Made by a program: the position numbers and the translations under genes
Assembly: GCA_019454105.1 (NCBI GenBank)
Contig: CP075364.1
Location: 809,362 to 873,361, forward strand
Source: Fimbriimonadaceae bacterium
GTDB lineage: Bacteria > Armatimonadota > Fimbriimonadia > Fimbriimonadales > Fimbriimonadaceae
Direction of reading: 5' to 3'
Length of the DNA: 64,000 nt
Shown: positions 1-64,000 of the stretch, in pieces
How the letters are laid out: every line of letters starts with the position of its first letter
How positions within the stretch are numbered: position 1 is the stretch's first letter
The notes under the pieces: model-generated
Told to the model about the DNA's origin: nothing
Databases searched by the model: none
Seen by the model: the letters and a program-made list of their open reading frames with translations, nothing else

Positions 1-37
1 AATGACTAGGCGGGCGACGTAGCCCGAGACGAATCCG

Positions 38-976
38 ATGGCACAGGTTGGAACAATGACGTTTCCCGCAGGGGTCGGGATGACCACGACCATGGCTCCC
101 TATATCGAGCAAGCCCAGCGCGAGGGGCAGCTCTATATTGAGCAGCCGTATGAGCTTTATTCGGAAGACAACCATGAGGCCTGGCGACGGCTCTACAGCC
201 GTATGGTCCCGAAGTGGGAGCAATACGCCAACGAGCACTTCATGAGAGGCATCGCCAACCTGTGCCTCGATCCTGACCGGGTGCCGCGACTGGAAGACGT
301 CAACAAGTTCTTGTGCAACTTGACGGGGTTCCGGGCCAAGGCTGTGAGCGGGTATGTCCCGGCGTTCCAGTTCTTCGACTGTCTTCGACAGCGCGATTTC
401 CCGACGACCATCACCATCCGCCATCAGGACAAGCTCGACTACCTTCCTGAGCCGGACATCTTCCACGACATCGCGGGCCATGTCCCGATGCACACCGACA
501 AAGCCTTCGCCGACACGCTGGTGCGGTTCGGGGACTGCGCCCACACAGCGGCCGAGATCGCGGCAAGCATCCCGGACGAAGAAGAAAAGGTTCGAAAGCT
601 CAGCAGCGTCATCAAGGCGATGGCCCGGTTCTTTTGGTTCACGATAGAGTTCGGACTCATGAAAGACCGCTCTACTGGTGGGCTCCGCGCTTATGGGAGC
701 GGCCTCCTCTCGAGCTATGGCGAGCTCGAGCACAGTCTGGTCTCACCGCTCGTCCAGCGTTATCCGGTGCAGCTCGAATGGGTGATCAACCAGTACTTCG
801 AGATCGACCATTATCAGCCTCTGTTGTTCGTCGTCGATTCGTTCGACCACCTCTTCTCCTTGGTCGACACGCTCGAAGCTTGGATGAAGGACGGACGGCT
901 CGACAACGTCGCCCCAGGCGAGCCTGAGGTTGGTGAGTCCGATCTCAAGAGCTTCCTCCACGTCGGCGGCGCCTAG
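38..976 (+). CDS. phhA: Phenylalanine 4-monooxygenase (aromatic amino acid hydroxylase)
   Basis: Hydroxylates phenylalanine to tyrosine using O2, non-haem iron and a tetrahydropterin; cytosolic. The signature HDIAGHVP is at residues 143-150. His143, His148 and Glu204 (in WFTIEFG) are the expected iron ligands. The second His and the Glu are 56 residues apart, more than I expect for the minimal bacterial enzyme, because of an acidic insert near residues 178-192. ATG38 is used; ATGs at 56, 80 and 92 are also in frame, and the first ~20 residues look unconserved. No pterin carbinolamine dehydratase lies beside it. The stop shares CTAG with the stop of the convergent lipoprotein gene. Confidence 0.93.
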   Translation: MAQVGTMTFPAGVGMTTTMAPYIEQAQREGQLYIEQPYELYSEDNHEAWRRLYSRMVPKWEQYANEHFMRGIANLCLDPDRVPRLEDVNKFLCNLTGFRAKAVSGYVPAFQFFDCLRQRDFPTTITIRHQDKLDYLPEPDIFHDIAGHVPMHTDKAFADTLVRFGDCAHTAAEIAASIPDEEEKVRKLSSVIKAMARFFWFTIEFGLMKDRSTGGLRAYGSGLLSSYGELEHSLVSPLVQRYPVQLEWVINQYFEIDHYQPLLFVVDSFDHLFSLVDTLEAWMKDGRLDNVAPGEPEVGESDLKSFLHVGGA

Positions 977-1392
977 TCACGGCTGCGGGTAAGAGCGACA
1001 TCGGGATAACCCGTTCGCCGGAACCTCAAGGTTCCGTCTTCCATGGGCTGGACGATCCGTTCCCCAGCCATCATCGCCGCCTCGGGGCCCAGCTGGGCGA
1101 CGGGCCGATCAAGGATTCGGTCGATTCGAAGTCGCCACCTCTGACCTTCTGACAGGGCAGGGCCAGACTTCTCGAAACCTTGCTCTGTCAAAACGAACCT
1201 GCCGTCGGACTTCATCGTGAGCTTCACGGTGGCGAGCGTCCCTGCGACCGAAGGGTCTTGTCCAGGCTCGATCCGAACCGGTCGCTCGCCCCTCCATTCC
1301 CCGACCACCCTCGAACGGTCGGCGCAACTGCCGACAGTGAGCAAGACGACGGCCATCAACCAAAGCCGACTGGGGTTCGGTAACCTGCCCAT
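973..1392 (-). CDS. Small predicted lipoprotein, function unknown
   Basis: A 139-residue protein with a lipoprotein signal: Arg-containing n-region, hydrophobic run WLMAVVLLT, then lipobox VGSC with the modified Cys near residue 23. The mature part is small and mixed (GEWRGERPVRIEPG, then strands such as KLTMKSDGRFVLTEQG), resembling small beta-sandwich lipoproteins that end in a model-fit type domain. I do not recognise a family. ATG1392 is preferred over Met13 because it supplies the basic n-region. Its start lies 2 bases from the GTG of the divergent dehydratase, and its stop overlaps phhA. Confidence 0.65.
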   Translation of the reverse strand: MGRLPNPSRLWLMAVVLLTVGSCADRSRVVGEWRGERPVRIEPGQDPSVAGTLATVKLTMKSDGRFVLTEQGFEKSGPALSEGQRWRLRIDRILDRPVAQLGPEAAMMAGERIVQPMEDGTLRFRRTGYPDVALTRSRD

Positions 1393-1394
1393 TC

Positions 1395-2357
1395 GTGGGT
1401 TCTGTCATTTTGGACGACGTCCTCGCCGCTGCGGGTCGGTTGGAAGGAGTCGCGCGTCGGACTCCGATCGTGACTTGCCGTACCTTGAACGAACTCGCTG
1501 GGGCTCAGGTGAATTTGAAGTCCGAGAGCTTCCAGCGCACGGGCTCTTTCAAGTTCCGAGGAGCGTACAACGCTCTGAGCCAACTGAGCGAACAGCAGCG
1601 GGGAAGAGGGGTCATCACGTATTCCAGCGGCAACCATGCTCAAGCCCTCGCCTGCGCGGGCCGGCTTTTGGGTTGCCGGGTCACCATCGTCATGCCCCGC
1701 GATGCCCCGAGGGTCAAGAGGGAAGCCACCGAAGGCTACGGTGGGGAGGTCATCGAGTACGATCGGGACGAGACGAGCCGGGAGGAACTTGGAATCCGCC
1801 TGGCAGCAGAAAGGGGCCTGACACTCGTTCCTCCCTATGACCATCCGCACGTGGTGGCGGGACAAGGCACTGTGGCCCTTGAGTTGATCCAGGACTCTCA
1901 ACCATTGGACCTTCTTCTGGTCTGCCTGGGCGGCGGAGGTTTGCTCAGTGGCTGCGCCGTCGCCGCCAAAGCCCTCAGTCCCCGGTGCCGCGTCGTCGGC
2001 GTCGAGCCCGCGAACGCCGACGACGGGGCGCAAAGTTTCCGGTCGCGGGAGTTGAAGAGGGTCGAGAACCCTGACACGATCGCCGACGGTGCCCGGACCC
2101 CGAGCCTCGGTCAGGTCACGTTTCCCTTGATCCTGGAGCACGTGGACGCTGTGGTCACGGTGAGCGAGTCTGAGATCGTGGCCGCGACGCGTCTTCTTTG
2201 GGAGCGGGCCAAACTCGTGGTCGAGCCAACCGGGGCCCTCGCCGTAGCCGCCCTCGTCGCGAAGAGGGTCGAAGCGGAAGGCCTTCGGATCGGAGCGGTC
2301 GTCTCAGGGGGGAACGCCGATGTGGGGGCTGTCTCCCGACTGTTCGAGGAAGCCTGA
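1395..2357 (+). CDS. Threonine dehydratase / serine racemase-type PLP enzyme
   Basis: Fold-type II PLP enzyme that probably deaminates threonine or serine (threonine to 2-oxobutyrate, feeding isoleucine), or racemises serine. The PLP-lysine motif is GSFKFRGAYNAL; the substrate loop SSGNHAQALA and the glycine-rich phosphate loop GGGGLLSGCA are both intact. At 320 residues it has no C-terminal ACT-like regulatory domain, so it matches the short TdcB/serine racemase class rather than full-length IlvA. The start is GTG1395; the following residues VILDDVLAAAGRLEGVARRTPI align with the family N-terminus, which supports it. Activity between dehydratase and racemase cannot be settled from sequence. 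Confidence 0.85.
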   Translation: MGSVILDDVLAAAGRLEGVARRTPIVTCRTLNELAGAQVNLKSESFQRTGSFKFRGAYNALSQLSEQQRGRGVITYSSGNHAQALACAGRLLGCRVTIVMPRDAPRVKREATEGYGGEVIEYDRDETSREELGIRLAAERGLTLVPPYDHPHVVAGQGTVALELIQDSQPLDLLLVCLGGGGLLSGCAVAAKALSPRCRVVGVEPANADDGAQSFRSRELKRVENPDTIADGARTPSLGQVTFPLILEHVDAVVTVSESEIVAATRLLWERAKLVVEPTGALAVAALVAKRVEAEGLRIGAVVSGGNADVGAVSRLFEEA

Positions 2358-2360
2358 ACG

Positions 2361-2397
2361 CAAGATAGCCCTGCCGGATTAGCAGGGCTTTGAATCT

Positions 2398-2399
<2 letters not shown>
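2361..2399 (-). terminator. Bidirectional stem-loop terminator
   Basis: An 8-bp perfect inverted repeat (AGCCCTGC at 2367-2374, GCAGGGCT at 2382-2389) with a 7-base loop, extended by CAAGAT/ATCTTG outer arms at 2361-2366 and 2394-2399. It lies between the convergent dehydratase and the initiator tRNA and could stop both. The T-tract is short on either strand. Confidence 0.55.
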
Positions 2400-2474
<75 letters not shown>

Positions 2475-2531
2475 TCGTTAAGGAGATGTTACCGCCGGCC
2501 TGGTGCAGGCGCTAGGGCCAGGAGGCCCGGG

Positions 2532-2900
2532 TCAACGTCTTCGACGTCCGCGCCCGGTGGCTTGGTTGCGGATCTTGATGACCGCGCCGATGATGAAGAG
2601 CGCCGGGGCCGCGATTTCGAGCAGTCTGAGCGCGCCCCCTGTGTGCTCGTCCACCAGCCTGGCGATCCCAGTCGCCCTGGAACCGACTTCGGTGGTTACC
2701 GAACTCACTTGGTCGGCGATCCCCTGGACCCGGTCTGTTAGACCCTGCACCCGTTTGGTCAGTTGCTTGACCTGGCCGTTGAGCTCCAGCATAAGCCGGA
2801 CCATGACCGCGGTCAAAATGATCAAGACCAAGAAGAAGGCCGAGCCCAAGACCGCATAGATCCCGACAGAGTTGACGACCCAGGTGGGCAGATCTTTCAC
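2532..2900 (-). CDS. Small membrane protein with coiled coil, function unknown
   Basis: With the GTG at 2900 (GTGA overlap with the upstream stop) this is a 122-residue protein. It has one N-terminal transmembrane helix (about residues 10-35), a heptad-rich stretch LNGQVKQLTKRVQGLTDRVQ continuing to about residue 75, a second hydrophobic segment LLEIAAPALFIIGAVIKI, and a basic tail RGRRRR. This resembles small DUF948-type membrane-anchored coiled coils. A longer upstream reading exists, but it lies inside the preceding gene and has out-of-frame composition. Last gene of the 10.4-2.5 kb operon. Confidence 0.6.
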   Translation of the reverse strand: MKDLPTWVVNSVGIYAVLGSAFFLVLIILTAVMVRLMLELNGQVKQLTKRVQGLTDRVQGIADQVSSVTTEVGSRATGIARLVDEHTGGALRLLEIAAPALFIIGAVIKIRNQATGRGRRRR

Positions 2901-5521
2901 AACGTCACGTCTCCCCGTACGCTGATAGTTTGACCCGCAGGAACGTCGAGTCCCACGGTGGCGGCACCTTGGTCGGTCCGGCAGCGCTGGCCGTTGACAT
3001 TGAGTTGGTCGCCCCACAGACCGAACGCCCGAAGCTCAGCTTTCATCGGTCGGTCACTCGGGTTGGCGACCCGAGCCTCGAACCATCGCTTGCGGGAATC
3101 CAGTCGAAGATCGACGAACTGGCAGCAACTCAAGCTGAACTCGGCCCCCACCTGTCGGAGGACGATCCGTTGCCCCACCCCGTCCCAAGGACGGACGGTC
3201 ATGACCCCTTCTTCCGATTCGAAGTGGCATCCAAACGTGAACAGCCCTTGGGTGCGGTTAGGCAAAACATATGAACCCGCAGCTCTCAAGTAATGAAAGT
3301 ACCCTAGCCCGCTGGGACCAGTGAAGCGGTTGTATCCGGCGTGCTTGCTACTGAGGTCCGGGCAGTAGCACATCGAAGCGGCGCCATCCCGTCGCACCAA
3401 GGCCCAGGGCCCGACCATCCCTCCGAACGCCATACGCATTTGGGCCTCGGGAAGGGCCAAGTAGTCCCGATCCATCAAACCGAAGAAGATCAGCGAGTTC
3501 GGGATCGTCGTGTGCCCCAGGCAAACCTCGCCTTTGTCGAACAGGGCCTTGTGGGGAGCCGAGTCGGCTCCGTCCCACTGCCGCTTGTCGCTTCCGTACC
3601 ACCACCAACTTGGGGCCAAGGACCGGACGGCGAACGCGCACCGCAATGTCCTCTCCAAGTGTTCGTCGTTCGCCGTATAGCGGGCGGCAGAAAACACCTC
3701 TTCAAGTCCGGAGGTATCGAGCACAGACTCGCCCGCATAGGGGTAGCTGAGCTTCATCAGCTCACTCGCTTTGAAGTCGACGTGCGTCTTCAATTGGGCC
3801 GCTTCTTCCTCCATGCCCTCCCGGCGGAGGTCGGCGAGAAGGTCGTAGACCCGGGCGAAACCAAGCACTCCGACTGTCCGGACATAGAGCCGCCACCCGT
3901 GCTGGAACATGGCGAGGGCTGTTCCCGAAGCCAGGCGTAGGTACTCATGAGAAGGACGTGACGTGCCGCCATAGGTGCTCGAAACCCGATACATCGCATG
4001 GTACAGGTTGAAGACGTGCGGGTAGCTCAAGGGCCGACCATAGTAGGTCGCGATCCCCCGCTCGTCTTCCACGGACGATCCCACCGCGAGGTTTCCTGGG
4101 TTCTGCACATCGTCGAGCAGGAAGTCGTTGATCGTCCGATCCAGCAAGGCGATTTGGGACGAATCGGGATAGACCGTGTTCTTCTCAGCCAGGAAAAGAG
4201 TGTCGGCCAAGCTGCACTCGAGTCCAGATGCGTCCGCGTACTCCTCCAGGTCGGTCACTGGCCGGTTCGCGTCGATGTCGGTGAGGACGATCGCCGAATC
4301 CAGCCACAACGCTGGGTTTTGGACGACCTGGGTCGATGAGATGTAGGCCGCGCGCCGCTGGATGAGGTCGCTGATCGGATCGGTGAACATCAAGTGGACG
4401 TGACACGACTGACCCTGCTTGTCCTTGAAGCTCACTCGGACAGGCCCGTTCTCCGCTGGTCGGATGAAGCAGAATGCTCCCTCCTCGTCGTGGTCGGTCT
4501 CAACGAGCGCGGCCCGACTGACGTCGAAGTCGGTCGGCGATGCGCCGTTGATCTCGACCGCGATGCCGACGTCCACCGGGGCCACGGCGCTCGGCAGCAA
4601 CCGAACGCCAGGCTTACCACAAGCGACGAGTGTGTTGAAGACACCGTCCAGCTTCTCGCTGTCGGTCGCGACGAACCGCATTTGCAGGGTGCGCCGGTCT
4701 CCGGGCTCAAGGATCAGGGACGTGTGGTCGTTGTGCCAAGTCGGCCATTGCTCCCTTTCGATGGTCGCCTTGCTGTACGCGTAGACAATTGGGATCCCCT
4801 CCCATTGGAACGGAGAGTTGAGGCTCCCCCGGACATGGGCGAAGAACTCCCAACTCGTCTGCTCTCCAGGAAAGACCAAGAGGCTCGGCGGGTCTGAAGT
4901 CATCCTCTGGGCCAAGACCCAACTGGCGGCTCCACCGATGAACTTGTGCACGTAGACCCGGCTTGTCCACAGCCTGCGAAGCTGGTCGTCAGTCCAACCG
5001 AACCCGTCATAAAAGTTGTTGAAGGCGAGCGGAAACCCGAGTTCTCCGATTTCGATGCTCACTCGGCCACGATTGCGGATCTCGACCTCCCAGACGACTT
5101 GCGGGATCGGCGAGACTGATTCGAACCACTTTCCGGTCACCCCTAAGTCTTCGAGAAAGGGAAGGTCGTACTCGAACGCGACGACTCCGGGCTCGAAGTC
5201 GTCTTCGCTCAGCGAGTACATCCGCTGGGCCTGGTTGTTGCGGGAGACGACCCAGGGCTGGTCCGGTCCGACCCGGGCGCCGATCAGAATGGTTCCGGGG
5301 GTGTAGTCGTCCGAGTTCTCTTCGCCAAACTGGACGGGAGGCATCACGAATTGGAACTCTTCGCCTTCCTCGGGCAAAGAAGGGTCGGTCGCCCACAGTT
5401 GCGTCACCCGTCCGCCGTTCCCGAACTCCAACGACAGCAAGGCCCCCGTGAGCTCGCCCCTTTCATCCTCGAACGGGTCCATCAAGGTGACGAGAATACC
5501 AGTCGGCCCGTTCAGCCTCAC
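2897..5521 (-). CDS. Large glycosidase-like protein, function unknown (possibly DUF5695 type)
   Basis: An 874-residue protein. The first third looks like beta-sandwich (alternating strands, WEVEIRNRGRVSIEIGELGFP). The middle is helical and rich in Trp/Tyr/His (SWWWYGSDKRQWDGADS, FHYLRAAGSYVLP), and a final beta-sandwich begins around DLRLDSRKRWFEARVANP. This sandwich, helical toroid, sandwich order is typical of large carbohydrate-active enzymes, and I recall similar proteins filed as DUF5695. No catalytic acid pair can be named with confidence. There is no obvious signal peptide. GTG5521 overlaps the previous stop by 4 bases. Confidence 0.55.
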   Translation of the reverse strand: MRLNGPTGILVTLMDPFEDERGELTGALLSLEFGNGGRVTQLWATDPSLPEEGEEFQFVMPPVQFGEENSDDYTPGTILIGARVGPDQPWVVSRNNQAQRMYSLSEDDFEPGVVAFEYDLPFLEDLGVTGKWFESVSPIPQVVWEVEIRNRGRVSIEIGELGFPLAFNNFYDGFGWTDDQLRRLWTSRVYVHKFIGGAASWVLAQRMTSDPPSLLVFPGEQTSWEFFAHVRGSLNSPFQWEGIPIVYAYSKATIEREQWPTWHNDHTSLILEPGDRRTLQMRFVATDSEKLDGVFNTLVACGKPGVRLLPSAVAPVDVGIAVEINGASPTDFDVSRAALVETDHDEEGAFCFIRPAENGPVRVSFKDKQGQSCHVHLMFTDPISDLIQRRAAYISSTQVVQNPALWLDSAIVLTDIDANRPVTDLEEYADASGLECSLADTLFLAEKNTVYPDSSQIALLDRTINDFLLDDVQNPGNLAVGSSVEDERGIATYYGRPLSYPHVFNLYHAMYRVSSTYGGTSRPSHEYLRLASGTALAMFQHGWRLYVRTVGVLGFARVYDLLADLRREGMEEEAAQLKTHVDFKASELMKLSYPYAGESVLDTSGLEEVFSAARYTANDEHLERTLRCAFAVRSLAPSWWWYGSDKRQWDGADSAPHKALFDKGEVCLGHTTIPNSLIFFGLMDRDYLALPEAQMRMAFGGMVGPWALVRRDGAASMCYCPDLSSKHAGYNRFTGPSGLGYFHYLRAAGSYVLPNRTQGLFTFGCHFESEEGVMTVRPWDGVGQRIVLRQVGAEFSLSCCQFVDLRLDSRKRWFEARVANPSDRPMKAELRAFGLWGDQLNVNGQRCRTDQGAATVGLDVPAGQTISVRGDVTL

Positions 5522-7653
5522 CGCGACGGGCTGAGGGCGACGGAAACACGGCTGGCGTCCATTGCCGACCCTCCAGCGGGTTCGGGCCCCATGGCTGTCA
5601 CCAGCATTCCTGGCCGGATCTGGTCGATCTTGACCGAGACAGTGCTGTCGTGGCGGTAGGTCAGTCGGGTGACGTCGCTAGGCTTGACATAAACCTTCTT
5701 GGGTGCGGTGTTGACCCGCCAAGATTTGCCCGAGAGGCTCGCGACCAGTTCGGCGACGATGACCCCGCGCTCTGTGTCGATCCCGCTCACCACCGCGTCC
5801 CATCGGATGTGACCTGCTTCTGGCGTCGCTTCGGGCACGGGGTCGACATAGACAGGGTGGTCGATACGCTCCGCCTCTTGCAACGAAAAGGCGGCATTGA
5901 GGACGCCTCCGCCGACGGAGTCGTGGAGTTCGAAGTGGAGGTGCGGGGCTGTGTTCTCGGCGTTGCCGCTGTCTCCACAGAAAGCGACCAGTTGTCCGGC
6001 CACGACACGGTCGCCCGACTGCAAACCCGGGGCGAACGCGTACCGGTCTCCTCCCTGGCCATCGTCAGTGCCCGGAGTGTCGTTGTTGATGTGCATGTAC
6101 ACCGCCGTCCAGCCGTCGTCACTGGAAATTGAGAGCGTCATGTGCCCAGTGCGCGACCGCGAAAGCTGCACCACGCCGTCGAAGCACGCGACCAGCGGGG
6201 TCATCTTGGGCGCCATGATGTCTTGGCCGTGATGACGTCGACGGCCCCCGTCCCGGTTGGCCAAAAACGTATCGGACCATGAGTTCTTGCCCAGCACGGG
6301 GAAGATCATCGGCACCACGACCCGGTCCATGCTGACGCCGTCCGGATCGAGAGTCCGTGGCCCGCGCGCTCCCGCGCCGCTTGACGGGCCCTCGGTCTCG
6401 AAATAGGTCGGGAGAAGGGCCAGTCTGACGGCAAGCGGTTCAGGGACGCCCGCGCCCGTCCCTTTCACCACGACAATGATCTCCGACTCGTTGGCGAGGT
6501 TTGCTGGCGAAAGGGGTCGGGCTCCTCGGGCCGACTGCCGCTGGGAACTCGGAGTGACCAAGATTTCCTGATCGATCGGTTTGGCAAAGTTGAGCTCCAT
6601 GCCGTCCGGGGTTCCCACGCTCATCACTCGGATCGTCGCCGTCCCGTCCATGGGGTCGATCTGGGCTAGGGTGCCTTGCAACCTCACTTCCCCAGCCTTC
6701 GGACTTGGAACATCGCCAAAGGGAGAACTGAACGAGCCTTCAAGCCGGATCCCGCGAAGAACGGCGACCGACTTGACCTTGCCTCCGCCACTTTCTTGGG
6801 GATTGGTCGTGCCCTTCTTCCAGTTGACCAGAACGGCCCTCCCGTCCCGGACTCCGGCGAGCGTGCTGCTGTCGACCCACTGAGGCCGTGGCTCGGCGTC
6901 GACCTCCACCGCACGCCAGGTGCCAGCGATGGTGTCGAGCACGCCGATCGTCTTGCCGTCCTGGGAAAGGAGATGTTTGGCGTCGGGGGCCCACGATGCC
7001 CACTTCCCGTCAAGCTTCTTAAGGATCCGGGTCTTGGTCGACCCGGGCACGAGCAAAACGAGCTTGGGCTGTCCCTGGGTCTGCTTTCCGGTGGCCAGCG
7101 TGGCGAGAATGCGACCGTCCGGTGACCAACCGACCCAGACAGGGTCGAGTCCGATTGAAACTCGGCGGGGAGACTCGCCAGATTCGTTGACGACGAAGAC
7201 TCCCTTGTCCTTGGAGGAACCCAAGAAGGCGATCCGGCCCCCGGCAGGGGACCAGTCCGGCCGCGAACCCAAGGGGAGCAAGTCCGACACCTTGGGGTCC
7301 GAACCGCTCAGATCGACCGTGACGATCCCGTTTCCGGCAGTCGACACCGTGAGGCGCCGTCCGCCAGGCGCCCAAGATGGTTCCGAGGCACGCTCGACCA
7401 CTTTCACCGCCGCAGGAGCTGCCGCCGCGAGATCGGTCAAATAGAGGTCTTCTCCTTGGGGCCGCTGGCGCATCGCGGCCAGCCACCGGCCGTCGCTCGA
7501 AAACGACACAGGCCGGAGCCGAGACGACCCTAAGATTTCCGTGCTCGATTCACCCGACTGCACCACGATGGACTCGCCTGCACTGGTCTCGACTTGAAGA
7601 GCCAGCGTCTCATCTCGAGAAAGCGCCGCGACCAGCGCGAGCCAGACCGTCAT
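5518..7653 (-). CDS. Beta-propeller (PD40/TolB-like) protein with C-terminal M23 peptidase domain
   Basis: Starting at ATG7653 (ATGA overlap with the upstream gene), the 711-residue product begins with a short hydrophobic segment MTVWLALVAALS that could be a signal peptide. Five PD40-type blades follow, marked by SFSSDGRWLA, SWAPGGRRL, DWSPAGGRIAF, GWSPDGRILA and SWAPDAKHLL. The C-terminal half contains an M23 (LytM-like) zinc peptidase: His474/Asp478 in HHGQD and His571/His573 in HLHFEL. The expected role is cleavage of peptidoglycan cross-links, with the propeller as a binding module; that combination is unusual. Much longer upstream frame lies inside the neighbouring gene and was excluded. 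Confidence 0.8.
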   Translation of the reverse strand: MTVWLALVAALSRDETLALQVETSAGESIVVQSGESSTEILGSSRLRPVSFSSDGRWLAAMRQRPQGEDLYLTDLAAAAPAAVKVVERASEPSWAPGGRRLTVSTAGNGIVTVDLSGSDPKVSDLLPLGSRPDWSPAGGRIAFLGSSKDKGVFVVNESGESPRRVSIGLDPVWVGWSPDGRILATLATGKQTQGQPKLVLLVPGSTKTRILKKLDGKWASWAPDAKHLLSQDGKTIGVLDTIAGTWRAVEVDAEPRPQWVDSSTLAGVRDGRAVLVNWKKGTTNPQESGGGKVKSVAVLRGIRLEGSFSSPFGDVPSPKAGEVRLQGTLAQIDPMDGTATIRVMSVGTPDGMELNFAKPIDQEILVTPSSQRQSARGARPLSPANLANESEIIVVVKGTGAGVPEPLAVRLALLPTYFETEGPSSGAGARGPRTLDPDGVSMDRVVVPMIFPVLGKNSWSDTFLANRDGGRRRHHGQDIMAPKMTPLVACFDGVVQLSRSRTGHMTLSISSDDGWTAVYMHINNDTPGTDDGQGGDRYAFAPGLQSGDRVVAGQLVAFCGDSGNAENTAPHLHFELHDSVGGGVLNAAFSLQEAERIDHPVYVDPVPEATPEAGHIRWDAVVSGIDTERGVIVAELVASLSGKSWRVNTAPKKVYVKPSDVTRLTYRHDSTVSVKIDQIRPGMLVTAMGPEPAGGSAMDASRVSVALSPSR

Positions 7654-8822
7654 TGTTGAACCGCCTTGAACCCGCCTGTCAGATCTTCGACCAAGTCTTC
7701 GGCGTGTTCGAGCCCGCAGTAAATCCGGACCAAGAACCGTGGCTCCTTCCAATTCATCGGGTGGCCTTCGAGCGGCACGGCGAGGCTTTCGTGCCCTCCC
7801 CACGAGACGCCCATTCCAAAGATCTTCAGCGCCTCGCAGAACCTGACGACCTTCTCCTTTTCTTGGAACTTCGGCATGAAGGTGAGCAGACCGCCCCAAC
7901 CCCGCATCTGCCGGTCTCGTAGTTCCGCTTGAGGAAAGTCGGGCAGCCCGACATGGTACACGTCCTCGACTTCTGGCCGGGCTCGGAGGAACTCGGCGAT
8001 GCAGTCTGCTGAGGAAGCCACTTGCCTCAGCCGGAGGTGGAGCGTGCGCATGGATCGGTTCATCAGCCAAGCTTGGAACGGCCCCAGCGCGGCCCCAAGA
8101 AGGGCATATTCCTGGTGGCACATGGCCGAGACCCGCTCCTCGCTGGCACAAAGCGCACCAGCGATGATGTCGCTGTGCCCGCCAAGGTACTTCGACGCGG
8201 TGTGACAAACGAGGTCGATGCCGAACGTCGCCGGGTTTTGATAGATTGGCGAAGCGTAAGTGTTGTCGATCACCGTCGTGATCCCTCGCTCCTGGGCGAA
8301 GGCGCCGATCGCGGCAAGGTCTTGGAGCCTAAAGAAGATCGAGCTCGGCGACTCAAGACAGAGAAGAGACGTCTCGGGCCGGCAAGCGTCGAAAACCTCC
8401 TGGGGATCGTCGCCCACCACGTAGGTCGTCTCGACTCCGTAGCGCGACAAGAACCCGGAAAGGAACTGGCGGGTCGGGCCGTACACCGTATCGACGCAGA
8501 CGACATGATCGCCCGCTTTCACTGCGCTGAAGATCGCGCATGTGATGGCGGCCATACCGCTCGCGAACACCTTGGCGCGCTCGGTTTTCTCAAGGGCCGC
8601 CAGTTTCTGTTCCACCACGTCCAGGTTCGGGTTGCTGACGCGGCTGTAGTTGTAGGGCCCCCCAGGGCGGCCCTCACCACTCGCAAGAAAGCTCTCAAGT
8701 GTCTCGTGGACGAAGGTCGAGTTCTGAAAGATCGGCGGCACGACCGCCCCGAGCAAGTGGTGCTCCTCTCCCCCGTGCTGCAGGATCGTCTCGGGACGCC
8801 AGCCGGTCATCGTGAGTCCCAC
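7650..8822 (-). CDS. Cys/Met metabolism PLP-dependent enzyme (trans-sulfuration family)
   Basis: A 390-residue fold-type I PLP enzyme of the cystathionine gamma-synthase / beta-lyase / methionine gamma-lyase family. Visible motifs are VYGPTRQFL (phosphate site), VIDNTYASP and the PLP-lysine segment TASKYLGGHSD. Which reaction it catalyses is uncertain. It lies two genes downstream of an MTA phosphorylase, so sulfur-amino-acid salvage is plausible. GTG8822 follows an AAGG-rich stretch; ATG8810 is the alternative. A paralogue lies at 41081-42241. Confidence 0.82.
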   Translation of the reverse strand: MGLTMTGWRPETILQHGGEEHHLLGAVVPPIFQNSTFVHETLESFLASGEGRPGGPYNYSRVSNPNLDVVEQKLAALEKTERAKVFASGMAAITCAIFSAVKAGDHVVCVDTVYGPTRQFLSGFLSRYGVETTYVVGDDPQEVFDACRPETSLLCLESPSSIFFRLQDLAAIGAFAQERGITTVIDNTYASPIYQNPATFGIDLVCHTASKYLGGHSDIIAGALCASEERVSAMCHQEYALLGAALGPFQAWLMNRSMRTLHLRLRQVASSADCIAEFLRARPEVEDVYHVGLPDFPQAELRDRQMRGWGGLLTFMPKFQEKEKVVRFCEALKIFGMGVSWGGHESLAVPLEGHPMNWKEPRFLVRIYCGLEHAEDLVEDLTGGFKAVQQ

Positions 8823-8834
8823 CTTACCTTGAGC

Positions 8835-9713
8835 TCAAGCCAGAGGGTCGAAGGGTCTCGCCCCCAACGATTCAAGCAGCGGATGGGGAAACCGAGGACT
8901 GAACGTGACGGGCCGTCCCGCTACCAGAGCCAGCTTGGCAAGGCTCTCCGCGTTTCCGCCAGTTCGGGCCTCCACAACGTGTGTCCGCATCGAAAGCCCG
9001 CCGATGAGGCGGTCGCGCAGTCGGTTGCCGTTCCGATGGTAGTCCGCGTCTGGGTTCTGACGGCTTACCACAAGGTCGGTCAGAGGGTCGAACCGGTAGC
9101 GCCAGAGCCTTGCCGATCGAAAAGGTTCTTGGTCGAGCGTAGGGCCGAGAACACGGAACAGGCCCCGGTCAATCGCGAGGACCCGGGGCGCCCCAAAGCG
9201 AAGGGGCACCACGGCAGAGCGCTGGTACTCAGGGGTGTCGTGGCCGGACACCAAGACCTTGCCCTGTAGCACGAGTTCCTCGGTCACTTTTTCGATCTCG
9301 TCCGACGCCTCGCGGCTCGCCTGTCTCGAACAAAGGCAACAGAACGTGTCCGCTTCAAGCAACCTGAGGTTGCCATAGAGGAACAAGACTCCAGGAGGCT
9401 CCGGATCGAACGCTTCGATCCGCCGGGGATAGTGGGCGTCTGCCGCCGTCACCCACTGCACCCCGAGCGGAGTCAGCCGAGACTCAAGCTCCTGAGCTTC
9501 TCGAAGCCGCTCTTGTTGGGCCGAGCACCACGCGGACGCTGGTTTCGCCGTCAGCCTGTACTCCTCTCTCAAACAATCAGGGCCCAGGGCGAGGAAGTCG
9601 TCGGGCGAGCGACCCATCACGTCGTTGCGAGAGAGGATCCGGGCCAGAGACTTGCCGCCGATCCCTGGGGTGAGGGCCAATGCGAGGCTAAGGGTGCGTC
9701 GGGATACGCTCAT
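8835..9713 (-). CDS. Divergent DprA-like protein
   Basis: A 292-residue protein laid out like DprA, the single-stranded DNA-binding loader of RecA in transformation. It has an HhH-like N-terminus (LALTPGIGGKSLARILS), the linker YPRRIEAFDPEPPGVLFLYGNL, and a Rossmann-like region ending NRLRDRLIGGLS and VVEARTGGNAESLAKLA. The canonical G-S/T-R-x-x-S and VSGLAxGID motifs are eroded to CSRQAS and VSGHDTPEY, so nucleotide/DNA binding may be altered. There is no winged-helix C-terminus. Starts at ATG9713 with a 4-base overlap with the MTA phosphorylase gene. Confidence 0.72.
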   Translation of the reverse strand: MSVSRRTLSLALALTPGIGGKSLARILSRNDVMGRSPDDFLALGPDCLREEYRLTAKPASAWCSAQQERLREAQELESRLTPLGVQWVTAADAHYPRRIEAFDPEPPGVLFLYGNLRLLEADTFCCLCSRQASREASDEIEKVTEELVLQGKVLVSGHDTPEYQRSAVVPLRFGAPRVLAIDRGLFRVLGPTLDQEPFRSARLWRYRFDPLTDLVVSRQNPDADYHRNGNRLRDRLIGGLSMRTHVVEARTGGNAESLAKLALVAGRPVTFSPRFPHPLLESLGARPFDPLA

Positions 9714-10420
9714 GAACCCACGGCGACCGAAAGAAGGATCTCGGAGACATAGGCACCAAGTCTCTCCATGACTTCGACAACGTCGCCGTGGGCCAATTCA
9801 TGCGAGGACAGCCCAGCTCCCAGATTGGTGACGATGCCAAAGCAACCGTATTCCACGCCGGCCTCCCGCAGCAGCACCGCTTCAGTCGCCGCCGTCATGC
9901 CGACGATATCGCCTCCCAACTGGCCAAGCATCCTGACTTCGGCCGGGGCTTCATAGCGCGGACCGTCGTAACCGACGTAGACCGCCGACTGCTTGGCATC
10001 CGGAGCAGCCTGCGCCAATTGGGGCGCCAAAGGGAAGGGGATCGACAGGTCCGTGTGGCGCACTTCGCGGTCCCAAAGAGTGAGCCGTCGGGCCGTGAGT
10101 TCAAGCAGGTCCGTGCACACAGCGAGAGTTCCTGCCCCCCAATCAGAGCGCAAGGAACCGACAGCCGCGCTCGAGACACATCGTTCCACCCCCATCTGCC
10201 GCAACCCCCAGGCCATCGCTCGATAGTTGACCCGATGGGGCGGGGTGCGGTGCCCCGTCGAGTGGCGCTGTACCGCCATGACCCTGTCCCCGCGCCACTC
10301 GATGATCCGCCCGCGCAAGGGGCCGAACGGCGTAGGGACGGTCACAGGTCGACCTGGAAGCTGGCCAAACCGATGGCCGACGCCTGTGCCGCCAACGACT
10401 GCCGCCCGGGCCAGAATCAT
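9710..10420 (-). CDS. mtnP: S-methyl-5'-thioadenosine phosphorylase family (PNP/MTAP)
   Basis: Phosphorolyses methylthioadenosine (or methylthioinosine/purine nucleosides) for methionine and purine salvage; cytosolic. Motifs of the trimeric MTAP class are clear: VVGGTGVG near the start, RHSTGHRTPPHRVNYRA (substrate and phosphate binding), YDGPRYEAPAEVRM and GGDIVGMTAATEAVL. The chosen start ATG10420 gives 236 residues beginning MILARAAVVGGTG, as in relatives; an in-frame TTG at 10450 is less likely. First gene of the minus operon and divergent from the beta-CASP nuclease, with only 35 bases between them. MTA versus MTI preference is not resolved. Confidence 0.85.
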   Translation of the reverse strand: MILARAAVVGGTGVGHRFGQLPGRPVTVPTPFGPLRGRIIEWRGDRVMAVQRHSTGHRTPPHRVNYRAMAWGLRQMGVERCVSSAAVGSLRSDWGAGTLAVCTDLLELTARRLTLWDREVRHTDLSIPFPLAPQLAQAAPDAKQSAVYVGYDGPRYEAPAEVRMLGQLGGDIVGMTAATEAVLLREAGVEYGCFGIVTNLGAGLSSHELAHGDVVEVMERLGAYVSEILLSVAVGS

Positions 10421-10455
10421 CGCGGGGAGGATACCGCCGCGGGCGTCCAATCATA

Positions 10456-11847
10456 ATGCTCTCGATGCCCATGTCCATCCGGTTCCTCGGAGCCGCGCGC
10501 ACCGTGACCGGCTCGAAGCACCTCCTGACCCTCGGCAAGAGCCAAGTCCTGGTCGACTGCGGACTGTTCCAAGGGCCGCGAGAACTTCGAGAGAAAAATT
10601 GGGAACCGTTTCCCTTCGACCCCCTCAAGCTCGATGCAGTCGTGCTGACGCACGCGCACGCCGACCACATTGGCATGCTGCCGAGGCTCGTGAAACAAGG
10701 CTACCGAGGACCCGTCTACGCGACGCCCTCGACGATCGGCCTTTGCCGGATCAGTCTTCCCGACAGTGCCCGGCTCCTTGAAGAAGAAGCGGACTATCAC
10801 CGGCGCCACGGCACGTCCCGTCATGCCGACCCGCGCCCGCTCTATAACGAGGCCGACGCCTATGAGGCCATGAAGCTCCTGAAGCCCGTGAACTTTTGGC
10901 AGTTCCAGCAGCTTCCAGGGAAGGCCCAGTTCCGGTTCATGCCTGCCGGACATATCCTCGGATCGGCCTTCGCCGAGATCTACTTCGAGAACGGGGAACG
11001 GATCCTGATGTCAGGAGACATCGGTCGGCCGAACCGGCCGATCCTCAAGGATCCGACGCCGGTCGACTTCGCCGAGTATCTCGTGATCGAGAGCACCTAT
11101 GGCGACCGGAATCACTCCGACCAAAACGCGGCGGCCGTTCTTGAGCGGGTCACGAACCAGGCTGTGGCCGATCGGTCCTGCATCGTTGTCCCAAGCTTCG
11201 CTATCGGACGTACCCAAGAGCTCCTTTGGTATCTGACCCAACTGTCAGAGCAAGGACGCTTGCCTCATATCCCTGTTTATGTCGACAGTCCAATGGCCAC
11301 GGCGACGACGCTCCTTTACGTGGACGACTCTGAGGATCTCGACCAAGAACTGAGGCTCGATCTGCGCGAGGGTCGCTCCCCCTTCAAACAGGACTTCGTG
11401 AGGTTCGTCCGTGACCGGAACATGTCCAAGTCACTCAATGACATGGAAGGCCCGATGATGGTGATCAGTGGGAGCGGCATGGCCACCGGCGGGCGGGTCG
11501 TCCACCACCTGAAGCGGCGACTCAGCGACCCGAAGACCATCCTCCTGTTCACCGGGTACCAGGCGGTGGGCACCATGGGACGGGCGCTGATCGAAGGAGC
11601 GAACGAAGTGACGATCCACGGCGACCGGGTACGTGTCGAGTGCCAGATCGAGAGGCTCGACGCTCTCTCGGCCCATGCGGGGGCGGACGAACTGGTCGCC
11701 TGGTGCAAGGGGTTCAAGGAGCCTCCCAAGCGGACGTTCATCGTTCATGGCGAGCCACCGGCCCAGCAAGCCCTCAGAGGTCGGCTCGAATCTGAGCTAG
11801 GGTGGGCCGTCTCGATCCCTGAGCAGGGTGAAGCAGCGGACCTATGA
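10456..11847 (+). CDS. MBL-fold beta-CASP ribonuclease (CPSF73/YSH1-like)
   Basis: A 463-residue metallo-beta-lactamase of the RNA-processing beta-CASP group, expected to cut or trim RNA. The metal motif is THAHADHIGMLPRL, followed by histidines in GHILGSAF. Beta-CASP motifs include STYGDRNH (motif A acidic residues), SGSGMATGGRVVHHLK and the C-terminal LSAHAGADEL and FIVHGEP. It is shorter than RNase J and lacks its C-terminal domain, so it belongs with the archaeal-type CPSF-like bacterial proteins. ATG10456 is used; Met at 10465 or 10471 (MSIRFLGAARTVTGS) is equally plausible. Confidence 0.88.
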   Translation: MLSMPMSIRFLGAARTVTGSKHLLTLGKSQVLVDCGLFQGPRELREKNWEPFPFDPLKLDAVVLTHAHADHIGMLPRLVKQGYRGPVYATPSTIGLCRISLPDSARLLEEEADYHRRHGTSRHADPRPLYNEADAYEAMKLLKPVNFWQFQQLPGKAQFRFMPAGHILGSAFAEIYFENGERILMSGDIGRPNRPILKDPTPVDFAEYLVIESTYGDRNHSDQNAAAVLERVTNQAVADRSCIVVPSFAIGRTQELLWYLTQLSEQGRLPHIPVYVDSPMATATTLLYVDDSEDLDQELRLDLREGRSPFKQDFVRFVRDRNMSKSLNDMEGPMMVISGSGMATGGRVVHHLKRRLSDPKTILLFTGYQAVGTMGRALIEGANEVTIHGDRVRVECQIERLDALSAHAGADELVAWCKGFKEPPKRTFIVHGEPPAQQALRGRLESELGWAVSIPEQGEAADL

Positions 11848-11897
11848 TGTCCGGACGGAGCTCGGAATGATCACGGTATCCTAGCACGTTCCCTCCC

Positions 11898-12404
11898 ATG
11901 AAGCAAGGCGAGAAGATCCTGCCGCACCCAGACATCCTTAACGAAGTCGAATACGGGCCTTTTGTTCTGACGAACCTGGCTGCCAAACGGGCCAAACAGA
12001 TCAAGGAAGGAGCGCCGCCGCTCATCAGGATCGACTCTGGGCACCCGCTCAGCATCGCCTTGGCCGAGATCGCAGCAGGGAAGATCAAGCCGCTGATGGC
12101 CGCTGAAGCGACCGAGGCGGTGGAGGCCGGGGACCTCAGCGCGCTCGACGCGCTCGATCTGCCCGATGTCGGCCTCCTGTTGCCCGCGATCGAGGAGGAC
12201 ATCGATCTGGCCGCTATCGAGGGCCTTGAGGACGAAGAAGAGCTCGACGCCGAAGCGGATCTGGCAGAAGTCGCCGAATTGGGCGACCTCTTGGAGGACG
12301 AGCCGGTCGCCCCGCTGACCGACGACACTGAGATCTCGCTGGACGACCTTGCCGTGCAGGAAGAGGGCGAAGGCGAGCCGTCCGAAGACGACGACCTCAA
12401 CTAA
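11898..12404 (+). CDS. rpoZ: RNA polymerase omega subunit with long acidic C-terminal tail
   Basis: The first ~68 residues match omega, the beta-prime chaperone subunit of RNA polymerase: VLTNLAAKRAKQI and HPLSIALAEIAAGKI are the conserved blocks. The protein continues for about 100 more residues (70-168) with 39 Asp/Glu and no Lys or Arg, ending EEGEGEPSEDDDLN. Bacterial omega is usually 65-110 residues, so the tail is exceptional. It recalls the acidic tail of the Firmicutes delta subunit, which displaces nucleic acid; that comparison is inference. It sits 9 bases upstream of dnaJ, probably heading the rpoZ-dnaJ-prmA-rsmE operon. Confidence 0.85.
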   Translation: MKQGEKILPHPDILNEVEYGPFVLTNLAAKRAKQIKEGAPPLIRIDSGHPLSIALAEIAAGKIKPLMAAEATEAVEAGDLSALDALDLPDVGLLLPAIEEDIDLAAIEGLEDEEELDAEADLAEVAELGDLLEDEPVAPLTDDTEISLDDLAVQEEGEGEPSEDDDLN

Positions 12405-12413
12405 GCAGGGCCG

Positions 12414-13523
12414 ATGTCCGGAGATCTTTATCAGATCCTCGGTGTCTCGCGCGGTGCTTCGGGAGACGAAATCAAGAGCGCCTACCGGAAGCTCGCCAAG
12501 CAGTACCACCCCGACGTCAATCCCGGTGACCCGACCGCCGAAGAGAAGTTCAAGGAAGTCTCTGCCGCATACGACGTCTTGTCGGATCCAGAGAAACGGG
12601 CCCGGTACGATCAGACAGGCATGGTCGACGAACCGATGGGAGCGCCCGGCGGTGCCGACTTCTTCCAGAACGTCGGGTTCGGCGACCTCTTCGAGGCCTT
12701 CTTTGGCCAGGCCGGCCCCCGGTCGACCGCCGTGGACGGAGACGATCTGCGGGCCGAGGTCCAGATTGAGCTTAAGGACGTACTCGATCCTTCTGAACGG
12801 ACTCTGACCTATCGCCGATTGGCGGCCTGCGAGACTTGTGGTGGTAGCGGGGCCGCTGAAGGAACCCGCCCGGAGAGATGCCGGAACTGCGAGGGACGGG
12901 GTTCTGTCCAGCGCGTTCAGCAAACCATGCTTGGCAGCATCCGGACCTCGACCCCCTGCCCCGTTTGCCGCGGAGCGGGCCAAGTGATCGCCGATCCCTG
13001 TCGGACGTGCCAAGGACGAGGCCTCGCCGCCAAGACCGAGACCCTCACGGTTACGATCCCCGCCGGAGTGGACGATGGCAACACGCTCCGTGTGGTCGGT
13101 AAGGGATCGGACGGGATTCGCGGCGGGCAACCGGGCGACCTCTTCGTCATCGTGAGGGTCGCTGAAGACGAACGGTTCGAGCGAGACGGCCAAGATCTTC
13201 ACATGGAGTGCGCCCTGACCTTCACCCAAGCAGCTCTCGGCGACCGGTTCGAGATCGACGGGCTCTCCGGGCCCATCGAAGTGACCGTGGCCCCCGGCAC
13301 CCAGCCGAACGACCAGTCCCGTATCAAGGGCGAGGGACTTCCCAGACTGAACGGAGGGAGCCGAGGCAGCCTGTTCGTCCATTACACCATCGCAGTGCCC
13401 AAAAAGGTCACCGACGAAGAAGCGGCGCTTCTGAAGCAGTTCTCAGCGTTGCGCGGGGAGAAGGAAATCACAGGAGACACCGGCGGCTTCCTGGGAGGGC
13501 TCTTTGGAAAGAAGCGGCGCTGA
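12414..13523 (+). CDS. dnaJ: Chaperone DnaJ
   Basis: Hsp40 co-chaperone that stimulates DnaK ATPase. It has an N-terminal J domain with the HPD motif ([12 protein letters not shown]) and a zinc domain with four CxxCxGxG-type repeats ([32 protein letters not shown]). C-terminal substrate-binding beta domains follow ([20 protein letters not shown]). The Gly/Phe linker is short. At 369 residues the length is normal. No dnaK or grpE is nearby. It overlaps prmA by 20 bases at the 3' end. Confidence 0.95.
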
Positions 13524-14361
13524 ACCCACGCGATCTTGGACCCTCGTGACGGTGTTCCCCGACGACGCACCCTTGGATTGGAGCGTCTGGCACGAAGTCT
13601 TCGAGCGGCACGGAGCCCCGGGAACGGTCGAAACCGACGACCCACCGTCGCTTGGGGCCTACTTCGCCCCTGGCGACGAGCGCCTCGTTCCTAGCTTGGT
13701 CGCCGACCTCCAAGCGTTCGGCCCTTGCCGCATCGAGTCCACATGGGTCGAGGAACAAGATTGGTCAGAAGCCTGGAAGCAGTTTTTCAGACCTAAGGAG
13801 ATCGGCCCGTTCCTCGTCAGACCGACTTGGGAAGAGCCGATCGAGCCCAGTTCCTTGACGGAGATCGTGCTGGATCCTGGACAGGCGTTCGGCACAGGAG
13901 ACCACCCGACCACCCAGATGTGCCTCGAACTGCTCGCAGGGCTCGATTTGGCGGGAAAGTCCGTGGCCGATATCGGTTGTGGCAGCGGCGTGCTGTCGAT
14001 CGCATCGGCCAGGAGAGGGGCGGCCAGAATCGACGCGGTCGACCTTGATCTTCCTGCGGTCGAGGCGACCCGGGCTAACTCCGAACTCAACGCGGTCGAG
14101 GTACAGGCTTTCTTAGGAAGAGGGTTCGAGCCGTTGCCACCGGGGACCTATGACGTCGTCCTTTCGAACATCATCAGCGCTGCCTTGATCGCCCTGGCCC
14201 CCGAGGTCGCCTCGAGACTCGTCCCCAAGGGCCGCTGGCTGGTGAGCGGGATCATCCGAGAGAACTGGCCAGACGTCTTGGCAGCGGCGGAGAAGAGCGG
14301 ATTCTCGCTAGTCGAGCGGAAGGAGGGCGGCGATTGGGTCGCGGCGGTCCTCTCCCGCTAA
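13504..14361 (+). CDS. prmA: Ribosomal protein L11 methyltransferase
   Basis: SAM-dependent trimethylation of ribosomal protein L11. The SAM-binding motif is [19 protein letters not shown], followed by acidic [11 protein letters not shown]; the catalytic-region sequence LSNIISAAL is the family NxxA-like motif. [17 protein letters not shown] precedes the methyltransferase fold as in known PrmA. The N-terminal substrate domain is present ([16 protein letters not shown]). TTG13504 lies inside dnaJ; GTGs at 13546 or 13552 would remove the conserved W-x-x-V strand, so the TTG is preferred. Confidence 0.9.
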
Positions 14362-14366
14362 GGGCG

Positions 14367-15071
14367 TTGCCCCGGCTGTTCCTCCTCGGGATCGAGGATC
14401 CGAGTCTGGAACGGCTCGCGATCCCTGACGACGAGTACGACAAGCTTCGGAAAGTCTTGCGTCTTGCCACTGGTGACGAAATCGGAGTCTTGCCTGGCGA
14501 CGGGCGGCTCTTGAGGTGCCGGCTCGACGGACGGTCGGCCGTCGTCGAGGAGACCCATTACCCCGACACTGAGTCCCAGACCGCCGTTTCCGTGGCCCTG
14601 GCTTTGCCCAAGCCGGAAAAGTTGGAAGAGTCGGTTCGCATGGCGACCGAACTAGGGGTGGTCGAAATCCTCGTCTTCCCTTCGGTCCGGAGCGTGGTGC
14701 GGTGGGACAATGAGAAGACACAGTCCAAAGTGGAGCGCCTCCGCAAGATCGCCCGAGAGGCCTGCGAGGTCAGCTACAGGACGCGGCTCCCTTCGATCCG
14801 GGCAGTTTCGAGCCTGTCAGAAGCCCTCGAAGCCCCCGTGGTCGCCGTGCTCAGCGAAGGGCAAGGCGTGGTGACGACTCTTGCTGAATGGCTGACCAAC
14901 GCGGGGCTCGGGCCCCGACTGGTGGTCGGGCCCGAAGGCGGTTGGGCCCCGGACGAGGTCGCGAAGATCGGTGACAGGGCGGTGACGCTTGGCCCGCGGG
15001 TGCTCCGCGTGGACACTGCGGTCGCGGCCGCGTGCTCTCTGGCTCTTTGCGTCACGAGACGGGAAGGATGA
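14367..15071 (+). CDS. rsmE: 16S rRNA (uracil1498-N3)-methyltransferase
   Basis: SPOUT-class methyltransferase acting on U1498 of 16S rRNA. The C-terminal knot shows LVVGPEGGWAPDEV and LGPRVLRVDTAVAAA, the RsmE signature; the N-terminal PUA-like part includes LRKVLRLATGDEIGV. The TTG at 14367 gives MPRLFLLG, matching the usual start, with AAGGG just upstream; an in-frame TTG at 14334 inside prmA is the alternative. Last gene of the rpoZ operon. The 3' end overlaps the convergent NodB-like gene by 20 bases. Confidence 0.92.
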   Translation: MPRLFLLGIEDPSLERLAIPDDEYDKLRKVLRLATGDEIGVLPGDGRLLRCRLDGRSAVVEETHYPDTESQTAVSVALALPKPEKLEESVRMATELGVVEILVFPSVRSVVRWDNEKTQSKVERLRKIAREACEVSYRTRLPSIRAVSSLSEALEAPVVAVLSEGQGVVTTLAEWLTNAGLGPRLVVGPEGGWAPDEVAKIGDRAVTLGPRVLRVDTAVAAACSLALCVTRREG

Positions 15072-15552
15072 CCATCGGTCGCCTGGCCGTCAGCCACCGA
15101 TCGACCTCGGACTCGAACCGACGAAGTTGCCCATCGGCATGTGAAAGGTGCGAAACGTTTGACCGCAACACGGCGATCTCTGGCCAGTCGCCAGGTACCG
15201 AGCCTTCCAACTCAGTCGAGATATAGATACCTCGGCCACCACCGCCAGCGGCCACAACAAAACCTACGTCAGGAGGAGCCTCGCCTTCCCAGTCCCATTC
15301 GACGGCCAAGCCGCGTGGCTCCGCCCAGCGACTGCCAAGTTGCCACTTCTCTCGGCAGAGAACTCCCAACGCGTGCCCCTCAGAAGCCAAGACTTCAGGA
15401 AGGACGAACAACTGCTCGAACGCCCGGCGCGTCGCGAAGAAGTGGTACACGTATCCTTTGTCGCGTGACAGCTTGAGCAACCGAGCGACCACGGCCGCTT
15501 CCGACCCCGCGTCTGGGGCCACGTCAAGATCGATCCGAAGGCAGAAGCTCAA
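15052..15552 (-). CDS. Short NodB-like (polysaccharide deacetylase-fold) protein
   Basis: A 166-residue protein beginning CLRIDLDV, the beta1-Asp motif of NodB-family deacetylases, followed by KGYVYHFFATRRA (TFF-like strand) and GHALGVLC, where active enzymes have GHEIGxH. The His pair for metal binding and the C-terminal catalytic His strand are not evident, so activity is doubtful and it may bind glycans or be decaying. The TTG start overlaps the pgk stop (TTGA), so it is translationally coupled to pgk. Confidence 0.55.
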   Translation of the reverse strand: MSFCLRIDLDVAPDAGSEAAVVARLLKLSRDKGYVYHFFATRRAFEQLFVLPEVLASEGHALGVLCREKWQLGSRWAEPRGLAVEWDWEGEAPPDVGFVVAAGGGGRGIYISTELEGSVPGDWPEIAVLRSNVSHLSHADGQLRRFESEVDRWLTARRPMVILPVS

Positions 15553-16721
15553 CGGTCTTGAAGAGCGGTGATCCCGGGCAGCTCTTGACCTTCAAGGAAT
15601 TCGAGCGAGGCGCCACCGCCTGTGCTGACGTGCGTGACCTTGTCCGCGACACCGAACTGGTCCACGGCGGCAGCGCTGTCGCCCCCTCCGACCACTGTTG
15701 TCCCGGGACACTCGGCCAAGGCCATGGCTACCGCGCGCGTTCCTGCCGCGAAGGGCTCGAGCTCGAATACTCCCATGGGCCCGTTCCAGACCACCGTACC
15801 GGCCGTTCGAACGATCGTCGCAAAGGCTTCGGCCGTTCTGGGCCCGATGTCGAATCCGGCTTGGTCGGCCGGAATCGCGTGCGACTCAGTCACCGTCGCT
15901 CTCGCCCCTTCGTCCATCGATGGGGCCACGACCACATCTGTCGGTAAGAGGATTTTGTCGGTTTTGGCAAGGACGCCCTTAACAAAGTCGAGGCTCTCTC
16001 CATCCAGCAGAGACTTACCGATCTCGTGGCCTTGCGCTTTGATGAATGTGAAGGCCATTCCGCCACCGACGAGGAGTTTGTCCACCTTGGGCAAAAGGTT
16101 CTCGATCACCGGGATCTTGTCGGCTACCTTGGCCCCTCCGAGCACCGCCACGAACGGCCGGGACGGAGTGTCCAGAGCCCTGCCCAGATACTCAAGCTCC
16201 TTCTCGATGAGGAGCCCCGCCACCCCTGGCAGGATCCTCGCCACCCCTTCGGTGCTCGCGTGGGCCCGATGGGCTGTTCCGAAAGCGTCGTTGACGAACA
16301 AGGTCTTGCCTTTGGCGAGTTCTGCAGCAAAGCCAGGGTCGTTCTTCTCTTCCTCTGGGTGGAACCGGACGTTCTCGAGCATCAGCACTTGTCCCGGTCG
16401 CAGATCCCTGATCGCCGATTCGGCCTCTGGCCCGATGCAGTCGGCGGTCAGCCGGACGGGCTGCCCAAGAATCTCAGAGACCCTCATCGCGACTGGGGCC
16501 AGGCTGAACTCTGGGGTCGCGCCCTTCGGGCGGCCCAGATGGCTGCAGAGCACGACCGCCGCCCCTTTCTCCAACAACATCCGGACAGTTGGCATGGCTT
16601 CGCGGATGCGACGGTCGTCGGTGATCTGCCCTCCTTCGAGAGGCACATTGAAGTCGCAACGAACGAGAAGCGTCTGCCCGGCGGGGTCGATGTCCCGAAC
16701 GGTCTTCTTGGTCAGGGCCAT
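15549..16721 (-). CDS. pgk: Phosphoglycerate kinase
   Basis: Glycolytic interconversion of 1,3-bisphosphoglycerate and 3-phosphoglycerate with ADP/ATP; cytosolic. Motifs: LVRCDFNVPLEGG (3-PG site), CSHLGRPKG, ENVRFHPEEE, VLGGAKVADKI, NGPMGVFE and the nucleotide loop GGGDSAAA. The 390-residue length is standard. ATG16721 is clear. It follows the M48 protease gene by 21 bases in the same direction. No gapA or tpiA is adjacent, which is unusual for pgk. Confidence 0.97.
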   Translation of the reverse strand: MALTKKTVRDIDPAGQTLLVRCDFNVPLEGGQITDDRRIREAMPTVRMLLEKGAAVVLCSHLGRPKGATPEFSLAPVAMRVSEILGQPVRLTADCIGPEAESAIRDLRPGQVLMLENVRFHPEEEKNDPGFAAELAKGKTLFVNDAFGTAHRAHASTEGVARILPGVAGLLIEKELEYLGRALDTPSRPFVAVLGGAKVADKIPVIENLLPKVDKLLVGGGMAFTFIKAQGHEIGKSLLDGESLDFVKGVLAKTDKILLPTDVVVAPSMDEGARATVTESHAIPADQAGFDIGPRTAEAFATIVRTAGTVVWNGPMGVFELEPFAAGTRAVAMALAECPGTTVVGGGDSAAAVDQFGVADKVTHVSTGGGASLEFLEGQELPGITALQDR

Positions 16722-16742
16722 GGCCCCGAGTCTACCGGTGCC

Positions 16743-17594
16743 TCAATGACCGTCCTGGCAACAAGCCCGGACCAAGAGACGACTCGTCTTTGAATGGCTC
16801 GAGTTTGTCTTCTCTGGTATGGGCTTGTAGAGCCCCTCGGCTCGCGGTTGCACAGGCTCGAATGACCGCTTCTCTTCTGACACGCGCTTGGACAAGGCTT
16901 GAATCCGCTTGTCCGTGTCCGGGTGAGTGCTCAAGATCTCGACCCGCGAGCCGCCTCCGCTCAACTGTTTGAGCGTAGTGAACGAGTCGACCATGCCTTG
17001 GGGGTTGTATCCGAGCGCCGACATCATGTCGTAACCGACACGGTCGGCCTCAGATTCGTGCCTGCGGGAATAGGGAAGCGAGAACAGGAGCGAGTCCGAG
17101 ACACTGGCGATATCAAATACCGTGTCCCCAGCCCGAAGCAAAGTCAGCACGACGGCGAGTCCGAGCCGACGTTTAGTGTTGTCAGCGTAGGCCGACGCCC
17201 AATGTTGGTTCCGGATGTGGACGATTTCGTGGCCAAGGATGCCAGCGACCGCGTCCTCGTTCGGAAGGTGGTCGAGCAACCCCGTATAAAAGAAGATCGG
17301 GCCGCCCGGGAGCGCGAAAGCGTTGACGTCCTTGCTGTCAATGACATCGAACGTATATTCGAACGGGCGCCGCTTGCGTTCGACTTCGGGAATCTGGGTG
17401 ACTAGCTTGTTGCCGATCCGGCGCAGTTCCTGCACGCGAGGGTCGGTTTCGGGGAGCACTTTTTCCTTCTTGCGCACATCCGCCGCCGCTCGCTTGCCAA
17501 GAGAGATCTGGTCCTTGACGCTCGGCCGGAATGGATCGGCCAAGGCTTGACCGCCCACGAGCAACGTGATGAGGAAGACTAAGGCCGTCCGCAC
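16743..17594 (-). CDS. Secreted M48-family zinc metalloprotease
   Basis: A 283-residue protein with signal peptide (RTALVFLITLLVGGQALA) and M48 catalytic motif HEIVHIRNQH; a third ligand Glu is expected in RRHESEADRVG. This places it with periplasmic BepA/LoiP-like proteases that maintain outer-membrane assembly. It lacks the TPR domain of BepA, so it is nearer LoiP. A C-terminal basic tail ends RACCQDGH. The start is GTG17594. It lies between exoD and pgk in a minus-strand run. Confidence 0.85.
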   Translation of the reverse strand: MRTALVFLITLLVGGQALADPFRPSVKDQISLGKRAAADVRKKEKVLPETDPRVQELRRIGNKLVTQIPEVERKRRPFEYTFDVIDSKDVNAFALPGGPIFFYTGLLDHLPNEDAVAGILGHEIVHIRNQHWASAYADNTKRRLGLAVVLTLLRAGDTVFDIASVSDSLLFSLPYSRRHESEADRVGYDMMSALGYNPQGMVDSFTTLKQLSGGGSRVEILSTHPDTDKRIQALSKRVSEEKRSFEPVQPRAEGLYKPIPEKTNSSHSKTSRLLVRACCQDGH

Positions 17595-17628
17595 ATCCTA
17601 GAAGACGATCGGGCGTAGCACGATGTTT

Positions 17629-18240
17629 CTAGCGGCCTATCCAACTCTCGACCATCTTGATGCCCTCGGGACCGTAGATGACGATCATCGTGACCAGCGT
17701 CGCCGCGACGACGACGCCGATCAGGGAGATGATGGCCCCGGTGAGCCCGAACACTCCGTCTTCTTCCAACAATCCCAAGGCGATGAGCAGTACCGCGAAC
17801 GAGCAGACAGAGTTCGTGCCGGGCAATGGGACGATGATCGTGGCGGCGGCAAGCAGCACCACCGGGCCTAAGAACCACCGGAAGAAGGTGTCGCTGTAGA
17901 CCCAAGTCGCCCGTGGCTTGAGATACCGCTCAAAGAATTCTGCCCACTTCTTCATCATGCGCACGAACCGGCTGTCACCGGTCTTGACCTTGCGTCTCAT
18001 CACCCAAGAAGGGAACCATGGCTGAGACCGGCGACCCATCATTTGGAACGCCAAGAGACCAATCAAGACTCCGAACGGCACCGAGACGCCCGGAGGAGTG
18101 AACGGGATCGCCACGGGCAGGGACAAGATCACAAGCAAGAACCCGAAGCCTCGGTGCTCACTGCGCTCCAAAACTTGTTGCACCGTCAGCTCTTCTTCAT
18201 CGGCCAAAAAAACATGGGCGATGTTTTCGGAGAGCCGCAC
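17629..18240 (-). CDS. ExoD-family membrane protein
   Basis: A 203-residue integral membrane protein of the ExoD (exopolysaccharide synthesis) family: FGFLLVILSLPVAIPFTPPG near the N-terminus and QMMGRRSQPWFPSW are characteristic. About four hydrophobic segments lie between residues 32 and 195. The molecular role of ExoD is poorly known; mutants in rhizobia alter exopolysaccharide and alkali tolerance. The GTG start directly abuts the stop of the SDR gene upstream. Confidence 0.85.
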   Translation of the reverse strand: MRLSENIAHVFLADEEELTVQQVLERSEHRGFGFLLVILSLPVAIPFTPPGVSVPFGVLIGLLAFQMMGRRSQPWFPSWVMRRKVKTGDSRFVRMMKKWAEFFERYLKPRATWVYSDTFFRWFLGPVVLLAAATIIVPLPGTNSVCSFAVLLIALGLLEEDGVFGLTGAIISLIGVVVAATLVTMIVIYGPEGIKMVESWIGR

Positions 18241-19173
18241 CTAGGCCACGCCTCGCCATGCGGCCGGAGTCTCGTCGGTCAGCTCGGCAAGGGCAGCTTC
18301 GATCGTTGGAAACTTGAATTGAAAACCGTGGGCTAAAGCGACTTCGGGCACCACACGCGAACTCGCCGTGATCATGTCCTCCGGCCATCCCATGGCAGCC
18401 GACAGGGCCTGGAGCGCGAATCCTGGGAGAGGAGGCGCTGGGGGACGGCCATAGGCCCTTCTGAACGCGGACATGAGTTCGGCGTTCGTGACCGGGTTCG
18501 GGGCGGTGCCGTTCATCGGGCCCCGGACTTCGCTAGAGACGGCCCAAACGATCAGCCGCGCCAAATCTTCCAAGTGGATCCAGGCCATGTACTGACGGCC
18601 GCTCCCCAGGGGCCCGCCCAGCATGAGTTTGGTCGCTCTGGCCAAAGACTCGAAACCCGGGCCGCCCCGGCCAAGGACGTACCCAATGCGGACCACGGCC
18701 TTCCGAGTGTGGGGAGTCGGAGCTTGAAGGGCGGCGTTCTCCCACGCCACGCACATTTCAGCAAGAACCCCTCGTCCTGGACGGGCTGACTCCGCCGTCT
18801 TGCGCGCGCCGGTGTCACCATAGAAACCAACCGCGCTGGCGTTGATCCAACATTGCGGAGGCACGGCGCACTTGCCAATGGCCTCTCCCAGCATGGACGA
18901 CAAGTCGACACGGGAGACGCGCATCGCCAACTTGTGCTGATCGGTCCACCGTGCCAGGATCGACGCGCCCGTCAGATTGACGAGAGCCGCCGCTCCCTCA
19001 AGGTCCGCGGTCCAGGTGCCAAGGGTCCTGCCGTCCCACTGGGCGACTTTGGCCCCAGTCACGGTTGCCGTCTTTCGGCTGAGCACCACGACTTCGTATC
19101 CGCTGGCCAAGAACTCGCGGACGACGGCGGCGCCAATGAAGCCCGTTCCTCCTGCGACGACTGCCTTCTTCAT
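18241..19173 (-). CDS. TIGR01777-family SDR epimerase (YfcH-like)
   Basis: An extended short-chain dehydrogenase with NAD(P) motif AGGTGFIGAAVVREFL, strand VVLSRK, and NLTGASI / WINASAVGFYGDTG of the YfcH/TIGR01777 group. A DUF1731-like C-terminal segment is present (VVPEVALAHGFQFKFP). The substrate is unknown for the family. ATG19173 gives 310 residues, the normal size; the frame runs further upstream but without family similarity. Confidence 0.85.
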   Translation of the reverse strand: MKKAVVAGGTGFIGAAVVREFLASGYEVVVLSRKTATVTGAKVAQWDGRTLGTWTADLEGAAALVNLTGASILARWTDQHKLAMRVSRVDLSSMLGEAIGKCAVPPQCWINASAVGFYGDTGARKTAESARPGRGVLAEMCVAWENAALQAPTPHTRKAVVRIGYVLGRGGPGFESLARATKLMLGGPLGSGRQYMAWIHLEDLARLIVWAVSSEVRGPMNGTAPNPVTNAELMSAFRRAYGRPPAPPLPGFALQALSAAMGWPEDMITASSRVVPEVALAHGFQFKFPTIEAALAELTDETPAAWRGVA

Positions 19174-19207
19174 GCCGCAGGCATTATCCCCGAACCCGAC
19201 GGTCTCG

Positions 19208-20524
19208 TCAGTCGAACATGACCCACGTGCCCAGGCCTGGCACGCCGAGGCGGCCCTCTCGAACCGCGAAGCGTCCCCGGACGAGTGTGTGGACGATGCG
19301 TCCTCGAAGTGCGCGCCCTTCGAACGGCGACCATCCGCACTTGCTCTCAAGCCAGGATGGCTCGACTTTCTGCACCGAATCCAGATCGACTACAACCAGG
19401 TCGGCGTCGAAACCAGGCTTGACGAATCCTTTGCCGACGACACCGAACAAGCGGGCCGGGTTTTCAGCCGTCATCCTGACGACGTCTTCGACCCGCACCA
19501 GGCCGTCGCTGGCGAAGTCAAGCATCACGGGAAGCAGCGTCTGGACTCCCGGCATTCCGCTCGGACTGTCAGGATAGGCGGCCGCTTTCTCCATGAGGGT
19601 GTGAGGAGCATGGTCGCTCCCGACGACGTCGAAGAGCCCCTCGGCCAAAGCGCGTCGCAGGGCGTCGCGGTGCTCGGCCGAGCGGACGGGCGTGTTCATC
19701 TGAATCTTCGAGCCGAGCGTCTCGTAATCTTCTGAGCAGAAGGTCAAGTGCTGAGGCGTGACCTCGCAACTTGCGCCGATCTCTTTGGCTTCGGCGAGAA
19801 TCGGGAGCTCGTCAAGAGTCGAGACATGGAGCACATGGACAGGCCGACCTGTCTCGCGGCTCAGCCTTAAGATCCGTTCGGTCGCCAGTCGGCTCGATTC
19901 CGCGTCTCGGACCGCCGGGTGTTGCCGAACGTGTGTGGGCCTGATCCGAGCGCGATTGCTCACGATCCGATCCTCGTCTTCGGCATGGATCGAGACACGG
20001 CGCCGGCCGTTCTCGAGGACTTTGCGGAGCGACGCGTCGTCTGCGACCAAAAGAGGCCCGGTGGAACTGGCCATGAACACCTCTCCGATCCCCGGAGTCC
20101 CTGGCAACGACTCCAAGTCGCCCAACTGATCCAAGTTGTCCATCGAAGCACCGACCCAAAAGGCGAAGTTCGCCCACGCCCGACCCGCCGCTCTCTCAAG
20201 CTTGTCCGCCAAGGCCTCGGCCGTGGTCGTCGTCGGGTCGGTGTTCGGCTCGTCGAAGAACGTCGTGACGCCGCCCTTCACAGCGGCCCGCGATCCCGAC
20301 TCCAAGTCCTCTTTGTGGGTCAGTCCTGGCTCGCGAAAGTGGACTTGTGTGTCGATGACGCCAGGCAGGACATGGAGCCCATAGCAGTCCACGGTCTCGG
20401 CCGCGTCCCACGCCGAGCCTTCCCCGACCGCCGCGATCCGGCCGTCCTTGATCCCGACGTCGGCTGCGAACCGGCCCTCGGAGGAGACAATCGTCCCCCC
20501 TCTTAAACTGAGATCGAGCTTCAA
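19208..20524 (-). CDS. pyrC: Dihydroorotase
   Basis: Amidohydrolase forming dihydroorotate in de novo pyrimidine synthesis. Motifs: PGVIDTQVHFREPGLTHKED (first metal HxH-type motif QVHFRE), GGVTTFFDEPNTDP, VHVLHVST and the metal Asp in VGSDHAPHT. The 438-residue length fits class I dihydroorotases; allantoinase and hydantoinase are relatives and cannot be fully excluded. It heads the minus-strand run toward exoD and pgk. No other pyr gene is in the window. Confidence 0.87.
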   Translation of the reverse strand: MKLDLSLRGGTIVSSEGRFAADVGIKDGRIAAVGEGSAWDAAETVDCYGLHVLPGVIDTQVHFREPGLTHKEDLESGSRAAVKGGVTTFFDEPNTDPTTTTAEALADKLERAAGRAWANFAFWVGASMDNLDQLGDLESLPGTPGIGEVFMASSTGPLLVADDASLRKVLENGRRRVSIHAEDEDRIVSNRARIRPTHVRQHPAVRDAESSRLATERILRLSRETGRPVHVLHVSTLDELPILAEAKEIGASCEVTPQHLTFCSEDYETLGSKIQMNTPVRSAEHRDALRRALAEGLFDVVGSDHAPHTLMEKAAAYPDSPSGMPGVQTLLPVMLDFASDGLVRVEDVVRMTAENPARLFGVVGKGFVKPGFDADLVVVDLDSVQKVEPSWLESKCGWSPFEGRALRGRIVHTLVRGRFAVREGRLGVPGLGTWVMFD

Positions 20525-20712
20525 GATCTCATTCTGCCTGAGTCTATGTTGCGCATAGGACGTCGCCTGCTCTCATGGCCATCATGACCCAAAGCTTCAT
20601 GTCCGGAAGCATCCTGATCGAGCCCGCTGTCCAACGGGTTTTCGAACCAGAAGGAAAGCGTATACTCGCCGCCGTTGGTAGGAGTTCAGACGGCGGTTGT
20701 TGCTTGGTGCCG

Positions 20713-23217
20713 ATGTCATCAGTTCGCTTGACCGTTTTGGCCACGGACGTGGTGGGAAGTTCGGTCCTTTGGGAAGCCATGCCGGGGGTCATGCATGGAG
20801 CGATGCTCCGCCATCTCCGACTTTGGCAAGACGCAGTGTCGAATCACGGAGGAACCGTCTTCAAATCTGTCGGTGACGGGATCTATGCCACGTTCGCCTG
20901 TGCAGAATCGGCCGTTCGCTGTGCCGTGGAGACGAGAGAGCTCCTCGAAGGAGACCGGTGGCCCGACGGCTCGCCAGTGCTTGTGAGGATCGCCCTCTCG
21001 ACGGGAGAACTGGTTCAAGAAGGCGACGATTATTTCGGCGTGGCCATCAACCGCTTGTCTCGGTTGGTGGCGACTGCGGCCCACACCGAGGTTCTTCTCG
21101 ACTCAGTGACCCGATTGGCTGCTCCGAATGGGGCCCGCGGAGCCACTTCGCTCGGGCTCCGCATGTTGCGAGGGATCCCGGAACCGATCGAAGTTCACAG
21201 TATCGGTGGACCGTCTGCGCCCCCGCCAGCGCCAGCATTGGACGCGACGAGCTTTCTTGGGCGAGACGAACTGCTGTCCACAACCATGGAAGCTTTTGCC
21301 CAGGGCCAAAGGCTCGTCACCCTCACTGGCCCGGGGGGAATCGGCAAGACCCGGCTGGCCAGGGAACTGATGTCGCTGATCGGCCCAGGCATGCGGCATG
21401 GCGCAGTCTTCGTCGACTGCGGGTCGTTCGTTTCCGAAAGCGAGATTGCGGCCGCTCTCCTTTCCAACTTTGGGGCCAGGCCGACCGGTGATCCAAAGGC
21501 AGATCTGGCGCAGTTGCTCGCCGGCATGGAAGCCTTCCTCGTCTTGGATTGTTTCGAGGGGATCGTCGGTGCGGCGCGGTGGGTGGGTGGTCTCGTCGCC
21601 AGCTGCTCTGACATACGCATCCTGGTCACGAGCCGAAGCGTCCTGAGACTGGTCGGAGAGATGGAAGTCCGTCTCAAGCCGATCCCCGGAGGTCAGGGCC
21701 AGTGGGGAGACCGCGAACGACTGTTTTGGAGCTTCGCCCGGATGGCGACCTCCGACTTGCCAAACGAAACCGACGCGGCCGACTATGTGACCGAGATCGC
21801 CGCCTTGCTCGAGGGCATCCCCTTGATGCTTCAACTGGGGGCTGCCCGGCTGCGGCAGCTGTCGTTGAAAGAATTGCTGGAACAACTAAGGAAAACCAGG
21901 CTTGATCTTCGATCAGGATTCATCGATACCGACCGCCGCCACGAAGCCATTGAATCGGTCGTTTCGGGATCGATGGGATTGATCGACGAGGCGGACCGAA
22001 GGCTCCTTAGCGAGCTGACCGTCTTTGTTGGGCCGTTCGAACGTCCCGACGTGTTCGCTGTTTGTCCGTCCGCGACGGAAGAAACCCTGGGAGAACTTCG
22101 CGACAATTCGCTCATCGACGTGCACGCCACCCGTGACGCGATCGAGTTCCGGGTGTTCGACACGGTTCGCGAGTTTCTCCTTAGGGAGAGCCCGCCGAGC
22201 CATGAGATCAGGGCCCGGCATGCCCGACATTATCGCGACAAGGCGTCCGCTTGGGCGGCCCGGCGGTCTCGCGGCGCCGCCAAAGACGCCAACGAGATGA
22301 TTCTGAAGGACAGCGGTAACTATCGGTCTGCCTTGGCCACAAGCCTCGAGCTGACGGACACAGAGACTTCGTCGTCGCTGTGCCGATCGTTGGGCCGACC
22401 CTACGTGGAACTTGGTCTTTGGGACGAGTTCAACCGGCTCAATGCGGTAGCCATGACAGTGGGAGACGCCGATCTGCAACTTGCCATCCTCGGATTGCAA
22501 GGCGCCGCTTGCGCGCTCCGAGGGCAAAGAGAGACCGGACGACGGCACTGGCTCCGTCGGCTCGAGCTCAGTCGACAGAACTCAGTGCCTGAAGTCGAGA
22601 TCGACACCCTATTGGACCTCGCCGATCTCGCGACGAACGACGGCGATTGGAAGGCCGCGCAAGAACTAGCTGGCCAAGCCCTCAGAATGTCCGAGACGGT
22701 GGGGGAACCTTCGATCCTTGCCGTCGCACTCGCCACACACGCCCAGATCGACGCAAGCCAAGGCGACCATGCTTCCGCGTTGGACAAGGCAGTCCGAGCG
22801 CGATCCCTCCTGTCGAGCGAGATACCGAACCATGTCGCCTATTCGGTGAGTCGGCGGTGTGCCCAAGTCTGCGGGAAGTGTGGAGACGTTCAAACTGCAT
22901 GGAGCGACCACATCGCTTGCCTGAGAGCCGCGCACGAAGGTTCGATTCTTTATGGCGTGGTGACCGGTTTGCGGGAAGTCGCAACGAGCCCTTCGTCACA
23001 CCTTGGCGCGCAACATCGAATCATGGCCTTGACCGCCAGTCTCGCGCTGGCCAAGGAGACCGGAGCCTACGATCTCGAGGCCACCCGTGTCGCCTTGGTC
23101 GAAGCCAGAAGCGCCATCGGCGGCGGAATTGATGCATGGGAGGCCAATGCCATCGCCCTCGGTTGGAGAGCGGTCGCCGAAGAAGTACTGGCCGCCGTCG
23201 AGCTCACCACATCTTGA
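20713..23217 (+). CDS. Class III nucleotide cyclase - STAND ATPase - TPR regulator
   Basis: A multidomain signalling protein. The N-terminal class III cyclase domain (about residues 1-165) keeps both metal Asps, in LATDVVGSS and SVGDGIYATF. A P-loop STAND/NB-ARC-like ATPase follows: Walker A LTGPGGIGKTRLA, Walker B AFLVLDCFE and downstream TSRSVLRL. The C-terminal ~300 residues are helical TPR-like repeats (LDLADLATNDGDWKAAQELA). There is no DNA-binding domain. The family resembles actinobacterial cyclase-ATPase proteins. ATG20713 (MSSVRLTVLATD) is chosen because the cyclase fold starts there, but no good ribosome site is visible; the frame is open back to 20575. Confidence 0.83.
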   Translation: MSSVRLTVLATDVVGSSVLWEAMPGVMHGAMLRHLRLWQDAVSNHGGTVFKSVGDGIYATFACAESAVRCAVETRELLEGDRWPDGSPVLVRIALSTGELVQEGDDYFGVAINRLSRLVATAAHTEVLLDSVTRLAAPNGARGATSLGLRMLRGIPEPIEVHSIGGPSAPPPAPALDATSFLGRDELLSTTMEAFAQGQRLVTLTGPGGIGKTRLARELMSLIGPGMRHGAVFVDCGSFVSESEIAAALLSNFGARPTGDPKADLAQLLAGMEAFLVLDCFEGIVGAARWVGGLVASCSDIRILVTSRSVLRLVGEMEVRLKPIPGGQGQWGDRERLFWSFARMATSDLPNETDAADYVTEIAALLEGIPLMLQLGAARLRQLSLKELLEQLRKTRLDLRSGFIDTDRRHEAIESVVSGSMGLIDEADRRLLSELTVFVGPFERPDVFAVCPSATEETLGELRDNSLIDVHATRDAIEFRVFDTVREFLLRESPPSHEIRARHARHYRDKASAWAARRSRGAAKDANEMILKDSGNYRSALATSLELTDTETSSSLCRSLGRPYVELGLWDEFNRLNAVAMTVGDADLQLAILGLQGAACALRGQRETGRRHWLRRLELSRQNSVPEVEIDTLLDLADLATNDGDWKAAQELAGQALRMSETVGEPSILAVALATHAQIDASQGDHASALDKAVRARSLLSSEIPNHVAYSVSRRCAQVCGKCGDVQTAWSDHIACLRAAHEGSILYGVVTGLREVATSPSSHLGAQHRIMALTASLALAKETGAYDLEATRVALVEARSAIGGGIDAWEANAIALGWRAVAEEVLAAVELTTS

Positions 23218-24118
23218 TCACGATTTGGCCAGGCACCATCGGCAGACCTTGGCCTGAAGGGTGGTTCACCGGGTTGAAGTTTGTCGCATAACCGATCGGG
23301 ATCACATTGCAGGTCTGCACGGATCCGTACTGAAGCTGGGCTAGAACCGACCTGACTGGCAATCCAGTCCTCGGCCATTCGATCTGACAGTCGAAACCGG
23401 CATTGTTCACTTCGATGGGTCGACGAGGAGTCGCGTTGCTTTGAACACTGAACCACTTCCGATTGCTCGAGGTCGCTGCCAAAACTTCCCGAGGACATCG
23501 CAAAAGCGCGACGAGGTGGTCGACAACGTCGGATCGGTTCGGGATGGGCCGCCCTGTAGGCCGGGACAGCTCGAGATGGACGTGACCTGTCCCTTTGAAT
23601 GGCTGGCTCGTGGGCGTCAGAGCCGCATCAAGAACGACTTCGGCCGTCTTGCCTTGGATCAATGGCAGGTTCAGATTGTTGCAGTTTTCGTTCCCGACGA
23701 ACACGTCGACGAAGCAGAAGGCAGTGCCCTTCAGATAATGAGCGACCGCACTGAAACTAGAAGACGGGTTCGGAGAGTTCGAGACCGTGAACAAGAAGAT
23801 GGTGTCCGGTCTGAACGTTGCGCCGTTCGCGTTGTCGAACCAGTATTCGGTGGGGCTGTTCAGAAACTCGGCGAGCTCATGGGCCGACGGAATGAGCAAC
23901 GAAATGTGTGTATCGTCGGGCGTCGGCAAACTCACGTGCGGCCTCGCCCAGGCCGCGCGGGTGAGTTCCGCGAGCAACGCGTCCGTCAGGAGCTGCTCGC
24001 TCGAAAAGGACTTTCCGAGAGAATCGACCAAAGTTTGAACATCAGGCTCCGAATCAAACTGAAACTGCAAGAGGATCTCACGGGCTTTTTGCGCTCTTTC
24101 TTCCAAGGTTCCGCTCAT
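23204..24118 (-). CDS. Hypothetical protein, 304 residues
   Basis: I do not recognise a family. The N-terminal ~100 residues are helical and charged (LEERAQKAREILLQFQF), without a signal peptide. The rest is beta-rich with many Asn/Ser/Thr (NENCNNLNLPLIQGKTAEVV). A motif GHVHLELSRPTGRPIP and the C-terminal VPGQIVIKMW are distinctive. It is convergent with the cyclase regulator and their ends overlap by 14 bases. ATG24118 is the natural start. Confidence 0.6.
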   Translation of the reverse strand: MSGTLEERAQKAREILLQFQFDSEPDVQTLVDSLGKSFSSEQLLTDALLAELTRAAWARPHVSLPTPDDTHISLLIPSAHELAEFLNSPTEYWFDNANGATFRPDTIFLFTVSNSPNPSSSFSAVAHYLKGTAFCFVDVFVGNENCNNLNLPLIQGKTAEVVLDAALTPTSQPFKGTGHVHLELSRPTGRPIPNRSDVVDHLVALLRCPREVLAATSSNRKWFSVQSNATPRRPIEVNNAGFDCQIEWPRTGLPVRSVLAQLQYGSVQTCNVIPIGYATNFNPVNHPSGQGLPMVPGQIVIKMW

Positions 24119-24299
24119 CGCGGGGCCAGTTTAGCCCCCGAATTCTGCGGGCGGCCGCACTTCGCCCGAAGGTCGTCCAAAATAGATCCAGAATCCCCGA
24201 GATCGATAGGCGAAGGCTCCAAGCGCGAAAGGAAGAGTCCAACTTTCAGCCCAATCGCCTGGCCGGAATGCGCTCCGACGCGTAGAATGACCCAGAGCG

Positions 24300-25379
24300 A
24301 TGGCGGGAACCGCAATCAAGTCGATCGACCGGATAGCCGACAAGGTTTTTGCCGACGAAAGGATCAGCCACGAGGACGCCGTCGTCCTCTTCCAGCACCC
24401 GGACCTGAACGAACTGGCCGCGCTGGCCCATCACCGCAGGGAGCAAAGGACCGATCCGCAGACCGTCACCTACTTGGTCGGCCGGATCCTTAACTACACA
24501 AACGTCTGCTGGGTGCGGTGCAAGTTCTGCGCGTTCTACCGCGTTCCGGGCCATGAGGAAGGCTACACGCACACGGACGAAGAAATCCTCGAAAAGGTGC
24601 GCGACACGGTCGAGCAAGGCGGGACCGAGGTGCTCTTTCAGGGCGGGCTGAACCCCGACCTCAAGATCGACTACTTTGAGAGGGTCTTCTCGAAGATCAA
24701 GGATCGGTTCCCAGACGTTGTGCTCCACGCCCTGAGCCCGGCCGAGATCATCTATGTCGCCCACCGGAGCAAACTGACCTTAGAGGAAACTCTCAAGCGG
24801 CTCAAAGCTGTCGGGCACCACTCGATTCCCGGGGCTGGTGGCGAGATCCTCGTGGACCGAGTGCGCAAGATCATCGCTCCCTACAAGGACACGACCGACG
24901 AGTGGCTGCAATGCATGAGGACTGCGGCCGAGCTTGGCATGAGGAGCACCGCCAGCATGATGTTCGGCCATGTCGAGACTTTGGAGGATCGGGTCGAGCA
25001 CCTCGGCCGTGTCCGCGACCTGCAAGACGAATGTTCTCCGTTCCGGGCCTTCGTCACATGGTCTTTCCAGCCCGAAGACACCAACCTTCCGGTCGAGCGC
25101 AAAGCCTCCGCGTTCGACTATCTTCGGACGGTCGCTGTGTCCAGGATCTTCCTGGACAATTTCGAACACCTTCAGCTTTCGATCCTGACCCAAGGGCCCA
25201 AGATCGCCCAACTCGGTCTCCGGTTCGGCGCTGACGACTTTGGATCGACGATGATCGAAGAAAACGTCGTCTCAGCGGCAGGGAACAAGTTCATCCTCAA
25301 CGAAGCCGAGTTTCAAAGGCTGATCCGGGATGCAGGGTTCGAGCCTCAAAAGCGCAACACTCGGTATGAGCTGGTTTGA
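24300..25379 (+). CDS. mqnC: Cyclic dehypoxanthinyl futalosine synthase
   Basis: Radical SAM enzyme of the futalosine menaquinone pathway, cyclising dehypoxanthine futalosine. The 4Fe-4S cysteines are Cys70, Cys74 and Cys77 in NVCWVRCKFCAFYR. Family features include FQGGLNPDLKIDYFE, HALSPAEI, GAGGEILVDRVR and the C-terminal MIEENVVSAAG. MqnC is favoured over the related MqnE because of GAGGEIL and the overall length of 359. It stands alone; no other mqn gene is in the window. ATG24300 is well placed. Confidence 0.92.
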   Translation: MAGTAIKSIDRIADKVFADERISHEDAVVLFQHPDLNELAALAHHRREQRTDPQTVTYLVGRILNYTNVCWVRCKFCAFYRVPGHEEGYTHTDEEILEKVRDTVEQGGTEVLFQGGLNPDLKIDYFERVFSKIKDRFPDVVLHALSPAEIIYVAHRSKLTLEETLKRLKAVGHHSIPGAGGEILVDRVRKIIAPYKDTTDEWLQCMRTAAELGMRSTASMMFGHVETLEDRVEHLGRVRDLQDECSPFRAFVTWSFQPEDTNLPVERKASAFDYLRTVAVSRIFLDNFEHLQLSILTQGPKIAQLGLRFGADDFGSTMIEENVVSAAGNKFILNEAEFQRLIRDAGFEPQKRNTRYELV

Positions 25380-25463
25380 CTTGGCTTGAGACGGGTTTGA
25401 CGACCATTGTGGTTCCGCCCCTGGTGACTCTCGTGACAATATCTGGCAAAATCCAAGCGTTGG

Positions 25464-25488
25464 TACGACGCTCGTAAAAGCCGTCGTA
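25464..25488. promoter_or_regulatory. Inverted repeat upstream of secreted protein gene
   Basis: TACGACG (25464-25470) and CGTCGTA (25482-25488) form a perfect 7-bp inverted repeat with an 11-base spacer, ending 21 bases before the ATG at 25510. It could be an operator or a leader hairpin. No strong promoter hexamers flank it. Confidence 0.3.
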
Positions 25489-25509
25489 GACAATGATAGG
25501 TTGACTCGC

Positions 25510-26547
25510 ATGAGAACCATCGCAAAAAATCGAATCAGTCACATTGTCTTGGCCCTGTGCCTTGGTGCGCTCCCCGTCCTTTCGTTGGCACAGCTTCGCG
25601 AACTCAAGTCGACGCGGAACGGCGACGGCACTCTGAACTTTGGAGCCAGGGCGAGCAACGAGCGCGTCTCGCGCGTGACCGTGTGGCTCCAAGAACGCGG
25701 CGTGGTCGGCATCACTCTCGCCCAAGGGGTCAAAGACACGTTCGAGGGGAAGTGGCGGCAGGTGAACAATCGCCGCATTGACTTCACTCTGACCAAAATC
25801 GGACGAGACTCCGCAAGCGGATCGGGTCAGATCGACCTGGATGGCAGGGGTAGCTTTACGCGCGTCTCACTCAACGGCCGGACGGGTGGCACCCCCTTCT
25901 CCTTCACCTTCTCAGTGAACGACTCCGAAGAAAACGTCGACCTCGGGGACGCCCCGCTCATCAATCGAACGGAGTGGGGACAAGGAGACTGGAGTTGGGG
26001 CTCGCGCGCCAGCGAGAGCAACGTCAAGAACGTGCGTGTTCGAATGACCTCCGACCACCGGATCGAAATCGATCCAAGCCCAGGTTCTAACGACTCGGTG
26101 GCGGGCCACTGGTGGAGAAAGTCGTCCGACCAGATCGGATTCGACATCGATCGTCTCGACGGAAGCTCGGCATCGGGCTCTGGAACGGTCACCCTGGATG
26201 GGCGAGGGAGCTTCAGCCGGATAAATCTCTCCGGACGGTCTCAAGGCTCCAGTTTCTCGATGGCGTTCCGTGTGACTGGTGCGCAAGATCAAGGTAGCGG
26301 AGACCTCACGAACACACAACAGCAACGATTCATCAACGTCGCGCGCGAAGGCGTTCGGGGGGAATTCTCCAGTTCGACACGCTTCGATTTCTTGGGTGAG
26401 TCGGTCGGCGACGTCGTGTTCGGCGAGCGCACTGTGACGGGCTCTGTGAGGGCGAGAGGCGGCAACAAACCGGGGAACTACCGTTATGAGGTCGTCGTCC
26501 GAAACGGCACAATGACCGTCAAGTCGGTGAACGTCAGAAGGAACTGA
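25510..26547 (+). CDS. Secreted protein with two tandem beta-rich repeats
   Basis: A 345-residue protein with signal peptide (NRISHIVLALCLGALPVLSLAQ). Two ~90-residue repeats are visible, each ending in a near-identical block: SASGSGQIDLDGRGSFTRVS and SASGSGTVTLDGRGSFSRIN, followed by NGRTGGTPFSFTF and SGRSQGSSFSMAF. A third, divergent segment (RGEFSSSTRFDFLGESVGD) finishes the protein. It is probably an all-beta extracellular or envelope protein of unknown role. ATG25510 is preferred over TTG25501. Confidence 0.65.
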   Translation: MRTIAKNRISHIVLALCLGALPVLSLAQLRELKSTRNGDGTLNFGARASNERVSRVTVWLQERGVVGITLAQGVKDTFEGKWRQVNNRRIDFTLTKIGRDSASGSGQIDLDGRGSFTRVSLNGRTGGTPFSFTFSVNDSEENVDLGDAPLINRTEWGQGDWSWGSRASESNVKNVRVRMTSDHRIEIDPSPGSNDSVAGHWWRKSSDQIGFDIDRLDGSSASGSGTVTLDGRGSFSRINLSGRSQGSSFSMAFRVTGAQDQGSGDLTNTQQQRFINVAREGVRGEFSSSTRFDFLGESVGDVVFGERTVTGSVRARGGNKPGNYRYEVVVRNGTMTVKSVNVRRN

Positions 26548-26566
26548 CCGGGAGCAGTTGGCTGAT

Positions 26567-26593
26567 CCATCCCGGCCGACATGGCCGGGATGG
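26567..26593. repeat. Perfect 11-bp hairpin between secreted protein genes
   Basis: CCATCCCGGCC (26567-26577) pairs with GGCCGGGATGG (26583-26593) across a GACAT loop. It lies 19 bases after one stop and 13 bases before the next ATG. It has no T-tract, so it is a weak terminator candidate; it may be an mRNA stability or translation element for the downstream gene. Confidence 0.5.
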
Positions 26594-26606
26594 TAAAGTC
26601 GCGGCC

Positions 26607-27122
26607 ATGCGGAAACTGTGTGTCGCGCTACTGGTCGTCGCTTCGTGTGGGCTCATGGCCCAGCTCCCTTCGACCGAGCCTCCAGCAGAGGTCAAGAAGT
26701 TCGACTGGATGATCGGGAAGTGGAAAGGGGCCGGGAGTATGGCGCTCCAAGGGATGGAAATGTCCTTTACGACCGAGATGACCAACAGCTATGAGGGCCA
26801 GTTCCTGAAGTCGGTATCGACGATCGATTACGGGATGATTCAAGTGACTGAAACGATGTTCACGGGATTCGACCCTGGCAAAGGCGAGTACTTCAGTTAC
26901 GCTTTCACCAACATGGCCCCGAAACCTCGAATCGAGTTCGGCAAGCTCGATGGCGAAACTCTCGTCATGGTCTCGGAGCCCTGGGAGATCATGGGCCAAA
27001 GCATCTCCAGCCGGGCCACGATGAAGAAGACTTCGGACACCAAAGCGAGGTTTGTCGTCGAATTCAAAATGGGTGACGCCTGGGAAAAGGCTACCGATAT
27101 GGAACTGTCAAAGGAAGGCTGA
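26607..27122 (+). CDS. Secreted DUF1579-like protein
   Basis: A 171-residue protein with signal peptide (MRKLCVALLVVASCGLMA) and the DUF1579 hallmark FDWMIGKWKGAGSM. Beta strands typical of a lipocalin-like barrel follow (YEGQFLKSVSTIDYG, TMFTGFDPGKGEYFSYAF). The function of the family is unknown; lipid or small-ligand binding is a guess from the fold. The Cys in the signal region is not in a good lipobox. Confidence 0.75.
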   Translation: MRKLCVALLVVASCGLMAQLPSTEPPAEVKKFDWMIGKWKGAGSMALQGMEMSFTTEMTNSYEGQFLKSVSTIDYGMIQVTETMFTGFDPGKGEYFSYAFTNMAPKPRIEFGKLDGETLVMVSEPWEIMGQSISSRATMKKTSDTKARFVVEFKMGDAWEKATDMELSKEG

Positions 27123-27325
27123 ACAATTCCCTTGGGCGCTAACGAAAAGAGTGCCATACGGAGTCCCATACGTCAAGTGAAAGACGCGGACTGAAGGCGC
27201 GACTCAGGTTCGAAGAGCTTGGGTCGCGCAATGCGGGATGGTCGGAAAGTTAGGCCCGTTCTGTGCAGAGCATGAGGGCCAATCAATGGGACGGCTGGAA
27301 TGATTCAAAATTGCACTGAGTTTTG

Positions 27326-27354
27326 TTGACACAAGGACACGTCATCAGGTAACT
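27326..27354 (+). promoter_or_regulatory. Possible sigma-70-type promoter
   Basis: TTGACA at 27326-27331 is a consensus -35 box. The best -10 near the right distance is weak (TAACTG/GTAACT, 27349-27355). It would start transcription about 30 bases before the ATG at 27390. Confidence 0.3.
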
Positions 27355-27361
27355 GTGAAGA

Positions 27362-27381
27362 CTCTCTAGCAGTTGAGAGAG
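27362..27381 (+). promoter_or_regulatory. Leader hairpin overlapping the ribosome binding site
   Basis: CTCTCT (27362-27367) can pair with AGAGAG (27376-27381), part of the purine-rich ribosome site GAGAGAGAGGA that precedes ATG27390. Pairing would hide part of the site. The stem is only six A-T/G-C pairs. Confidence 0.35.
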
Positions 27382-27389
27382 AGGACAAA

Positions 27390-29753
27390 ATGAAAACAAC
27401 CCTGTTCCGCACGCTGGCCGTTCTGGCCGCGTTGGGATCCCTGGGCGTGTTCGCTCAACCAAGTGGAGCCGACACGTCCCAACTTCAAACTCCAAAGGTT
27501 GGAGGAGAGATCCCGAAAACTCCATGGCGGATCCCCGCCAACCAAATGGACACTGTGGTGACCGCTGTGCCCACAGTGGTCGACACGTATACACCGTTCC
27601 TTGACGTTCCTGGTCCATTGAGGACTCCAAACGAAGAGGCTGTCCTTCCCGGCCCACGCATATATGGCGACTCGCAAGCCAAGGCGGTCAAAGACCAGGG
27701 AGGACTCGACATCCTTGCTGAGTCGCTCAGCACCTCGTGGGAAGGAATCGGACAGACCAACCTGAGCCCGCCCGACCCCGACATCGCCGTCGGCATCGAC
27801 GAAGTGGTGCTTGGCGTTAATGCTCGATTTCAAATCCTCGACAAAGCGGGCCGCGAACTCTTCGCCGCGAACTTCGGCGCCTGGGTCGGCGACCCCAACG
27901 GCTTCTACTTCGACCCCAAGGTGATCTTCGATCCGTGGCGGGCCCGCTGGATCATCATGTACCACTTTTCGGATCTAGCCAACAACCGTTCGGAGATGGT
28001 CTTGGCCGTCAGCCAGCAGACCAGCGCGATCGGGAACTACTGGATCTATCGCTTCAACATGAACACCGGGTCGGGCTCGACCTTGGCCTGGGCCGATTAC
28101 TACGATCTCGGATACTCGGCGGCGGTCGTGACGGCCTCGGGCAACCAGTTCCGCTACTCGGGAGGCTTCTCGACAGCGGCTCTCCGATGGTGGAACCCGA
28201 GTGAAATCTACACCGGTTCGACTGCGTTCATGGTGACCCGCACCGTCGACGGTGACACTCCACGCTCGAGCCGGCACTTGTTTGGTGGCCTCACGACCTT
28301 CATCAGCTCGGCGTCAGGCGGCGGAAGCGCCCTCAGGTACCGATCGATCACCGATCCGTTAGGGGCGGGAACAGTGAGCTCTTCGAACATATCGGTGGCT
28401 GCGTACACAGTGCCCCCGAACAGCCGACAGTCCAACGGTGCTCGGCTCGACACGATCGACTGCCGAATGATGCCCCCGTTCGTCACAAGCTATAACAGTG
28501 CGCCGACTCTCTTCAGCGGCTTGACGACCGGGGTCGGAGGCGAAGCCCGGTGCCGCCTTTACGCGATCAACCTGAACACTCTGTCGCCCATCCTCGACAC
28601 AGACTTCTTTGCCACAGGAACCGACTACTCCTTCCCGACTCCTGCCGTCAACTACCAGAACACGTGCGTTTGGGTCTTCACACGAGTTGGCCCCAGCGAA
28701 ACCCCGGCGATCCGGTACGTCAACTGGGACAATGGCACGTTCTCCAACTCATCGAGCTTGTTGCGCCAAAGCCCGACGAACTACGGCACCGTGAACGGCA
28801 CCGTTTACCGGTGGGGCGACTACTTTGGCGGCGACCTCGACTGGGGCGACTACAACAACCAAGGTGGCACGACAGGGAGACAAAAGCTGTGGTTCTACGG
28901 CCAATATGCCGCTTCGACAGCCAATTGGGCGACCTTCGTCGGGGCCACGCGGTCGGTCGGAACGACGACCGGTGTTGTCAACTTTGCTGGCAACGCCTAC
29001 AACCTTTCGGGATTCGTCGGTGGCCCGTTCACCCCGGGTTCTGCGAACTACACGGTCGACAACTCCGGACAGGTCGGTGTCTTATACGACTTCACGACCC
29101 CGAACTGGCTGACCCCGTCCCGGACTGGAGGAACCCTCTATGCAGGGCAGTCCAACTCCATCACGGTGGCGCCGAACGCAACGGCGAACTCGTTGCCCTA
29201 CGGCATCTACACGGGGAACATCACTGCGCGGAACGCCTTCACCGGAGGCACCGCCAGCCGGACGGCCACACTGACCATCAGCGCAAGGCTCCAGCCAACC
29301 GCCTTCACAGTGCGACTGGGCAGGGTGGATTCTGGAAACTTGAACAGCCTCCGCGTGCTGGACAACAACTCCCTCCGCATGTGCCGGTTCATTGTGCCGA
29401 ACGCCACAACGCCGCCGGTCAACGTCGAAGTCGACACAACCGCCCCGGCAACGACGGCGAGCGCTATGAGCTTCATCATCCACTCCAGGATGGTGAACTC
29501 GGGCTCCTTCTCGCAAGACATTCAACTCTTCGACTGGACGCTCAGCGACTGGAGCACGACCGCTCGGCGCGTCGATGCCATCACAACGACCTTCGTGACG
29601 AGGACTCTCAACGTGCCGACCCCGATCAACCGGTTCATCCGGAGCAGCGACCGGCTCGTCCGAGCCCGCTGGAGGATCGCCATCACAGGCCCGGTCTCAG
29701 TGCCGGCCTGGTGCAACGACACGGACTTCGTCGGCTGGGAAGTCACTCCGTAG
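27390..29753 (+). CDS. Large secreted protein with C-terminal Ig-like domains
   Basis: A 787-residue protein with signal peptide (TLFRTLAVLAALGSLGVFAQ). The central ~400 residues look like a beta-propeller: repeated aromatic strands such as PNGFYFDPKVIFDPWRARW and YWIYRFNMNTGSGS, plus GDYFGGDLDWGDYNN. A BACON-like/Ig-like domain follows (FTTPNWLTPSRTGG to SLPYGIYTGNITARN). A final sandwich begins PTAFTVRLGRVDSGN. No catalytic motif is recognised. It may be a surface or extracellular binding protein. It is monocistronic, with its own leader and a strong terminator. Confidence 0.65.
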   Translation: MKTTLFRTLAVLAALGSLGVFAQPSGADTSQLQTPKVGGEIPKTPWRIPANQMDTVVTAVPTVVDTYTPFLDVPGPLRTPNEEAVLPGPRIYGDSQAKAVKDQGGLDILAESLSTSWEGIGQTNLSPPDPDIAVGIDEVVLGVNARFQILDKAGRELFAANFGAWVGDPNGFYFDPKVIFDPWRARWIIMYHFSDLANNRSEMVLAVSQQTSAIGNYWIYRFNMNTGSGSTLAWADYYDLGYSAAVVTASGNQFRYSGGFSTAALRWWNPSEIYTGSTAFMVTRTVDGDTPRSSRHLFGGLTTFISSASGGGSALRYRSITDPLGAGTVSSSNISVAAYTVPPNSRQSNGARLDTIDCRMMPPFVTSYNSAPTLFSGLTTGVGGEARCRLYAINLNTLSPILDTDFFATGTDYSFPTPAVNYQNTCVWVFTRVGPSETPAIRYVNWDNGTFSNSSSLLRQSPTNYGTVNGTVYRWGDYFGGDLDWGDYNNQGGTTGRQKLWFYGQYAASTANWATFVGATRSVGTTTGVVNFAGNAYNLSGFVGGPFTPGSANYTVDNSGQVGVLYDFTTPNWLTPSRTGGTLYAGQSNSITVAPNATANSLPYGIYTGNITARNAFTGGTASRTATLTISARLQPTAFTVRLGRVDSGNLNSLRVLDNNSLRMCRFIVPNATTPPVNVEVDTTAPATTASAMSFIIHSRMVNSGSFSQDIQLFDWTLSDWSTTARRVDAITTTFVTRTLNVPTPINRFIRSSDRLVRARWRIAITGPVSVPAWCNDTDFVGWEVTP

Positions 29754-29775
29754 CCTCAAGTCAAACCCGAGTCAG

Positions 29776-29806
29776 CTGGCCGCCCGTTCTTCGAACGGGC
29801 GGCCAG
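29776..29806 (+). terminator. Strong stem-loop terminator
   Basis: A perfect 14-bp inverted repeat (29776-29789 with 29793-29806, arms CTGGCCGCCCGTTC/GAACGGGCGGCCAG) around a 3-base TTC loop, followed by TTCTGT. It lies 22 bases after the stop of the large secreted protein. Confidence 0.75.
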
Positions 29807-29831
29807 TTCTGTCCGGGGGTATAAGCTGGCA

Positions 29832-31298
29832 GTGAGTCAGCCGAACCAGGGCCGGGGCCGCCTCATCGGCGCTTTGGCGGGGCTCGTCACCGGACTCATC
29901 GTGTGGTCGGCTCTTCCGGCCCTCGACGGGGCTCAGAGGACGGTCGCCGCCATCTTCGCCTCGACCGTCGTTCTCTGGGTCACAGACGCCATGCCTTTGG
30001 CGATGACGGCGCTCCTGAGCACGACTTTGCTCGTCGTCTTTGGGGCCCTGCCGGGCAAGGAAGCGTTCGGAGCCTATGGCGATCCGATCATCCTCTTGTT
30101 CATCGGGAGTTTCGTCATTGCCCGGTCGATGGAAGACTCGGGGCTCGCCAAGAGGGTCGCCTTCCTGATCCTGAAGCAACCATGGGCCACAAGAAACGTC
30201 GGATCCGTTTTGCTCGCCCTCGGGGCCGTCACCTGTCTCATCAGCCTCTTTGTGAGCAACACCGCGACGACTGCGATGATGCTGCCGATCGGACGAACGA
30301 TCCTAATGGAACTCGGCCGAGACAAGAGGGGAGACCCAGTTTCCACGTCTGTCCTCTTGATGCTCACATGGGGAGCGAGCATCGCCGTCGGCACCGTCAT
30401 CAGCACCCCTCCGAACATCATCGGCATCGGTCTCCTCACCGAGGCGACCGGCATTTCGATCAATTTCGTCCAATGGATGGTCTTCGCCATGCCAGTCACA
30501 GCGGTGATGCTCCTTTTCGCCTGGATGCAATTAGCATTACCGACAAGACGTGAGCAGGTGGACACAACGAAGGCTCATGCCAGGGCCCTCGAAGAGCACG
30601 CATCCCTGGGTCGGTTGAAGCCCAGCGAGATTGGAACTCTTGTCGCCTTTGTCACGGCTCTGACCCTGTGGGTCGCGCCGGGCCTCTTCGCCTTTGTCCT
30701 TGGCCCCGACCAACCCATAGCCAAGCTCCTTCGTGAGCGGGTGCCAGAAGCCGTCGCGGCGATCCTCGGGGCGACCTGTCTCTTCTTGATCCCCGCTCGC
30801 GATCAGCCCGACGGGATGACGATGAGTTGGAAGCGAGCCAAGACCATCGAGTGGGGAACCGTGCTCTTGTTTGCCGGGGGCCTCGCTTTGGGAAAGGCGA
30901 CGTTCGACTCTGGATTGGCGAAAGTCGCAGGCGACGCGCTGGCCGCCGTGACGGGCGCCAGGGACGTTTGGACCATTACCGCCTTGTCCATCGCACTGGC
31001 CATCGGTCTGAGCGAACTTTCGAGCAATACGGCCTCGGCCACGACCGTTGTCCCCGTGGCAGTCTCTCTGTCGCTCGCCGTCGACGTGAACCCAGTTCCC
31101 GCGGCGCTTGGGGCCACGATCGGGGCCAGCCTCGGATTCATGCTCCCGATCTCCACGGCCCCCAACGCGATCGTCTACTCGACCGGGCTCATTCCGACGT
31201 CCGTCATGTTTCGGCGCGGCATCGTCTTCGACGTCGTGGGTTTCTTCGTGACTTTCGGGTGCCTTCGGCTTGTTCTCCCCTTGATGGGCCTTGCCTGA
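29832..31298 (+). CDS. DASS-family (SLC13) anion/dicarboxylate transporter
   Basis: A 488-residue polytopic inner-membrane protein with the two SNT motifs of the divalent anion:Na+ symporter family, FVSNTATTAMMLP and ELSSNTASATTVVP. About 11-12 hydrophobic segments are visible. It probably imports C4-dicarboxylates, citrate or sulfate by Na+ symport; the substrate is not decidable. The start is GTG29832; no ribosome site is obvious. It is convergent with rseP, with a 4-base gap between stops. Confidence 0.88.
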   Translation: MSQPNQGRGRLIGALAGLVTGLIVWSALPALDGAQRTVAAIFASTVVLWVTDAMPLAMTALLSTTLLVVFGALPGKEAFGAYGDPIILLFIGSFVIARSMEDSGLAKRVAFLILKQPWATRNVGSVLLALGAVTCLISLFVSNTATTAMMLPIGRTILMELGRDKRGDPVSTSVLLMLTWGASIAVGTVISTPPNIIGIGLLTEATGISINFVQWMVFAMPVTAVMLLFAWMQLALPTRREQVDTTKAHARALEEHASLGRLKPSEIGTLVAFVTALTLWVAPGLFAFVLGPDQPIAKLLRERVPEAVAAILGATCLFLIPARDQPDGMTMSWKRAKTIEWGTVLLFAGGLALGKATFDSGLAKVAGDALAAVTGARDVWTITALSIALAIGLSELSSNTASATTVVPVAVSLSLAVDVNPVPAALGATIGASLGFMLPISTAPNAIVYSTGLIPTSVMFRRGIVFDVVGFFVTFGCLRLVLPLMGLA

Positions 31299-31302
31299 AA
31301 GG

Positions 31303-32886
31303 TCACTTGGTGAAGAACCTGCCGATATCGAGCACAGAGGCTCCCAAGAAGAGGGCGATCATGAAGAGGAACCCGACCGCTCCCAAGGTCTGTTGGATCT
31401 GCCAACTGAGCCTCTTGCCCCGCCGGAAAAGCTCGACGGTCGCGACCACCATCTGCCCGCCGTCAAGCGGCACGATCGGGAGCAGGTTCAAGACGCCGAG
31501 GGAAATGCTGAGCAGTCCGGCCATCAGGAGCACGCCCTCAAGGCCCAGTCTGCTGGCGGCCGTCGTCTGGACGGCGATGCTGGCCGGCCCTCCCAGGTTG
31601 TCGGCGACGGTTTGGGGTTTCACGACCATCCCGGCCAAGTTCTTGACCATGTCGACCGGAGTCATGGCTGCTTCAGCCAGGGCCATTGAGAACGAGTAGG
31701 GGACATGGATCCGGTCAGGGCCCATCCCCAGCCTGGCTTGGATCCGCTTTTCGTCTGTGGGCTCCATGTTGGGACCAATCACCGCCATCGGCTCAGCATC
31801 GACCTGAGGAACGACCATTAGGGTCAGCGAACGGCCTTCCCGCTCGACCTCGATCAGGGCCGGCAGCCCGACCGTGCCGAGACCTGTATCGGCCAGACGG
31901 TCGCGAACGTTCACCACGACTTCATAAAACGTCGGCGTCTCGACGCCGTCAATGCTGAGGATCAAGTCCCCTTTCTTGATTCCCGCGAGTTCCGCCTGCC
32001 CGCTCGGAGCCACTCCGCCCACCTTGGATGAAGGATCTGGCTCTTGCTTTCCAATCGACATGTACAGCCCCGTGAGCAGCAACACGCCGAAGACGACGCT
32101 GAAAAAGGGTCCGGCAAAAAGCACGATCAGCCGCATCCAGGGCGGCTTGTTATAAAACCCTCCTTCGATGGTGACCTCGCTCCCATCGACTTTGGGGTGC
32201 ATGCCACGAATGGCGGCGAAACCTCCTAGCGGTAAGGCAAGCAACGCGAACTCGGTTCCTTCCCGGTTCGTCGCGCTCCAAACGGGACGAAAGTAGACCG
32301 GCACCTCTTGCCCTTCAGCCTCAATGCGCCCATGGCCCTGAGGCGTTCCGTCGGCCTTCTGGAGCACGGGCTGGTAGTAGACGATCGCAGTCGCGACCCA
32401 AGCCGCAGCCGAAAGCAACCCGACGACTTGGAGCGGCTCGCCAAACTGGCCGCGAGCCCCGAAAAGGAGCATCGCCAGAGCGACGAGCGCACACTGGCCG
32501 AGCCATCTTGCCGCCGTGAACTTCTTCAGGTGATAAAGCCGTTCAAGCCTCAGCGAGACCCAAACCGGGATCATGAGGCCAGAGACCACGAGGCCAGCCC
32601 CCATGACCCATGGTGAATGAGCCAAGAGGCCGATGACAGCCAGGGCCAATCCGATGTATCCGATGGCCCACACGGCCTTGGCGGGCAACATCGGGCGACT
32701 GAGCAACGGACCAAGATCGGTCTTTCGGATCCCGCCCATCATCACGGCGAACGCCTCCACATGCATCCCGCACGCTCGCGCAGCGAGGTAGTGGCCCAGC
32801 TCGTGCACCGCCACGAGGACGGTGATGATCAGGAGAAAGACACTGGCGCCACGCACAATGTCGGCGAGGACATCGACCGGAGTCAT
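31303..32886 (-). CDS. rseP: Site-2 zinc metalloprotease RseP
   Basis: Intramembrane protease that releases anti-sigma factors. The active-site motif AVHELGHYLAAR is in the first transmembrane segment, and the distal LNLLPIVPLDGGQMV carries the third metal ligand Asp. A PDZ domain lies between (LAGIKKGDLILSIDGVETP). At 527 residues it is longer than the usual ~450. The excess is a block of extra hydrophobic helices (residues ~70-190: IGYIGLALAVIGLLA, QCALVALAMLLFGA). It follows dxr by 49 bases in the common dxr-rseP order. Confidence 0.9.
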   Translation of the reverse strand: MTPVDVLADIVRGASVFLLIITVLVAVHELGHYLAARACGMHVEAFAVMMGGIRKTDLGPLLSRPMLPAKAVWAIGYIGLALAVIGLLAHSPWVMGAGLVVSGLMIPVWVSLRLERLYHLKKFTAARWLGQCALVALAMLLFGARGQFGEPLQVVGLLSAAAWVATAIVYYQPVLQKADGTPQGHGRIEAEGQEVPVYFRPVWSATNREGTEFALLALPLGGFAAIRGMHPKVDGSEVTIEGGFYNKPPWMRLIVLFAGPFFSVVFGVLLLTGLYMSIGKQEPDPSSKVGGVAPSGQAELAGIKKGDLILSIDGVETPTFYEVVVNVRDRLADTGLGTVGLPALIEVEREGRSLTLMVVPQVDAEPMAVIGPNMEPTDEKRIQARLGMGPDRIHVPYSFSMALAEAAMTPVDMVKNLAGMVVKPQTVADNLGGPASIAVQTTAASRLGLEGVLLMAGLLSISLGVLNLLPIVPLDGGQMVVATVELFRRGKRLSWQIQQTLGAVGFLFMIALFLGASVLDIGRFFTK

Positions 32887-32935
32887 GCGACAGTATTGTA
32901 ACGGAGAACAGCCGTTCGGCGTTCCCAGCCGCCCA

Positions 32936-34060
32936 TTAGTTTTTGTTATATATCTCGCGGGCCGCGACCCGGGCCCATGCGTCAGTCTCCATGACGGACT
33001 CCAAACTGGCCTCGACCGGCTTGTGGCGTTCGAGGACTGCCTCGACGGTTCGTGCGATCCCCAAGTACGAACACTCCCCTCTCAAGAAGGCGTTGGCGGC
33101 CTCCTCGTTGGCGGCGTTGAGCGCGCAAGGGGCCGTCCCACCCGTCTCGAACGCACTCCTGGCGAGCATCAAGCTCGGAAAGCTGTCGTGGTCGACGGCC
33201 TCGAACGTGAGCGGGGCCGTTTGGAGCGGGTCCCACGGCCTCAAGCTGTTCTTCACGCGTTCGGGATAGAGAAGGGCGTATTGGATGGGGAGACGCATGT
33301 CCGGCCACCCAAGCTGAGCCACAACGCTCGTGTCATTGAACTCGACAAAGGAGTGGACGATGCTCTGGGGGTGAACCAAGACGTCCACTTGATCGAGCTT
33401 CAGATCGAACAGCCATAAGGCCTCGATCGTCTCGAGGCCCTTGTTCATCAAAGTGGCCGAGTCGACTGTGATCTTGCCGCCCATACTCCAAGTTGGGTGG
33501 TTCAAGGCTTCTACTGGGGTGACTTTGGCCAGGTCGGTCTGCTTCTTGCCGCGGAACGGGCCGCCGCTCGCGGTGATCACGATGCGACGGACTTGTGACG
33601 GCCCCGCCCCCTGGAGGCACTGAAAGACGGCGCTGTGCTCGGAGTCGATGGGAGTCAGGGTTCGCCCCCTTGCCCTGGCAAGATCAGTCACCAAGCCTCC
33701 AGCGGCCACCAAGACCTCCTTTGAGGCCAGAGCGACGTCTTTGCCCGCCTCAAGGGCCGCCAGGGTTGGGATCAGCCCGATGACGCCTGCGACCGCGATG
33801 ACGACCAAGTCCGCCTCGCTCGATTGGACCAGTCCGACGACAGCGTCCATACCCCCGGGCGTTCCAAACTTTGACGCCGCCTCTTGGTCAAAAAGCACGG
33901 TCGGGACTCCTCCGAGCCCGGCCGACTGGGCCAAAAGGGATTCACCATCGCGGTTGGCCGCCAACCCGACGACTTGGATCCGCTCGGGCAACTGTCTCGC
34001 CACATCGAGAGTCTGAGTCCCGATGCTGCCGGTCGACCCAAGGACAATGATCCTTTTCAC
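32936..34060 (-). CDS. dxr: 1-deoxy-D-xylulose 5-phosphate reductoisomerase
   Basis: Second step of the MEP isoprenoid pathway (DXP to MEP, NADPH and Mn2+). NADPH loop VLGSTGSIGTQTLDV, catalytic motifs ASKEVLVAAGG, PIDSEHSAVFQCL, TASGGPFRG and NHPTWSMGGKITVDSATLMN are all intact. The 374-residue length is standard. Upstream gene of dxr-rseP. Confidence 0.96.
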   Translation of the reverse strand: MKRIIVLGSTGSIGTQTLDVARQLPERIQVVGLAANRDGESLLAQSAGLGGVPTVLFDQEAASKFGTPGGMDAVVGLVQSSEADLVVIAVAGVIGLIPTLAALEAGKDVALASKEVLVAAGGLVTDLARARGRTLTPIDSEHSAVFQCLQGAGPSQVRRIVITASGGPFRGKKQTDLAKVTPVEALNHPTWSMGGKITVDSATLMNKGLETIEALWLFDLKLDQVDVLVHPQSIVHSFVEFNDTSVVAQLGWPDMRLPIQYALLYPERVKNSLRPWDPLQTAPLTFEAVDHDSFPSLMLARSAFETGGTAPCALNAANEEAANAFLRGECSYLGIARTVEAVLERHKPVEASLESVMETDAWARVAAREIYNKN

Positions 34061-34147
34061 AGCCGCCCTTGTACCCGCCGAGCCGGTGCGAAGTCCCGGC
34101 AGGAATCATGGGAAGGGGAACGCCCTGTTTGACCAACAATACTCTTC

Positions 34148-35056
34148 GTGGCGAACTATCATCTGCTGTTGCACTCCTGGGGGCCTGAGGATTTTGAGAA
34201 GCTCAAGGCCAAATTTGAGGCGGCCGAAGGACTTCCGGACTTGCCGGCCGCCGCCATGCGAGTCTGCGAAGCCATTGACAAGGGGACTTCAGGAGCGGCA
34301 GACCTCGAAAGGATCGTTCTGGCCGATCCGGCCCTGACTGCGAACATCTTGCGCGTGGCCAACAGTTCTTTTCACGGTGGAGGTTCGAAGCAGACGACCA
34401 CAGTGAAGGGAGCGATCATGACCCTCGGCGAGAAGTCGATCCGAAGTATCGCCGTCTCCGTGTGGGTTCAATCCCTTGTCCAGCAATCGCAGACATCACC
34501 AAGTTTCTCCGCCAGCCGCTTTTCCGAGCACTCCATGTTCGTCGGATTCCTCTCGAAGTACCTGCTTTCGGTAGCGAGCAAGAATAGGGGCGCCAAATCG
34601 GCTTGGAATGCTGACGAGATCTTTGCCGCTGGCGTCCTTCATGACCTGGGGATCGCTCTTGTCGCTTCCTTAGAGCCTGGGCTCTATGACCATATTCTCC
34701 GCAAGGCTCAGGCCGATTCAACCGACTTGAACGTAGCGTTTCATTCGACCTTCGGAAAGCCAGTCCAAAGCCTGGCGGTCATCGCCCTTGAGAGGTGGAA
34801 GCTGCCGAAGATGTTTGTCGACGTCCTTCTCGGGTACTCGGATCCTCTCAACGCGGCTAGTGAGGTGGACGCCCTTTGTTGCGTCAATCTTGCCGACAAT
34901 CTGGCCCTGAACTCAGGTTACAGCTTCTGTGACTGGCCAGTCAAAGTCAGCCTGAATGAGGAGATCATCAGCCGTGTCGGGTTGGATCCCGAGAGCATTC
35001 CCGAAGTGCTGGAACTCACCAGCCGCCACACGCGAGAGTTCGTGGCCGCCGCCTAA
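34148..35056 (+). CDS. HDOD-domain signalling protein
   Basis: A 302-residue protein consisting of an HDOD domain: LPAAAMRVCEAID, LADPALTANILRVANSSF and the GVLHDLGI segment (HD-like). HDOD proteins act in chemotaxis, cell cycle or stress signalling, often without phosphodiesterase activity. No partner output domain is attached. The start is GTG34148. Its stop overlaps that of the convergent hypothetical gene by 4 bases (CTAA). Confidence 0.88.
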   Translation: MANYHLLLHSWGPEDFEKLKAKFEAAEGLPDLPAAAMRVCEAIDKGTSGAADLERIVLADPALTANILRVANSSFHGGGSKQTTTVKGAIMTLGEKSIRSIAVSVWVQSLVQQSQTSPSFSASRFSEHSMFVGFLSKYLLSVASKNRGAKSAWNADEIFAAGVLHDLGIALVASLEPGLYDHILRKAQADSTDLNVAFHSTFGKPVQSLAVIALERWKLPKMFVDVLLGYSDPLNAASEVDALCCVNLADNLALNSGYSFCDWPVKVSLNEEIISRVGLDPESIPEVLELTSRHTREFVAAA

Positions 35057-35628
35057 AGGGCGAAATCGGCCACGAACGCGCCGTCCCCGAACCATTTGGG
35101 CGCAGGCGACCAGGATTCGGCCATGCCCGACTTGACGTCGAAACGGCCCACCCGGCTTCGGCTGCCCGAGCGGGCGGCTGACGACCGGGCATGAAGAGGC
35201 CCGTGGTGCGAGTCGGACAAGGGCGCGAAGCTGATCCAGGTCTGACCGCTCGGAAGATAGCTGTAAACGGGGACGATGATGGCCATGGTCACATCGTTCA
35301 CCGGGTGGACGGCTTCGGCTTCGACAACAGAGAGCGACAGCAGGGAAGGATGGCGCCCGGTTCCTATAGCCACGAGGTGGTCGCCGCCCAGCCAGTCCTG
35401 GTCCAGGTCCGCGAACAGGGTCACTCTCACCAACAGGTTCGGCTCGATCAAGAACAGGTCGTGGGCGAGGGCCTGGCACTCGCTCGGGGCATCGACCATG
35501 AGGCCGAACTCGAGCGTCGGGCCTGGGGTCAGTGCCCCACTGCTTTGGTTCCAAAGTCCATGCTGAAGCATCAAGACCGGCTGCTCGACGATTTGAGGGT
35601 TCTGGGACGGGGCTTGTTTGTTGTTCAT
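35053..35628 (-). CDS. Hypothetical protein, 191 residues
   Basis: ATG35628 is supported by a strong AGGAGG site 7 bases upstream. The product begins MNNKQAPSQNPQIVEQPVLM and has no signal peptide. It is mostly beta-like with hydrophobic strands (LLVRVTLFADLDQDWLGGDHL, MAIIVPVYSYLP) and a C-terminal FGDGAFVADFAL. I do not recognise a family. It is divergent from lysA. Confidence 0.65.
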   Translation of the reverse strand: MNNKQAPSQNPQIVEQPVLMLQHGLWNQSSGALTPGPTLEFGLMVDAPSECQALAHDLFLIEPNLLVRVTLFADLDQDWLGGDHLVAIGTGRHPSLLSLSVVEAEAVHPVNDVTMAIIVPVYSYLPSGQTWISFAPLSDSHHGPLHARSSAARSGSRSRVGRFDVKSGMAESWSPAPKWFGDGAFVADFAL

Positions 35629-35737
35629 GGGCGTCCTCCTGGGACTGACCTCATCTTTGGCCCGCACCCGTGACAGCAACGTGAACAGTCCCCGTAGCAA
35701 ACGTGACGGCTCCACCCCGGTCATAATCCCGGCACAG

Positions 35738-37000
35738 ATGACCAGCGTCGGCGCGACAGACACCAGGTTCGCCCTGGCTGAGAACCAAGCTTGGGAGCTT
35801 GCTGAAGAGTTTGGAACCCCGCTCTATGTGCTGGACGAGTCCCATCTTCGGTCACGGGCCCGTACTTGGAAGGCCGCCTGGCCCCATGGAGACCTGTCTT
35901 TTGCGTCAAAAGCCAACTCAACTTTGGCGGTTCTGAGGATCATGGCCAGCGAGGGACTGTCGATCGACGTGGCCAGCGAAGGCGAACTGAGAGCGGCCCT
36001 CAGGGCCGGAGTCCCGGCCCATCAGTGCCGGCTCCACGGCAACAATAAGACATGGGAAGAGGTCTCCTTTGCGGCCGCCGTCGGTGTCGGCAAGGCGATC
36101 GTCGACAACTTTCAAGAGCTGGAGCTTTGGCAAGAGGCCAATGCGAGCCTGCCTCTCTTGCTCCGCTTGGCGCCAGGAGTCGATCCCAAAACGAACGCCA
36201 AGATCTCGACCGGCCAGGCCGACACCAAGTTTGGGTTTCCGATCGCTGACGGACAAGCCATGGAAGCCTTAAGGCTTGCCATCGAATCGGGTTTGAACAT
36301 CGTGGGCTTTCACTGCCATGTGGGATCCCAACTCTTGGACCCGGGGGCGCAAGTTCAAGGCGGTGTTCAGTTGGCCTGGTTCGCGCGTGCCGCTCTCAAC
36401 GAGCTCGGATTCGTGGCCGAGGTGATCAACGTGGGCGGCGGCCTCGGAGTGCGGTACACCGAGTCGGACGACCCGTTGCCCATCCCCGAATACTGCAAGA
36501 GGCTCTACGCCGCTTTGTCGGAGACCCTGTCAGACTCGCTCAGCCCCGAGCTGGCTCAGGAACCGGGCCGCTCCTTGGTCGCCGAGTCTGGAGTCACCCT
36601 CTACCGGGTCGGTGCGGTGAAGAAGCCGGCTTTGGGCGATCGATATGTCGTCGTGGATGGCGGCCTGAGCGACAATCCTCGGCCCGCGCTCTACGGCTCT
36701 CGGTATGAAGTTCGCCCCATCGGGGTTACTGGCCCTGGTGTCCCGTCGCGGGTCAGCGGCAAGCACTGCGAAACAGACCTCCTCTTCACCGGCCTGACGC
36801 TCCCCGAAGACTTGGGGCCTGGGCACTTGCTCCAAGTCCTGTGCACAGGGGCGTACAACTCGTCAATGGCCAGTCAGTACAACCGGTATCCGAGGCCCGC
36901 GACGGTTCTGATCCGCGAGAGCGGTCGGGCCGACCTGGTGCAGGCTCGTGACGACTGGGAGTCCATGTTCGCCCGCGAGCGGTTGCCGGAGGATCTCTAA
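35738..37000 (+). CDS. lysA: Diaminopimelate decarboxylase
   Basis: PLP enzyme making lysine from meso-diaminopimelate. The PLP lysine is Lys58 in LSFASKANSTLAVL; other family motifs are VDVASEGEL-like IDVASEGELRAALRAG, FGFPIADG, GFHCHVGSQL, NVGGGLGV and EPGRSLVAESG, with CTGAYNSSMASQYN near the C-terminus. ATG35738 gives 420 residues, the usual size; the open frame upstream runs through the divergent gene's start. The downstream M50 gene begins 2 bases after its stop. Confidence 0.95.
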   Translation: MTSVGATDTRFALAENQAWELAEEFGTPLYVLDESHLRSRARTWKAAWPHGDLSFASKANSTLAVLRIMASEGLSIDVASEGELRAALRAGVPAHQCRLHGNNKTWEEVSFAAAVGVGKAIVDNFQELELWQEANASLPLLLRLAPGVDPKTNAKISTGQADTKFGFPIADGQAMEALRLAIESGLNIVGFHCHVGSQLLDPGAQVQGGVQLAWFARAALNELGFVAEVINVGGGLGVRYTESDDPLPIPEYCKRLYAALSETLSDSLSPELAQEPGRSLVAESGVTLYRVGAVKKPALGDRYVVVDGGLSDNPRPALYGSRYEVRPIGVTGPGVPSRVSGKHCETDLLFTGLTLPEDLGPGHLLQVLCTGAYNSSMASQYNRYPRPATVLIRESGRADLVQARDDWESMFARERLPEDL

Positions 37001-37002
37001 GC

Positions 37003-37662
37003 TTGCCTCCCATCCAGTCTTTCTTGTCTTTGCTCATCGTGGGGTTCTTGGCGATCGGGCTCCACGAGTACGCCCATGCCAAGCTCGCCGACCTGGCAGG
37101 CGACCCCACCCCGCGCTACTTTGGCCGGGTGACGCTGAACCTCACCAAGCACTTTGAGCTTTTCGGCACCATCATGCTGTTCTTCACGGCCCTGACCGGG
37201 TTCGGCATCGGATGGGGAAAGCCCGTGCCGATGGATCCGCGGAAGATGAGGAACCCGAAATGGGACCATTTTGTCGCCGTGCTCGGGGGGTCCCTGACGA
37301 ACCTGTTGCAGGCAGCGGTTTTCGCCCTTGTTTGGCGGGCCGTGACCGTCCTCTCGCCGGCGCTCTTGAACAACGGCTTCGTCTTTTGGCTCCTGTTCTA
37401 CGGAGTCGTGCTGAACCTGGGACTTTGCTTGTTCAACCTACTTCCGATCGGCCCGCTGGACGGAATGTGGCTGTTGGGGACCTTCTTGCCTGAACCGGCC
37501 AGACTCAACTGGACTCGGTTCAACCTGACGTTCGGATCGATCGTTCTCTTGGGGGCCGTGTTCCTGGGCCAAGCCAGCGGGTTCAGCCTCACGGGCATGA
37601 TCATCCGCCCCGCCATGCGGGTGCTCTTCAAAGCCTTTACTGGCACGCCACTGCCGATATAG
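37003..37662 (+). CDS. Small site-2-protease-type (M50) membrane protease
   Basis: A 219-residue, all-membrane M50 protein of the minimal type without a PDZ domain. Zinc motif GLHEYAHAKLAD; distal motif FNLLPIGPLDG. Minimal M50B proteins cleave regulators in sporulation, stress or unknown pathways. TTG37003, 2 bases after the lysA stop, is used. It is the second site-2 protease in the window and is cotranscribed with lysA. Confidence 0.88.
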   Translation: MPPIQSFLSLLIVGFLAIGLHEYAHAKLADLAGDPTPRYFGRVTLNLTKHFELFGTIMLFFTALTGFGIGWGKPVPMDPRKMRNPKWDHFVAVLGGSLTNLLQAAVFALVWRAVTVLSPALLNNGFVFWLLFYGVVLNLGLCLFNLLPIGPLDGMWLLGTFLPEPARLNWTRFNLTFGSIVLLGAVFLGQASGFSLTGMIIRPAMRVLFKAFTGTPLPI

Positions 37663-37720
37663 GCGGGCCCTTCTCCCGGGTTCGACGGCGGGGAAGTGAT
37701 AGAGTCCCCCGGAGACGGTC

Positions 37721-38737
37721 ATGAGCGATAAGAAGCGGATCCTGAGCGGCATGAGGGCTACCAATCCCCGGCTTCACCTGGGGAACTATGAAGGTGCCCT
37801 TCGAAACTGGGTGCGGCTTCAGGGCGAGTTCAAGGTCTATTGCATGGTCGCCGACTACCACGCCTTGACGACCATGGCCGAGATGCCGCCCGACCTCGCC
37901 CGCAACTCCATGGAAGTGGCCAAGGACTTCGTTGCTGCAGGAATCGACCCCGACCAGTCGTCGGTCTTCGTGCAGTCTATGGTGCCCGAGCACGCCGAGC
38001 TCCATCTCGTTTTCTCCATGGTCACCGGCCTTGGCAAGCTGGAGCGCGTGCCGACCTTCAAGGAAAAAAAGGACGATCTCGGCGAGGGTCGCATGGTCTC
38101 TTACGGTCTGCTCGGATATCCGGTGCTCCAAGCCGCCGACATCCTGCTCTATAAACCGTTTGGCGTGCCGGTCGGCAAAGACCAAGCTCCGCACCTCGAA
38201 CTCTCGCGAGAAGTCGGCCGCTCTTTCAACGCCGCCTTTGGCGTCGACGTCTTTCCCGAGTTCAAGGACATCATCGATGAGGACGAGTCGAGGTCGAAGG
38301 TTCCGGGTTTGGACGCCGACGACCAAGGTGTCCTGCGGAAGATGAGCAAGTCGTACGACAACTGCATTTATCTGACCGACTCTCCCGACGAGATCGCCTC
38401 CAAAATCAAGGGCGCGTTCACGACTCCGACCAAGATGCGCAAGGCCGACCCCGGGGTGCCGGAAGGGTGCGCGGTCTGCCAATATCTTCGGCTCTATTCC
38501 TCGGATTGGCAGCGACAGTGGGAGGAAGACCGGGCCGGCGAGCGCGGTTGCATGCAGAACAAGGCTGACCTGACGGAAGCCCTCAACGAGTTTCTGCGGC
38601 CGTTTCGGGAGCGTCGTTCCGATCTTGACGACGCCTCGATGGGGGCGATCCTCAAGCGAGGCGCGGAGGAAGCCCGGGACATTGCCGCCCAAACCATGCG
38701 CGAAGTTCGGGCGGCGATGCACCTCATGCCCTTATGA
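37721..38737 (+). CDS. trpS: Tryptophanyl-tRNA synthetase
   Basis: Class I synthetase charging tRNA-Trp. The HIGH-equivalent is HLGN in ATNPRLHLGNYEGAL; the KMSKS motif is LRKMSKSYDN. The 338-residue length is typical, and MSDKKRILSGMRATN is the normal N-terminus. The stop overlaps the dtd start (ATGA). Confidence 0.96.
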   Translation: MSDKKRILSGMRATNPRLHLGNYEGALRNWVRLQGEFKVYCMVADYHALTTMAEMPPDLARNSMEVAKDFVAAGIDPDQSSVFVQSMVPEHAELHLVFSMVTGLGKLERVPTFKEKKDDLGEGRMVSYGLLGYPVLQAADILLYKPFGVPVGKDQAPHLELSREVGRSFNAAFGVDVFPEFKDIIDEDESRSKVPGLDADDQGVLRKMSKSYDNCIYLTDSPDEIASKIKGAFTTPTKMRKADPGVPEGCAVCQYLRLYSSDWQRQWEEDRAGERGCMQNKADLTEALNEFLRPFRERRSDLDDASMGAILKRGAEEARDIAAQTMREVRAAMHLMPL

Positions 38738-39183
38738 GGGCGGTCGTCCAACGGGTCGCCTTCGCCCGGGTCTCGGTGGTTGGGGAAGTCGTCGGCTCGT
38801 GTGGGAAGGGGCTCCTGGTCTATGCAGGCGCCCACCGGGACGACACCGTCGATAACGCGACGCGGCTCGCCGACCGCATCGTCGGCCTTCGGATCTTCCC
38901 CGACCAGGATGGGAAAATGAACCTCAACCTGGCTGCCGTGGACGATGGCGGCCCAAGGGCGAACGTCCTCGCTGTCTCGAACTTCACCCTCTTCGGCGAC
39001 GTCTCACAGCGAAGGCCCTCCTTCTCCGCGGCCGCCCCGTACGCCCAAGGAGAGCAGCTCTTCCAGAGACTCGTCGAATCAATGCTGAAGCTCGGGGCTC
39101 GGGTCGAGACCGGAGTCTTTGGGGCCGACATGCAGGTCGAGGCCCTTGCCGACGGGCCCGTCACCCTCGTCATCGACTGTTAG
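38734..39183 (+). CDS. dtd: D-aminoacyl-tRNA deacylase
   Basis: Removes D-amino acids from mischarged tRNA. The N-terminus MRAVVQRVAFARVSVVGE is diagnostic, with VSNFTLFGD and the C-terminal DGPVTLVID; SQRRPSF stands where the SQxTL-type motif leads into the active site. 149 residues, normal. Translationally coupled to trpS. Its stop shares TTAG with the convergent aminotransferase. Confidence 0.95.
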   Translation: MRAVVQRVAFARVSVVGEVVGSCGKGLLVYAGAHRDDTVDNATRLADRIVGLRIFPDQDGKMNLNLAAVDDGGPRANVLAVSNFTLFGDVSQRRPSFSAAAPYAQGEQLFQRLVESMLKLGARVETGVFGADMQVEALADGPVTLVIDC

Positions 39184-40394
39184 GCGCGCGCTGCTGGCTC
39201 CAGTCGGCCTGGATATTGGGCCAAGGCAACCTCCAAGCAATCCATCGCCAGGTCGAGCCGCTCTTGGTTCAAGACATAAGCGATCCGCACCTGCCGGTGG
39301 CCGACACCGGGGGTCTCATAGAACCCGGAGGCGGGCGCGAACATGACCGTGTGCCCCTGGTGCTGAAAACTCTCAAGCAACCACTGGCAGAACCGGTCGC
39401 CGTCGTCGATGGGGAGCTCGACCATGGCATAAAACGCCCCGTCGATCTGTGGCACGCGAACGCCAGGCATAGACCGCAGTCGGGACACGACCAGGTCGCG
39501 CCGGGAGCGGTACTCCTCCCGGATGGTGTCGAAGTAAGACGCCGGAGCCTCAAGCGCGGCCAAAACGCCGATCTGTTCCAGGGTGGGCGGGGCCAGTCGG
39601 GCTTGGGCCAGTTTGAGGGCCCCGGCGTTCAACTCAGGGTTCCGGCTCACGAAGAACCCGATGCGCGCTCCGCACAGCGAAAACCGCTTCGACACGGAAT
39701 CGACCATCACGGCGTGCCGCTCAAGCCCTCCCAGCTGGAGCACCGAGACGACGGGCTCTGACGTGTAGTTGAAGTCTCGGTAGACCTCGTCAGAGATCAG
39801 GAACAGGTCGTGACGGAGGGCCAAGTCTCGGAGTTGCTCGAGCTGGCCACGGGTGTAGACCGAGCCGGTCGGGTTTCCCGGATTATTGATGAGGACGGCC
39901 TTGGTTTTGGGCGTGACCTTGGCTTCGAACTCCTCGGATGAGGGCAGCCGGAAGTCGTGCTCGATGCGGGTGGTCAGGGGCACGACGTTGACCTCTGCCG
40001 CGCAGGAGAAGCCCAGGTAGTTGGCATACAGCGGCTCCGGCACGATCACTTCGTCGCCAGGGTTCAAGCAGCCCAGCATCGCAAAGGAAAGGGCCTCAGA
40101 CCCCGCTGTGCACACTATGACTTCGTCGGCAGACACGATGATCCCCTGGCGGGAGTAGAACTCGGCCGCTTTGGCCCTGAGCGCGGCGATCCCGGCCGAG
40201 TGGGAATACTCCAGGGTCTTGATGTCCGTTGTCCGGACGGCCCTCCAGAACTCGGGCGGGCTCTCAATGTCGGGCTGGCCGATGTTGAGGTGGAGGACGG
40301 TGATCCCCCGTTCCTTGGCCGACTCGGCGTACGGCATCAACTTCCGGATGGGCGAGGCGGGCATGGATTGGGCGCGCTGGCTGACGGCGGGCAT
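39180..40394 (-). CDS. Class I/II PLP aminotransferase (aspartate aminotransferase type)
   Basis: A 404-residue fold-type I aminotransferase. LNIGQPDIESPPEFW at the N-terminus, NNPGNPTGSVYT, SDEVYRDF and the PLP-lysine motif DSVSKRFSLCGARIG are intact. It is probably an Igamma-type aspartate or broad-specificity aminotransferase. ATG40394 is used; an internal Met (MPASPIRKL) is possible. A hairpin/G-quadruplex repeat lies in its 5' flank (40481-40522). Confidence 0.87.
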   Translation of the reverse strand: MPAVSQRAQSMPASPIRKLMPYAESAKERGITVLHLNIGQPDIESPPEFWRAVRTTDIKTLEYSHSAGIAALRAKAAEFYSRQGIIVSADEVIVCTAGSEALSFAMLGCLNPGDEVIVPEPLYANYLGFSCAAEVNVVPLTTRIEHDFRLPSSEEFEAKVTPKTKAVLINNPGNPTGSVYTRGQLEQLRDLALRHDLFLISDEVYRDFNYTSEPVVSVLQLGGLERHAVMVDSVSKRFSLCGARIGFFVSRNPELNAGALKLAQARLAPPTLEQIGVLAALEAPASYFDTIREEYRSRRDLVVSRLRSMPGVRVPQIDGAFYAMVELPIDDGDRFCQWLLESFQHQGHTVMFAPASGFYETPGVGHRQVRIAYVLNQERLDLAMDCLEVALAQYPGRLEPAARA

Positions 40395-40480
40395 CGTTGG
40401 ATGGAAAGGATACCGGCCAGCGGAAGGCGGGCTTCAGCCTGGCCGTGCCGCCGTCGTCCCGCCAGCAAGGCCCTTTCACG

Positions 40481-40522
40481 GGCCCCCACCCCCTGCCCCC
40501 TCCCCCGTAACGGGGGAGGGGG
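40481..40522 (-). repeat. Single intergenic copy of the hairpin/G-quadruplex repeat
   Basis: A 42-bp element lying 87 bases upstream of the aminotransferase start and 72 bases before the YHS lipoprotein. CCCCCTCCCCCG and CGGGGGAGGGGG form a perfect 12-bp stem with a TAA loop. On the minus strand four G5 tracts are separated by A, CA and T. It is a variant of the 40-bp core repeated inside hom and the acyl-CoA dehydrogenase. Confidence 0.8.
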
Positions 40523-40594
40523 AGCAGCCGCCAAAAGCGCGGACAGTTCTCCCCATCTCAATGACCGACCTTCCCACTGTGCCAAAATGGCGCG

Positions 40595-40894
40595 ATGAAG
40601 TTCCTGTGGCCCCTTTTCTTCCTCGGCTTCGCCTTCGCTTGTGCTCCAGAGAGCGGCCCTGCCGCCTCGACGGACGCCTCTAAGTCCGCCGACGCTTCCG
40701 GATCTTGGCCGTCCGATGTCGCGATCTATAAGAACGACAAGGGCGAGGTCCTCTGCCCGGTCATGAACGAAGTCGTCGCCTCGCCCGAGAAGGCCGACGG
40801 CTACATGGACTACGAAGGCAAGCGGTACTACTTCTGCTGCGGCATGTGCCCGGGCAAGTTCAAGGAGAGTCCGGCCACTTACGCTAAGAAATAG
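40595..40894 (+). CDS. YHS-domain lipoprotein
   Basis: A 99-residue protein with lipoprotein signal (FLWPLFFLGFAFAC, Cys16). A Ser/Ala-rich linker leads to a YHS/TRASH-like domain: CPVMNEVVASPEKADGYMDY then YYFCCGMCPGKF, giving a cluster of four cysteines likely to bind a metal. It is probably envelope-anchored and involved in metal (copper) sensing or delivery; this is inferred from the domain. Confidence 0.82.
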   Translation: MKFLWPLFFLGFAFACAPESGPAASTDASKSADASGSWPSDVAIYKNDKGEVLCPVMNEVVASPEKADGYMDYEGKRYYFCCGMCPGKFKESPATYAKK

Positions 40895-41080
40895 GGCCTA
40901 GCCTCGTTCGCCACAGCCGCGTCTTCTCAGAGTAAGAGTATCCGAGACTTTTCGACGGTTCTATGAGCCCCCGGGAATCGGTTTGCCTAAGATAACCAGG
41001 CGATGGCGCGATCTGGCCTAACAGGGGTCCGTCGTCTTGGGTTGGGACGCTCCTCGCTGTGAGCCACAATAGCCCCTGCC

Positions 41081-42241
41081 ATGGGACAAGGATTCACGAC
41101 GCGAGCCGTCCACCAAGCCGGACGGAGGGACGAGGCGACCCGTGCCGCGACCTTCCCGATCTACCAGACCTCGACATTCGGCCAAGAGACCCCAGGCCAC
41201 CCCACCGAGTACCAAGGCCGTGCCCTGAGCTACGCCCGGTCGGAGAACCCGACCCGGACCGTCCTTGAGGAGAGCCTCGCCCAGGTCGAAGAGGCCAACC
41301 ATGGCCTGGCGTTCGCGAGCGGCCTCGCAGCCGTGACGTGCGTCATGAACTCGCTTTCTGCCGGGGACCGGGTCTTGGCGTGCGCCGACCTCTATGGCGG
41401 CTGCTACCGGATGTTCACCCAGGTCTATGCCAAGCTCGGGATCCGTTTCGACTTCGTCGAGACGACTGACCTCTCCAAACTCGAGGCCGCACTCGCCGAG
41501 CCCGCTGCCCTCGTCTGGCTGGAGTCCCCGTCGAACCCGCTGCTCAATGTGACCGACCTGGCCGGGGCTTGCGCCCTCGCCAAGAGCGCCGGGGCCCTCG
41601 CGCTTGTCGACAACACGTTTGCCACGCCCTATCTCCAGCAGCCCCTCAAGCTCGGGGCCGACGTCGTCCTCCACTCCACCACCAAGTACCTCAACGGCCA
41701 TGCCGACGTTGTGAACGGGGCCCTCGTCATGGACAGTGAAGACCTCTGGCGCCGCTTCAAGTTCGTCCAGAACGCCTGCGGCCTGATCCCTGGCCCCCAA
41801 GACTGCTACCTCGTGATCAGGGGCCTCAAGACGCTGGCCCTCCGGATGGACCGCCACTGCAACAACGCCCGCCAGGTCGTCGATTGGCTGGAGGCCCACC
41901 CGCGCGTCACGCGCGTCTACTATCCCGGACTCTCAGCCCATCCGGGGCACGACACCGCCAAGAAGCAGATGAAGGACTTCGGCGCGATGCTCAGCTTCGA
42001 GGTGGAGGGCGGCCTGGAGCCTGCCAGGAAGGTCATGGAACGGTTCCGGCTCTTCACTCTCGCCGAGTCCCTTGGGTGCGTCCAGTCGCTCGTGAACCAT
42101 CCGGCCAGCATGACCCACGCCAGCGTGCCCCGCGACGTGCGGCTCGCGGTCGGCATCAGCGACGGCCTCGTTCGCCTCTCGATCGGGATCGAGGACATCG
42201 ACGACATCCTTGCCGACCTCGAACAGGCCCTCTCAGCGTAG
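41081..42241 (+). CDS. Cystathionine gamma-synthase / O-acetylhomoserine-type PLP enzyme
   Basis: A 386-residue Cys/Met metabolism PLP enzyme. RAVHQAGRRDEATRAA, SYARSENPTRTVLEE, DLYGGCYRMF, VDNTFATPYLQQPL and the PLP-lysine segment HSTTKYLNGHADV are all present. The N-terminal GQGFTTRAVH and YLNGHADVVNG fit cystathionine gamma-synthase or gamma-lyase. The homoserine dehydrogenase 1.6 kb downstream supports a methionine role. Paralogue of the gene at 7650-8822. Confidence 0.85.
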   Translation: MGQGFTTRAVHQAGRRDEATRAATFPIYQTSTFGQETPGHPTEYQGRALSYARSENPTRTVLEESLAQVEEANHGLAFASGLAAVTCVMNSLSAGDRVLACADLYGGCYRMFTQVYAKLGIRFDFVETTDLSKLEAALAEPAALVWLESPSNPLLNVTDLAGACALAKSAGALALVDNTFATPYLQQPLKLGADVVLHSTTKYLNGHADVVNGALVMDSEDLWRRFKFVQNACGLIPGPQDCYLVIRGLKTLALRMDRHCNNARQVVDWLEAHPRVTRVYYPGLSAHPGHDTAKKQMKDFGAMLSFEVEGGLEPARKVMERFRLFTLAESLGCVQSLVNHPASMTHASVPRDVRLAVGISDGLVRLSIGIEDIDDILADLEQALSA

Positions 42242-42246
42242 AAAGA

Positions 42247-42268
42247 GGGCCGCCCTTTCGGGCGACCC
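42247..42268 (-). terminator. Hairpin between convergent genes
   Basis: CGCCC (42251-42255) and GGGCG (42260-42264) pair around TTTC, extended by GGG/CCC beyond one mismatch. On the minus strand it would be followed by CTCTTTCT, but it lies beyond the stop of the gene at 42276, so it could terminate that gene. Weak on the plus strand. Confidence 0.5.
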
Positions 42269-42275
42269 CCTCAAT

Positions 42276-43694
42276 TCAGTTGCTTGTGGTCGACCACGTC
42301 TTGGCCGCGTTCCAGGCCGTGTTCTGGGCGATCTGGGCGTTCATCGAATACTCGCCGCCCCCACCGCCGCCACCCGAGCTCTGGAAGCTCGACTGCGCCC
42401 CAATGCCCCACTCGTCGAGTGCGGCCGAGAACTGCTGGGCCAGAGCCATCCGCTGGGCGGCCGTGGCCGCCTGCCATTGCTGTCTGAGCCCGGCATAGAC
42501 CTTCGGCGCATTGGCGATCAAGAGCTGGATCTGGGGATCCATCGTCGGGAGCTCCTGCACGATCTGGGTCCGGATCTTCACGATGTCGTCCATCGTGACG
42601 TCGCTCGCGTCACGCCCGGCCGCCACCCACATGAAGTAGAGCATCTCCATCGTCGCGTCCAGGTCGCCCTCGGTAATCTGGTTGTCCCACTCCTCCTTTG
42701 GGGCGGCTGCCTTCGCCTGGCCCAGCGCCTTCGACCGCCGCTGGATCGCGTCCCACATCACCTGGGCATAGCCGATTCCCATCTGCGCCCCGCGCTCAAA
42801 AGCGTTCGTGAACACAGCCTTGCCCTCCGCCTTGCTCTGGGCGATCTCCTGGGGGGTGCCTTGGGTCAGGGTCTGGAGCAGGGAAGCCCCCTGCTGGGCG
42901 AGGATGCGCCGCCCCTCCGCGTCCGCCTTCTCGTAATACTCGATGAACCGCGCCCGGCTCGCGTCGAACTCGGCTTCGGTCAGCTGCACGTCGAAGAGGA
43001 GCTCGACCACCGTCACGAAGTTGGCCACCGAGCCATAAGTGAGCGGCGGGTCGCCCGCCGCCAGCACCTGGTCCATCGGTTCGCGCTTGAAGTTGTCCTT
43101 CACCCGCCCGGCGATCGACTTCAGGTCGGCCGTCGAGAGCGGGCCGGAGACGCTCGTGGCCCCGGTCGACCGGCCTGGCGTCTTGGACTCCACCTTCAGC
43201 GTGGCCGCGTGGTCGAGCACCATCTTCAGCGTCGCCGGATCTTTGGTCGGGGCGTGGGGCATGACAGCCAATGCGAACTTGTTGCCGCACACGGTCAGGA
43301 TATAGCCGCGCCATGCCTGGCCGTCCTCGTCCTTGAAGTCCAACTCCAGCTTGATCGCCTCGCGCCCGTCAAAGGTCGTCTTCGACTCGGCCCGCTTTGT
43401 CACTGTATAGTCTGCCGACACGACCTGGGCGAACGAGTCGAGCACCGCCCGGTTCACCGCGCTCTGCTGGCTCGCGTCAAGAGCCTCCTCGAACCGCTGG
43501 GCGAAGATGTCGATGTGCGCCCCCTCTTCGTCGGCCTTGTTGAAGACCTCGGTGATGGTCGCCCCATCACCGATTGATTCTCTGCGCACCGTCCAGCCGG
43601 GAGGAAGCTCGATCGAAAAGGCCCCGTCAGGGTCGGCGTAAGGCGTCGCCGAACTGGCGAGAAGAGCGAAGATGAGGGAAACGGTGCTGCCCAC
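42276..43694 (-). CDS. Secreted protein with PsbP-like N-terminal domain, function unknown
   Basis: From GTG43694, preceded by AGGA, the 472-residue product starts with signal peptide GSTVSLIFALLASSATPYA. Residues ~20-150 resemble a PsbP/DUF1795-like fold (DGAFSIELPPGWTVRRE, FDGREAIKLELDF). The middle is helical (ERGAQMGIGYAQVMW), and the C-terminus has an eight-glycine run followed by EYSMNAQIAQNTAW. No enzyme motif is seen. Divergent from hom. Confidence 0.65.
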   Translation of the reverse strand: MGSTVSLIFALLASSATPYADPDGAFSIELPPGWTVRRESIGDGATITEVFNKADEEGAHIDIFAQRFEEALDASQQSAVNRAVLDSFAQVVSADYTVTKRAESKTTFDGREAIKLELDFKDEDGQAWRGYILTVCGNKFALAVMPHAPTKDPATLKMVLDHAATLKVESKTPGRSTGATSVSGPLSTADLKSIAGRVKDNFKREPMDQVLAAGDPPLTYGSVANFVTVVELLFDVQLTEAEFDASRARFIEYYEKADAEGRRILAQQGASLLQTLTQGTPQEIAQSKAEGKAVFTNAFERGAQMGIGYAQVMWDAIQRRSKALGQAKAAAPKEEWDNQITEGDLDATMEMLYFMWVAAGRDASDVTMDDIVKIRTQIVQELPTMDPQIQLLIANAPKVYAGLRQQWQAATAAQRMALAQQFSAALDEWGIGAQSSFQSSGGGGGGGEYSMNAQIAQNTAWNAAKTWSTTSN

Positions 43695-43881
43695 GAGCGA
43701 AATCCTACCCGCCGGCCAGGTTCCGCCAAGCCAACACCATGCGCACCCGGCGGCGGGGTTTGTCTTACTCATCTTCGGTTTCCGACGTCAGATCTGCACC
43801 CGGGTCGAGCTTCGCCCGGCACCCTGGGTCTCCTGGCGCGACTTCGTGTGCGCCACCCTCGCCACCGGTTAGAATCCGCCC

Positions 43882-45330
43882 GTGGCGAAGACGGTGCGGC
43901 TTGGGTTGCTAGGGTTGGGGACGGTGGGCTCCGGCCTTGTCGAGATCGTCAACAAGAGCGCGGCCACCATCGAGGCCAAGTCCGGCGTCAGGCTCGAGAT
44001 CGTCCGCGCCCTCGTCCGTTCCCAGGGCAAGGCTAGGCCCCTCCCGCCCGGCCAGGTCACCCTGAACCCGGACGACGTGCTCTGCGACCCCGCCATCGAC
44101 ATCGTCGTCGAGGTCATTGGCGGCATCGAGCCCGCCAAATCCTACATCCTCAAGGCCCTGGAGGCCGGGAAGAGCGTGGTCACCGCCAACAAGGCCGTGC
44201 TCGCCACCCACGGGGCCGAGATCTTCTCCAAGTCCACCGAGACCGGGGCCCAGCTCGGCTTTGAGGCCAGCGTCTGCGGCGGCATCCCCCTCATCCGCGC
44301 CCTCAGCAGCGGCCTCATCGCCAACGACATCGACTCCCTCGTCGGCATCCTCAACGGCACCTCCAACTTCATCCTCACCCGGATGTACCGCGACCGCCTG
44401 TCCTACCCAGAGGCCCTCAAGCTCGCCCAGGAGCGCGGCCTGGCCGAGGCCGACCCCAGCTTCGACGTCCAGGGCGTGGACGCCGCCCACAAGCTCATCG
44501 TCCTCACCGAGCTCACCTTCCAGACCAAGGCCACGCTCGACCAGCTCGAGAGGGAAGGGATCGAGCAGATCGAGCCCATCGACATCAAGGTCGCCGACGA
44601 GTTCGGCTTCGTCATCAAGCCGGTGGCGGTGGCCCGGCGCGAGGGCGACCTCCTCGATCTCCGCGTCCACCCCGCCCTCGTGCCCTTCGAGCACCCCCTT
44701 GGCCCCGTCAGCGACGAGTTCAACGCGGTCATGGTGCGGGGCGACGCCATCGGCGAGATGATCTTCCACGGCAAGGGCGCGGGGTCGCTGCCCACCGCCA
44801 GCGCCGTCATGAGCGACATCGTGGAGATCGCCCGCAACCCCGGCGGGGGCGTGATCTGGAACCCGGCCCAGAGCCGCCGCCTCGCCCACATCGAGGGCCG
44901 CTCGCGCTACTACCTGCGACTCCCGATCTTCGACCGCCCCGGCCTCATAGGCAAGATCGGCACCGTGCTGGGCGACCATGGCGTCTCCATCACCCACGTC
45001 ACCGCCCGCCTGAGCCCCTCTCCCGTCCACGGCCCAGACGCCGGGGTGGGGGCGCTTGACCAAGGCCCCTCCCCCGTCCACGGGGGAGGGGTTGGGGTGG
45101 GGGCCAGCGGCCAAGGCCCCTCCCCCGTTCACGGGGGAGGGGTTGGGGTGGGGGCCAGCGGCCAAGGCCCCTCCCCCGTTCACGGGGGAGGGGTTGGGGT
45201 GGGGGCCATCGGTGACACCATGCTTCTCACCCACGAGGCCAAAGAGTCGCAGATCAACCGTGCCCTTGCCGAGATCGAGGCCGCCGGCATCCTCGCCGGC
45301 CCCCCTGTCTCCCTCCGTATCCTCGACTGA
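43882..45330 (+). CDS. hom: Homoserine dehydrogenase with repeat insertion in the ACT domain
   Basis: NAD(P)H-dependent reduction of aspartate semialdehyde to homoserine. Cofactor motif LGLLGLGTVGSGL; active-site region NGTSNFILTRMY and GLAEADPSFDVQGVDAAHKL, with the catalytic Lys in AHKL. The regulatory ACT domain begins SRYYLRLPIFDRPGLIGKIG. Residues 377-444 are four 17-residue repeats (45010-45213) between the ACT strands ITHVTAR and GDTMLLTHEA. The first unit is decayed, the next three nearly identical. Without them the protein is 414 residues, close to normal. The insert may alter feedback control, but the fold can in principle tolerate a loop there. Confidence 0.92.
   Translation: MAKTVRLGLLGLGTVGSGLVEIVNKSAATIEAKSGVRLEIVRALVRSQGKARPLPPGQVTLNPDDVLCDPAIDIVVEVIGGIEPAKSYILKALEAGKSVVTANKAVLATHGAEIFSKSTETGAQLGFEASVCGGIPLIRALSSGLIANDIDSLVGILNGTSNFILTRMYRDRLSYPEALKLAQERGLAEADPSFDVQGVDAAHKLIVLTELTFQTKATLDQLEREGIEQIEPIDIKVADEFGFVIKPVAVARREGDLLDLRVHPALVPFEHPLGPVSDEFNAVMVRGDAIGEMIFHGKGAGSLPTASAVMSDIVEIARNPGGGVIWNPAQSRRLAHIEGRSRYYLRLPIFDRPGLIGKIGTVLGDHGVSITHVTARLSPSPVHGPDAGVGALDQGPSPVHGGGVGVGASGQGPSPVHGGGVGVGASGQGPSPVHGGGVGVGAIGDTMLLTHEAKESQINRALAEIEAAGILAGPPVSLRILD
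45010..45213 (+). repeat. Four tandem 51-bp repeat units inside hom
   Basis: Units at 45010-45060 (decayed), 45061-45111, 45112-45162 and 45163-45213. Units 2 and 3 differ by one base. Each intact unit has stem arms CCCCTCCCCCGT and ACGGGGGAGGGG, then TT-G4-T-G5-CC and an 11-bp linker (AGCGGCCAAGG type). The unit is 17 codons long, so frame is kept; each encodes QGPSPVHGGGVGVGASG or a close variant. Confidence 0.97.
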
Positions 45331-45376
45331 GCCAGGGGATGTCAGGGAGCCGGCCGAGCCGCCTGGCGCGGAAGCC

Positions 45377-46705
45377 TCAGCCTCTCGCCGCGAACTCGCC
45401 TGGGTGCCAGGCAGGAAGCGTGTGCCTGAGCGGCTTGTCAGTCCGGTAGCCCAGTTCGTACTCCGCCTGCATCAGCGTGTGGATCTCGTGCGTCCCTTCG
45501 TAGATCATCGCCCCGCGGCTGTTGCGGAAGTACCGCTCCACCGGGAACTCGTCGCTGTAGCCATACGCCCCGTGGATCTCCACTGCCTTGTTCGCCGCGT
45601 CAAAGGCGGCGGCGCAGTTCGTCCACTTCGCCAGGCTGCACTCCCGGGTGTGCCGCAGGCCCACGTTCTTCATCCAACCGACCTTCTGATACAACAGCCG
45701 CCCCACCTCGCGCCCCTGCACCATCGACGCGATCATCTGCTGCACCAGCTGCTTCTTGCCGATCACCTCGCCCCCGGCCGTCCTTTCGTTCGCGTACTTC
45801 ACGCTCGCGTCCAGGCAAGCCTGGATGAGCCCCACCGCCCCCGCCGCCACCGTGTAGCGCCCGTGGTCGATCGCGCTCATCGCGACCCGGAACCCGTCCC
45901 CTTCCGCGCCGATCAGGCAGTCCGCAGGCACCCGGCAGTCCTCGAAAAAGATCTCGCCCGTGTTCCCGGCCCGCACCCCAAGCTTGCCCTTGATCGGGCG
46001 GCTGGTGAAGCCCGGGAGGGAGCGGTCGACGATGAAGGCGGCGTAGCTCGGCTTGCCGGCCCCCACCCCAACCCCTCCCCCGTGAACGGGGGAGGGGCTC
46101 TCGTTGCTGGCCCCCACCCCAACCCCTCCCCCGTGAACGGGGGAGGGGCTCTCGTTGCTGGCCCCGTCCGCGGCCACCGACCCGCCCACGAGCCGGGCCA
46201 CCACCAGGAACTGGTCGGCGTAGTCGGCGAGGCTGATCCATGTCTTCTGGCCGTTCAGCACATAGGCGTCGCCGTCGCGGCGTGCCGTCGTCTTCAGGTT
46301 GCTGGCGTCGCTGCCGGCCCCGGGCTCGGTGAGGCCGAAGGCGGCGATCCGCTCCCCGGTCGCGAGCTTGGGCAGCCACCGCCGCTTCTGCTCTTCGGTG
46401 CCCCACTGCATGAGGGTCATGGCGTGGAGCCCCACATGGACGCTCATCACGACGCGCGCGGTCGAGTCGGCCCGTTCGAGCTCCTCGCACACGATCCCCA
46501 GCGAGACATAGTCCGCGCCCATCCCGCCATACTCCTGGGGGATGCAGACCCCCAAGAAGCCGGCCTCGCCCATCTTCTTCAGCACCGCCGGGTCGCTTTC
46601 GTGGGCCCGGTCGCGCTCGGCCAAACCGGGCAGGATCACCGTCTGCCCGAACTTGTGGGCGCTCTCGCGGATGAGGTCGTGCTCGGAGGTCGCGGAAAAG
46701 TCCAT
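45377..46705 (-). CDS. Acyl-CoA dehydrogenase with in-frame repeat insertion
   Basis: FAD enzyme forming enoyl-CoA from acyl-CoA (short-chain/glutaryl-like branch). GLTEPGAGSDASNLKTTA and KTWISLADYADQFLVVA line the FAD and substrate sites; the catalytic Glu is in MIYEGTHEIHT. Residues 183-216 are two identical 17-residue repeats (SNESPSPVHGGGVGVGA) in the loop between the strands FLVVARLV and PSYAAFIVDRS of the beta domain. Without them it is 408 residues, near the usual 380-400. The loop is surface-exposed in known structures, so function is probably retained. No electron-transfer flavoprotein gene is nearby. Confidence 0.92.
   Translation of the reverse strand: MDFSATSEHDLIRESAHKFGQTVILPGLAERDRAHESDPAVLKKMGEAGFLGVCIPQEYGGMGADYVSLGIVCEELERADSTARVVMSVHVGLHAMTLMQWGTEEQKRRWLPKLATGERIAAFGLTEPGAGSDASNLKTTARRDGDAYVLNGQKTWISLADYADQFLVVARLVGGSVAADGASNESPSPVHGGGVGVGASNESPSPVHGGGVGVGAGKPSYAAFIVDRSLPGFTSRPIKGKLGVRAGNTGEIFFEDCRVPADCLIGAEGDGFRVAMSAIDHGRYTVAAGAVGLIQACLDASVKYANERTAGGEVIGKKQLVQQMIASMVQGREVGRLLYQKVGWMKNVGLRHTRECSLAKWTNCAAAFDAANKAVEIHGAYGYSDEFPVERYFRNSRGAMIYEGTHEIHTLMQAEYELGYRTDKPLRHTLPAWHPGEFAARG
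46058..46159 (-). repeat. Two identical tandem 51-bp repeat units inside the acyl-CoA dehydrogenase
   Basis: Units at 46058-46108 and 46109-46159 are identical to each other. Their 40-bp core is the same as that of the intact units in hom, read on the opposite genome strand but the same coding strand and frame. The 11-bp linker differs (AGCAACGAGAG here). Confidence 0.97.
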
Positions 46706-46777
46706 TGCCTCGATTCTACGGGAGCAGCCCCCGGACGGCCAGGGACTGGCGACCCTTCTGCGCGCTTTGTCGGTTGC

Positions 46778-46810
46778 TCGTCGTCCGTTCGTCGTTCGTT
46801 CGTCGTTCGT
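46778..46810. repeat. Three copies of an 11-bp tandem repeat
   Basis: TCGTCGTTCGT is repeated at 46789-46799 and 46800-46810, with a one-mismatch copy at 46778-46788. It lies in the 262-bp gap between the acyl-CoA dehydrogenase and the beta-barrel gene, 73 bases upstream of the dehydrogenase start. Otherwise this gap holds only the terminator below. Confidence 0.8.
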
Positions 46811-46913
46811 TCACGATCCGAACGACCAAGGCCCGACTTCGCTCGCGCCTCGGGCGGTCAAAGCGTCCAAAATGACCGCCCCAGCCGTGGGGCCGCCCCG
46901 AAAAAGAGGAAAA

Positions 46914-46939
46914 GCCCCCGGCGCTGGGGCGCCGAGGGC
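46914..46939 (-). terminator. Intrinsic terminator of the outer-membrane protein gene
   Basis: GCCCTCGGCGC and GCGCCGGGGGC (minus strand) pair with one mismatch around a 4-base loop, and are followed on the minus strand by TTTTCCTCTTTTTC. It sits 28 bases after the stop at 46968. Confidence 0.82.
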
Positions 46940-46967
46940 CGGTGGGTCGTGACTGGGCCGCGCTGGC

Positions 46968-47657
46968 CTAAAACTCGATCGGGGCCGTGATCCCGAGGAA
47001 AAGCCGCTTGTCGCGCAGGCCCGCTTGGACCTGGACGTTGCTCTTCGTCTTGTAGCGGACGGCCGCGTTCAGGTTGACAGCGTCATATTCGGCGATGATC
47101 GCCAGGTGGTTGTCGAAGATCAGTTCGCCGCCTCCGATGAACCGCTCTCGGAACATGCCGGTGCCCACGCCCGCGTGGGCCCGGAAGCCGACCGCGACCT
47201 GCTTGGTGGCCGCCTCGGCCCCTTCTTTGACCGCTCCCACCGCTTTGGGCGAGAGGTCGACCGAGCCGACAAAGTACGCCGTTTGGTCGATGGCGTCGAA
47301 CGGGTCGATGATCCCGATCCCGACCGTGAGCCACTCCAGGTTCGACGGGTAGAGCGTGACCTTGCCGTGGGCGATAGCCTTGTCGTCCCGGTCTCGGCGC
47401 ATGATGTAGGCTCCGCCGACCTCGATGAAGTCGATGATGCCGTAGCTGCCGGTGGGGCCGGAGAACTCCTTGCCCCAGGTGCCGCCGAGGCGGAACTCCT
47501 GTTTCCTAGCCGTATAAGCGTTGGGCACGGTGATGAGGCCGGTCGGGCCGAACGTCGTGTTCATCCCGGTGCCACCACGATCGGTCACTGTGGCTTGACT
47601 CAGCGCGGTCATGGGCAGGCTCAGGGCCAGCGTGGTCGCAATCCATAGCTGTTTCAT
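46968..47657 (-). CDS. Secreted beta-barrel-like protein (YjbH-type motif)
   Basis: A 229-residue protein with signal peptide (LWIATTLALSLPMTALSQA). The segment GPTGLITVPNAYTARKQEF resembles the repeated motif of YjbH-like outer-membrane exopolysaccharide proteins. Regular amphipathic strands run to the end (HLAIIAEYDAVNLNAAVRYK), and the last residue is Phe, as in outer-membrane barrels. Possibly an outer-membrane protein; function unknown. AGGAG lies 7-8 bases before ATG47657, with a good promoter and 5' hairpin upstream and a strong terminator downstream, so it is probably well expressed and monocistronic. Confidence 0.7.
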   Translation of the reverse strand: MKQLWIATTLALSLPMTALSQATVTDRGGTGMNTTFGPTGLITVPNAYTARKQEFRLGGTWGKEFSGPTGSYGIIDFIEVGGAYIMRRDRDDKAIAHGKVTLYPSNLEWLTVGIGIIDPFDAIDQTAYFVGSVDLSPKAVGAVKEGAEAATKQVAVGFRAHAGVGTGMFRERFIGGGELIFDNHLAIIAEYDAVNLNAAVRYKTKSNVQVQAGLRDKRLFLGITAPIEF

Positions 47658-47682
47658 GTTCTGACTCCTCGAAGCGTGACTG

Positions 47683-47713
47683 GCGCGAGCCGCTACCCGA
47701 GAACGGCTCTCGC
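47683..47713 (-). promoter_or_regulatory. 5'-leader hairpin
   Basis: On the minus strand GCGAGAGCCG and CGGCTCGCGC form a 10-bp stem with one mismatch. It would sit at the very 5' end of the transcript from the promoter at 47721-47750, a position where hairpins protect mRNA. Confidence 0.45.
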
Positions 47714-47720
47714 ACCCGTC

Positions 47721-47750
47721 ACTATATCACACCTGGCAAGCATAGTTCAA
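47721..47750 (-). promoter_or_regulatory. Sigma-70-type promoter of the outer-membrane protein gene
   Basis: Minus-strand TTGAAC (47750-47745), an 18-base spacer and TATAGT (47726-47721). It lies in an AT-richer stretch about 64 bases before the start codon. Confidence 0.6.
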
Positions 47751-47818
47751 TTCAAGAAGGACGATCATCGGCTGATAGGGTTTGGCGGCGCCGAGCCCCC
47801 CTTCTGCGGCGAGCGGGC

Positions 47819-48247
47819 TCAGGCGAGACTGAGCGCCTCCTCGACGAACTCAATGGCCCACTCCCCGATCTCGGCGCACACGGCGCGGAAGACGGTGCGG
47901 ACCGCTTCGGGATCGGTGCCCGCGACGTCCGGGTCGGTGAAGGCCCGATGGACGCGCCGGTCGGCGTTAGGGAAGACGGGGCAGGCCTCGTTGGCCGCGT
48001 CGCAAACCGTCACGACGACGTCGAAGCGCTGCCCTTCATAGGCGGAGACCGGGTCGCTGGTGTGGCCGGAGATGTCGATCCCGTGCTCGGCCATCGCCTC
48101 GACCGCCATGGGGTGGACGCCCTTGGGGTGGGTGCCCGCGCTGCGCACCTCCAGCCGCCCCTGGCCAAAGTGGCGGATCCAGCCCTCGGCCATCTGGGAT
48201 CGGGCCCGGTTGCCGGTGCAGACGACCAAAACGCGGGGAAGAGGCAT
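47819..48247 (-). CDS. arsC: Arsenate reductase, thioredoxin-coupled type (low-MW phosphatase fold)
   Basis: A 142-residue protein with the phosphatase loop CTGNRARS (Cys10 to Arg16) and the redox pair Cys82 and Cys89 in VCDAANEACPVFP, the same spacing as the well-studied staphylococcal ArsC. It should reduce arsenate to arsenite through an intramolecular disulfide cascade. Cys15 of the staphylococcal enzyme is replaced (NRARS). No arsR, arsB or acr3 is adjacent. Divergent from the sortilin-like gene. Confidence 0.88.
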   Translation of the reverse strand: MPLPRVLVVCTGNRARSQMAEGWIRHFGQGRLEVRSAGTHPKGVHPMAVEAMAEHGIDISGHTSDPVSAYEGQRFDVVVTVCDAANEACPVFPNADRRVHRAFTDPDVAGTDPEAVRTVFRAVCAEIGEWAIEFVEEALSLA

Positions 48248-48311
48248 GACGGGAATCTACCTGTCGCCAAGCTAGGCCCCGTGGCCGTTCGCGGTATGGT
48301 GGGTGGGAACC

Positions 48312-50882
48312 ATGAGGGCCTTGCTCCTGGCCGTCCTCTCGGCCGCCACCTTCGCCATTGCTCAAGAAGCCGCCGTCGCGCCTGCCGGTCCGGGCGTCGC
48401 CCAGTTCCTCACCGCGATCGAGCCGCGCGAGCTGGGGCCGACCACGATGGGAGGGCGGATCATGGACATCGCCGTCTTTGAGCGCGACAAGAGGATCTTC
48501 TACGTCGGTGTCTCGGGCGGGGGGGTCTGGAAGACGGAGAGCGGCGGGATCAAGCTGGAGCCGGTATTCGACAAGCAGAGCCTGATCAGCGTCGGGGCCC
48601 TGGCCCTGAGCCAGAAAGACCCGAACGTGGTCTGGGCAGGCACCGGGGAGCCCAGCAGCCGGAACTCGACCCTCTTCGGCAACGGGCTCTATAAGACCAC
48701 GGACGGAGGCAAGACCTGGGCGCACATGGGGCTCAAGGACAGCAAGCAGATCGGCAAGATCGCGATCCACCCGAAGAACGACGACGTGGTGCTGGTCGCG
48801 GCCCTGGGCCACCTGTGGGGGCCGAACGACGAGAGGGGCCTTTATCGCACCGAGGACGGAGGGAAGTCGTGGCGGCGGGTGATCGACGCCGGGCCCAAGG
48901 CGGGGGCGGTGGACGTGGCCTTCGACCCCAAAGACCCGAACGTGGTGCTCGCCGCGACCTGGGAGCGGGTCCGGATGCCACATGACTTTGTCAGCCGGGG
49001 GCCGGGGAGCGCCCTCTGGCGCAGCACGGACGGAGGGAAGACGTTCTCGAAGGTGACCAAGGGGCTGCCCGAAGGGCCGCTCGGGCGCATCGGGATCTCG
49101 TTCCACCGGGCCGACCCGCGGCTGGTCGCGGTGACGGTGGACGCCAAGCAAGGCGGGGTCTTCGTGAGCCAAGACCGGGGGGCGAGCTGGGAATTCCGCA
49201 ACCGGCTCAACCCCAGGCCGTTCTATTTCAGCACGCCTCAGTTCGACCCGGTGGACAAGAACCGGATCTACCTGCTGGGCGTGAACTTCCACGCGAGCGA
49301 CGACCAAGGGAAGTCGTTCCGAGAGCTCTCGATCCGGGCCCATCCCGACCACCACGCGATCTGGGTCGACCCGGACGACAACGCGCACTTCATCATCGGG
49401 AACGATGGCGGGCTCAACGAGACGCGCGACCGGGGCCGGAGCTGGCGGATGTTCGACTCGATGGCGATCGGGCAGTTTTATGCGGTGGCGGTGGACATGC
49501 GGAAGCCCTACTATGTCTATGGCGGGCTGCAGGACAACGGCTCTTGGGGCGGGCCGACCCAGACCCAGCAGGGGGGCGTGTCCGCCTGGCACTGGTACGG
49601 CATTGGCGGCGGCGACGGCTTCCATGTGCAGGTCGAGCCCGAGGACTGGGAGTGGGTGTACGCCGAGAGCCAAGGCGGGGCCCTTCAGAGGCTCAACCAG
49701 GTGACGGGGGAGTCCGGCTTTATCCGGCCGCGCCCGCCCCAGGGCGAGCAGTACCGGTTCAACTGGTCGAGCCCGCTCCACATCAGTCCCCACAACTCCA
49801 GCACGCTGTACTTTGGGGCCAACAAGCTCTTCAAGAGCACCGACCGGGGCAAGAACTGGAAGGTGATGAGCCCGGACCTCACCACCGACGACAAGGAGAA
49901 GCAAAAGCCGCCCCAGGGAGACAGCGTGGACTCGGGGGCAGAACGCCACTGCACGATCATCACGATTGGGGAGTCGCCAGTGAAGCCGGGGGTGCTGTGG
50001 GTCGGGACGGACGACGGCCTGGTCCAGCTCTCGACCGACGACGGGTCCACGTGGAAGGAGGTCTCGGGCAAGCTGCCCGGGGCTCCGAAGGGCACCTGGG
50101 TCAGCCGGGTGAGGCCGAGCAAGTTCAAGGAAGGACGCTGCTACGTGACACTTGACGGCCACCGGAACAACGACTACTCGCCTTATGTCTATGTGACCGA
50201 GGACATGGGCGAGACATGGACGAAGATCACCGACGGCCTGGAGGAGGACGACTCGTGCTATGTGATCGAAGAGGGAAGGCTCAACGAGGACTTGCTCTAC
50301 CTGGGCACCGAACGGGGCTTGCTCGTCTCGATGGACAGAGGGAAGTCATGGACCCGATTCACGACCGGGAGCTATCCGAACGCCCGGGTCGACGACCTGG
50401 TGGTGCACCCGCGGGAGATGGATCTGGTGGTCGGCACCCATGGCCGTTCGATCTGGATCCTGCCGACCCAGCCCCTGGAGCAGTTGAAGGCCGACGACCT
50501 GAAGAAGGACGTGGTGGTGACCGTCCCGCGGACTGTCTACTTCATGGGCCGGGTGTCGCCGCCCAGCCCGTGGGGGAACGAGTCGTACGCCTCGCGCAAC
50601 ACCCAGCCGGGGACGACGGTGGCGTATTATCTGCGCGAGGCCACCGACAAGAAGGTGGTGGTGCAGTTCTTGGACGCCTCGGGCAAAGAGGTGGCCAAAC
50701 TGGACGGGACGGGCAAAGCGGGGCTGAACGCGGTGAACTGGCGGCCCGGGCGCCGGAACCTGGGAGCCCGGAGCGGGGACTTCACTGTCGTGGTGAAGGT
50801 CGGCGACGCCGAGCACCGGACGGCCCTGAGGGTCGAAGACCTGACCTGGAGATACGACAGGGAGAACGCGGTCGGCAACTGA
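48312..50882 (+). CDS. Secreted VPS10/sortilin-like beta-propeller protein
   Basis: An ~856-residue protein with signal peptide (LLLAVLSAATFAIAQE). Propeller blades carry Asp-box-like repeats: GLYKTTDGGKTWAHM, LYRTEDGGKSWRRV, ALWRSTDGGKTFSKV, GVFVSQDRGASWEF, LFKSTDRGKNWKVM and LVQLSTDDGSTWKEV. The family is often labelled glycosyl hydrolase or BNR protein, but catalysis is unproven. A FlgD-like Ig domain ends it (TTVAYYLREATDKKVVVQF). ATG48312 gives a clean signal; GTG48303 is an alternative. Confidence 0.8.
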   Translation: MRALLLAVLSAATFAIAQEAAVAPAGPGVAQFLTAIEPRELGPTTMGGRIMDIAVFERDKRIFYVGVSGGGVWKTESGGIKLEPVFDKQSLISVGALALSQKDPNVVWAGTGEPSSRNSTLFGNGLYKTTDGGKTWAHMGLKDSKQIGKIAIHPKNDDVVLVAALGHLWGPNDERGLYRTEDGGKSWRRVIDAGPKAGAVDVAFDPKDPNVVLAATWERVRMPHDFVSRGPGSALWRSTDGGKTFSKVTKGLPEGPLGRIGISFHRADPRLVAVTVDAKQGGVFVSQDRGASWEFRNRLNPRPFYFSTPQFDPVDKNRIYLLGVNFHASDDQGKSFRELSIRAHPDHHAIWVDPDDNAHFIIGNDGGLNETRDRGRSWRMFDSMAIGQFYAVAVDMRKPYYVYGGLQDNGSWGGPTQTQQGGVSAWHWYGIGGGDGFHVQVEPEDWEWVYAESQGGALQRLNQVTGESGFIRPRPPQGEQYRFNWSSPLHISPHNSSTLYFGANKLFKSTDRGKNWKVMSPDLTTDDKEKQKPPQGDSVDSGAERHCTIITIGESPVKPGVLWVGTDDGLVQLSTDDGSTWKEVSGKLPGAPKGTWVSRVRPSKFKEGRCYVTLDGHRNNDYSPYVYVTEDMGETWTKITDGLEEDDSCYVIEEGRLNEDLLYLGTERGLLVSMDRGKSWTRFTTGSYPNARVDDLVVHPREMDLVVGTHGRSIWILPTQPLEQLKADDLKKDVVVTVPRTVYFMGRVSPPSPWGNESYASRNTQPGTTVAYYLREATDKKVVVQFLDASGKEVAKLDGTGKAGLNAVNWRPGRRNLGARSGDFTVVVKVGDAEHRTALRVEDLTWRYDRENAVGN

Positions 50883-50946
50883 CCTGGGCCGGGACTGAAG
50901 ATTCGGGCTGGAAACGCCGAAGCTCCAACGGGAGTCAAAAAGCGTG

Positions 50947-51165
50947 ATGAACAGCCACGGCCCACAAGAACACGAACGAGCCGAGACCGGGACGCCCCCG
51001 GTGGCCTTGGTGGTCTTGGCGGCGGCCGGCCTGGTCGCGGGCTGGTGGCTTTGGCGCCGCCACAAAGACCGGATCGTGGACGACATCGAAGGGCTCATCA
51101 AGCAGTGCGACCGCGCCGCCGAGAAGATGGAGCGCACGTTCCGAGGCCACGCCCAGGCGAGCTGA
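50947..51165 (+). CDS. Small single-span membrane protein
   Basis: A 72-residue protein with one transmembrane helix (PVALVVLAAAGLVAGWWLW) and a charged C-terminal amphipathic helix RIVDDIEGLIKQCDRAAEKM. It resembles small YtxH-like proteins but is too short to assign. GTG50944 is an alternative start. It follows the sortilin-like gene by 64 bases in the same direction. Confidence 0.55.
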   Translation: MNSHGPQEHERAETGTPPVALVVLAAAGLVAGWWLWRRHKDRIVDDIEGLIKQCDRAAEKMERTFRGHAQAS

Positions 51166-51300
51166 GCCGTCCCTCCCCTTTCAGGCGTTGGTCTGTCTGA
51201 TAATCGATATTATGCGATGAATTAGGCCCGGCGCTCCCAACGTCCGTTCCCCTGCGTCCCTATCGGTACACTGCCCGACGGACAAGGGACCGCCAAAGGA

Positions 51301-52656
51301 ATGGAGTCTTTCAAGCGCCTGCTCTGGATCGTGGCTATCGCCATGGGTTGTGGCGTGGTGATGTACGTCGTGTCGGGATTTTTCCCTAAGCGGTACCAGA
51401 GCTACCAGACGCTGTACTTTCCGATGTTGCAGACCGCCGGGAGCCTGTCGAGCGTGCTCGGTGGGGGCGGCGACGTCTCTGTGCCTTCGAGCTTGGGCGG
51501 GGCCTTTGCCGTGCCTCTCGTCGCGACCGGGGCCCAGGCGGCCACGGGGATCATCCAATCGCGTGCGGCGCACCGCGACGTCGTGAGGAAGCTCGATCTG
51601 GAGAAGCGTTGGAACATGTCGGAAGCCGACGCGATCTCCGCCGTCCGGGAATCGGTCTCGATCAGGCTCGACAAGAGCAACCTGGTCCGGGTGGAGGTGA
51701 CGGCGCGGTCGCCCGAGGAAGCGGTGGCGATCAACAAGCAGCTCTTCGCCCACCTCTTGAAGAGGTCTGACGAGCTCACGATCAACGTGAGCAGCCGCAT
51801 CAGGCAGTCGATCGAGACCGCGATCGTCGGGAACGAAAAGCGGCTCATTGAGAAGAGGACCCGACTCCAAAGGATCCTGCTTGAGACGCCGGTCGGCAAA
51901 GTGGAGGACGAGACCCGAGCGTTCATCACTGCCCGCGAGAAGTACGACGAGGCGAAGATCGAATCCGAGTCGGCTCGGGAAAAGCTAGCTGCGGCCGAGC
52001 GGGAGTCAAGGATCGTCCTGAGCCAGCCGGACGGGGCTCAAGCCCTGGAAGGCATGGCTTCCCCGCTGGCCAACGCCCGCCCGGTTGGCGAGGCCGGGTA
52101 CCGCAATTTGGCCCAAGAGCTCCAGAAGCGCCGCCTCGCCCTGCTTGACGCCGCCGCGAAGTTCCAGCCGGACACGCCCGAGTACCGGGCGGCCAAACGG
52201 GACTCGGACAACGCCGAGAAGCTGGCGCGAGAGGCGGTCAATGCCGAGAAGCAGGCCCTGGACAGAAGCGCGTCTCCTGGGTTGGCGGCGGCCAAAGTGG
52301 AGCTGTCGGCCCTTCTCAAAGTCGTGTCGGCCACTGGCAAGCTCCTGGAGCAGTATCGGAGCCAGGTTCAGTCGGCCCCGTTGGTGAACGAAGCCCTCGC
52401 TGACTACCAAGCGCTGATCGACGTGAAAAGCATGCTGACTCGCGAACTGGAGAAGGCGAAGCTGAACGAGTCGAGCGACCCTTCGCGGTTCCAGCAGGTC
52501 GACGTGCCGGAAGCCGACTCCAGGCCGGTTTCACCGAGGCCCGGGATCAACGCCCTGCTTGTGTTTGCTGCGGTGCTGGTGATCCTGGCGGTCCCAGAGA
52601 TGGCCCGGGCGTTCCGCGCCGCGGCTACCGCGTCGCCTGACCAACGACCCAGCTGA
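51301..52656 (+). CDS. Wzz-like polysaccharide chain-length determinant
   Basis: A 451-residue polysaccharide co-polymerase: N-terminal transmembrane helix (LLWIVAIAMGCGVVMYVV), a large periplasmic coiled coil (~residues 140-400), and a second helix LLVFAAVLVILAVP preceded by SPRPGI, the proline-rich motif of Wzz proteins. It lacks a tyrosine-kinase domain, as in O-antigen type Wzz. An AT-rich stretch near 51195-51225 upstream may hold its promoter. Its end overlaps the convergent aminotransferase by 32 bases, and it faces the rest of the polysaccharide cluster. Confidence 0.83.
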   Translation: MESFKRLLWIVAIAMGCGVVMYVVSGFFPKRYQSYQTLYFPMLQTAGSLSSVLGGGGDVSVPSSLGGAFAVPLVATGAQAATGIIQSRAAHRDVVRKLDLEKRWNMSEADAISAVRESVSIRLDKSNLVRVEVTARSPEEAVAINKQLFAHLLKRSDELTINVSSRIRQSIETAIVGNEKRLIEKRTRLQRILLETPVGKVEDETRAFITAREKYDEAKIESESAREKLAAAERESRIVLSQPDGAQALEGMASPLANARPVGEAGYRNLAQELQKRRLALLDAAAKFQPDTPEYRAAKRDSDNAEKLAREAVNAEKQALDRSASPGLAAAKVELSALLKVVSATGKLLEQYRSQVQSAPLVNEALADYQALIDVKSMLTRELEKAKLNESSDPSRFQQVDVPEADSRPVSPRPGINALLVFAAVLVILAVPEMARAFRAAATASPDQRPS

Positions 52657-53836
52657 CGACTTCCCCAGCGCGGCGCATGTCGTCGGGCGTCAAGGTCGGG
52701 TGCACTTGAAGCATCAGAGAGGTCTCGCCGAGTTCTTGCGCCACGGGAAGTGGTTCGTTAGGGCCAAGGCCTGCCTGGACGAAGGCTTGTTCCCGGTAGA
52801 GCTCGCCGCACGTCCCGGCCATGCAAGGGACGCCTCGCGCCGAGATCTCGTCAGCGATGCGCTCCCGGCTCCAGCCGTCACACAGCGAGCCCGGATCCAA
52901 GAACGCGTTGAACTTGTACCAAGCGTGGACGACGTGGTCGGGCGGCCAAGGAACCCGAAGGTTGGGAATTGGGCTGAGGGCCTCGCGCAGGGCGGCCGCG
53001 TTGGCGGCGCGAGCTTGGCTCCACTCGGGCAGTCGCCGGAGCTGGATCCGGCCGAGCGCGGCCTGCATCTCGGTCATCCGGGCGTTGGTGCCAAAGGACT
53101 CGTGAAGCCAGCGGTAGCCAGGCGGGTGATCAGTCCGATAGGTGGCCTCACGGCTCTTGCCATGGTCCTTGAGCGACCAGAGGGCGTCGTCGAGGGACTC
53201 GTCGTCGGTCGCGACCAGGCCCCCTTCCCCGCCGGTAGTGATGATCTTGTCTTGGCAGAACGACCAAGACGACACGATGCCGAGCGTGCCGACGGGCCGA
53301 CCCCGGTAGGACGCGCCGTGGGCTTGGGCGCAGTCCTCGATCAGGAGAGCCCCGTGCGAACGGCACAGGGCGACGATGGTGTCCATCTCGGCGGGCCAAC
53401 CGGCCAAGTGCACCAGGAGGACCGCTTTGGTCTTGGGTGTGAGGGCCCGGGCGATGCTCTCGGCTGTCAAGTTTTGGCTCTCGCGGTCGACGTCGGCGAA
53501 GACGGGTGTCGCCCCGGCCATGGCGACGCAACTGGCGCTCGCCATGAAGCTCCTGGGGGTCACGACGACCTCGTCGCCGGGACCGATCCCGAGCGCCCGG
53601 AGGATGAGGTCGAGGGTAAGCGTCCCGTTGGCCATCGCCACCGCCCCTCGGCAACCGAGATGGGCGGCGTACTCGCGCTCGAACTGTCTCCCTTCCTGGC
53701 CGGTGTGGTAGTTGACCCGACCCGAACGCAGAACCTCGGCCACTCGCTCGGTCTCTTCTGGCGTGAACGAGGGCCAACCGGGCCAGGAGGCCACGACCGG
53801 CCCTTCTGTGAGTGGCGATGGAGTCGAAACGCTCAT
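52625..53836 (-). CDS. DegT/DnrJ/EryC1/StrS sugar aminotransferase
   Basis: A 403-residue PLP enzyme that aminates a nucleotide-linked keto-sugar. EDCAQAHGASYRG and the PLP-lysine segment SFCQDKIITTGGEGG are intact, with LKDHGKSRE and VHPTLTPDDM typical of one subfamily. The sugar substrate is unknown. It could supply the amino group for the legionaminic acid route (a LegC role), but its motifs do not prove it. ATGA overlap with the upstream glycosyltransferase. Confidence 0.87.
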   Translation of the reverse strand: MSVSTPSPLTEGPVVASWPGWPSFTPEETERVAEVLRSGRVNYHTGQEGRQFEREYAAHLGCRGAVAMANGTLTLDLILRALGIGPGDEVVVTPRSFMASASCVAMAGATPVFADVDRESQNLTAESIARALTPKTKAVLLVHLAGWPAEMDTIVALCRSHGALLIEDCAQAHGASYRGRPVGTLGIVSSWSFCQDKIITTGGEGGLVATDDESLDDALWSLKDHGKSREATYRTDHPPGYRWLHESFGTNARMTEMQAALGRIQLRRLPEWSQARAANAAALREALSPIPNLRVPWPPDHVVHAWYKFNAFLDPGSLCDGWSRERIADEISARGVPCMAGTCGELYREQAFVQAGLGPNEPLPVAQELGETSLMLQVHPTLTPDDMRRAGEVVSWVVGQATR

Positions 53837-55065
53837 CGGGGTTTCTCCGACGATTGTGGCACGGAGCCCCCAACGATCTGCTCCAGAAACTCCGCGTACC
53901 TCCGGGCCAGGGCCTTGAAGTCATGGTGGGCCGCAACGAAGGCTCGGCCTCGATCTCCCCTGGCCGCGCGCTCGCAAGGATCCTCCCTGGCCAGGAGACG
54001 CGCCGCCTCGGCCAAGGCGGCGCCGTCGCCAGCCGGGGTCTGCACCACGGCCGGACAGTCGCCCAGCTCGCCCAAGTCGGCATCGACCGAGACGACCACC
54101 GGCAGGCCCATGGCCAGGTAGTCGAAGAGCTTGTTCGGGCTGATGCCATACCGGAAGACGTCCATCTTGGAGAGGACGAGCAACCCGGCTCCCGCCGACT
54201 GCAAGGCGCCGTGCACCTCGGCCTTGGGGACTGCCCCGCGAAGCTCGACGTTGTCGATCCCCTCTGACTGGACGCGGCCCGCCAAGCGCGGACGCTCGGG
54301 GCCGTCGCCGTAGAGCAGGAACCGCACCGGTACGTCTTGGAGGATCTTGGCCGCGTCGAGCAGTGTGTCCAGGCCGTTGGCGACGCCGTGGGCGCCCGCA
54401 TAAACCATCCGGAAGGGGCCCGGCTCCCCTTCCCTCTTTGGCACGGCGGGGGCATCGCCGAGGTCGATTCCGTTGGGTACCACGCAGATCCTCTCTTTGG
54501 GCACTCCTCGGTATTCGAAGTAACGGACCGACTTCGGCAAGAGGGTCACGAGACCGTCGGCAAGACTGTGCAACCGGCGCTCGAGCGCGGCCATCCAGAG
54601 GACGAACGGGTGCCAGCGAGGGACGCCAAGATCGACAAGCGACTCAGGCCAGATGTCGCGCACTTCGGCGACGAACTTTGAACCCATCTGGCGAGCGGCC
54701 TGACCGGCCGCCACGGCCGCGAAGAGGTGCGGCGAGGAGCCGACGACGACTTCCGGTCTCTCGGGGCCAGGCACGGCACGCGCCCAGTCCGCAAACCCTT
54801 TCGCGAAACCGACCATGTTTCGAAGCCGCTGAAAGGAGTTCTTGCTATAGGGCGGCGCCTCGATCCAACGGAACCGGACGCCGTTGACGCACTCTTGTCC
54901 GGGCGAAGGAGGCGCCGTCCCGGTCGATTGGGGAAGGCCGTGCGTAGCTGCGACGACAGTGACGTCGTGGCCAAGATCCCGCATGTGCTTGGCCAGAGAG
55001 TAGTGCCGTGTGCCGCCCGGGCGGCTCGGTGGGATCGCGTAGTGGTTGACGAGCCATATCCTCAC
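53833..55065 (-). CDS. Glycosyltransferase family 4
   Basis: A 410-residue GT-B glycosyltransferase. RPGGTRHYSLAKHM at the N-terminus is the acceptor-side loop, and the donor domain has FRMVYAGAHGVANGLDTLLDA and EPGxG-like LFDYLAMGLPVVVSV. Similar enzymes include WbnK/WbuB-type amino-sugar transferases. GTG55065 (GTGA overlap, GGAGAGG upstream) is preferred; the longer frame lies in the epimerase gene. Confidence 0.87.
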   Translation of the reverse strand: MRIWLVNHYAIPPSRPGGTRHYSLAKHMRDLGHDVTVVAATHGLPQSTGTAPPSPGQECVNGVRFRWIEAPPYSKNSFQRLRNMVGFAKGFADWARAVPGPERPEVVVGSSPHLFAAVAAGQAARQMGSKFVAEVRDIWPESLVDLGVPRWHPFVLWMAALERRLHSLADGLVTLLPKSVRYFEYRGVPKERICVVPNGIDLGDAPAVPKREGEPGPFRMVYAGAHGVANGLDTLLDAAKILQDVPVRFLLYGDGPERPRLAGRVQSEGIDNVELRGAVPKAEVHGALQSAGAGLLVLSKMDVFRYGISPNKLFDYLAMGLPVVVSVDADLGELGDCPAVVQTPAGDGAALAEAARLLAREDPCERAARGDRGRAFVAAHHDFKALARRYAEFLEQIVGGSVPQSSEKPR

Positions 55066-56165
55066 GTCGCGTACCTCTCCTTGAGGCTCGCGAGGATTTT
55101 TTCCGCCGCCCGTCCGTCGCCATATGGGGCCACGTCCCGCCCTGGCGGCGCGTCCAGGGCGTCGAGGAGTGCCCCAGCCAAGGTCTCGGCGGAGTCCGGC
55201 GGCGCCAAGCGGTTCCACCCTGACTCCACAAGCTCGCCCCACTCGGTCTCGGTCCGCATCGTCACGCAGGGCGTCCGGTGGAAGAAGGCCTCCTTCTGGA
55301 GCCCGCCCGAGTCGGTCGCGACGAATCGGGCCGCCCGCACCAGTTGCAGCGTCTCGTGAAACGAGAGCGGGCCTGTCGTCCGAACAGGTTCCGTGCTGAC
55401 ACCATGGGCCTTGAGAGCCTGCTCCGTCCGTGGGTGGACTGACCAGAGCACCGGCACCGACCTTGCCAAGCCGCGCAAACCCTCCACGACCGCCCGCAAT
55501 ATGGTCTCAGAGTCGGTCGTCTCCGCCCGGTGGACGGTCGCGAAGACGAACTCGTTGGCGCGCAGTCCATAGGTCGCGAGCGCGTCCGCGACCTTGTGAG
55601 TCCGTGCCGCTTGCACCAAGGCGACATCGTACATGACGTCTCCAACGAGTTCCACCTTCTCAGGCGACACCGCTTCCCGAAGAAGTTGGTCATAGGCGGT
55701 CTGGGTCGGGGCGTAAAGCACGTCCGCGACGTGGTCGGCGACGATCCGGTTGATCTCCTCGGGCATGGCCCGGTTGAAGGACCGCAGACCGGCCTCGACG
55801 TGGGCGACCGGGACACCGAGCTTGGCTGCGGCCAAGGCCCCGGCTAGGGTCGAGTTCGTGTCGCCATAAACGAGGAGGACGTCGGCCGGATGGTCGGCCA
55901 AGTCGGCCTCGATTCTCTCAAGCATCCGGCCCGTCATGGCCCCGTGGCTGCCCGACCCGACCTCGAGACTGGCTTCAGGGGGCCGGATCCCGAGTTCGCG
56001 GAAGAAGACCCCCGACATCGCGTCGTCGTAGTGTTGTCCAGTATGGATCAGCCGCTCGGCGACATCGGCGTCACTGTCGACCAAGGCGCGAAGGGCTGAA
56101 GCCTTGATGAACTGCGGTCGGGCCCCCACGACAGTCGTGATCCTTAGGATGGCGCGCCCCTCCAT
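55062..56165 (-). CDS. wecB: UDP-N-acetylglucosamine 2-epimerase (non-hydrolysing)
   Basis: Interconverts UDP-GlcNAc and UDP-ManNAc. VVGARPQFIKASAL, IHTGQHYDDAMSG, VYGDTNSTLAG, VAHVEAGLRSF, PEEINRI and TDSGGLQKEA are standard motifs. ATG56165 gives 367 residues, the usual size, and overlaps the upstream gene by 22 bases. Confidence 0.93.
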   Translation of the reverse strand: MEGRAILRITTVVGARPQFIKASALRALVDSDADVAERLIHTGQHYDDAMSGVFFRELGIRPPEASLEVGSGSHGAMTGRMLERIEADLADHPADVLLVYGDTNSTLAGALAAAKLGVPVAHVEAGLRSFNRAMPEEINRIVADHVADVLYAPTQTAYDQLLREAVSPEKVELVGDVMYDVALVQAARTHKVADALATYGLRANEFVFATVHRAETTDSETILRAVVEGLRGLARSVPVLWSVHPRTEQALKAHGVSTEPVRTTGPLSFHETLQLVRAARFVATDSGGLQKEAFFHRTPCVTMRTETEWGELVESGWNRLAPPDSAETLAGALLDALDAPPGRDVAPYGDGRAAEKILASLKERYAT

Positions 56166-57508
56166 TTGATCGGCTGGTCCGAGGAGACGAGGGAGACCCG
56201 GTCGACACGGGCCCGCTCGTCGGCGTCGTCCTTCCTTTCGGCAAGGACGAACTCGGCAAGTTGCTCGTCGCCCACATCGTCGTCCAGCCAAAGCACGTTC
56301 GGTGAGCCTCCGTAGGGTTCCATGGCCGACTCCCGCTTTGCCATTCCAGGAACCAGCACGACCTTGGCTCCTCCGATCCATGACTCGATGATCGCCGTGC
56401 TGGTCGCCCCGACGACGATCCTCGCTCGGATGACCACGTCGAAGAGGGCGACGCTTTGGGCGTGCTCGATCTGGACTTCCCTTCCCCGGACGGCGTCCTC
56501 GAGATGCTCGGCCAATTCTCGAAACAGGCCGCCGTCCTGAGGGTGGGGCCGGATCGAAACTTCCCAGTCCGGACAGAGGGCGCGCGCCAGCCGCAGGACG
56601 CCATCAGAGTAGCTCTTCGGCATGTCGGGGATGCGGTGGTGAATCACGACCAGCCGGCGCGGTCGTTCTGCCCAACCCGCTCGTTCTCGGGCCAGGCGGC
56701 GGTGGAGCCCATTGCCAGTGAGCCACACGTCCTCGGCGAGGCTCCTTGAGTCGGCATAGACCTGCGCGTACTTGGCCGACCAGAAATAGCACTCGTCAAA
56801 CAGCATGAAGGCGACTTGGCGGTTCACGAGGCGCTCTCCGTGCTGCAAGTTCACGCTCCGGACGCCGATCTCCCGCATGTAGAGGGTCACCAAAGGCATG
56901 GACGTCACTCCTTCGGCAAAGTTGCCCAACACTCTTGGTCGGTAGGCCGCTACCGAATGCTCATAGTACGAAAGCCATCGAAGAGCGTTTGACAAGACTT
57001 CCGGAACCATGATCAGCCTGGGTTCTGTCCAGACTGCGCGGGCGAGGAACCGAAGAACCCGAAGAGAGAGGAGCGGCCGCTTATCGGCTGTGGCCACCGT
57101 GTCTTCGCCGAGGACGCGACGGGCCTCTTCGCCATAGCGCTCGGCGGGCAGGAAGCAGAAAGTCGCGGCCGCTGGCGTTCCTCGTGGGCGCCGCGAAGAC
57201 AACGCCAGTCCCATGACCAAAGGCACCAGGCCCACGACATTGGCTGCGACCCGAACCCACCGCATTCCAGGCGACTGGAGCGAACGTTTGCCCAAGGCGC
57301 TGGCAACGCCCATCCGACAAGCCTGGAGCAGTGGCCGCTCGTCGAACGCCCGCAAGCCGCCAGGACCGAAAACACGCGCCTCAAGGCGCTCCAACTCGGC
57401 CCGTTCGACCGCGTTGTCCCGTGCCAACAGCTCTTGCGACATGCCGAAGATCTGCGTGAGCCATGGGTGCCGGGCGCGTGCGATGCCAAGCACCAGCCTT
57501 TCGATCAT
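56144..57508 (-). CDS. Putative GT-B capsule/surface-polysaccharide transferase
   Basis: A 454-residue protein, starting at ATG57508 (ATGA overlap with the flippase). The C-terminal half has RPHPQDGG and VVGATSTAIIESWIGGAKVVL, as in capsule KpsS/CDP-glycerol and sialyltransferase-like GT-B folds. The N-terminal half is helical and unfamiliar. The donor and acceptor are unknown; transfer of the nonulosonic acid is one possibility. Confidence 0.55.
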   Translation of the reverse strand: MIERLVLGIARARHPWLTQIFGMSQELLARDNAVERAELERLEARVFGPGGLRAFDERPLLQACRMGVASALGKRSLQSPGMRWVRVAANVVGLVPLVMGLALSSRRPRGTPAAATFCFLPAERYGEEARRVLGEDTVATADKRPLLSLRVLRFLARAVWTEPRLIMVPEVLSNALRWLSYYEHSVAAYRPRVLGNFAEGVTSMPLVTLYMREIGVRSVNLQHGERLVNRQVAFMLFDECYFWSAKYAQVYADSRSLAEDVWLTGNGLHRRLARERAGWAERPRRLVVIHHRIPDMPKSYSDGVLRLARALCPDWEVSIRPHPQDGGLFRELAEHLEDAVRGREVQIEHAQSVALFDVVIRARIVVGATSTAIIESWIGGAKVVLVPGMAKRESAMEPYGGSPNVLWLDDDVGDEQLAEFVLAERKDDADERARVDRVSLVSSDQPIKWRGAPS

Positions 57509-58920
57509 CCTGGAACCGCCCTCACGAGTGACTCCACCCACGCACGGGCCGGTGTCCAGAGCACCGTCAAAGCTAAGACCAGCCACAGTGCGCCGAGCAC
57601 CACCATCGTCAAAGCGGTAGAGCCAGCCGAAGCGGCGAGCGCCAATCCTGTCGCCACCAACCCCACGGGGGCCAAAAACGAAGCTATCGGCCGGAACGGC
57701 GGGACCCGGGTCGCGCGAGAGGCCAACCACAAGACGACGGAACTCACGACCGCCTGCCCGCCAAGCCGGGCCATGGCGACCCCGACAGCGCCCAGTCCGC
57801 TCTGAAAGGCATAGAGGCCGCCGATGATGCCCACCGCGACGCCCACGAACCGTGCGGGAAGAGCCCAGCCCCCGCGGTTCAGCCCGACGAGCGCGTTCTC
57901 CATTGGCATCGTCCAACAGATCAGCACCTCAGTCGCCAGGAGGACAACGATCACGTCGGCCGCCAAGGGGGCCCCTCGACCGATCAGAGGAAGGACGACC
58001 GTGAGGGCCGGCAGCGCGAGGAGCCCCGTCACGAGACCGATGGCGGTCATCCCATAGACTGGGAATCCGAGCGCCCGGGCGTAGCGGTCGGTCTCGTCCG
58101 CAGACGCTCGGAACATGCGCGACGAGTAGACGCCCATGATACCGCCTGCCACCTGCGCGACCGCGATCGAGGCATAGGCCGCCAAGTGGTAGCTCGCGAG
58201 GAGCGACGACGGGGCTCCGGAGGCGACGAGGACGACGCGGTCGACGCTGTGCATGGCGATGTTCGTCAGCCCGAACCCGAGCAAGACCCACCCAAGACTG
58301 GCCATCTTGCGCCGCGCCGTCTTGTCCCATGTGGGCTTCAACCAGCCTGACGCCGATGCCCAGAAGACTATCGCCACGATCCCCTGGGCCACGACCGTAC
58401 CGAGCAAGGCCCCCGTCAATCCCGACTGCCGCGCTCCCCATGCACCCAGGGCGAGTTCCAGGATCCCGAGCGCGAGGTATTGGCCGGTGACCGCGCCCCA
58501 TTGCTGCCGGCTTCTTTGCACGGTGGTCTGCACCAGGAAGACCTTGTCGAGGATCAGCATGCCTAACAGCCACGGAGCCGTCGCCACGACAGGACTGCCT
58601 GGCGCCACGGCCGCCGCGATCACGTAGGCCACCAGCGCGAGCCCGACTGTGTTGATGAATGAAAGGCTCAGGGCTGTTCCTGCCAACCTTCGGCTCTCCA
58701 ACTCCGGACTCTTGGCCAAGGCCTCAGGAAGCAACCGGGCCAGCGCGTTCGATGCTCCGAGGTCAGAGAACGCCCCGTACTGACGAACAAGGCTGACAGT
58801 CACCCAAGCCGCCGCCGCTGCAGGGTCGACAAGAGCCGCTATGACCAAGAACTCTCGGATCAACCGGGCCAAGTTGAGACCGAGGCTCCCGATCAAGAAC
58901 GTGGCCGCGTTCCGTTTCAC
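57505..58920 (-). CDS. Wzx-type polysaccharide flippase
   Basis: A 471-residue MOP/MATE-superfamily membrane protein with about 12-14 hydrophobic helices (LGLNLARLIREFLVIAALV, NTVGLALVAYVIAAAVAP and others). In this setting it should flip lipid-linked repeat units across the inner membrane. The GTG start overlaps the polymerase stop (GTGA). Confidence 0.85.
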   Translation of the reverse strand: MKRNAATFLIGSLGLNLARLIREFLVIAALVDPAAAAAWVTVSLVRQYGAFSDLGASNALARLLPEALAKSPELESRRLAGTALSLSFINTVGLALVAYVIAAAVAPGSPVVATAPWLLGMLILDKVFLVQTTVQRSRQQWGAVTGQYLALGILELALGAWGARQSGLTGALLGTVVAQGIVAIVFWASASGWLKPTWDKTARRKMASLGWVLLGFGLTNIAMHSVDRVVLVASGAPSSLLASYHLAAYASIAVAQVAGGIMGVYSSRMFRASADETDRYARALGFPVYGMTAIGLVTGLLALPALTVVLPLIGRGAPLAADVIVVLLATEVLICWTMPMENALVGLNRGGWALPARFVGVAVGIIGGLYAFQSGLGAVGVAMARLGGQAVVSSVVLWLASRATRVPPFRPIASFLAPVGLVATGLALAASAGSTALTMVVLGALWLVLALTVLWTPARAWVESLVRAVPG

Positions 58921-60263
58921 GCGACCGCCATTGGGCGCGGGACGAACGCCCTTGACGCTCCCCGGAAGACAGTCCCGACGATCAAGAAGACGAAGGCGCC
59001 GTGGATCGGCGTGTTGTATCCCCCCGGCGACCGCAGCGCGAGCGTCGATCCAGTCGTGTGGGCGAGAACGATCCAGATCGCCAGGGCCAGCGTCACTGGC
59101 AGAAAGTCACGTTGGATCGGCGATAGAAACCCGACCAGAAGGGTCAAAGCCAAGATGACGACCAGCGTGGCCGCAGCCAGTCCCCCGTTCTCGTAGAGTT
59201 CGGTGAAGGTGAGGTTATGAAGGTCGGTGAATCCGGCCGTGGAGGTTTCGGCCACGCTCCCATAGCCCCTGCCGACCAGCGGTGTCTCGAGAGCGCCCGC
59301 GAGGTCTTGGACAAAAATGTCTGACCGCTTGCTCAAGGCCGCCTCAAGCCGCGAACTCCCACTTTCTGGATCGAAAAACCGATTGAGCCACGCCTCCCCC
59401 AAGTTGGCCCCAGCGACGAAATCGGCCAAGGCAACTCCGAGCAGACCGAGGGCTGGGAGCAGCGCCACCGATGCCATGCCAAGCTTTCGGCCCTCTCCGC
59501 GCCACAGCGACCAGACAAGGAGTCCTGCCAGAAGCACGGCCACGAAGAGCGCCGAGCGACTCAGCGACACGCCCGCGACCAAGATCGAGGCGAGGACGAA
59601 CAAGGCGATGAAGAACCATGACTTTCGTGCCTGGACAAAGGCGAACGGGCCGATCAGCACCGTCATGGCGATCATTGAGTTCGAGGCATAGACGCTCCCA
59701 AAATTGCGTGCTCCCATCAAGGATTCGGCCCGGCCAGAAGAGAGCCCGAGGAACACGAGCCCGAGGTTGATGGCGGCCAAACCGAGAAAGGCGAGGAAAA
59801 AGCCGTTCTCGTCTGCAAGCTTGTCAAAGTCCACGGCAAGCCCGCAAAGACAAGCCAGGAAGAACATCGGAAGCGACCATAGAAGGGCGGAGAGGCTCCA
59901 AGCGCTGTCATAGGACCAAGGAAGGCCGACGAAGCAAGCGACCGCATAAAGCCCGGTGAGCGCCAAGGGCCAGACGGCAGCGTTCGGAAGGGCCCCTCTC
60001 GGCGACCGAACGAAGCTGACGAACCCAAGAACGATGGCCAGATAGACTGGAGACATCACGAAAAGTGGGCCGAGGATCGTGCTCGGTCCGGTGTATGACA
60101 CCATGCTCCGGTTGTCCAAGTTGTGGTTCAGGATGCCGATGACTGGGAAAAAAGCCGCCATAGCCAGCAAGCGCCGCGAAAGTCGCGGAAAGTCATGGCC
60201 CCAGACAAAGAATGCGAAAAGAAGAGCCCCGTGGGTCAGGATCAAGGCGAGCCAAGTGACCAT
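58917..60263 (-). CDS. O-antigen polymerase/ligase family membrane protein (Wzy/WaaL)
   Basis: A 448-residue polytopic protein with about 11-12 helices and a large periplasmic loop ending LVGRGYGSVAET and LHNLTFTELYENGGLA, the GYG...HN...E-N-G pattern of O-antigen polymerase/ligase proteins. Whether it polymerises or ligates cannot be told; with Wzz and Wzx present, polymerase is favoured. ATG60263, with a 15-base gap to legB. Confidence 0.85.
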   Translation of the reverse strand: MVTWLALILTHGALLFAFFVWGHDFPRLSRRLLAMAAFFPVIGILNHNLDNRSMVSYTGPSTILGPLFVMSPVYLAIVLGFVSFVRSPRGALPNAAVWPLALTGLYAVACFVGLPWSYDSAWSLSALLWSLPMFFLACLCGLAVDFDKLADENGFFLAFLGLAAINLGLVFLGLSSGRAESLMGARNFGSVYASNSMIAMTVLIGPFAFVQARKSWFFIALFVLASILVAGVSLSRSALFVAVLLAGLLVWSLWRGEGRKLGMASVALLPALGLLGVALADFVAGANLGEAWLNRFFDPESGSSRLEAALSKRSDIFVQDLAGALETPLVGRGYGSVAETSTAGFTDLHNLTFTELYENGGLAAATLVVILALTLLVGFLSPIQRDFLPVTLALAIWIVLAHTTGSTLALRSPGGYNTPIHGAFVFLIVGTVFRGASRAFVPRPMAVA

Positions 60264-60278
60264 GGGCGAAGCCGCGGG

Positions 60279-61268
60279 TCAGACCGCGTACCCGCTCCCG
60301 GTGTACTGGTCAAGGTTCTTGCTGAACCAGCTGCAGGTCTGGGCGAGACCCTCGTCGAGCCCAACATTCGGACGCCAACCCAGAAGCCTCTCGGCCTTTG
60401 TGCTGTCGGCGATCAAGCGCTCCACTTCACTTTGAACCGGTCGATAGCGGGCCTCCTCGCACTCGATGTCCGGCTCCACACCCAGGATCCGCCCTAGCAT
60501 CTCGGCCAGTTCGCCGATCGAGACCTCCCTGCCAGAGCCCAAGTTGAACGTTTCTCCCTCGACACCAGGCGTCGAACCCGCCAACAAGAACCCGTCAACC
60601 GTGTTCGACGCGAAGTTGAGGTCGCGCGTCGGCGAGAGCGAACCGAGCCTGAGGCGTGGCCCACGAAGAAGTTGCGTGACGATCGTCGGTATCACGGCAC
60701 GGACGGACTGACGCGGGCCGAAGGTGTTGAACGGCCGGACGGTCACCGCGCCGAGCCCGAACGACCGCGAATAGGCCTCCACCATCTTGTCCGCCGCGAT
60801 CTTCGAGGCGGAATAGGGAGACTGCCCTTGGAGGGGATGCTCCTCGTCGATCGGCACGATCCTCGCCGTACCGTAGACTTCGCTGGTCGAGGTGTGCACC
60901 ATTCTCTTGGTGCCGTGCGCCAGGCAGGCTTGGGCCACATTCATCGTGCCCTCCAAATTTGCCCGGACGTAGGAGCGAGGCGCCTCATAGGAATAAGGGA
61001 TCGCGATCAGAGCCGCGAGATGGAACACCACTTCATGCCCCTTGACCGCCGACTTGACATGGTCGCTGTCGGTGATGTCACCGAAGACGACGTCTGGCCG
61101 AGTTTCCCTATCGAGCGTGTCCAGCCAACCGGCCGTCCTCAAAGCGTTGTAGCGGACGTACGCGGTCACTGTCGCCCCCTCCTGCACCAAGCGTTCGGCC
61201 AGATGGCTGCCTATGAAGCCACCTGCCCCGGTGACGAGGACCCGCTTTCCGCCCCAGCCTTCAGGCAT
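60279..61268 (-). CDS. legB: NAD-dependent 4,6-dehydratase LegB
   Basis: Dehydrates GDP-GlcNAc (legionaminic acid step one after activation). Motifs VTGAGGFIGSHLAERL, YVRYNALRTAGWLDTL, FHLAALIAIPYSYEAP, STSEVYGTAR and HPLQGQSPYSASKIAADK closely match LegB proteins. ATG61268 gives 329 residues with an 8-base overlap with ptmE; an upstream start at 61289 is possible. Confidence 0.88.
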   Translation of the reverse strand: MPEGWGGKRVLVTGAGGFIGSHLAERLVQEGATVTAYVRYNALRTAGWLDTLDRETRPDVVFGDITDSDHVKSAVKGHEVVFHLAALIAIPYSYEAPRSYVRANLEGTMNVAQACLAHGTKRMVHTSTSEVYGTARIVPIDEEHPLQGQSPYSASKIAADKMVEAYSRSFGLGAVTVRPFNTFGPRQSVRAVIPTIVTQLLRGPRLRLGSLSPTRDLNFASNTVDGFLLAGSTPGVEGETFNLGSGREVSIGELAEMLGRILGVEPDIECEEARYRPVQSEVERLIADSTKAERLLGWRPNVGLDEGLAQTCSWFSKNLDQYTGSGYAV

Positions 61269-62313
61269 AGGTCTCCTTGGCCCGCTCATAGTCCTCCGGC
61301 CGGCCGATGTCGATCCAATCCTCGATGATCGGGAAAGCGCTGACGGGCCGTCGGGCGTCGAGCATCCGTTGGATCAGTTCGGGCATGTCCATGTGGCGGT
61401 TGGGCTCCACGAAGTTCCTGGCTTCAGGCTCCAAGAGGTAGACCCCCGCGTTGACATAGTTTTCGAACGTGGGTTTTTCCGTGATGCCGGTGACGCCGTG
61501 GCCATCGAGTTCGACCACACCGAACGGGACTTGCAACGTGTGCCTCCTCACGCCGAGAGTGGCCACCGCTCTCGTCTCCCGGTGGTAGTCAAGCAAGAGC
61601 CCATAGCGCACACGGGTCAAGACGTCCCCATTGACCATGAGCAGCGGGCCGTCCCAGGGCTCGAGCAACCCAAGCGCCCCCGCTGTGCCGAGCGGCTGTT
61701 CCTCGCGGACGTAAGAGATTCCCACTCCGAACCGGCTCCCGTCGCCGAGCCTGTCCTCGATCATGTCGGCCCGGTAGTGAGTGCTGACCGCGATCTGCCC
61801 GATCCCGGCCTCCTTGATCTGGCCGACGATCCGCTCGATCACGGGAGAATCACCGACGTCGAGGAGGGGTTTGGGCGTGTCCTTGGTGAGGGGCCACAGG
61901 CGACGGCCCTCGCCACCTGCCATCACCAGGGCCTGGGATTGACGCTCTTCGAGGTCCAAAAGGTCGCGTTCCAGCACCAGGTCGCGAACCTTCCCATCCT
62001 GATCGACAAGCGGGACGTGACGGATGTTGCTCTCCAGCATCAAAGCCCGAATGTCCCGAAGGCTCGCGTTCGGGGCCATCGTCAGGGGCGGCCTGCTCCC
62101 TGGGTTCGCCAGGTCCAGCCAGTCTGCCAGGGTCGACTCGAGGGGCATGCCCGCAAGGACCGCTCTTCGCAAGTCGCCGTCGGTGATCGTCGCCAGCAAG
62201 CGGGCTTGATCGTCCAAGAGGAGCACGATGCCCTTCGCCGTCTCGTCCAGCCGCCGCATCGCGTCCATCAGCGTGTCGCGCACCGACACGGCCAGCCCGG
62301 ACGTGTCGATCAC
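61261..62313 (-). CDS. ptmE: CBS-domain nucleotidyltransferase (PtmE-like, GDP-sugar forming)
   Basis: Two CBS domains (residues ~1-120: TITDGDLRRAVLAG, IRHVPLVDQDGKV) precede a sugar nucleotidyltransferase with ALVMAGGEGRRLWPLTKDTPKPLL, LGTAGALGLL and VNGDVLTRV. This architecture is that of PtmE, which forms the GDP-sugar precursor in GDP-route legionaminic acid synthesis. The GTG at 62313 has GGGAG 7 bases upstream and a GTGA overlap; ATG62334 is the alternative. Confidence 0.88.
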   Translation of the reverse strand: MIDTSGLAVSVRDTLMDAMRRLDETAKGIVLLLDDQARLLATITDGDLRRAVLAGMPLESTLADWLDLANPGSRPPLTMAPNASLRDIRALMLESNIRHVPLVDQDGKVRDLVLERDLLDLEERQSQALVMAGGEGRRLWPLTKDTPKPLLDVGDSPVIERIVGQIKEAGIGQIAVSTHYRADMIEDRLGDGSRFGVGISYVREEQPLGTAGALGLLEPWDGPLLMVNGDVLTRVRYGLLLDYHRETRAVATLGVRRHTLQVPFGVVELDGHGVTGITEKPTFENYVNAGVYLLEPEARNFVEPNRHMDMPELIQRMLDARRPVSAFPIIEDWIDIGRPEDYERAKETYA

Positions 62314-63473
62314 GACCGACTCCCGTCGTGCCATCGTTTCACGACCAACTCTGAACCGAGACTCTGTCGCATCAGTCTTTCTGTGATGATGTCACACGCT
62401 GGGCGGCTTTGACGGAACGGCGATGCCAGGCCCGTCAGGCCCGCTCGGAAAGAGGGATCCATGGCTTGGACGAGGGCTGATCGGACCGCACTGGCTTCGA
62501 GAGGCACGTCGATCACGTTCGACGCCCGTTCCCGACCTTCTTGCCTCGAACCCACGTTCACGACAGGCAGGCCGAAAGATGGAGCCTCGATGATGCCGCT
62601 CGACGAATTCCCCACCATGGCCGCGCCGATCCGCATCAGATTCACATAGGTCTCGGGCCCGAGCGCCGCGACCAGCCTACGGTTCGGTTTCTCACCGACG
62701 AACTCCTCCGCGTGGCGCCGAACCCCGAGGTTTCCCGTGTCAGCGTTCGGCATCGAGACGACGATGGGTTCTTGACGATCCGCGAGGGCCCCGAAGAACC
62801 GGCATGCCTGTATTGCAGGGGGCACCAAGTCCAGGGTCGTCGGGTGGAAGGTCACGAGCAGCGGGTCTTGGGCGAGGTCCAAACCGACCAACCGCCCCAA
62901 CTCCTCGCGGTCGATGTTCGGGATCGTCTCGAACTCGTCCAATCCAGGAGCTCCTGACACGGTCACCCGCCAAGGTTCCTCGCCCATCTGGACGATTCTC
63001 ATGGCCGAAAGCTCCGTCGCAGGAAAGTGTAGGTGAGAGAGCTTGGTCAGGGAGTGACGGAGAGCGTCGTCGTAGGCCCCGGCCGTGATCTCGCCCCCGT
63101 GAATATGGGCTACGGGTAGCCGGTATGGCAACGCCGCCAGTCCGGCCGCGTGCATCTCGAACCGATCGCCCAAGACGACCAACCAGTCCGGCCGCAATCG
63201 CTCGAAAGCTCCGCTGAATCCGGCAAGGGCACGGGCCATCGATCGGGCAGTCGAACTCGGATCGTCGCCCTCCTCCAGACAGTCGAATTGGGCCGCCACA
63301 TCGAACCCGTCCGACATCAGGGTCTCCACAGTCCGCCCGTGCGCCGGAACCAAATGGGTTCCTGTCGCGACGATCAGGAGTTCGCACCCAGGCTCCGCAG
63401 ACAACTTGCGCAATGTCGAGCGGTAGAGGGAATAGTCCGCTCGAGATGTCGTCACCACGGCGATCCGTCTCAT
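62310..63473 (-). CDS. legG: Hydrolysing nucleotide-sugar 2-epimerase (LegG/NeuC family)
   Basis: 387 residues. RRIAVVTTSRADYSLY, VLGDRFEMHAAGLAA and VAHIHGGEITAGAYDD are NeuC/LegG hallmarks, and GNSSSGIIEAPSFGLPVVN follows. In the Leg route it releases 2,4-diacetamido-trideoxymannose from its nucleotide. ATG63473 overlaps the synthase stop (ATGA). Confidence 0.9.
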   Translation of the reverse strand: MRRIAVVTTSRADYSLYRSTLRKLSAEPGCELLIVATGTHLVPAHGRTVETLMSDGFDVAAQFDCLEEGDDPSSTARSMARALAGFSGAFERLRPDWLVVLGDRFEMHAAGLAALPYRLPVAHIHGGEITAGAYDDALRHSLTKLSHLHFPATELSAMRIVQMGEEPWRVTVSGAPGLDEFETIPNIDREELGRLVGLDLAQDPLLVTFHPTTLDLVPPAIQACRFFGALADRQEPIVVSMPNADTGNLGVRRHAEEFVGEKPNRRLVAALGPETYVNLMRIGAAMVGNSSSGIIEAPSFGLPVVNVGSRQEGRERASNVIDVPLEASAVRSALVQAMDPSFRAGLTGLASPFRQSRPACDIITERLMRQSLGSELVVKRWHDGSRS

Positions 63474-64000
63474 TCGAGGTCCTCCCAAGCCAGAGGCGAG
63501 TCAGCCTCGACGTCGCGGGCGAGCCGACGCCCGACCACCTTGGCCAGTCTTGAGGGTGGGATCCCCGTTCCCGGGCGCTTCGCGACCAAGTCCTCAGGGC
63601 GCAAGACCGACCCGGAAGGCATCGGAAGCACCAGCATCAGACTCTTCCTCGCGACAAGCCTGGCGTCCGACTCGCGCGCTGTCGGTCGCTTGATGCCGTC
63701 CCCCAAGGCAGCGATGACCTCGTCGATCCCTTTCACCAATTCAGAGATCTCGACCGGAGTCGCCGAAGCCCTGTGATCCGGGCCAGGAAGCTCCCGGTCG
63801 AGCGTAAAGTGCTTCTCCACCACCTCCGCCCCGAGCGCGACGGCGGCCAGGCAGACGGCGTTGCCAAGGCAGTGGTCCGAGTATCCGACCCGGCAACCGA
63901 ACGCTTCCTGATAACGCGCCATCACCCGCAAGTTCACGTCGGCCGGGCGTGCCGGGTAATCGCTGACGCATTGAAGGAGCGTCAGGTCGGCTCCCTGGGC
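63470..64000 (-). CDS. legI: Legionaminic acid synthase (NeuB family), N-terminus outside window
   Basis: The frame is open to the right edge, so only the last ~176 residues are present. TLLQCVSDYPA followed by VNLRVM and VGYSDH, then VEKHFTLDRELPGPDH are NeuB-family motifs (condensation of the hexosamine with PEP). A C-terminal SAF/antifreeze-like domain is present (ARKSLMLVLPMPSG to the stop). LegI is preferred over NeuB because of the LegB/PtmE/LegG neighbours. Confidence 0.9.
   Translation of the reverse strand, partial: AQGADLTLLQCVSDYPARPADVNLRVMARYQEAFGCRVGYSDHCLGNAVCLAAVALGAEVVEKHFTLDRELPGPDHRASATPVEISELVKGIDEVIAALGDGIKRPTARESDARLVARKSLMLVLPMPSGSVLRPEDLVAKRPGTGIPPSRLAKVVGRRLARDVEADSPLAWEDLE

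Follow-up and report, generated by a model that had tools for sequence, protein, structure and literature searches.

The homoserine dehydrogenase (Hom) encoded in the analysed stretch of 64,000 nucleotides (the window) carries within its C-terminal ACT domain an in-frame tandem array of 51-bp units, which is absent from the Hom proteins of relatives and displays the sequence layout of a class II intrastrand triplex motif. Elements of this type are dispersed across the genome and recur in frame in other enzymes, including the acyl-CoA dehydrogenase encoded next to hom (Table 1). Very probably, these are selfish or structure-driven repeats, which are kept in genes only when located in frame in tolerant surface loops, where they then grow in tandem.

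Table 1 Positions in the window of hom, its neighbour and the triplex-type elements
Feature	Position	Strand	Basis
Intergenic copy, common genomic form, loop TTA	40482..40522	-	
hom, homoserine dehydrogenase with C-terminal ACT domain, 482 aa	43882..45330	+	ORF; Pfam PF03447, PF00742, PF01842
ACT domain, N-terminal half, residues 346-377	44917..45012	+	Relatives' alignment; Pfam ACT match
Unit 1, diverged, 14/51 mismatches to unit 3; G-arm destroyed, no triplex motif called	45014..45064	+	
Unit 2, 1 mismatch to unit 3; class II triplex motif 45066-45104	45065..45115	+	
Unit 3; class II triplex motif 45117-45155	45116..45166	+	
Unit 4, core identical to unit 3, runs into host sequence; triplex motif 45168-45206	45167..45212	+	
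ACT domain, C-terminal half, residues 444-482; conserved as in relatives	45211..45327	+	
Acyl-CoA dehydrogenase, 442 aa, convergent neighbour of hom	45377..46705	-	
Second in-frame array, two 51-bp units, Hom subtype, inverted; triplex motifs 46059-46097 and 46110-46148	46053..46165	-	TRF

This Hom is the only one detected in the genome. TRF delimits the array at 45014-45212 (period 51, 3.9 copies, 89 % matches), in frame within the Hom ORF, in agreement with an earlier note on this DNA which had placed four in-frame units at 45010-45213. The note had also described 68 residues as added between two strands of the ACT domain; the insert does lie between strands, at the β2-β3 turn, but comprises 66 residues (378-443). 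Before the insert, the Pfam ACT profile is matched at positions 9-34 alone, i.e., by its first half only.

Hom is present in 56 of 61 genomes searched, and none was found in viral contigs. The insert is absent from all 29 aligned relatives, the nearest of which possess a short turn of ~5-7 residues at this site rather than the unrelated long loop considered as an alternative in the earlier note. Aligned relatives with the short turn include genera that are 81 and 77 % identical upstream, and the match to the solved Hom structure 3mtj breaks at the turn and is picked up again after the insert. The ACT half downstream of the insert shares 49-54 % identity with the two nearest relatives (59 % to each other), which is inside the range of 33-59 % observed among relatives; this half thus shows no clear sign of decay. 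Structure prediction of Hom, as proposed in the note, was run from the single sequence and yielded a model too poor for use (mean pLDDT 38.5), which was set aside.

The mismatch counts (Table 1) agree with a diverged unit 1 preceding almost identical units, as previously described. However, most changes in unit 1 sit in one block (from GGGGGAGGGGTT to GGCCCAGACGCC), so that what had been taken for decay may represent one event. The five mismatches of unit 4 to unit 3 are all located at its 3' end (last ten bases), where host sequence resumes. The near identity of the inner units fits later growth and suggests that the array expanded recently, as the note had proposed from the same sequence identity, to which gene conversion might also have contributed. 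The core palindrome occurs five times in the window, as compared to zero in 100 dinucleotide shuffles; two of these five fall beyond the region covered by the note, in the array of the acyl-CoA dehydrogenase. The array is real, and the unit is more than a palindrome. Both the array in the dehydrogenase and the triplex-type nature of the element were missing from the note.

The unit is composed of a C-arm (CCCCTCCCCC), a loop, a G-arm (GGGGGAGGGG), TT and a third arm (GGGGTGGGGG). The latter is a mirror image of the G-arm in which T is placed opposite A, an arrangement that corresponds to the class II (purine-motif) intrastrand triplex of PMC4666352. The ITxF definition given there demands a pyrimidine arm, a purine arm and a 3' reverse-Hoogsteen arm, with stems of 6-15 nt, loops of 1-6 nt and at most one mismatch. 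A motif finder written to this definition called five array copies (each with a stem of 11, loops of 4 and 2, and 1 mismatch) and one intergenic copy in the window, and nothing in five base shuffles. Judged by this motif, the unit belongs to the class II intrastrand-triplex type (BoxC/PIT/TM kind), which denotes a structural class. Assignment to the BoxC/TM_ECO sequence family is not made, because only the first two arms fit the E. coli consensus CCCTCNCCCN3-6GGGNGAGGGN3GGGNGAGGG, the third arm being GGGGTGGGG. According to PMC4666352, class II motifs go by the names BoxC or PIT in E. coli, where they have been linked to local instability, slippage at the structured strand has been proposed for deletions at such motifs, and footprinting in vivo in E. 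coli gave no support for stable triplexes. An Rfam search returned nothing near the gathering score, the matches resembling chance hairpin similarity.

A relaxed form of the motif matches 37 plus 29 (66) sites in the genome (one contig, 2.74 Mb), while the reversed-pattern control matched none; it is found in at least one copy in 44 of 113 genomes of the class. The copies in this genome (about 66) are mostly intergenic, and their common form is CCCCCTCCCCCGTTACGGGGGAGGGGGCAGGGGGTGGGGGC, with a G/C-rich core of ~40 bp. By a strict coding test, only one of 47 elements from sampled loci of this genome outside the window is coding, as compared to 60 % of random positions, and the element hence avoids genes or is purged from them. 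Tandem duplication of the element together with flanking sequence is observed at several places in the genome, and is thus inherent to the element and not specific to hom. Intergenic tandem copies are spaced by, e.g., 116, 127, 130, 146, 149 or 164 bp, none of them a multiple of 3, versus 51 bp in both genic arrays. Two further observations concern repeats elsewhere on the contig. Similar genes (ending in DWDLVNWIVNP) at C1:405081, 1029362, 1222687 and 2489457 all have a triplex-type element directly behind their stop codon, giving the impression that the end of the gene had been copied along with the element. At C1:1371093-1371290, a 44-bp tandem array consists of five truncated palindromes (CCGTCCCCCATGACCGGGGAGGGG type) and forms a separate expansion.

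The units in the acyl-CoA dehydrogenase share 43 of 51 bp with the Hom unit. Both possess the subtype tail TTGGGGTGGGGGCC, which was not seen in the other listed copies, and the remaining spacer differs; therefore, one was probably copied from the other, in inverted orientation and across the ~900 bp between them. The dehydrogenase insert is likewise absent from relatives. Among 102 genomes matched at class level, the match to the dehydrogenase breaks at the array loop in this genome and in that of a member of another genus of the family (G016). The latter contains a different, inverted element pair in the same loop, which looks like an independent second hit. Just upstream of the dehydrogenase start, an 11-bp tandem repeat (TCGTCGTTCGT) is present at 46778-46812 of the window.

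Further in-frame copies in this genome are located in an Eco57I-type methylase, in SufD and in the C-terminal tail of SelD, and those in related genomes in IleRS (G050), RsgA (G035), LeuRS (G004) and Cas4 (G061); two in-frame cases are found in Xanthomonadaceae loci. In IleRS, RsgA and LeuRS, the peptide encoded by the element falls where the alignment to solved structures has a gap or is interrupted. Eight of 12 credited in-frame cases share one common reading phase (codons CCN TCN CCN, i.e., Pro-Ser-Pro, followed by a Gly-rich part). One additional case (G109, locus L182) was left out of the counts, as the N-terminal part of its ORF is possibly non-coding. Given five open phases, a bias of this size has a chance of ~0.0006 for one named phase and ~0.003 allowing any, for cases which come from scanning and of which Hom and its neighbour are not fully independent; a preferred reading phase is thus suggestive only. 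The methylase insert (C1:2109243-2109332) seemingly consists of a pair of dissimilar, adjacent G/C-rich hairpin elements, of which the first is read as SPRLSGGEGEGGDGSG. The LeuRS of G004 displays, in addition to the element pair near residues 475-510, an extra long stretch (~residues 245-340) unmatched by solved LeuRS. No mention of the peptides encoded by the element was found in papers.

The array in Hom invites the view that the insert is kept for a changed threonine feedback, with an extended edge loop of the ACT sheet altering dimer contacts or effector binding and the copy number tuning the effect. The insert indeed splits the domain between β2 and β3, and the nearly identical inner units imply that the copy number may be changing. 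In other bacteria, moreover, changes in the C-terminal part of Hom relieve feedback and spare catalysis. However, an array is also present in the acyl-CoA dehydrogenase, an enzyme without such regulation, and single copies reside in tRNA synthetases, RsgA and SufD, so that no special link to allostery is needed and selection for altered feedback is unlikely. Together with the intergenic arrays, these copies lend no support to the earlier impression that the expansion is peculiar to an allosteric domain. Action at the mRNA level, whereby a stack of hairpins or G-quadruplexes would slow translation or dampen the expression of hom and of the convergent gene next to it, would accord with the predicted fold of the array RNA (-155.8 kcal/mol, the gene's other windows averaging -80.7) and with the four G-runs of each intact unit; the DNA quadruplex option of the folding program gave very large energies, taken as G-run potential only. 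Blocking a core reading frame from within would come at a cost, though, and earlier work reported in PMC4666352 described E. coli elements as devoid of promoter or terminator activity, rendering this explanation quite improbable.

That the copy number or even the entire array is an assembly artefact of G/C-rich repeats could be supposed from its length of ~200 bp, exceeding that of a short read. In view of the single 2.74-Mb contig, units that differ at defined bases, the maintained frame and independent insertions in other genomes, this is very unlikely. Mobilisation as a REP element, by a REP-associated tyrosine transposase (RAYT), is likewise very unlikely and in our view the least probable of these alternatives. 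The short palindrome, its many copies and two Y1_Tnp genes in the genome point in this direction, but the ends of the 81 listed copies and partial copies share neither a GTAG nor a CGTC tag. In a comparison with MITEs, which are defined by target duplication and by terminal inverted repeats shared with a transposon, no conserved flanks were evident across the copies. No transposase for the element was found with the copies in this genome, and none of these lies near either Y1_Tnp gene. Both genes were rejected as cognate transposase, as each has its own repeats. The gene at L140:1017-2236 (C1 near 1575656) has arrays of a different palindrome (ATGCCTCAACCCTGCGAGGGTTGAGGCAT, 45-49 bp spacing) on either side and resembles a RAYT accompanied by a REP family of its own. 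The second gene (L141:1002-1907, C1 near 1597522) is flanked by 45-nt inverted repeats (93 % complementary), with an 11-bp tandem repeat (ACCGACTGTTC) nearby.

Under the preferred explanation of in-frame insertion into a tolerant loop followed by tandem growth, one copy of the element would have entered hom in frame at the β2-β3 turn and then duplicated in tandem together with ~10 bp of flank, plausibly via replication slippage or unequal exchange, aided by a strand prone to form hairpins, triplexes or G-quadruplexes. The simplest route of growth would be replication slippage at the structured strand. The Hom subtype would also have reached the adjacent acyl-CoA dehydrogenase gene, in inverted orientation, and duplicated there as well. 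Most genic copies were presumably lost by selection, and the survivors would be those with frame kept (51 = 3 x 17), no stop codon and a flexible peptide, rich in Pro and Gly, that lies in a surface loop. As a regulatory appendage which some Hom proteins lack, the ACT domain would represent a permissive site. By analogy to the guanylate kinase bearing an RPE, which stays active with altered substrate affinity (PMC2229807), Hom likely tolerates a flexible Pro/Gly-rich loop at the hairpin turn, in which case the protein would continue to function and the effect of the insert would be near-neutral. Considerably bolder, and doubtful, is the extension that triplex-type repeats are a general and still active source of loops in this class and others, hitting the same loops repeatedly in a preferred phase, with the ACT array altering threonine feedback.

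Palindromic elements of Rickettsia, to which the earlier note had compared the array, proved a fitting analogy. RPE of Rickettsia and WPE of Wolbachia are palindromic repeats located in frame in conserved proteins, and in-frame repeats in conserved proteins that are missing from the orthologues were here found for Hom and the dehydrogenase, as well as for IleRS, RsgA and LeuRS by comparison to solved structures. Identity with RPE proper was rejected, since RPEs measure 105-146 bp, differ in sequence, belong to another bacterial group and have no triplex third arm described, in contrast to the G/C-rich core of ~40 bp observed here. Intragenic REPs with GTAG/CGTC tags are likewise inserted in frame (some clusters coding for 43-82 aa), have tRNA synthetases among their targets and hit recB of two Xanthomonas species at roughly the same position (PMC3733652). 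Unlike the present element, they carry the GTAG/CGTC tag and, in the case of GTAG REPs, are linked to RAYTs in many species. Class II motifs of the BoxC/PIT/TM kind are known from E. coli and >260 bacterial genomes (PMC4666352). With these, the element shares the order of C-arm, G-arm and mirrored G-arm, the G/C-richness, many copies, inverted pairs and the tie to local instability, but not the third arm (GGGGTGGGG here, GGGNGAGGG there). Moreover, it has in-frame copies in conserved enzymes, while PMC4666352 treats E. coli copies as intergenic, with no report of coding copies in the parts searched. Among open-access papers, no report of triplex-type elements inserted in frame in proteins was found; earlier ones may exist. 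In-frame palindromes are thus of a known kind, and what appears to be new is the triplex-type element, its tandem growth in an allosteric domain and the repeated hit on the dehydrogenase loop.

Previous descriptions of palindromes inserted in frame come mainly from Rickettsia, Wolbachia and REP-rich bacteria. Judging from its in-frame copies in several other enzymes, the present element is no isolated case but extends proteins by floppy loops repeatedly. Core enzymes of several genera thereby gain loops from a widespread, structurally defined element that is not linked to any known transposase. These enzymes form a natural series in which the tolerance of different loops to insertions can be tested, and tie a motif of DNA-structure instability to protein change.
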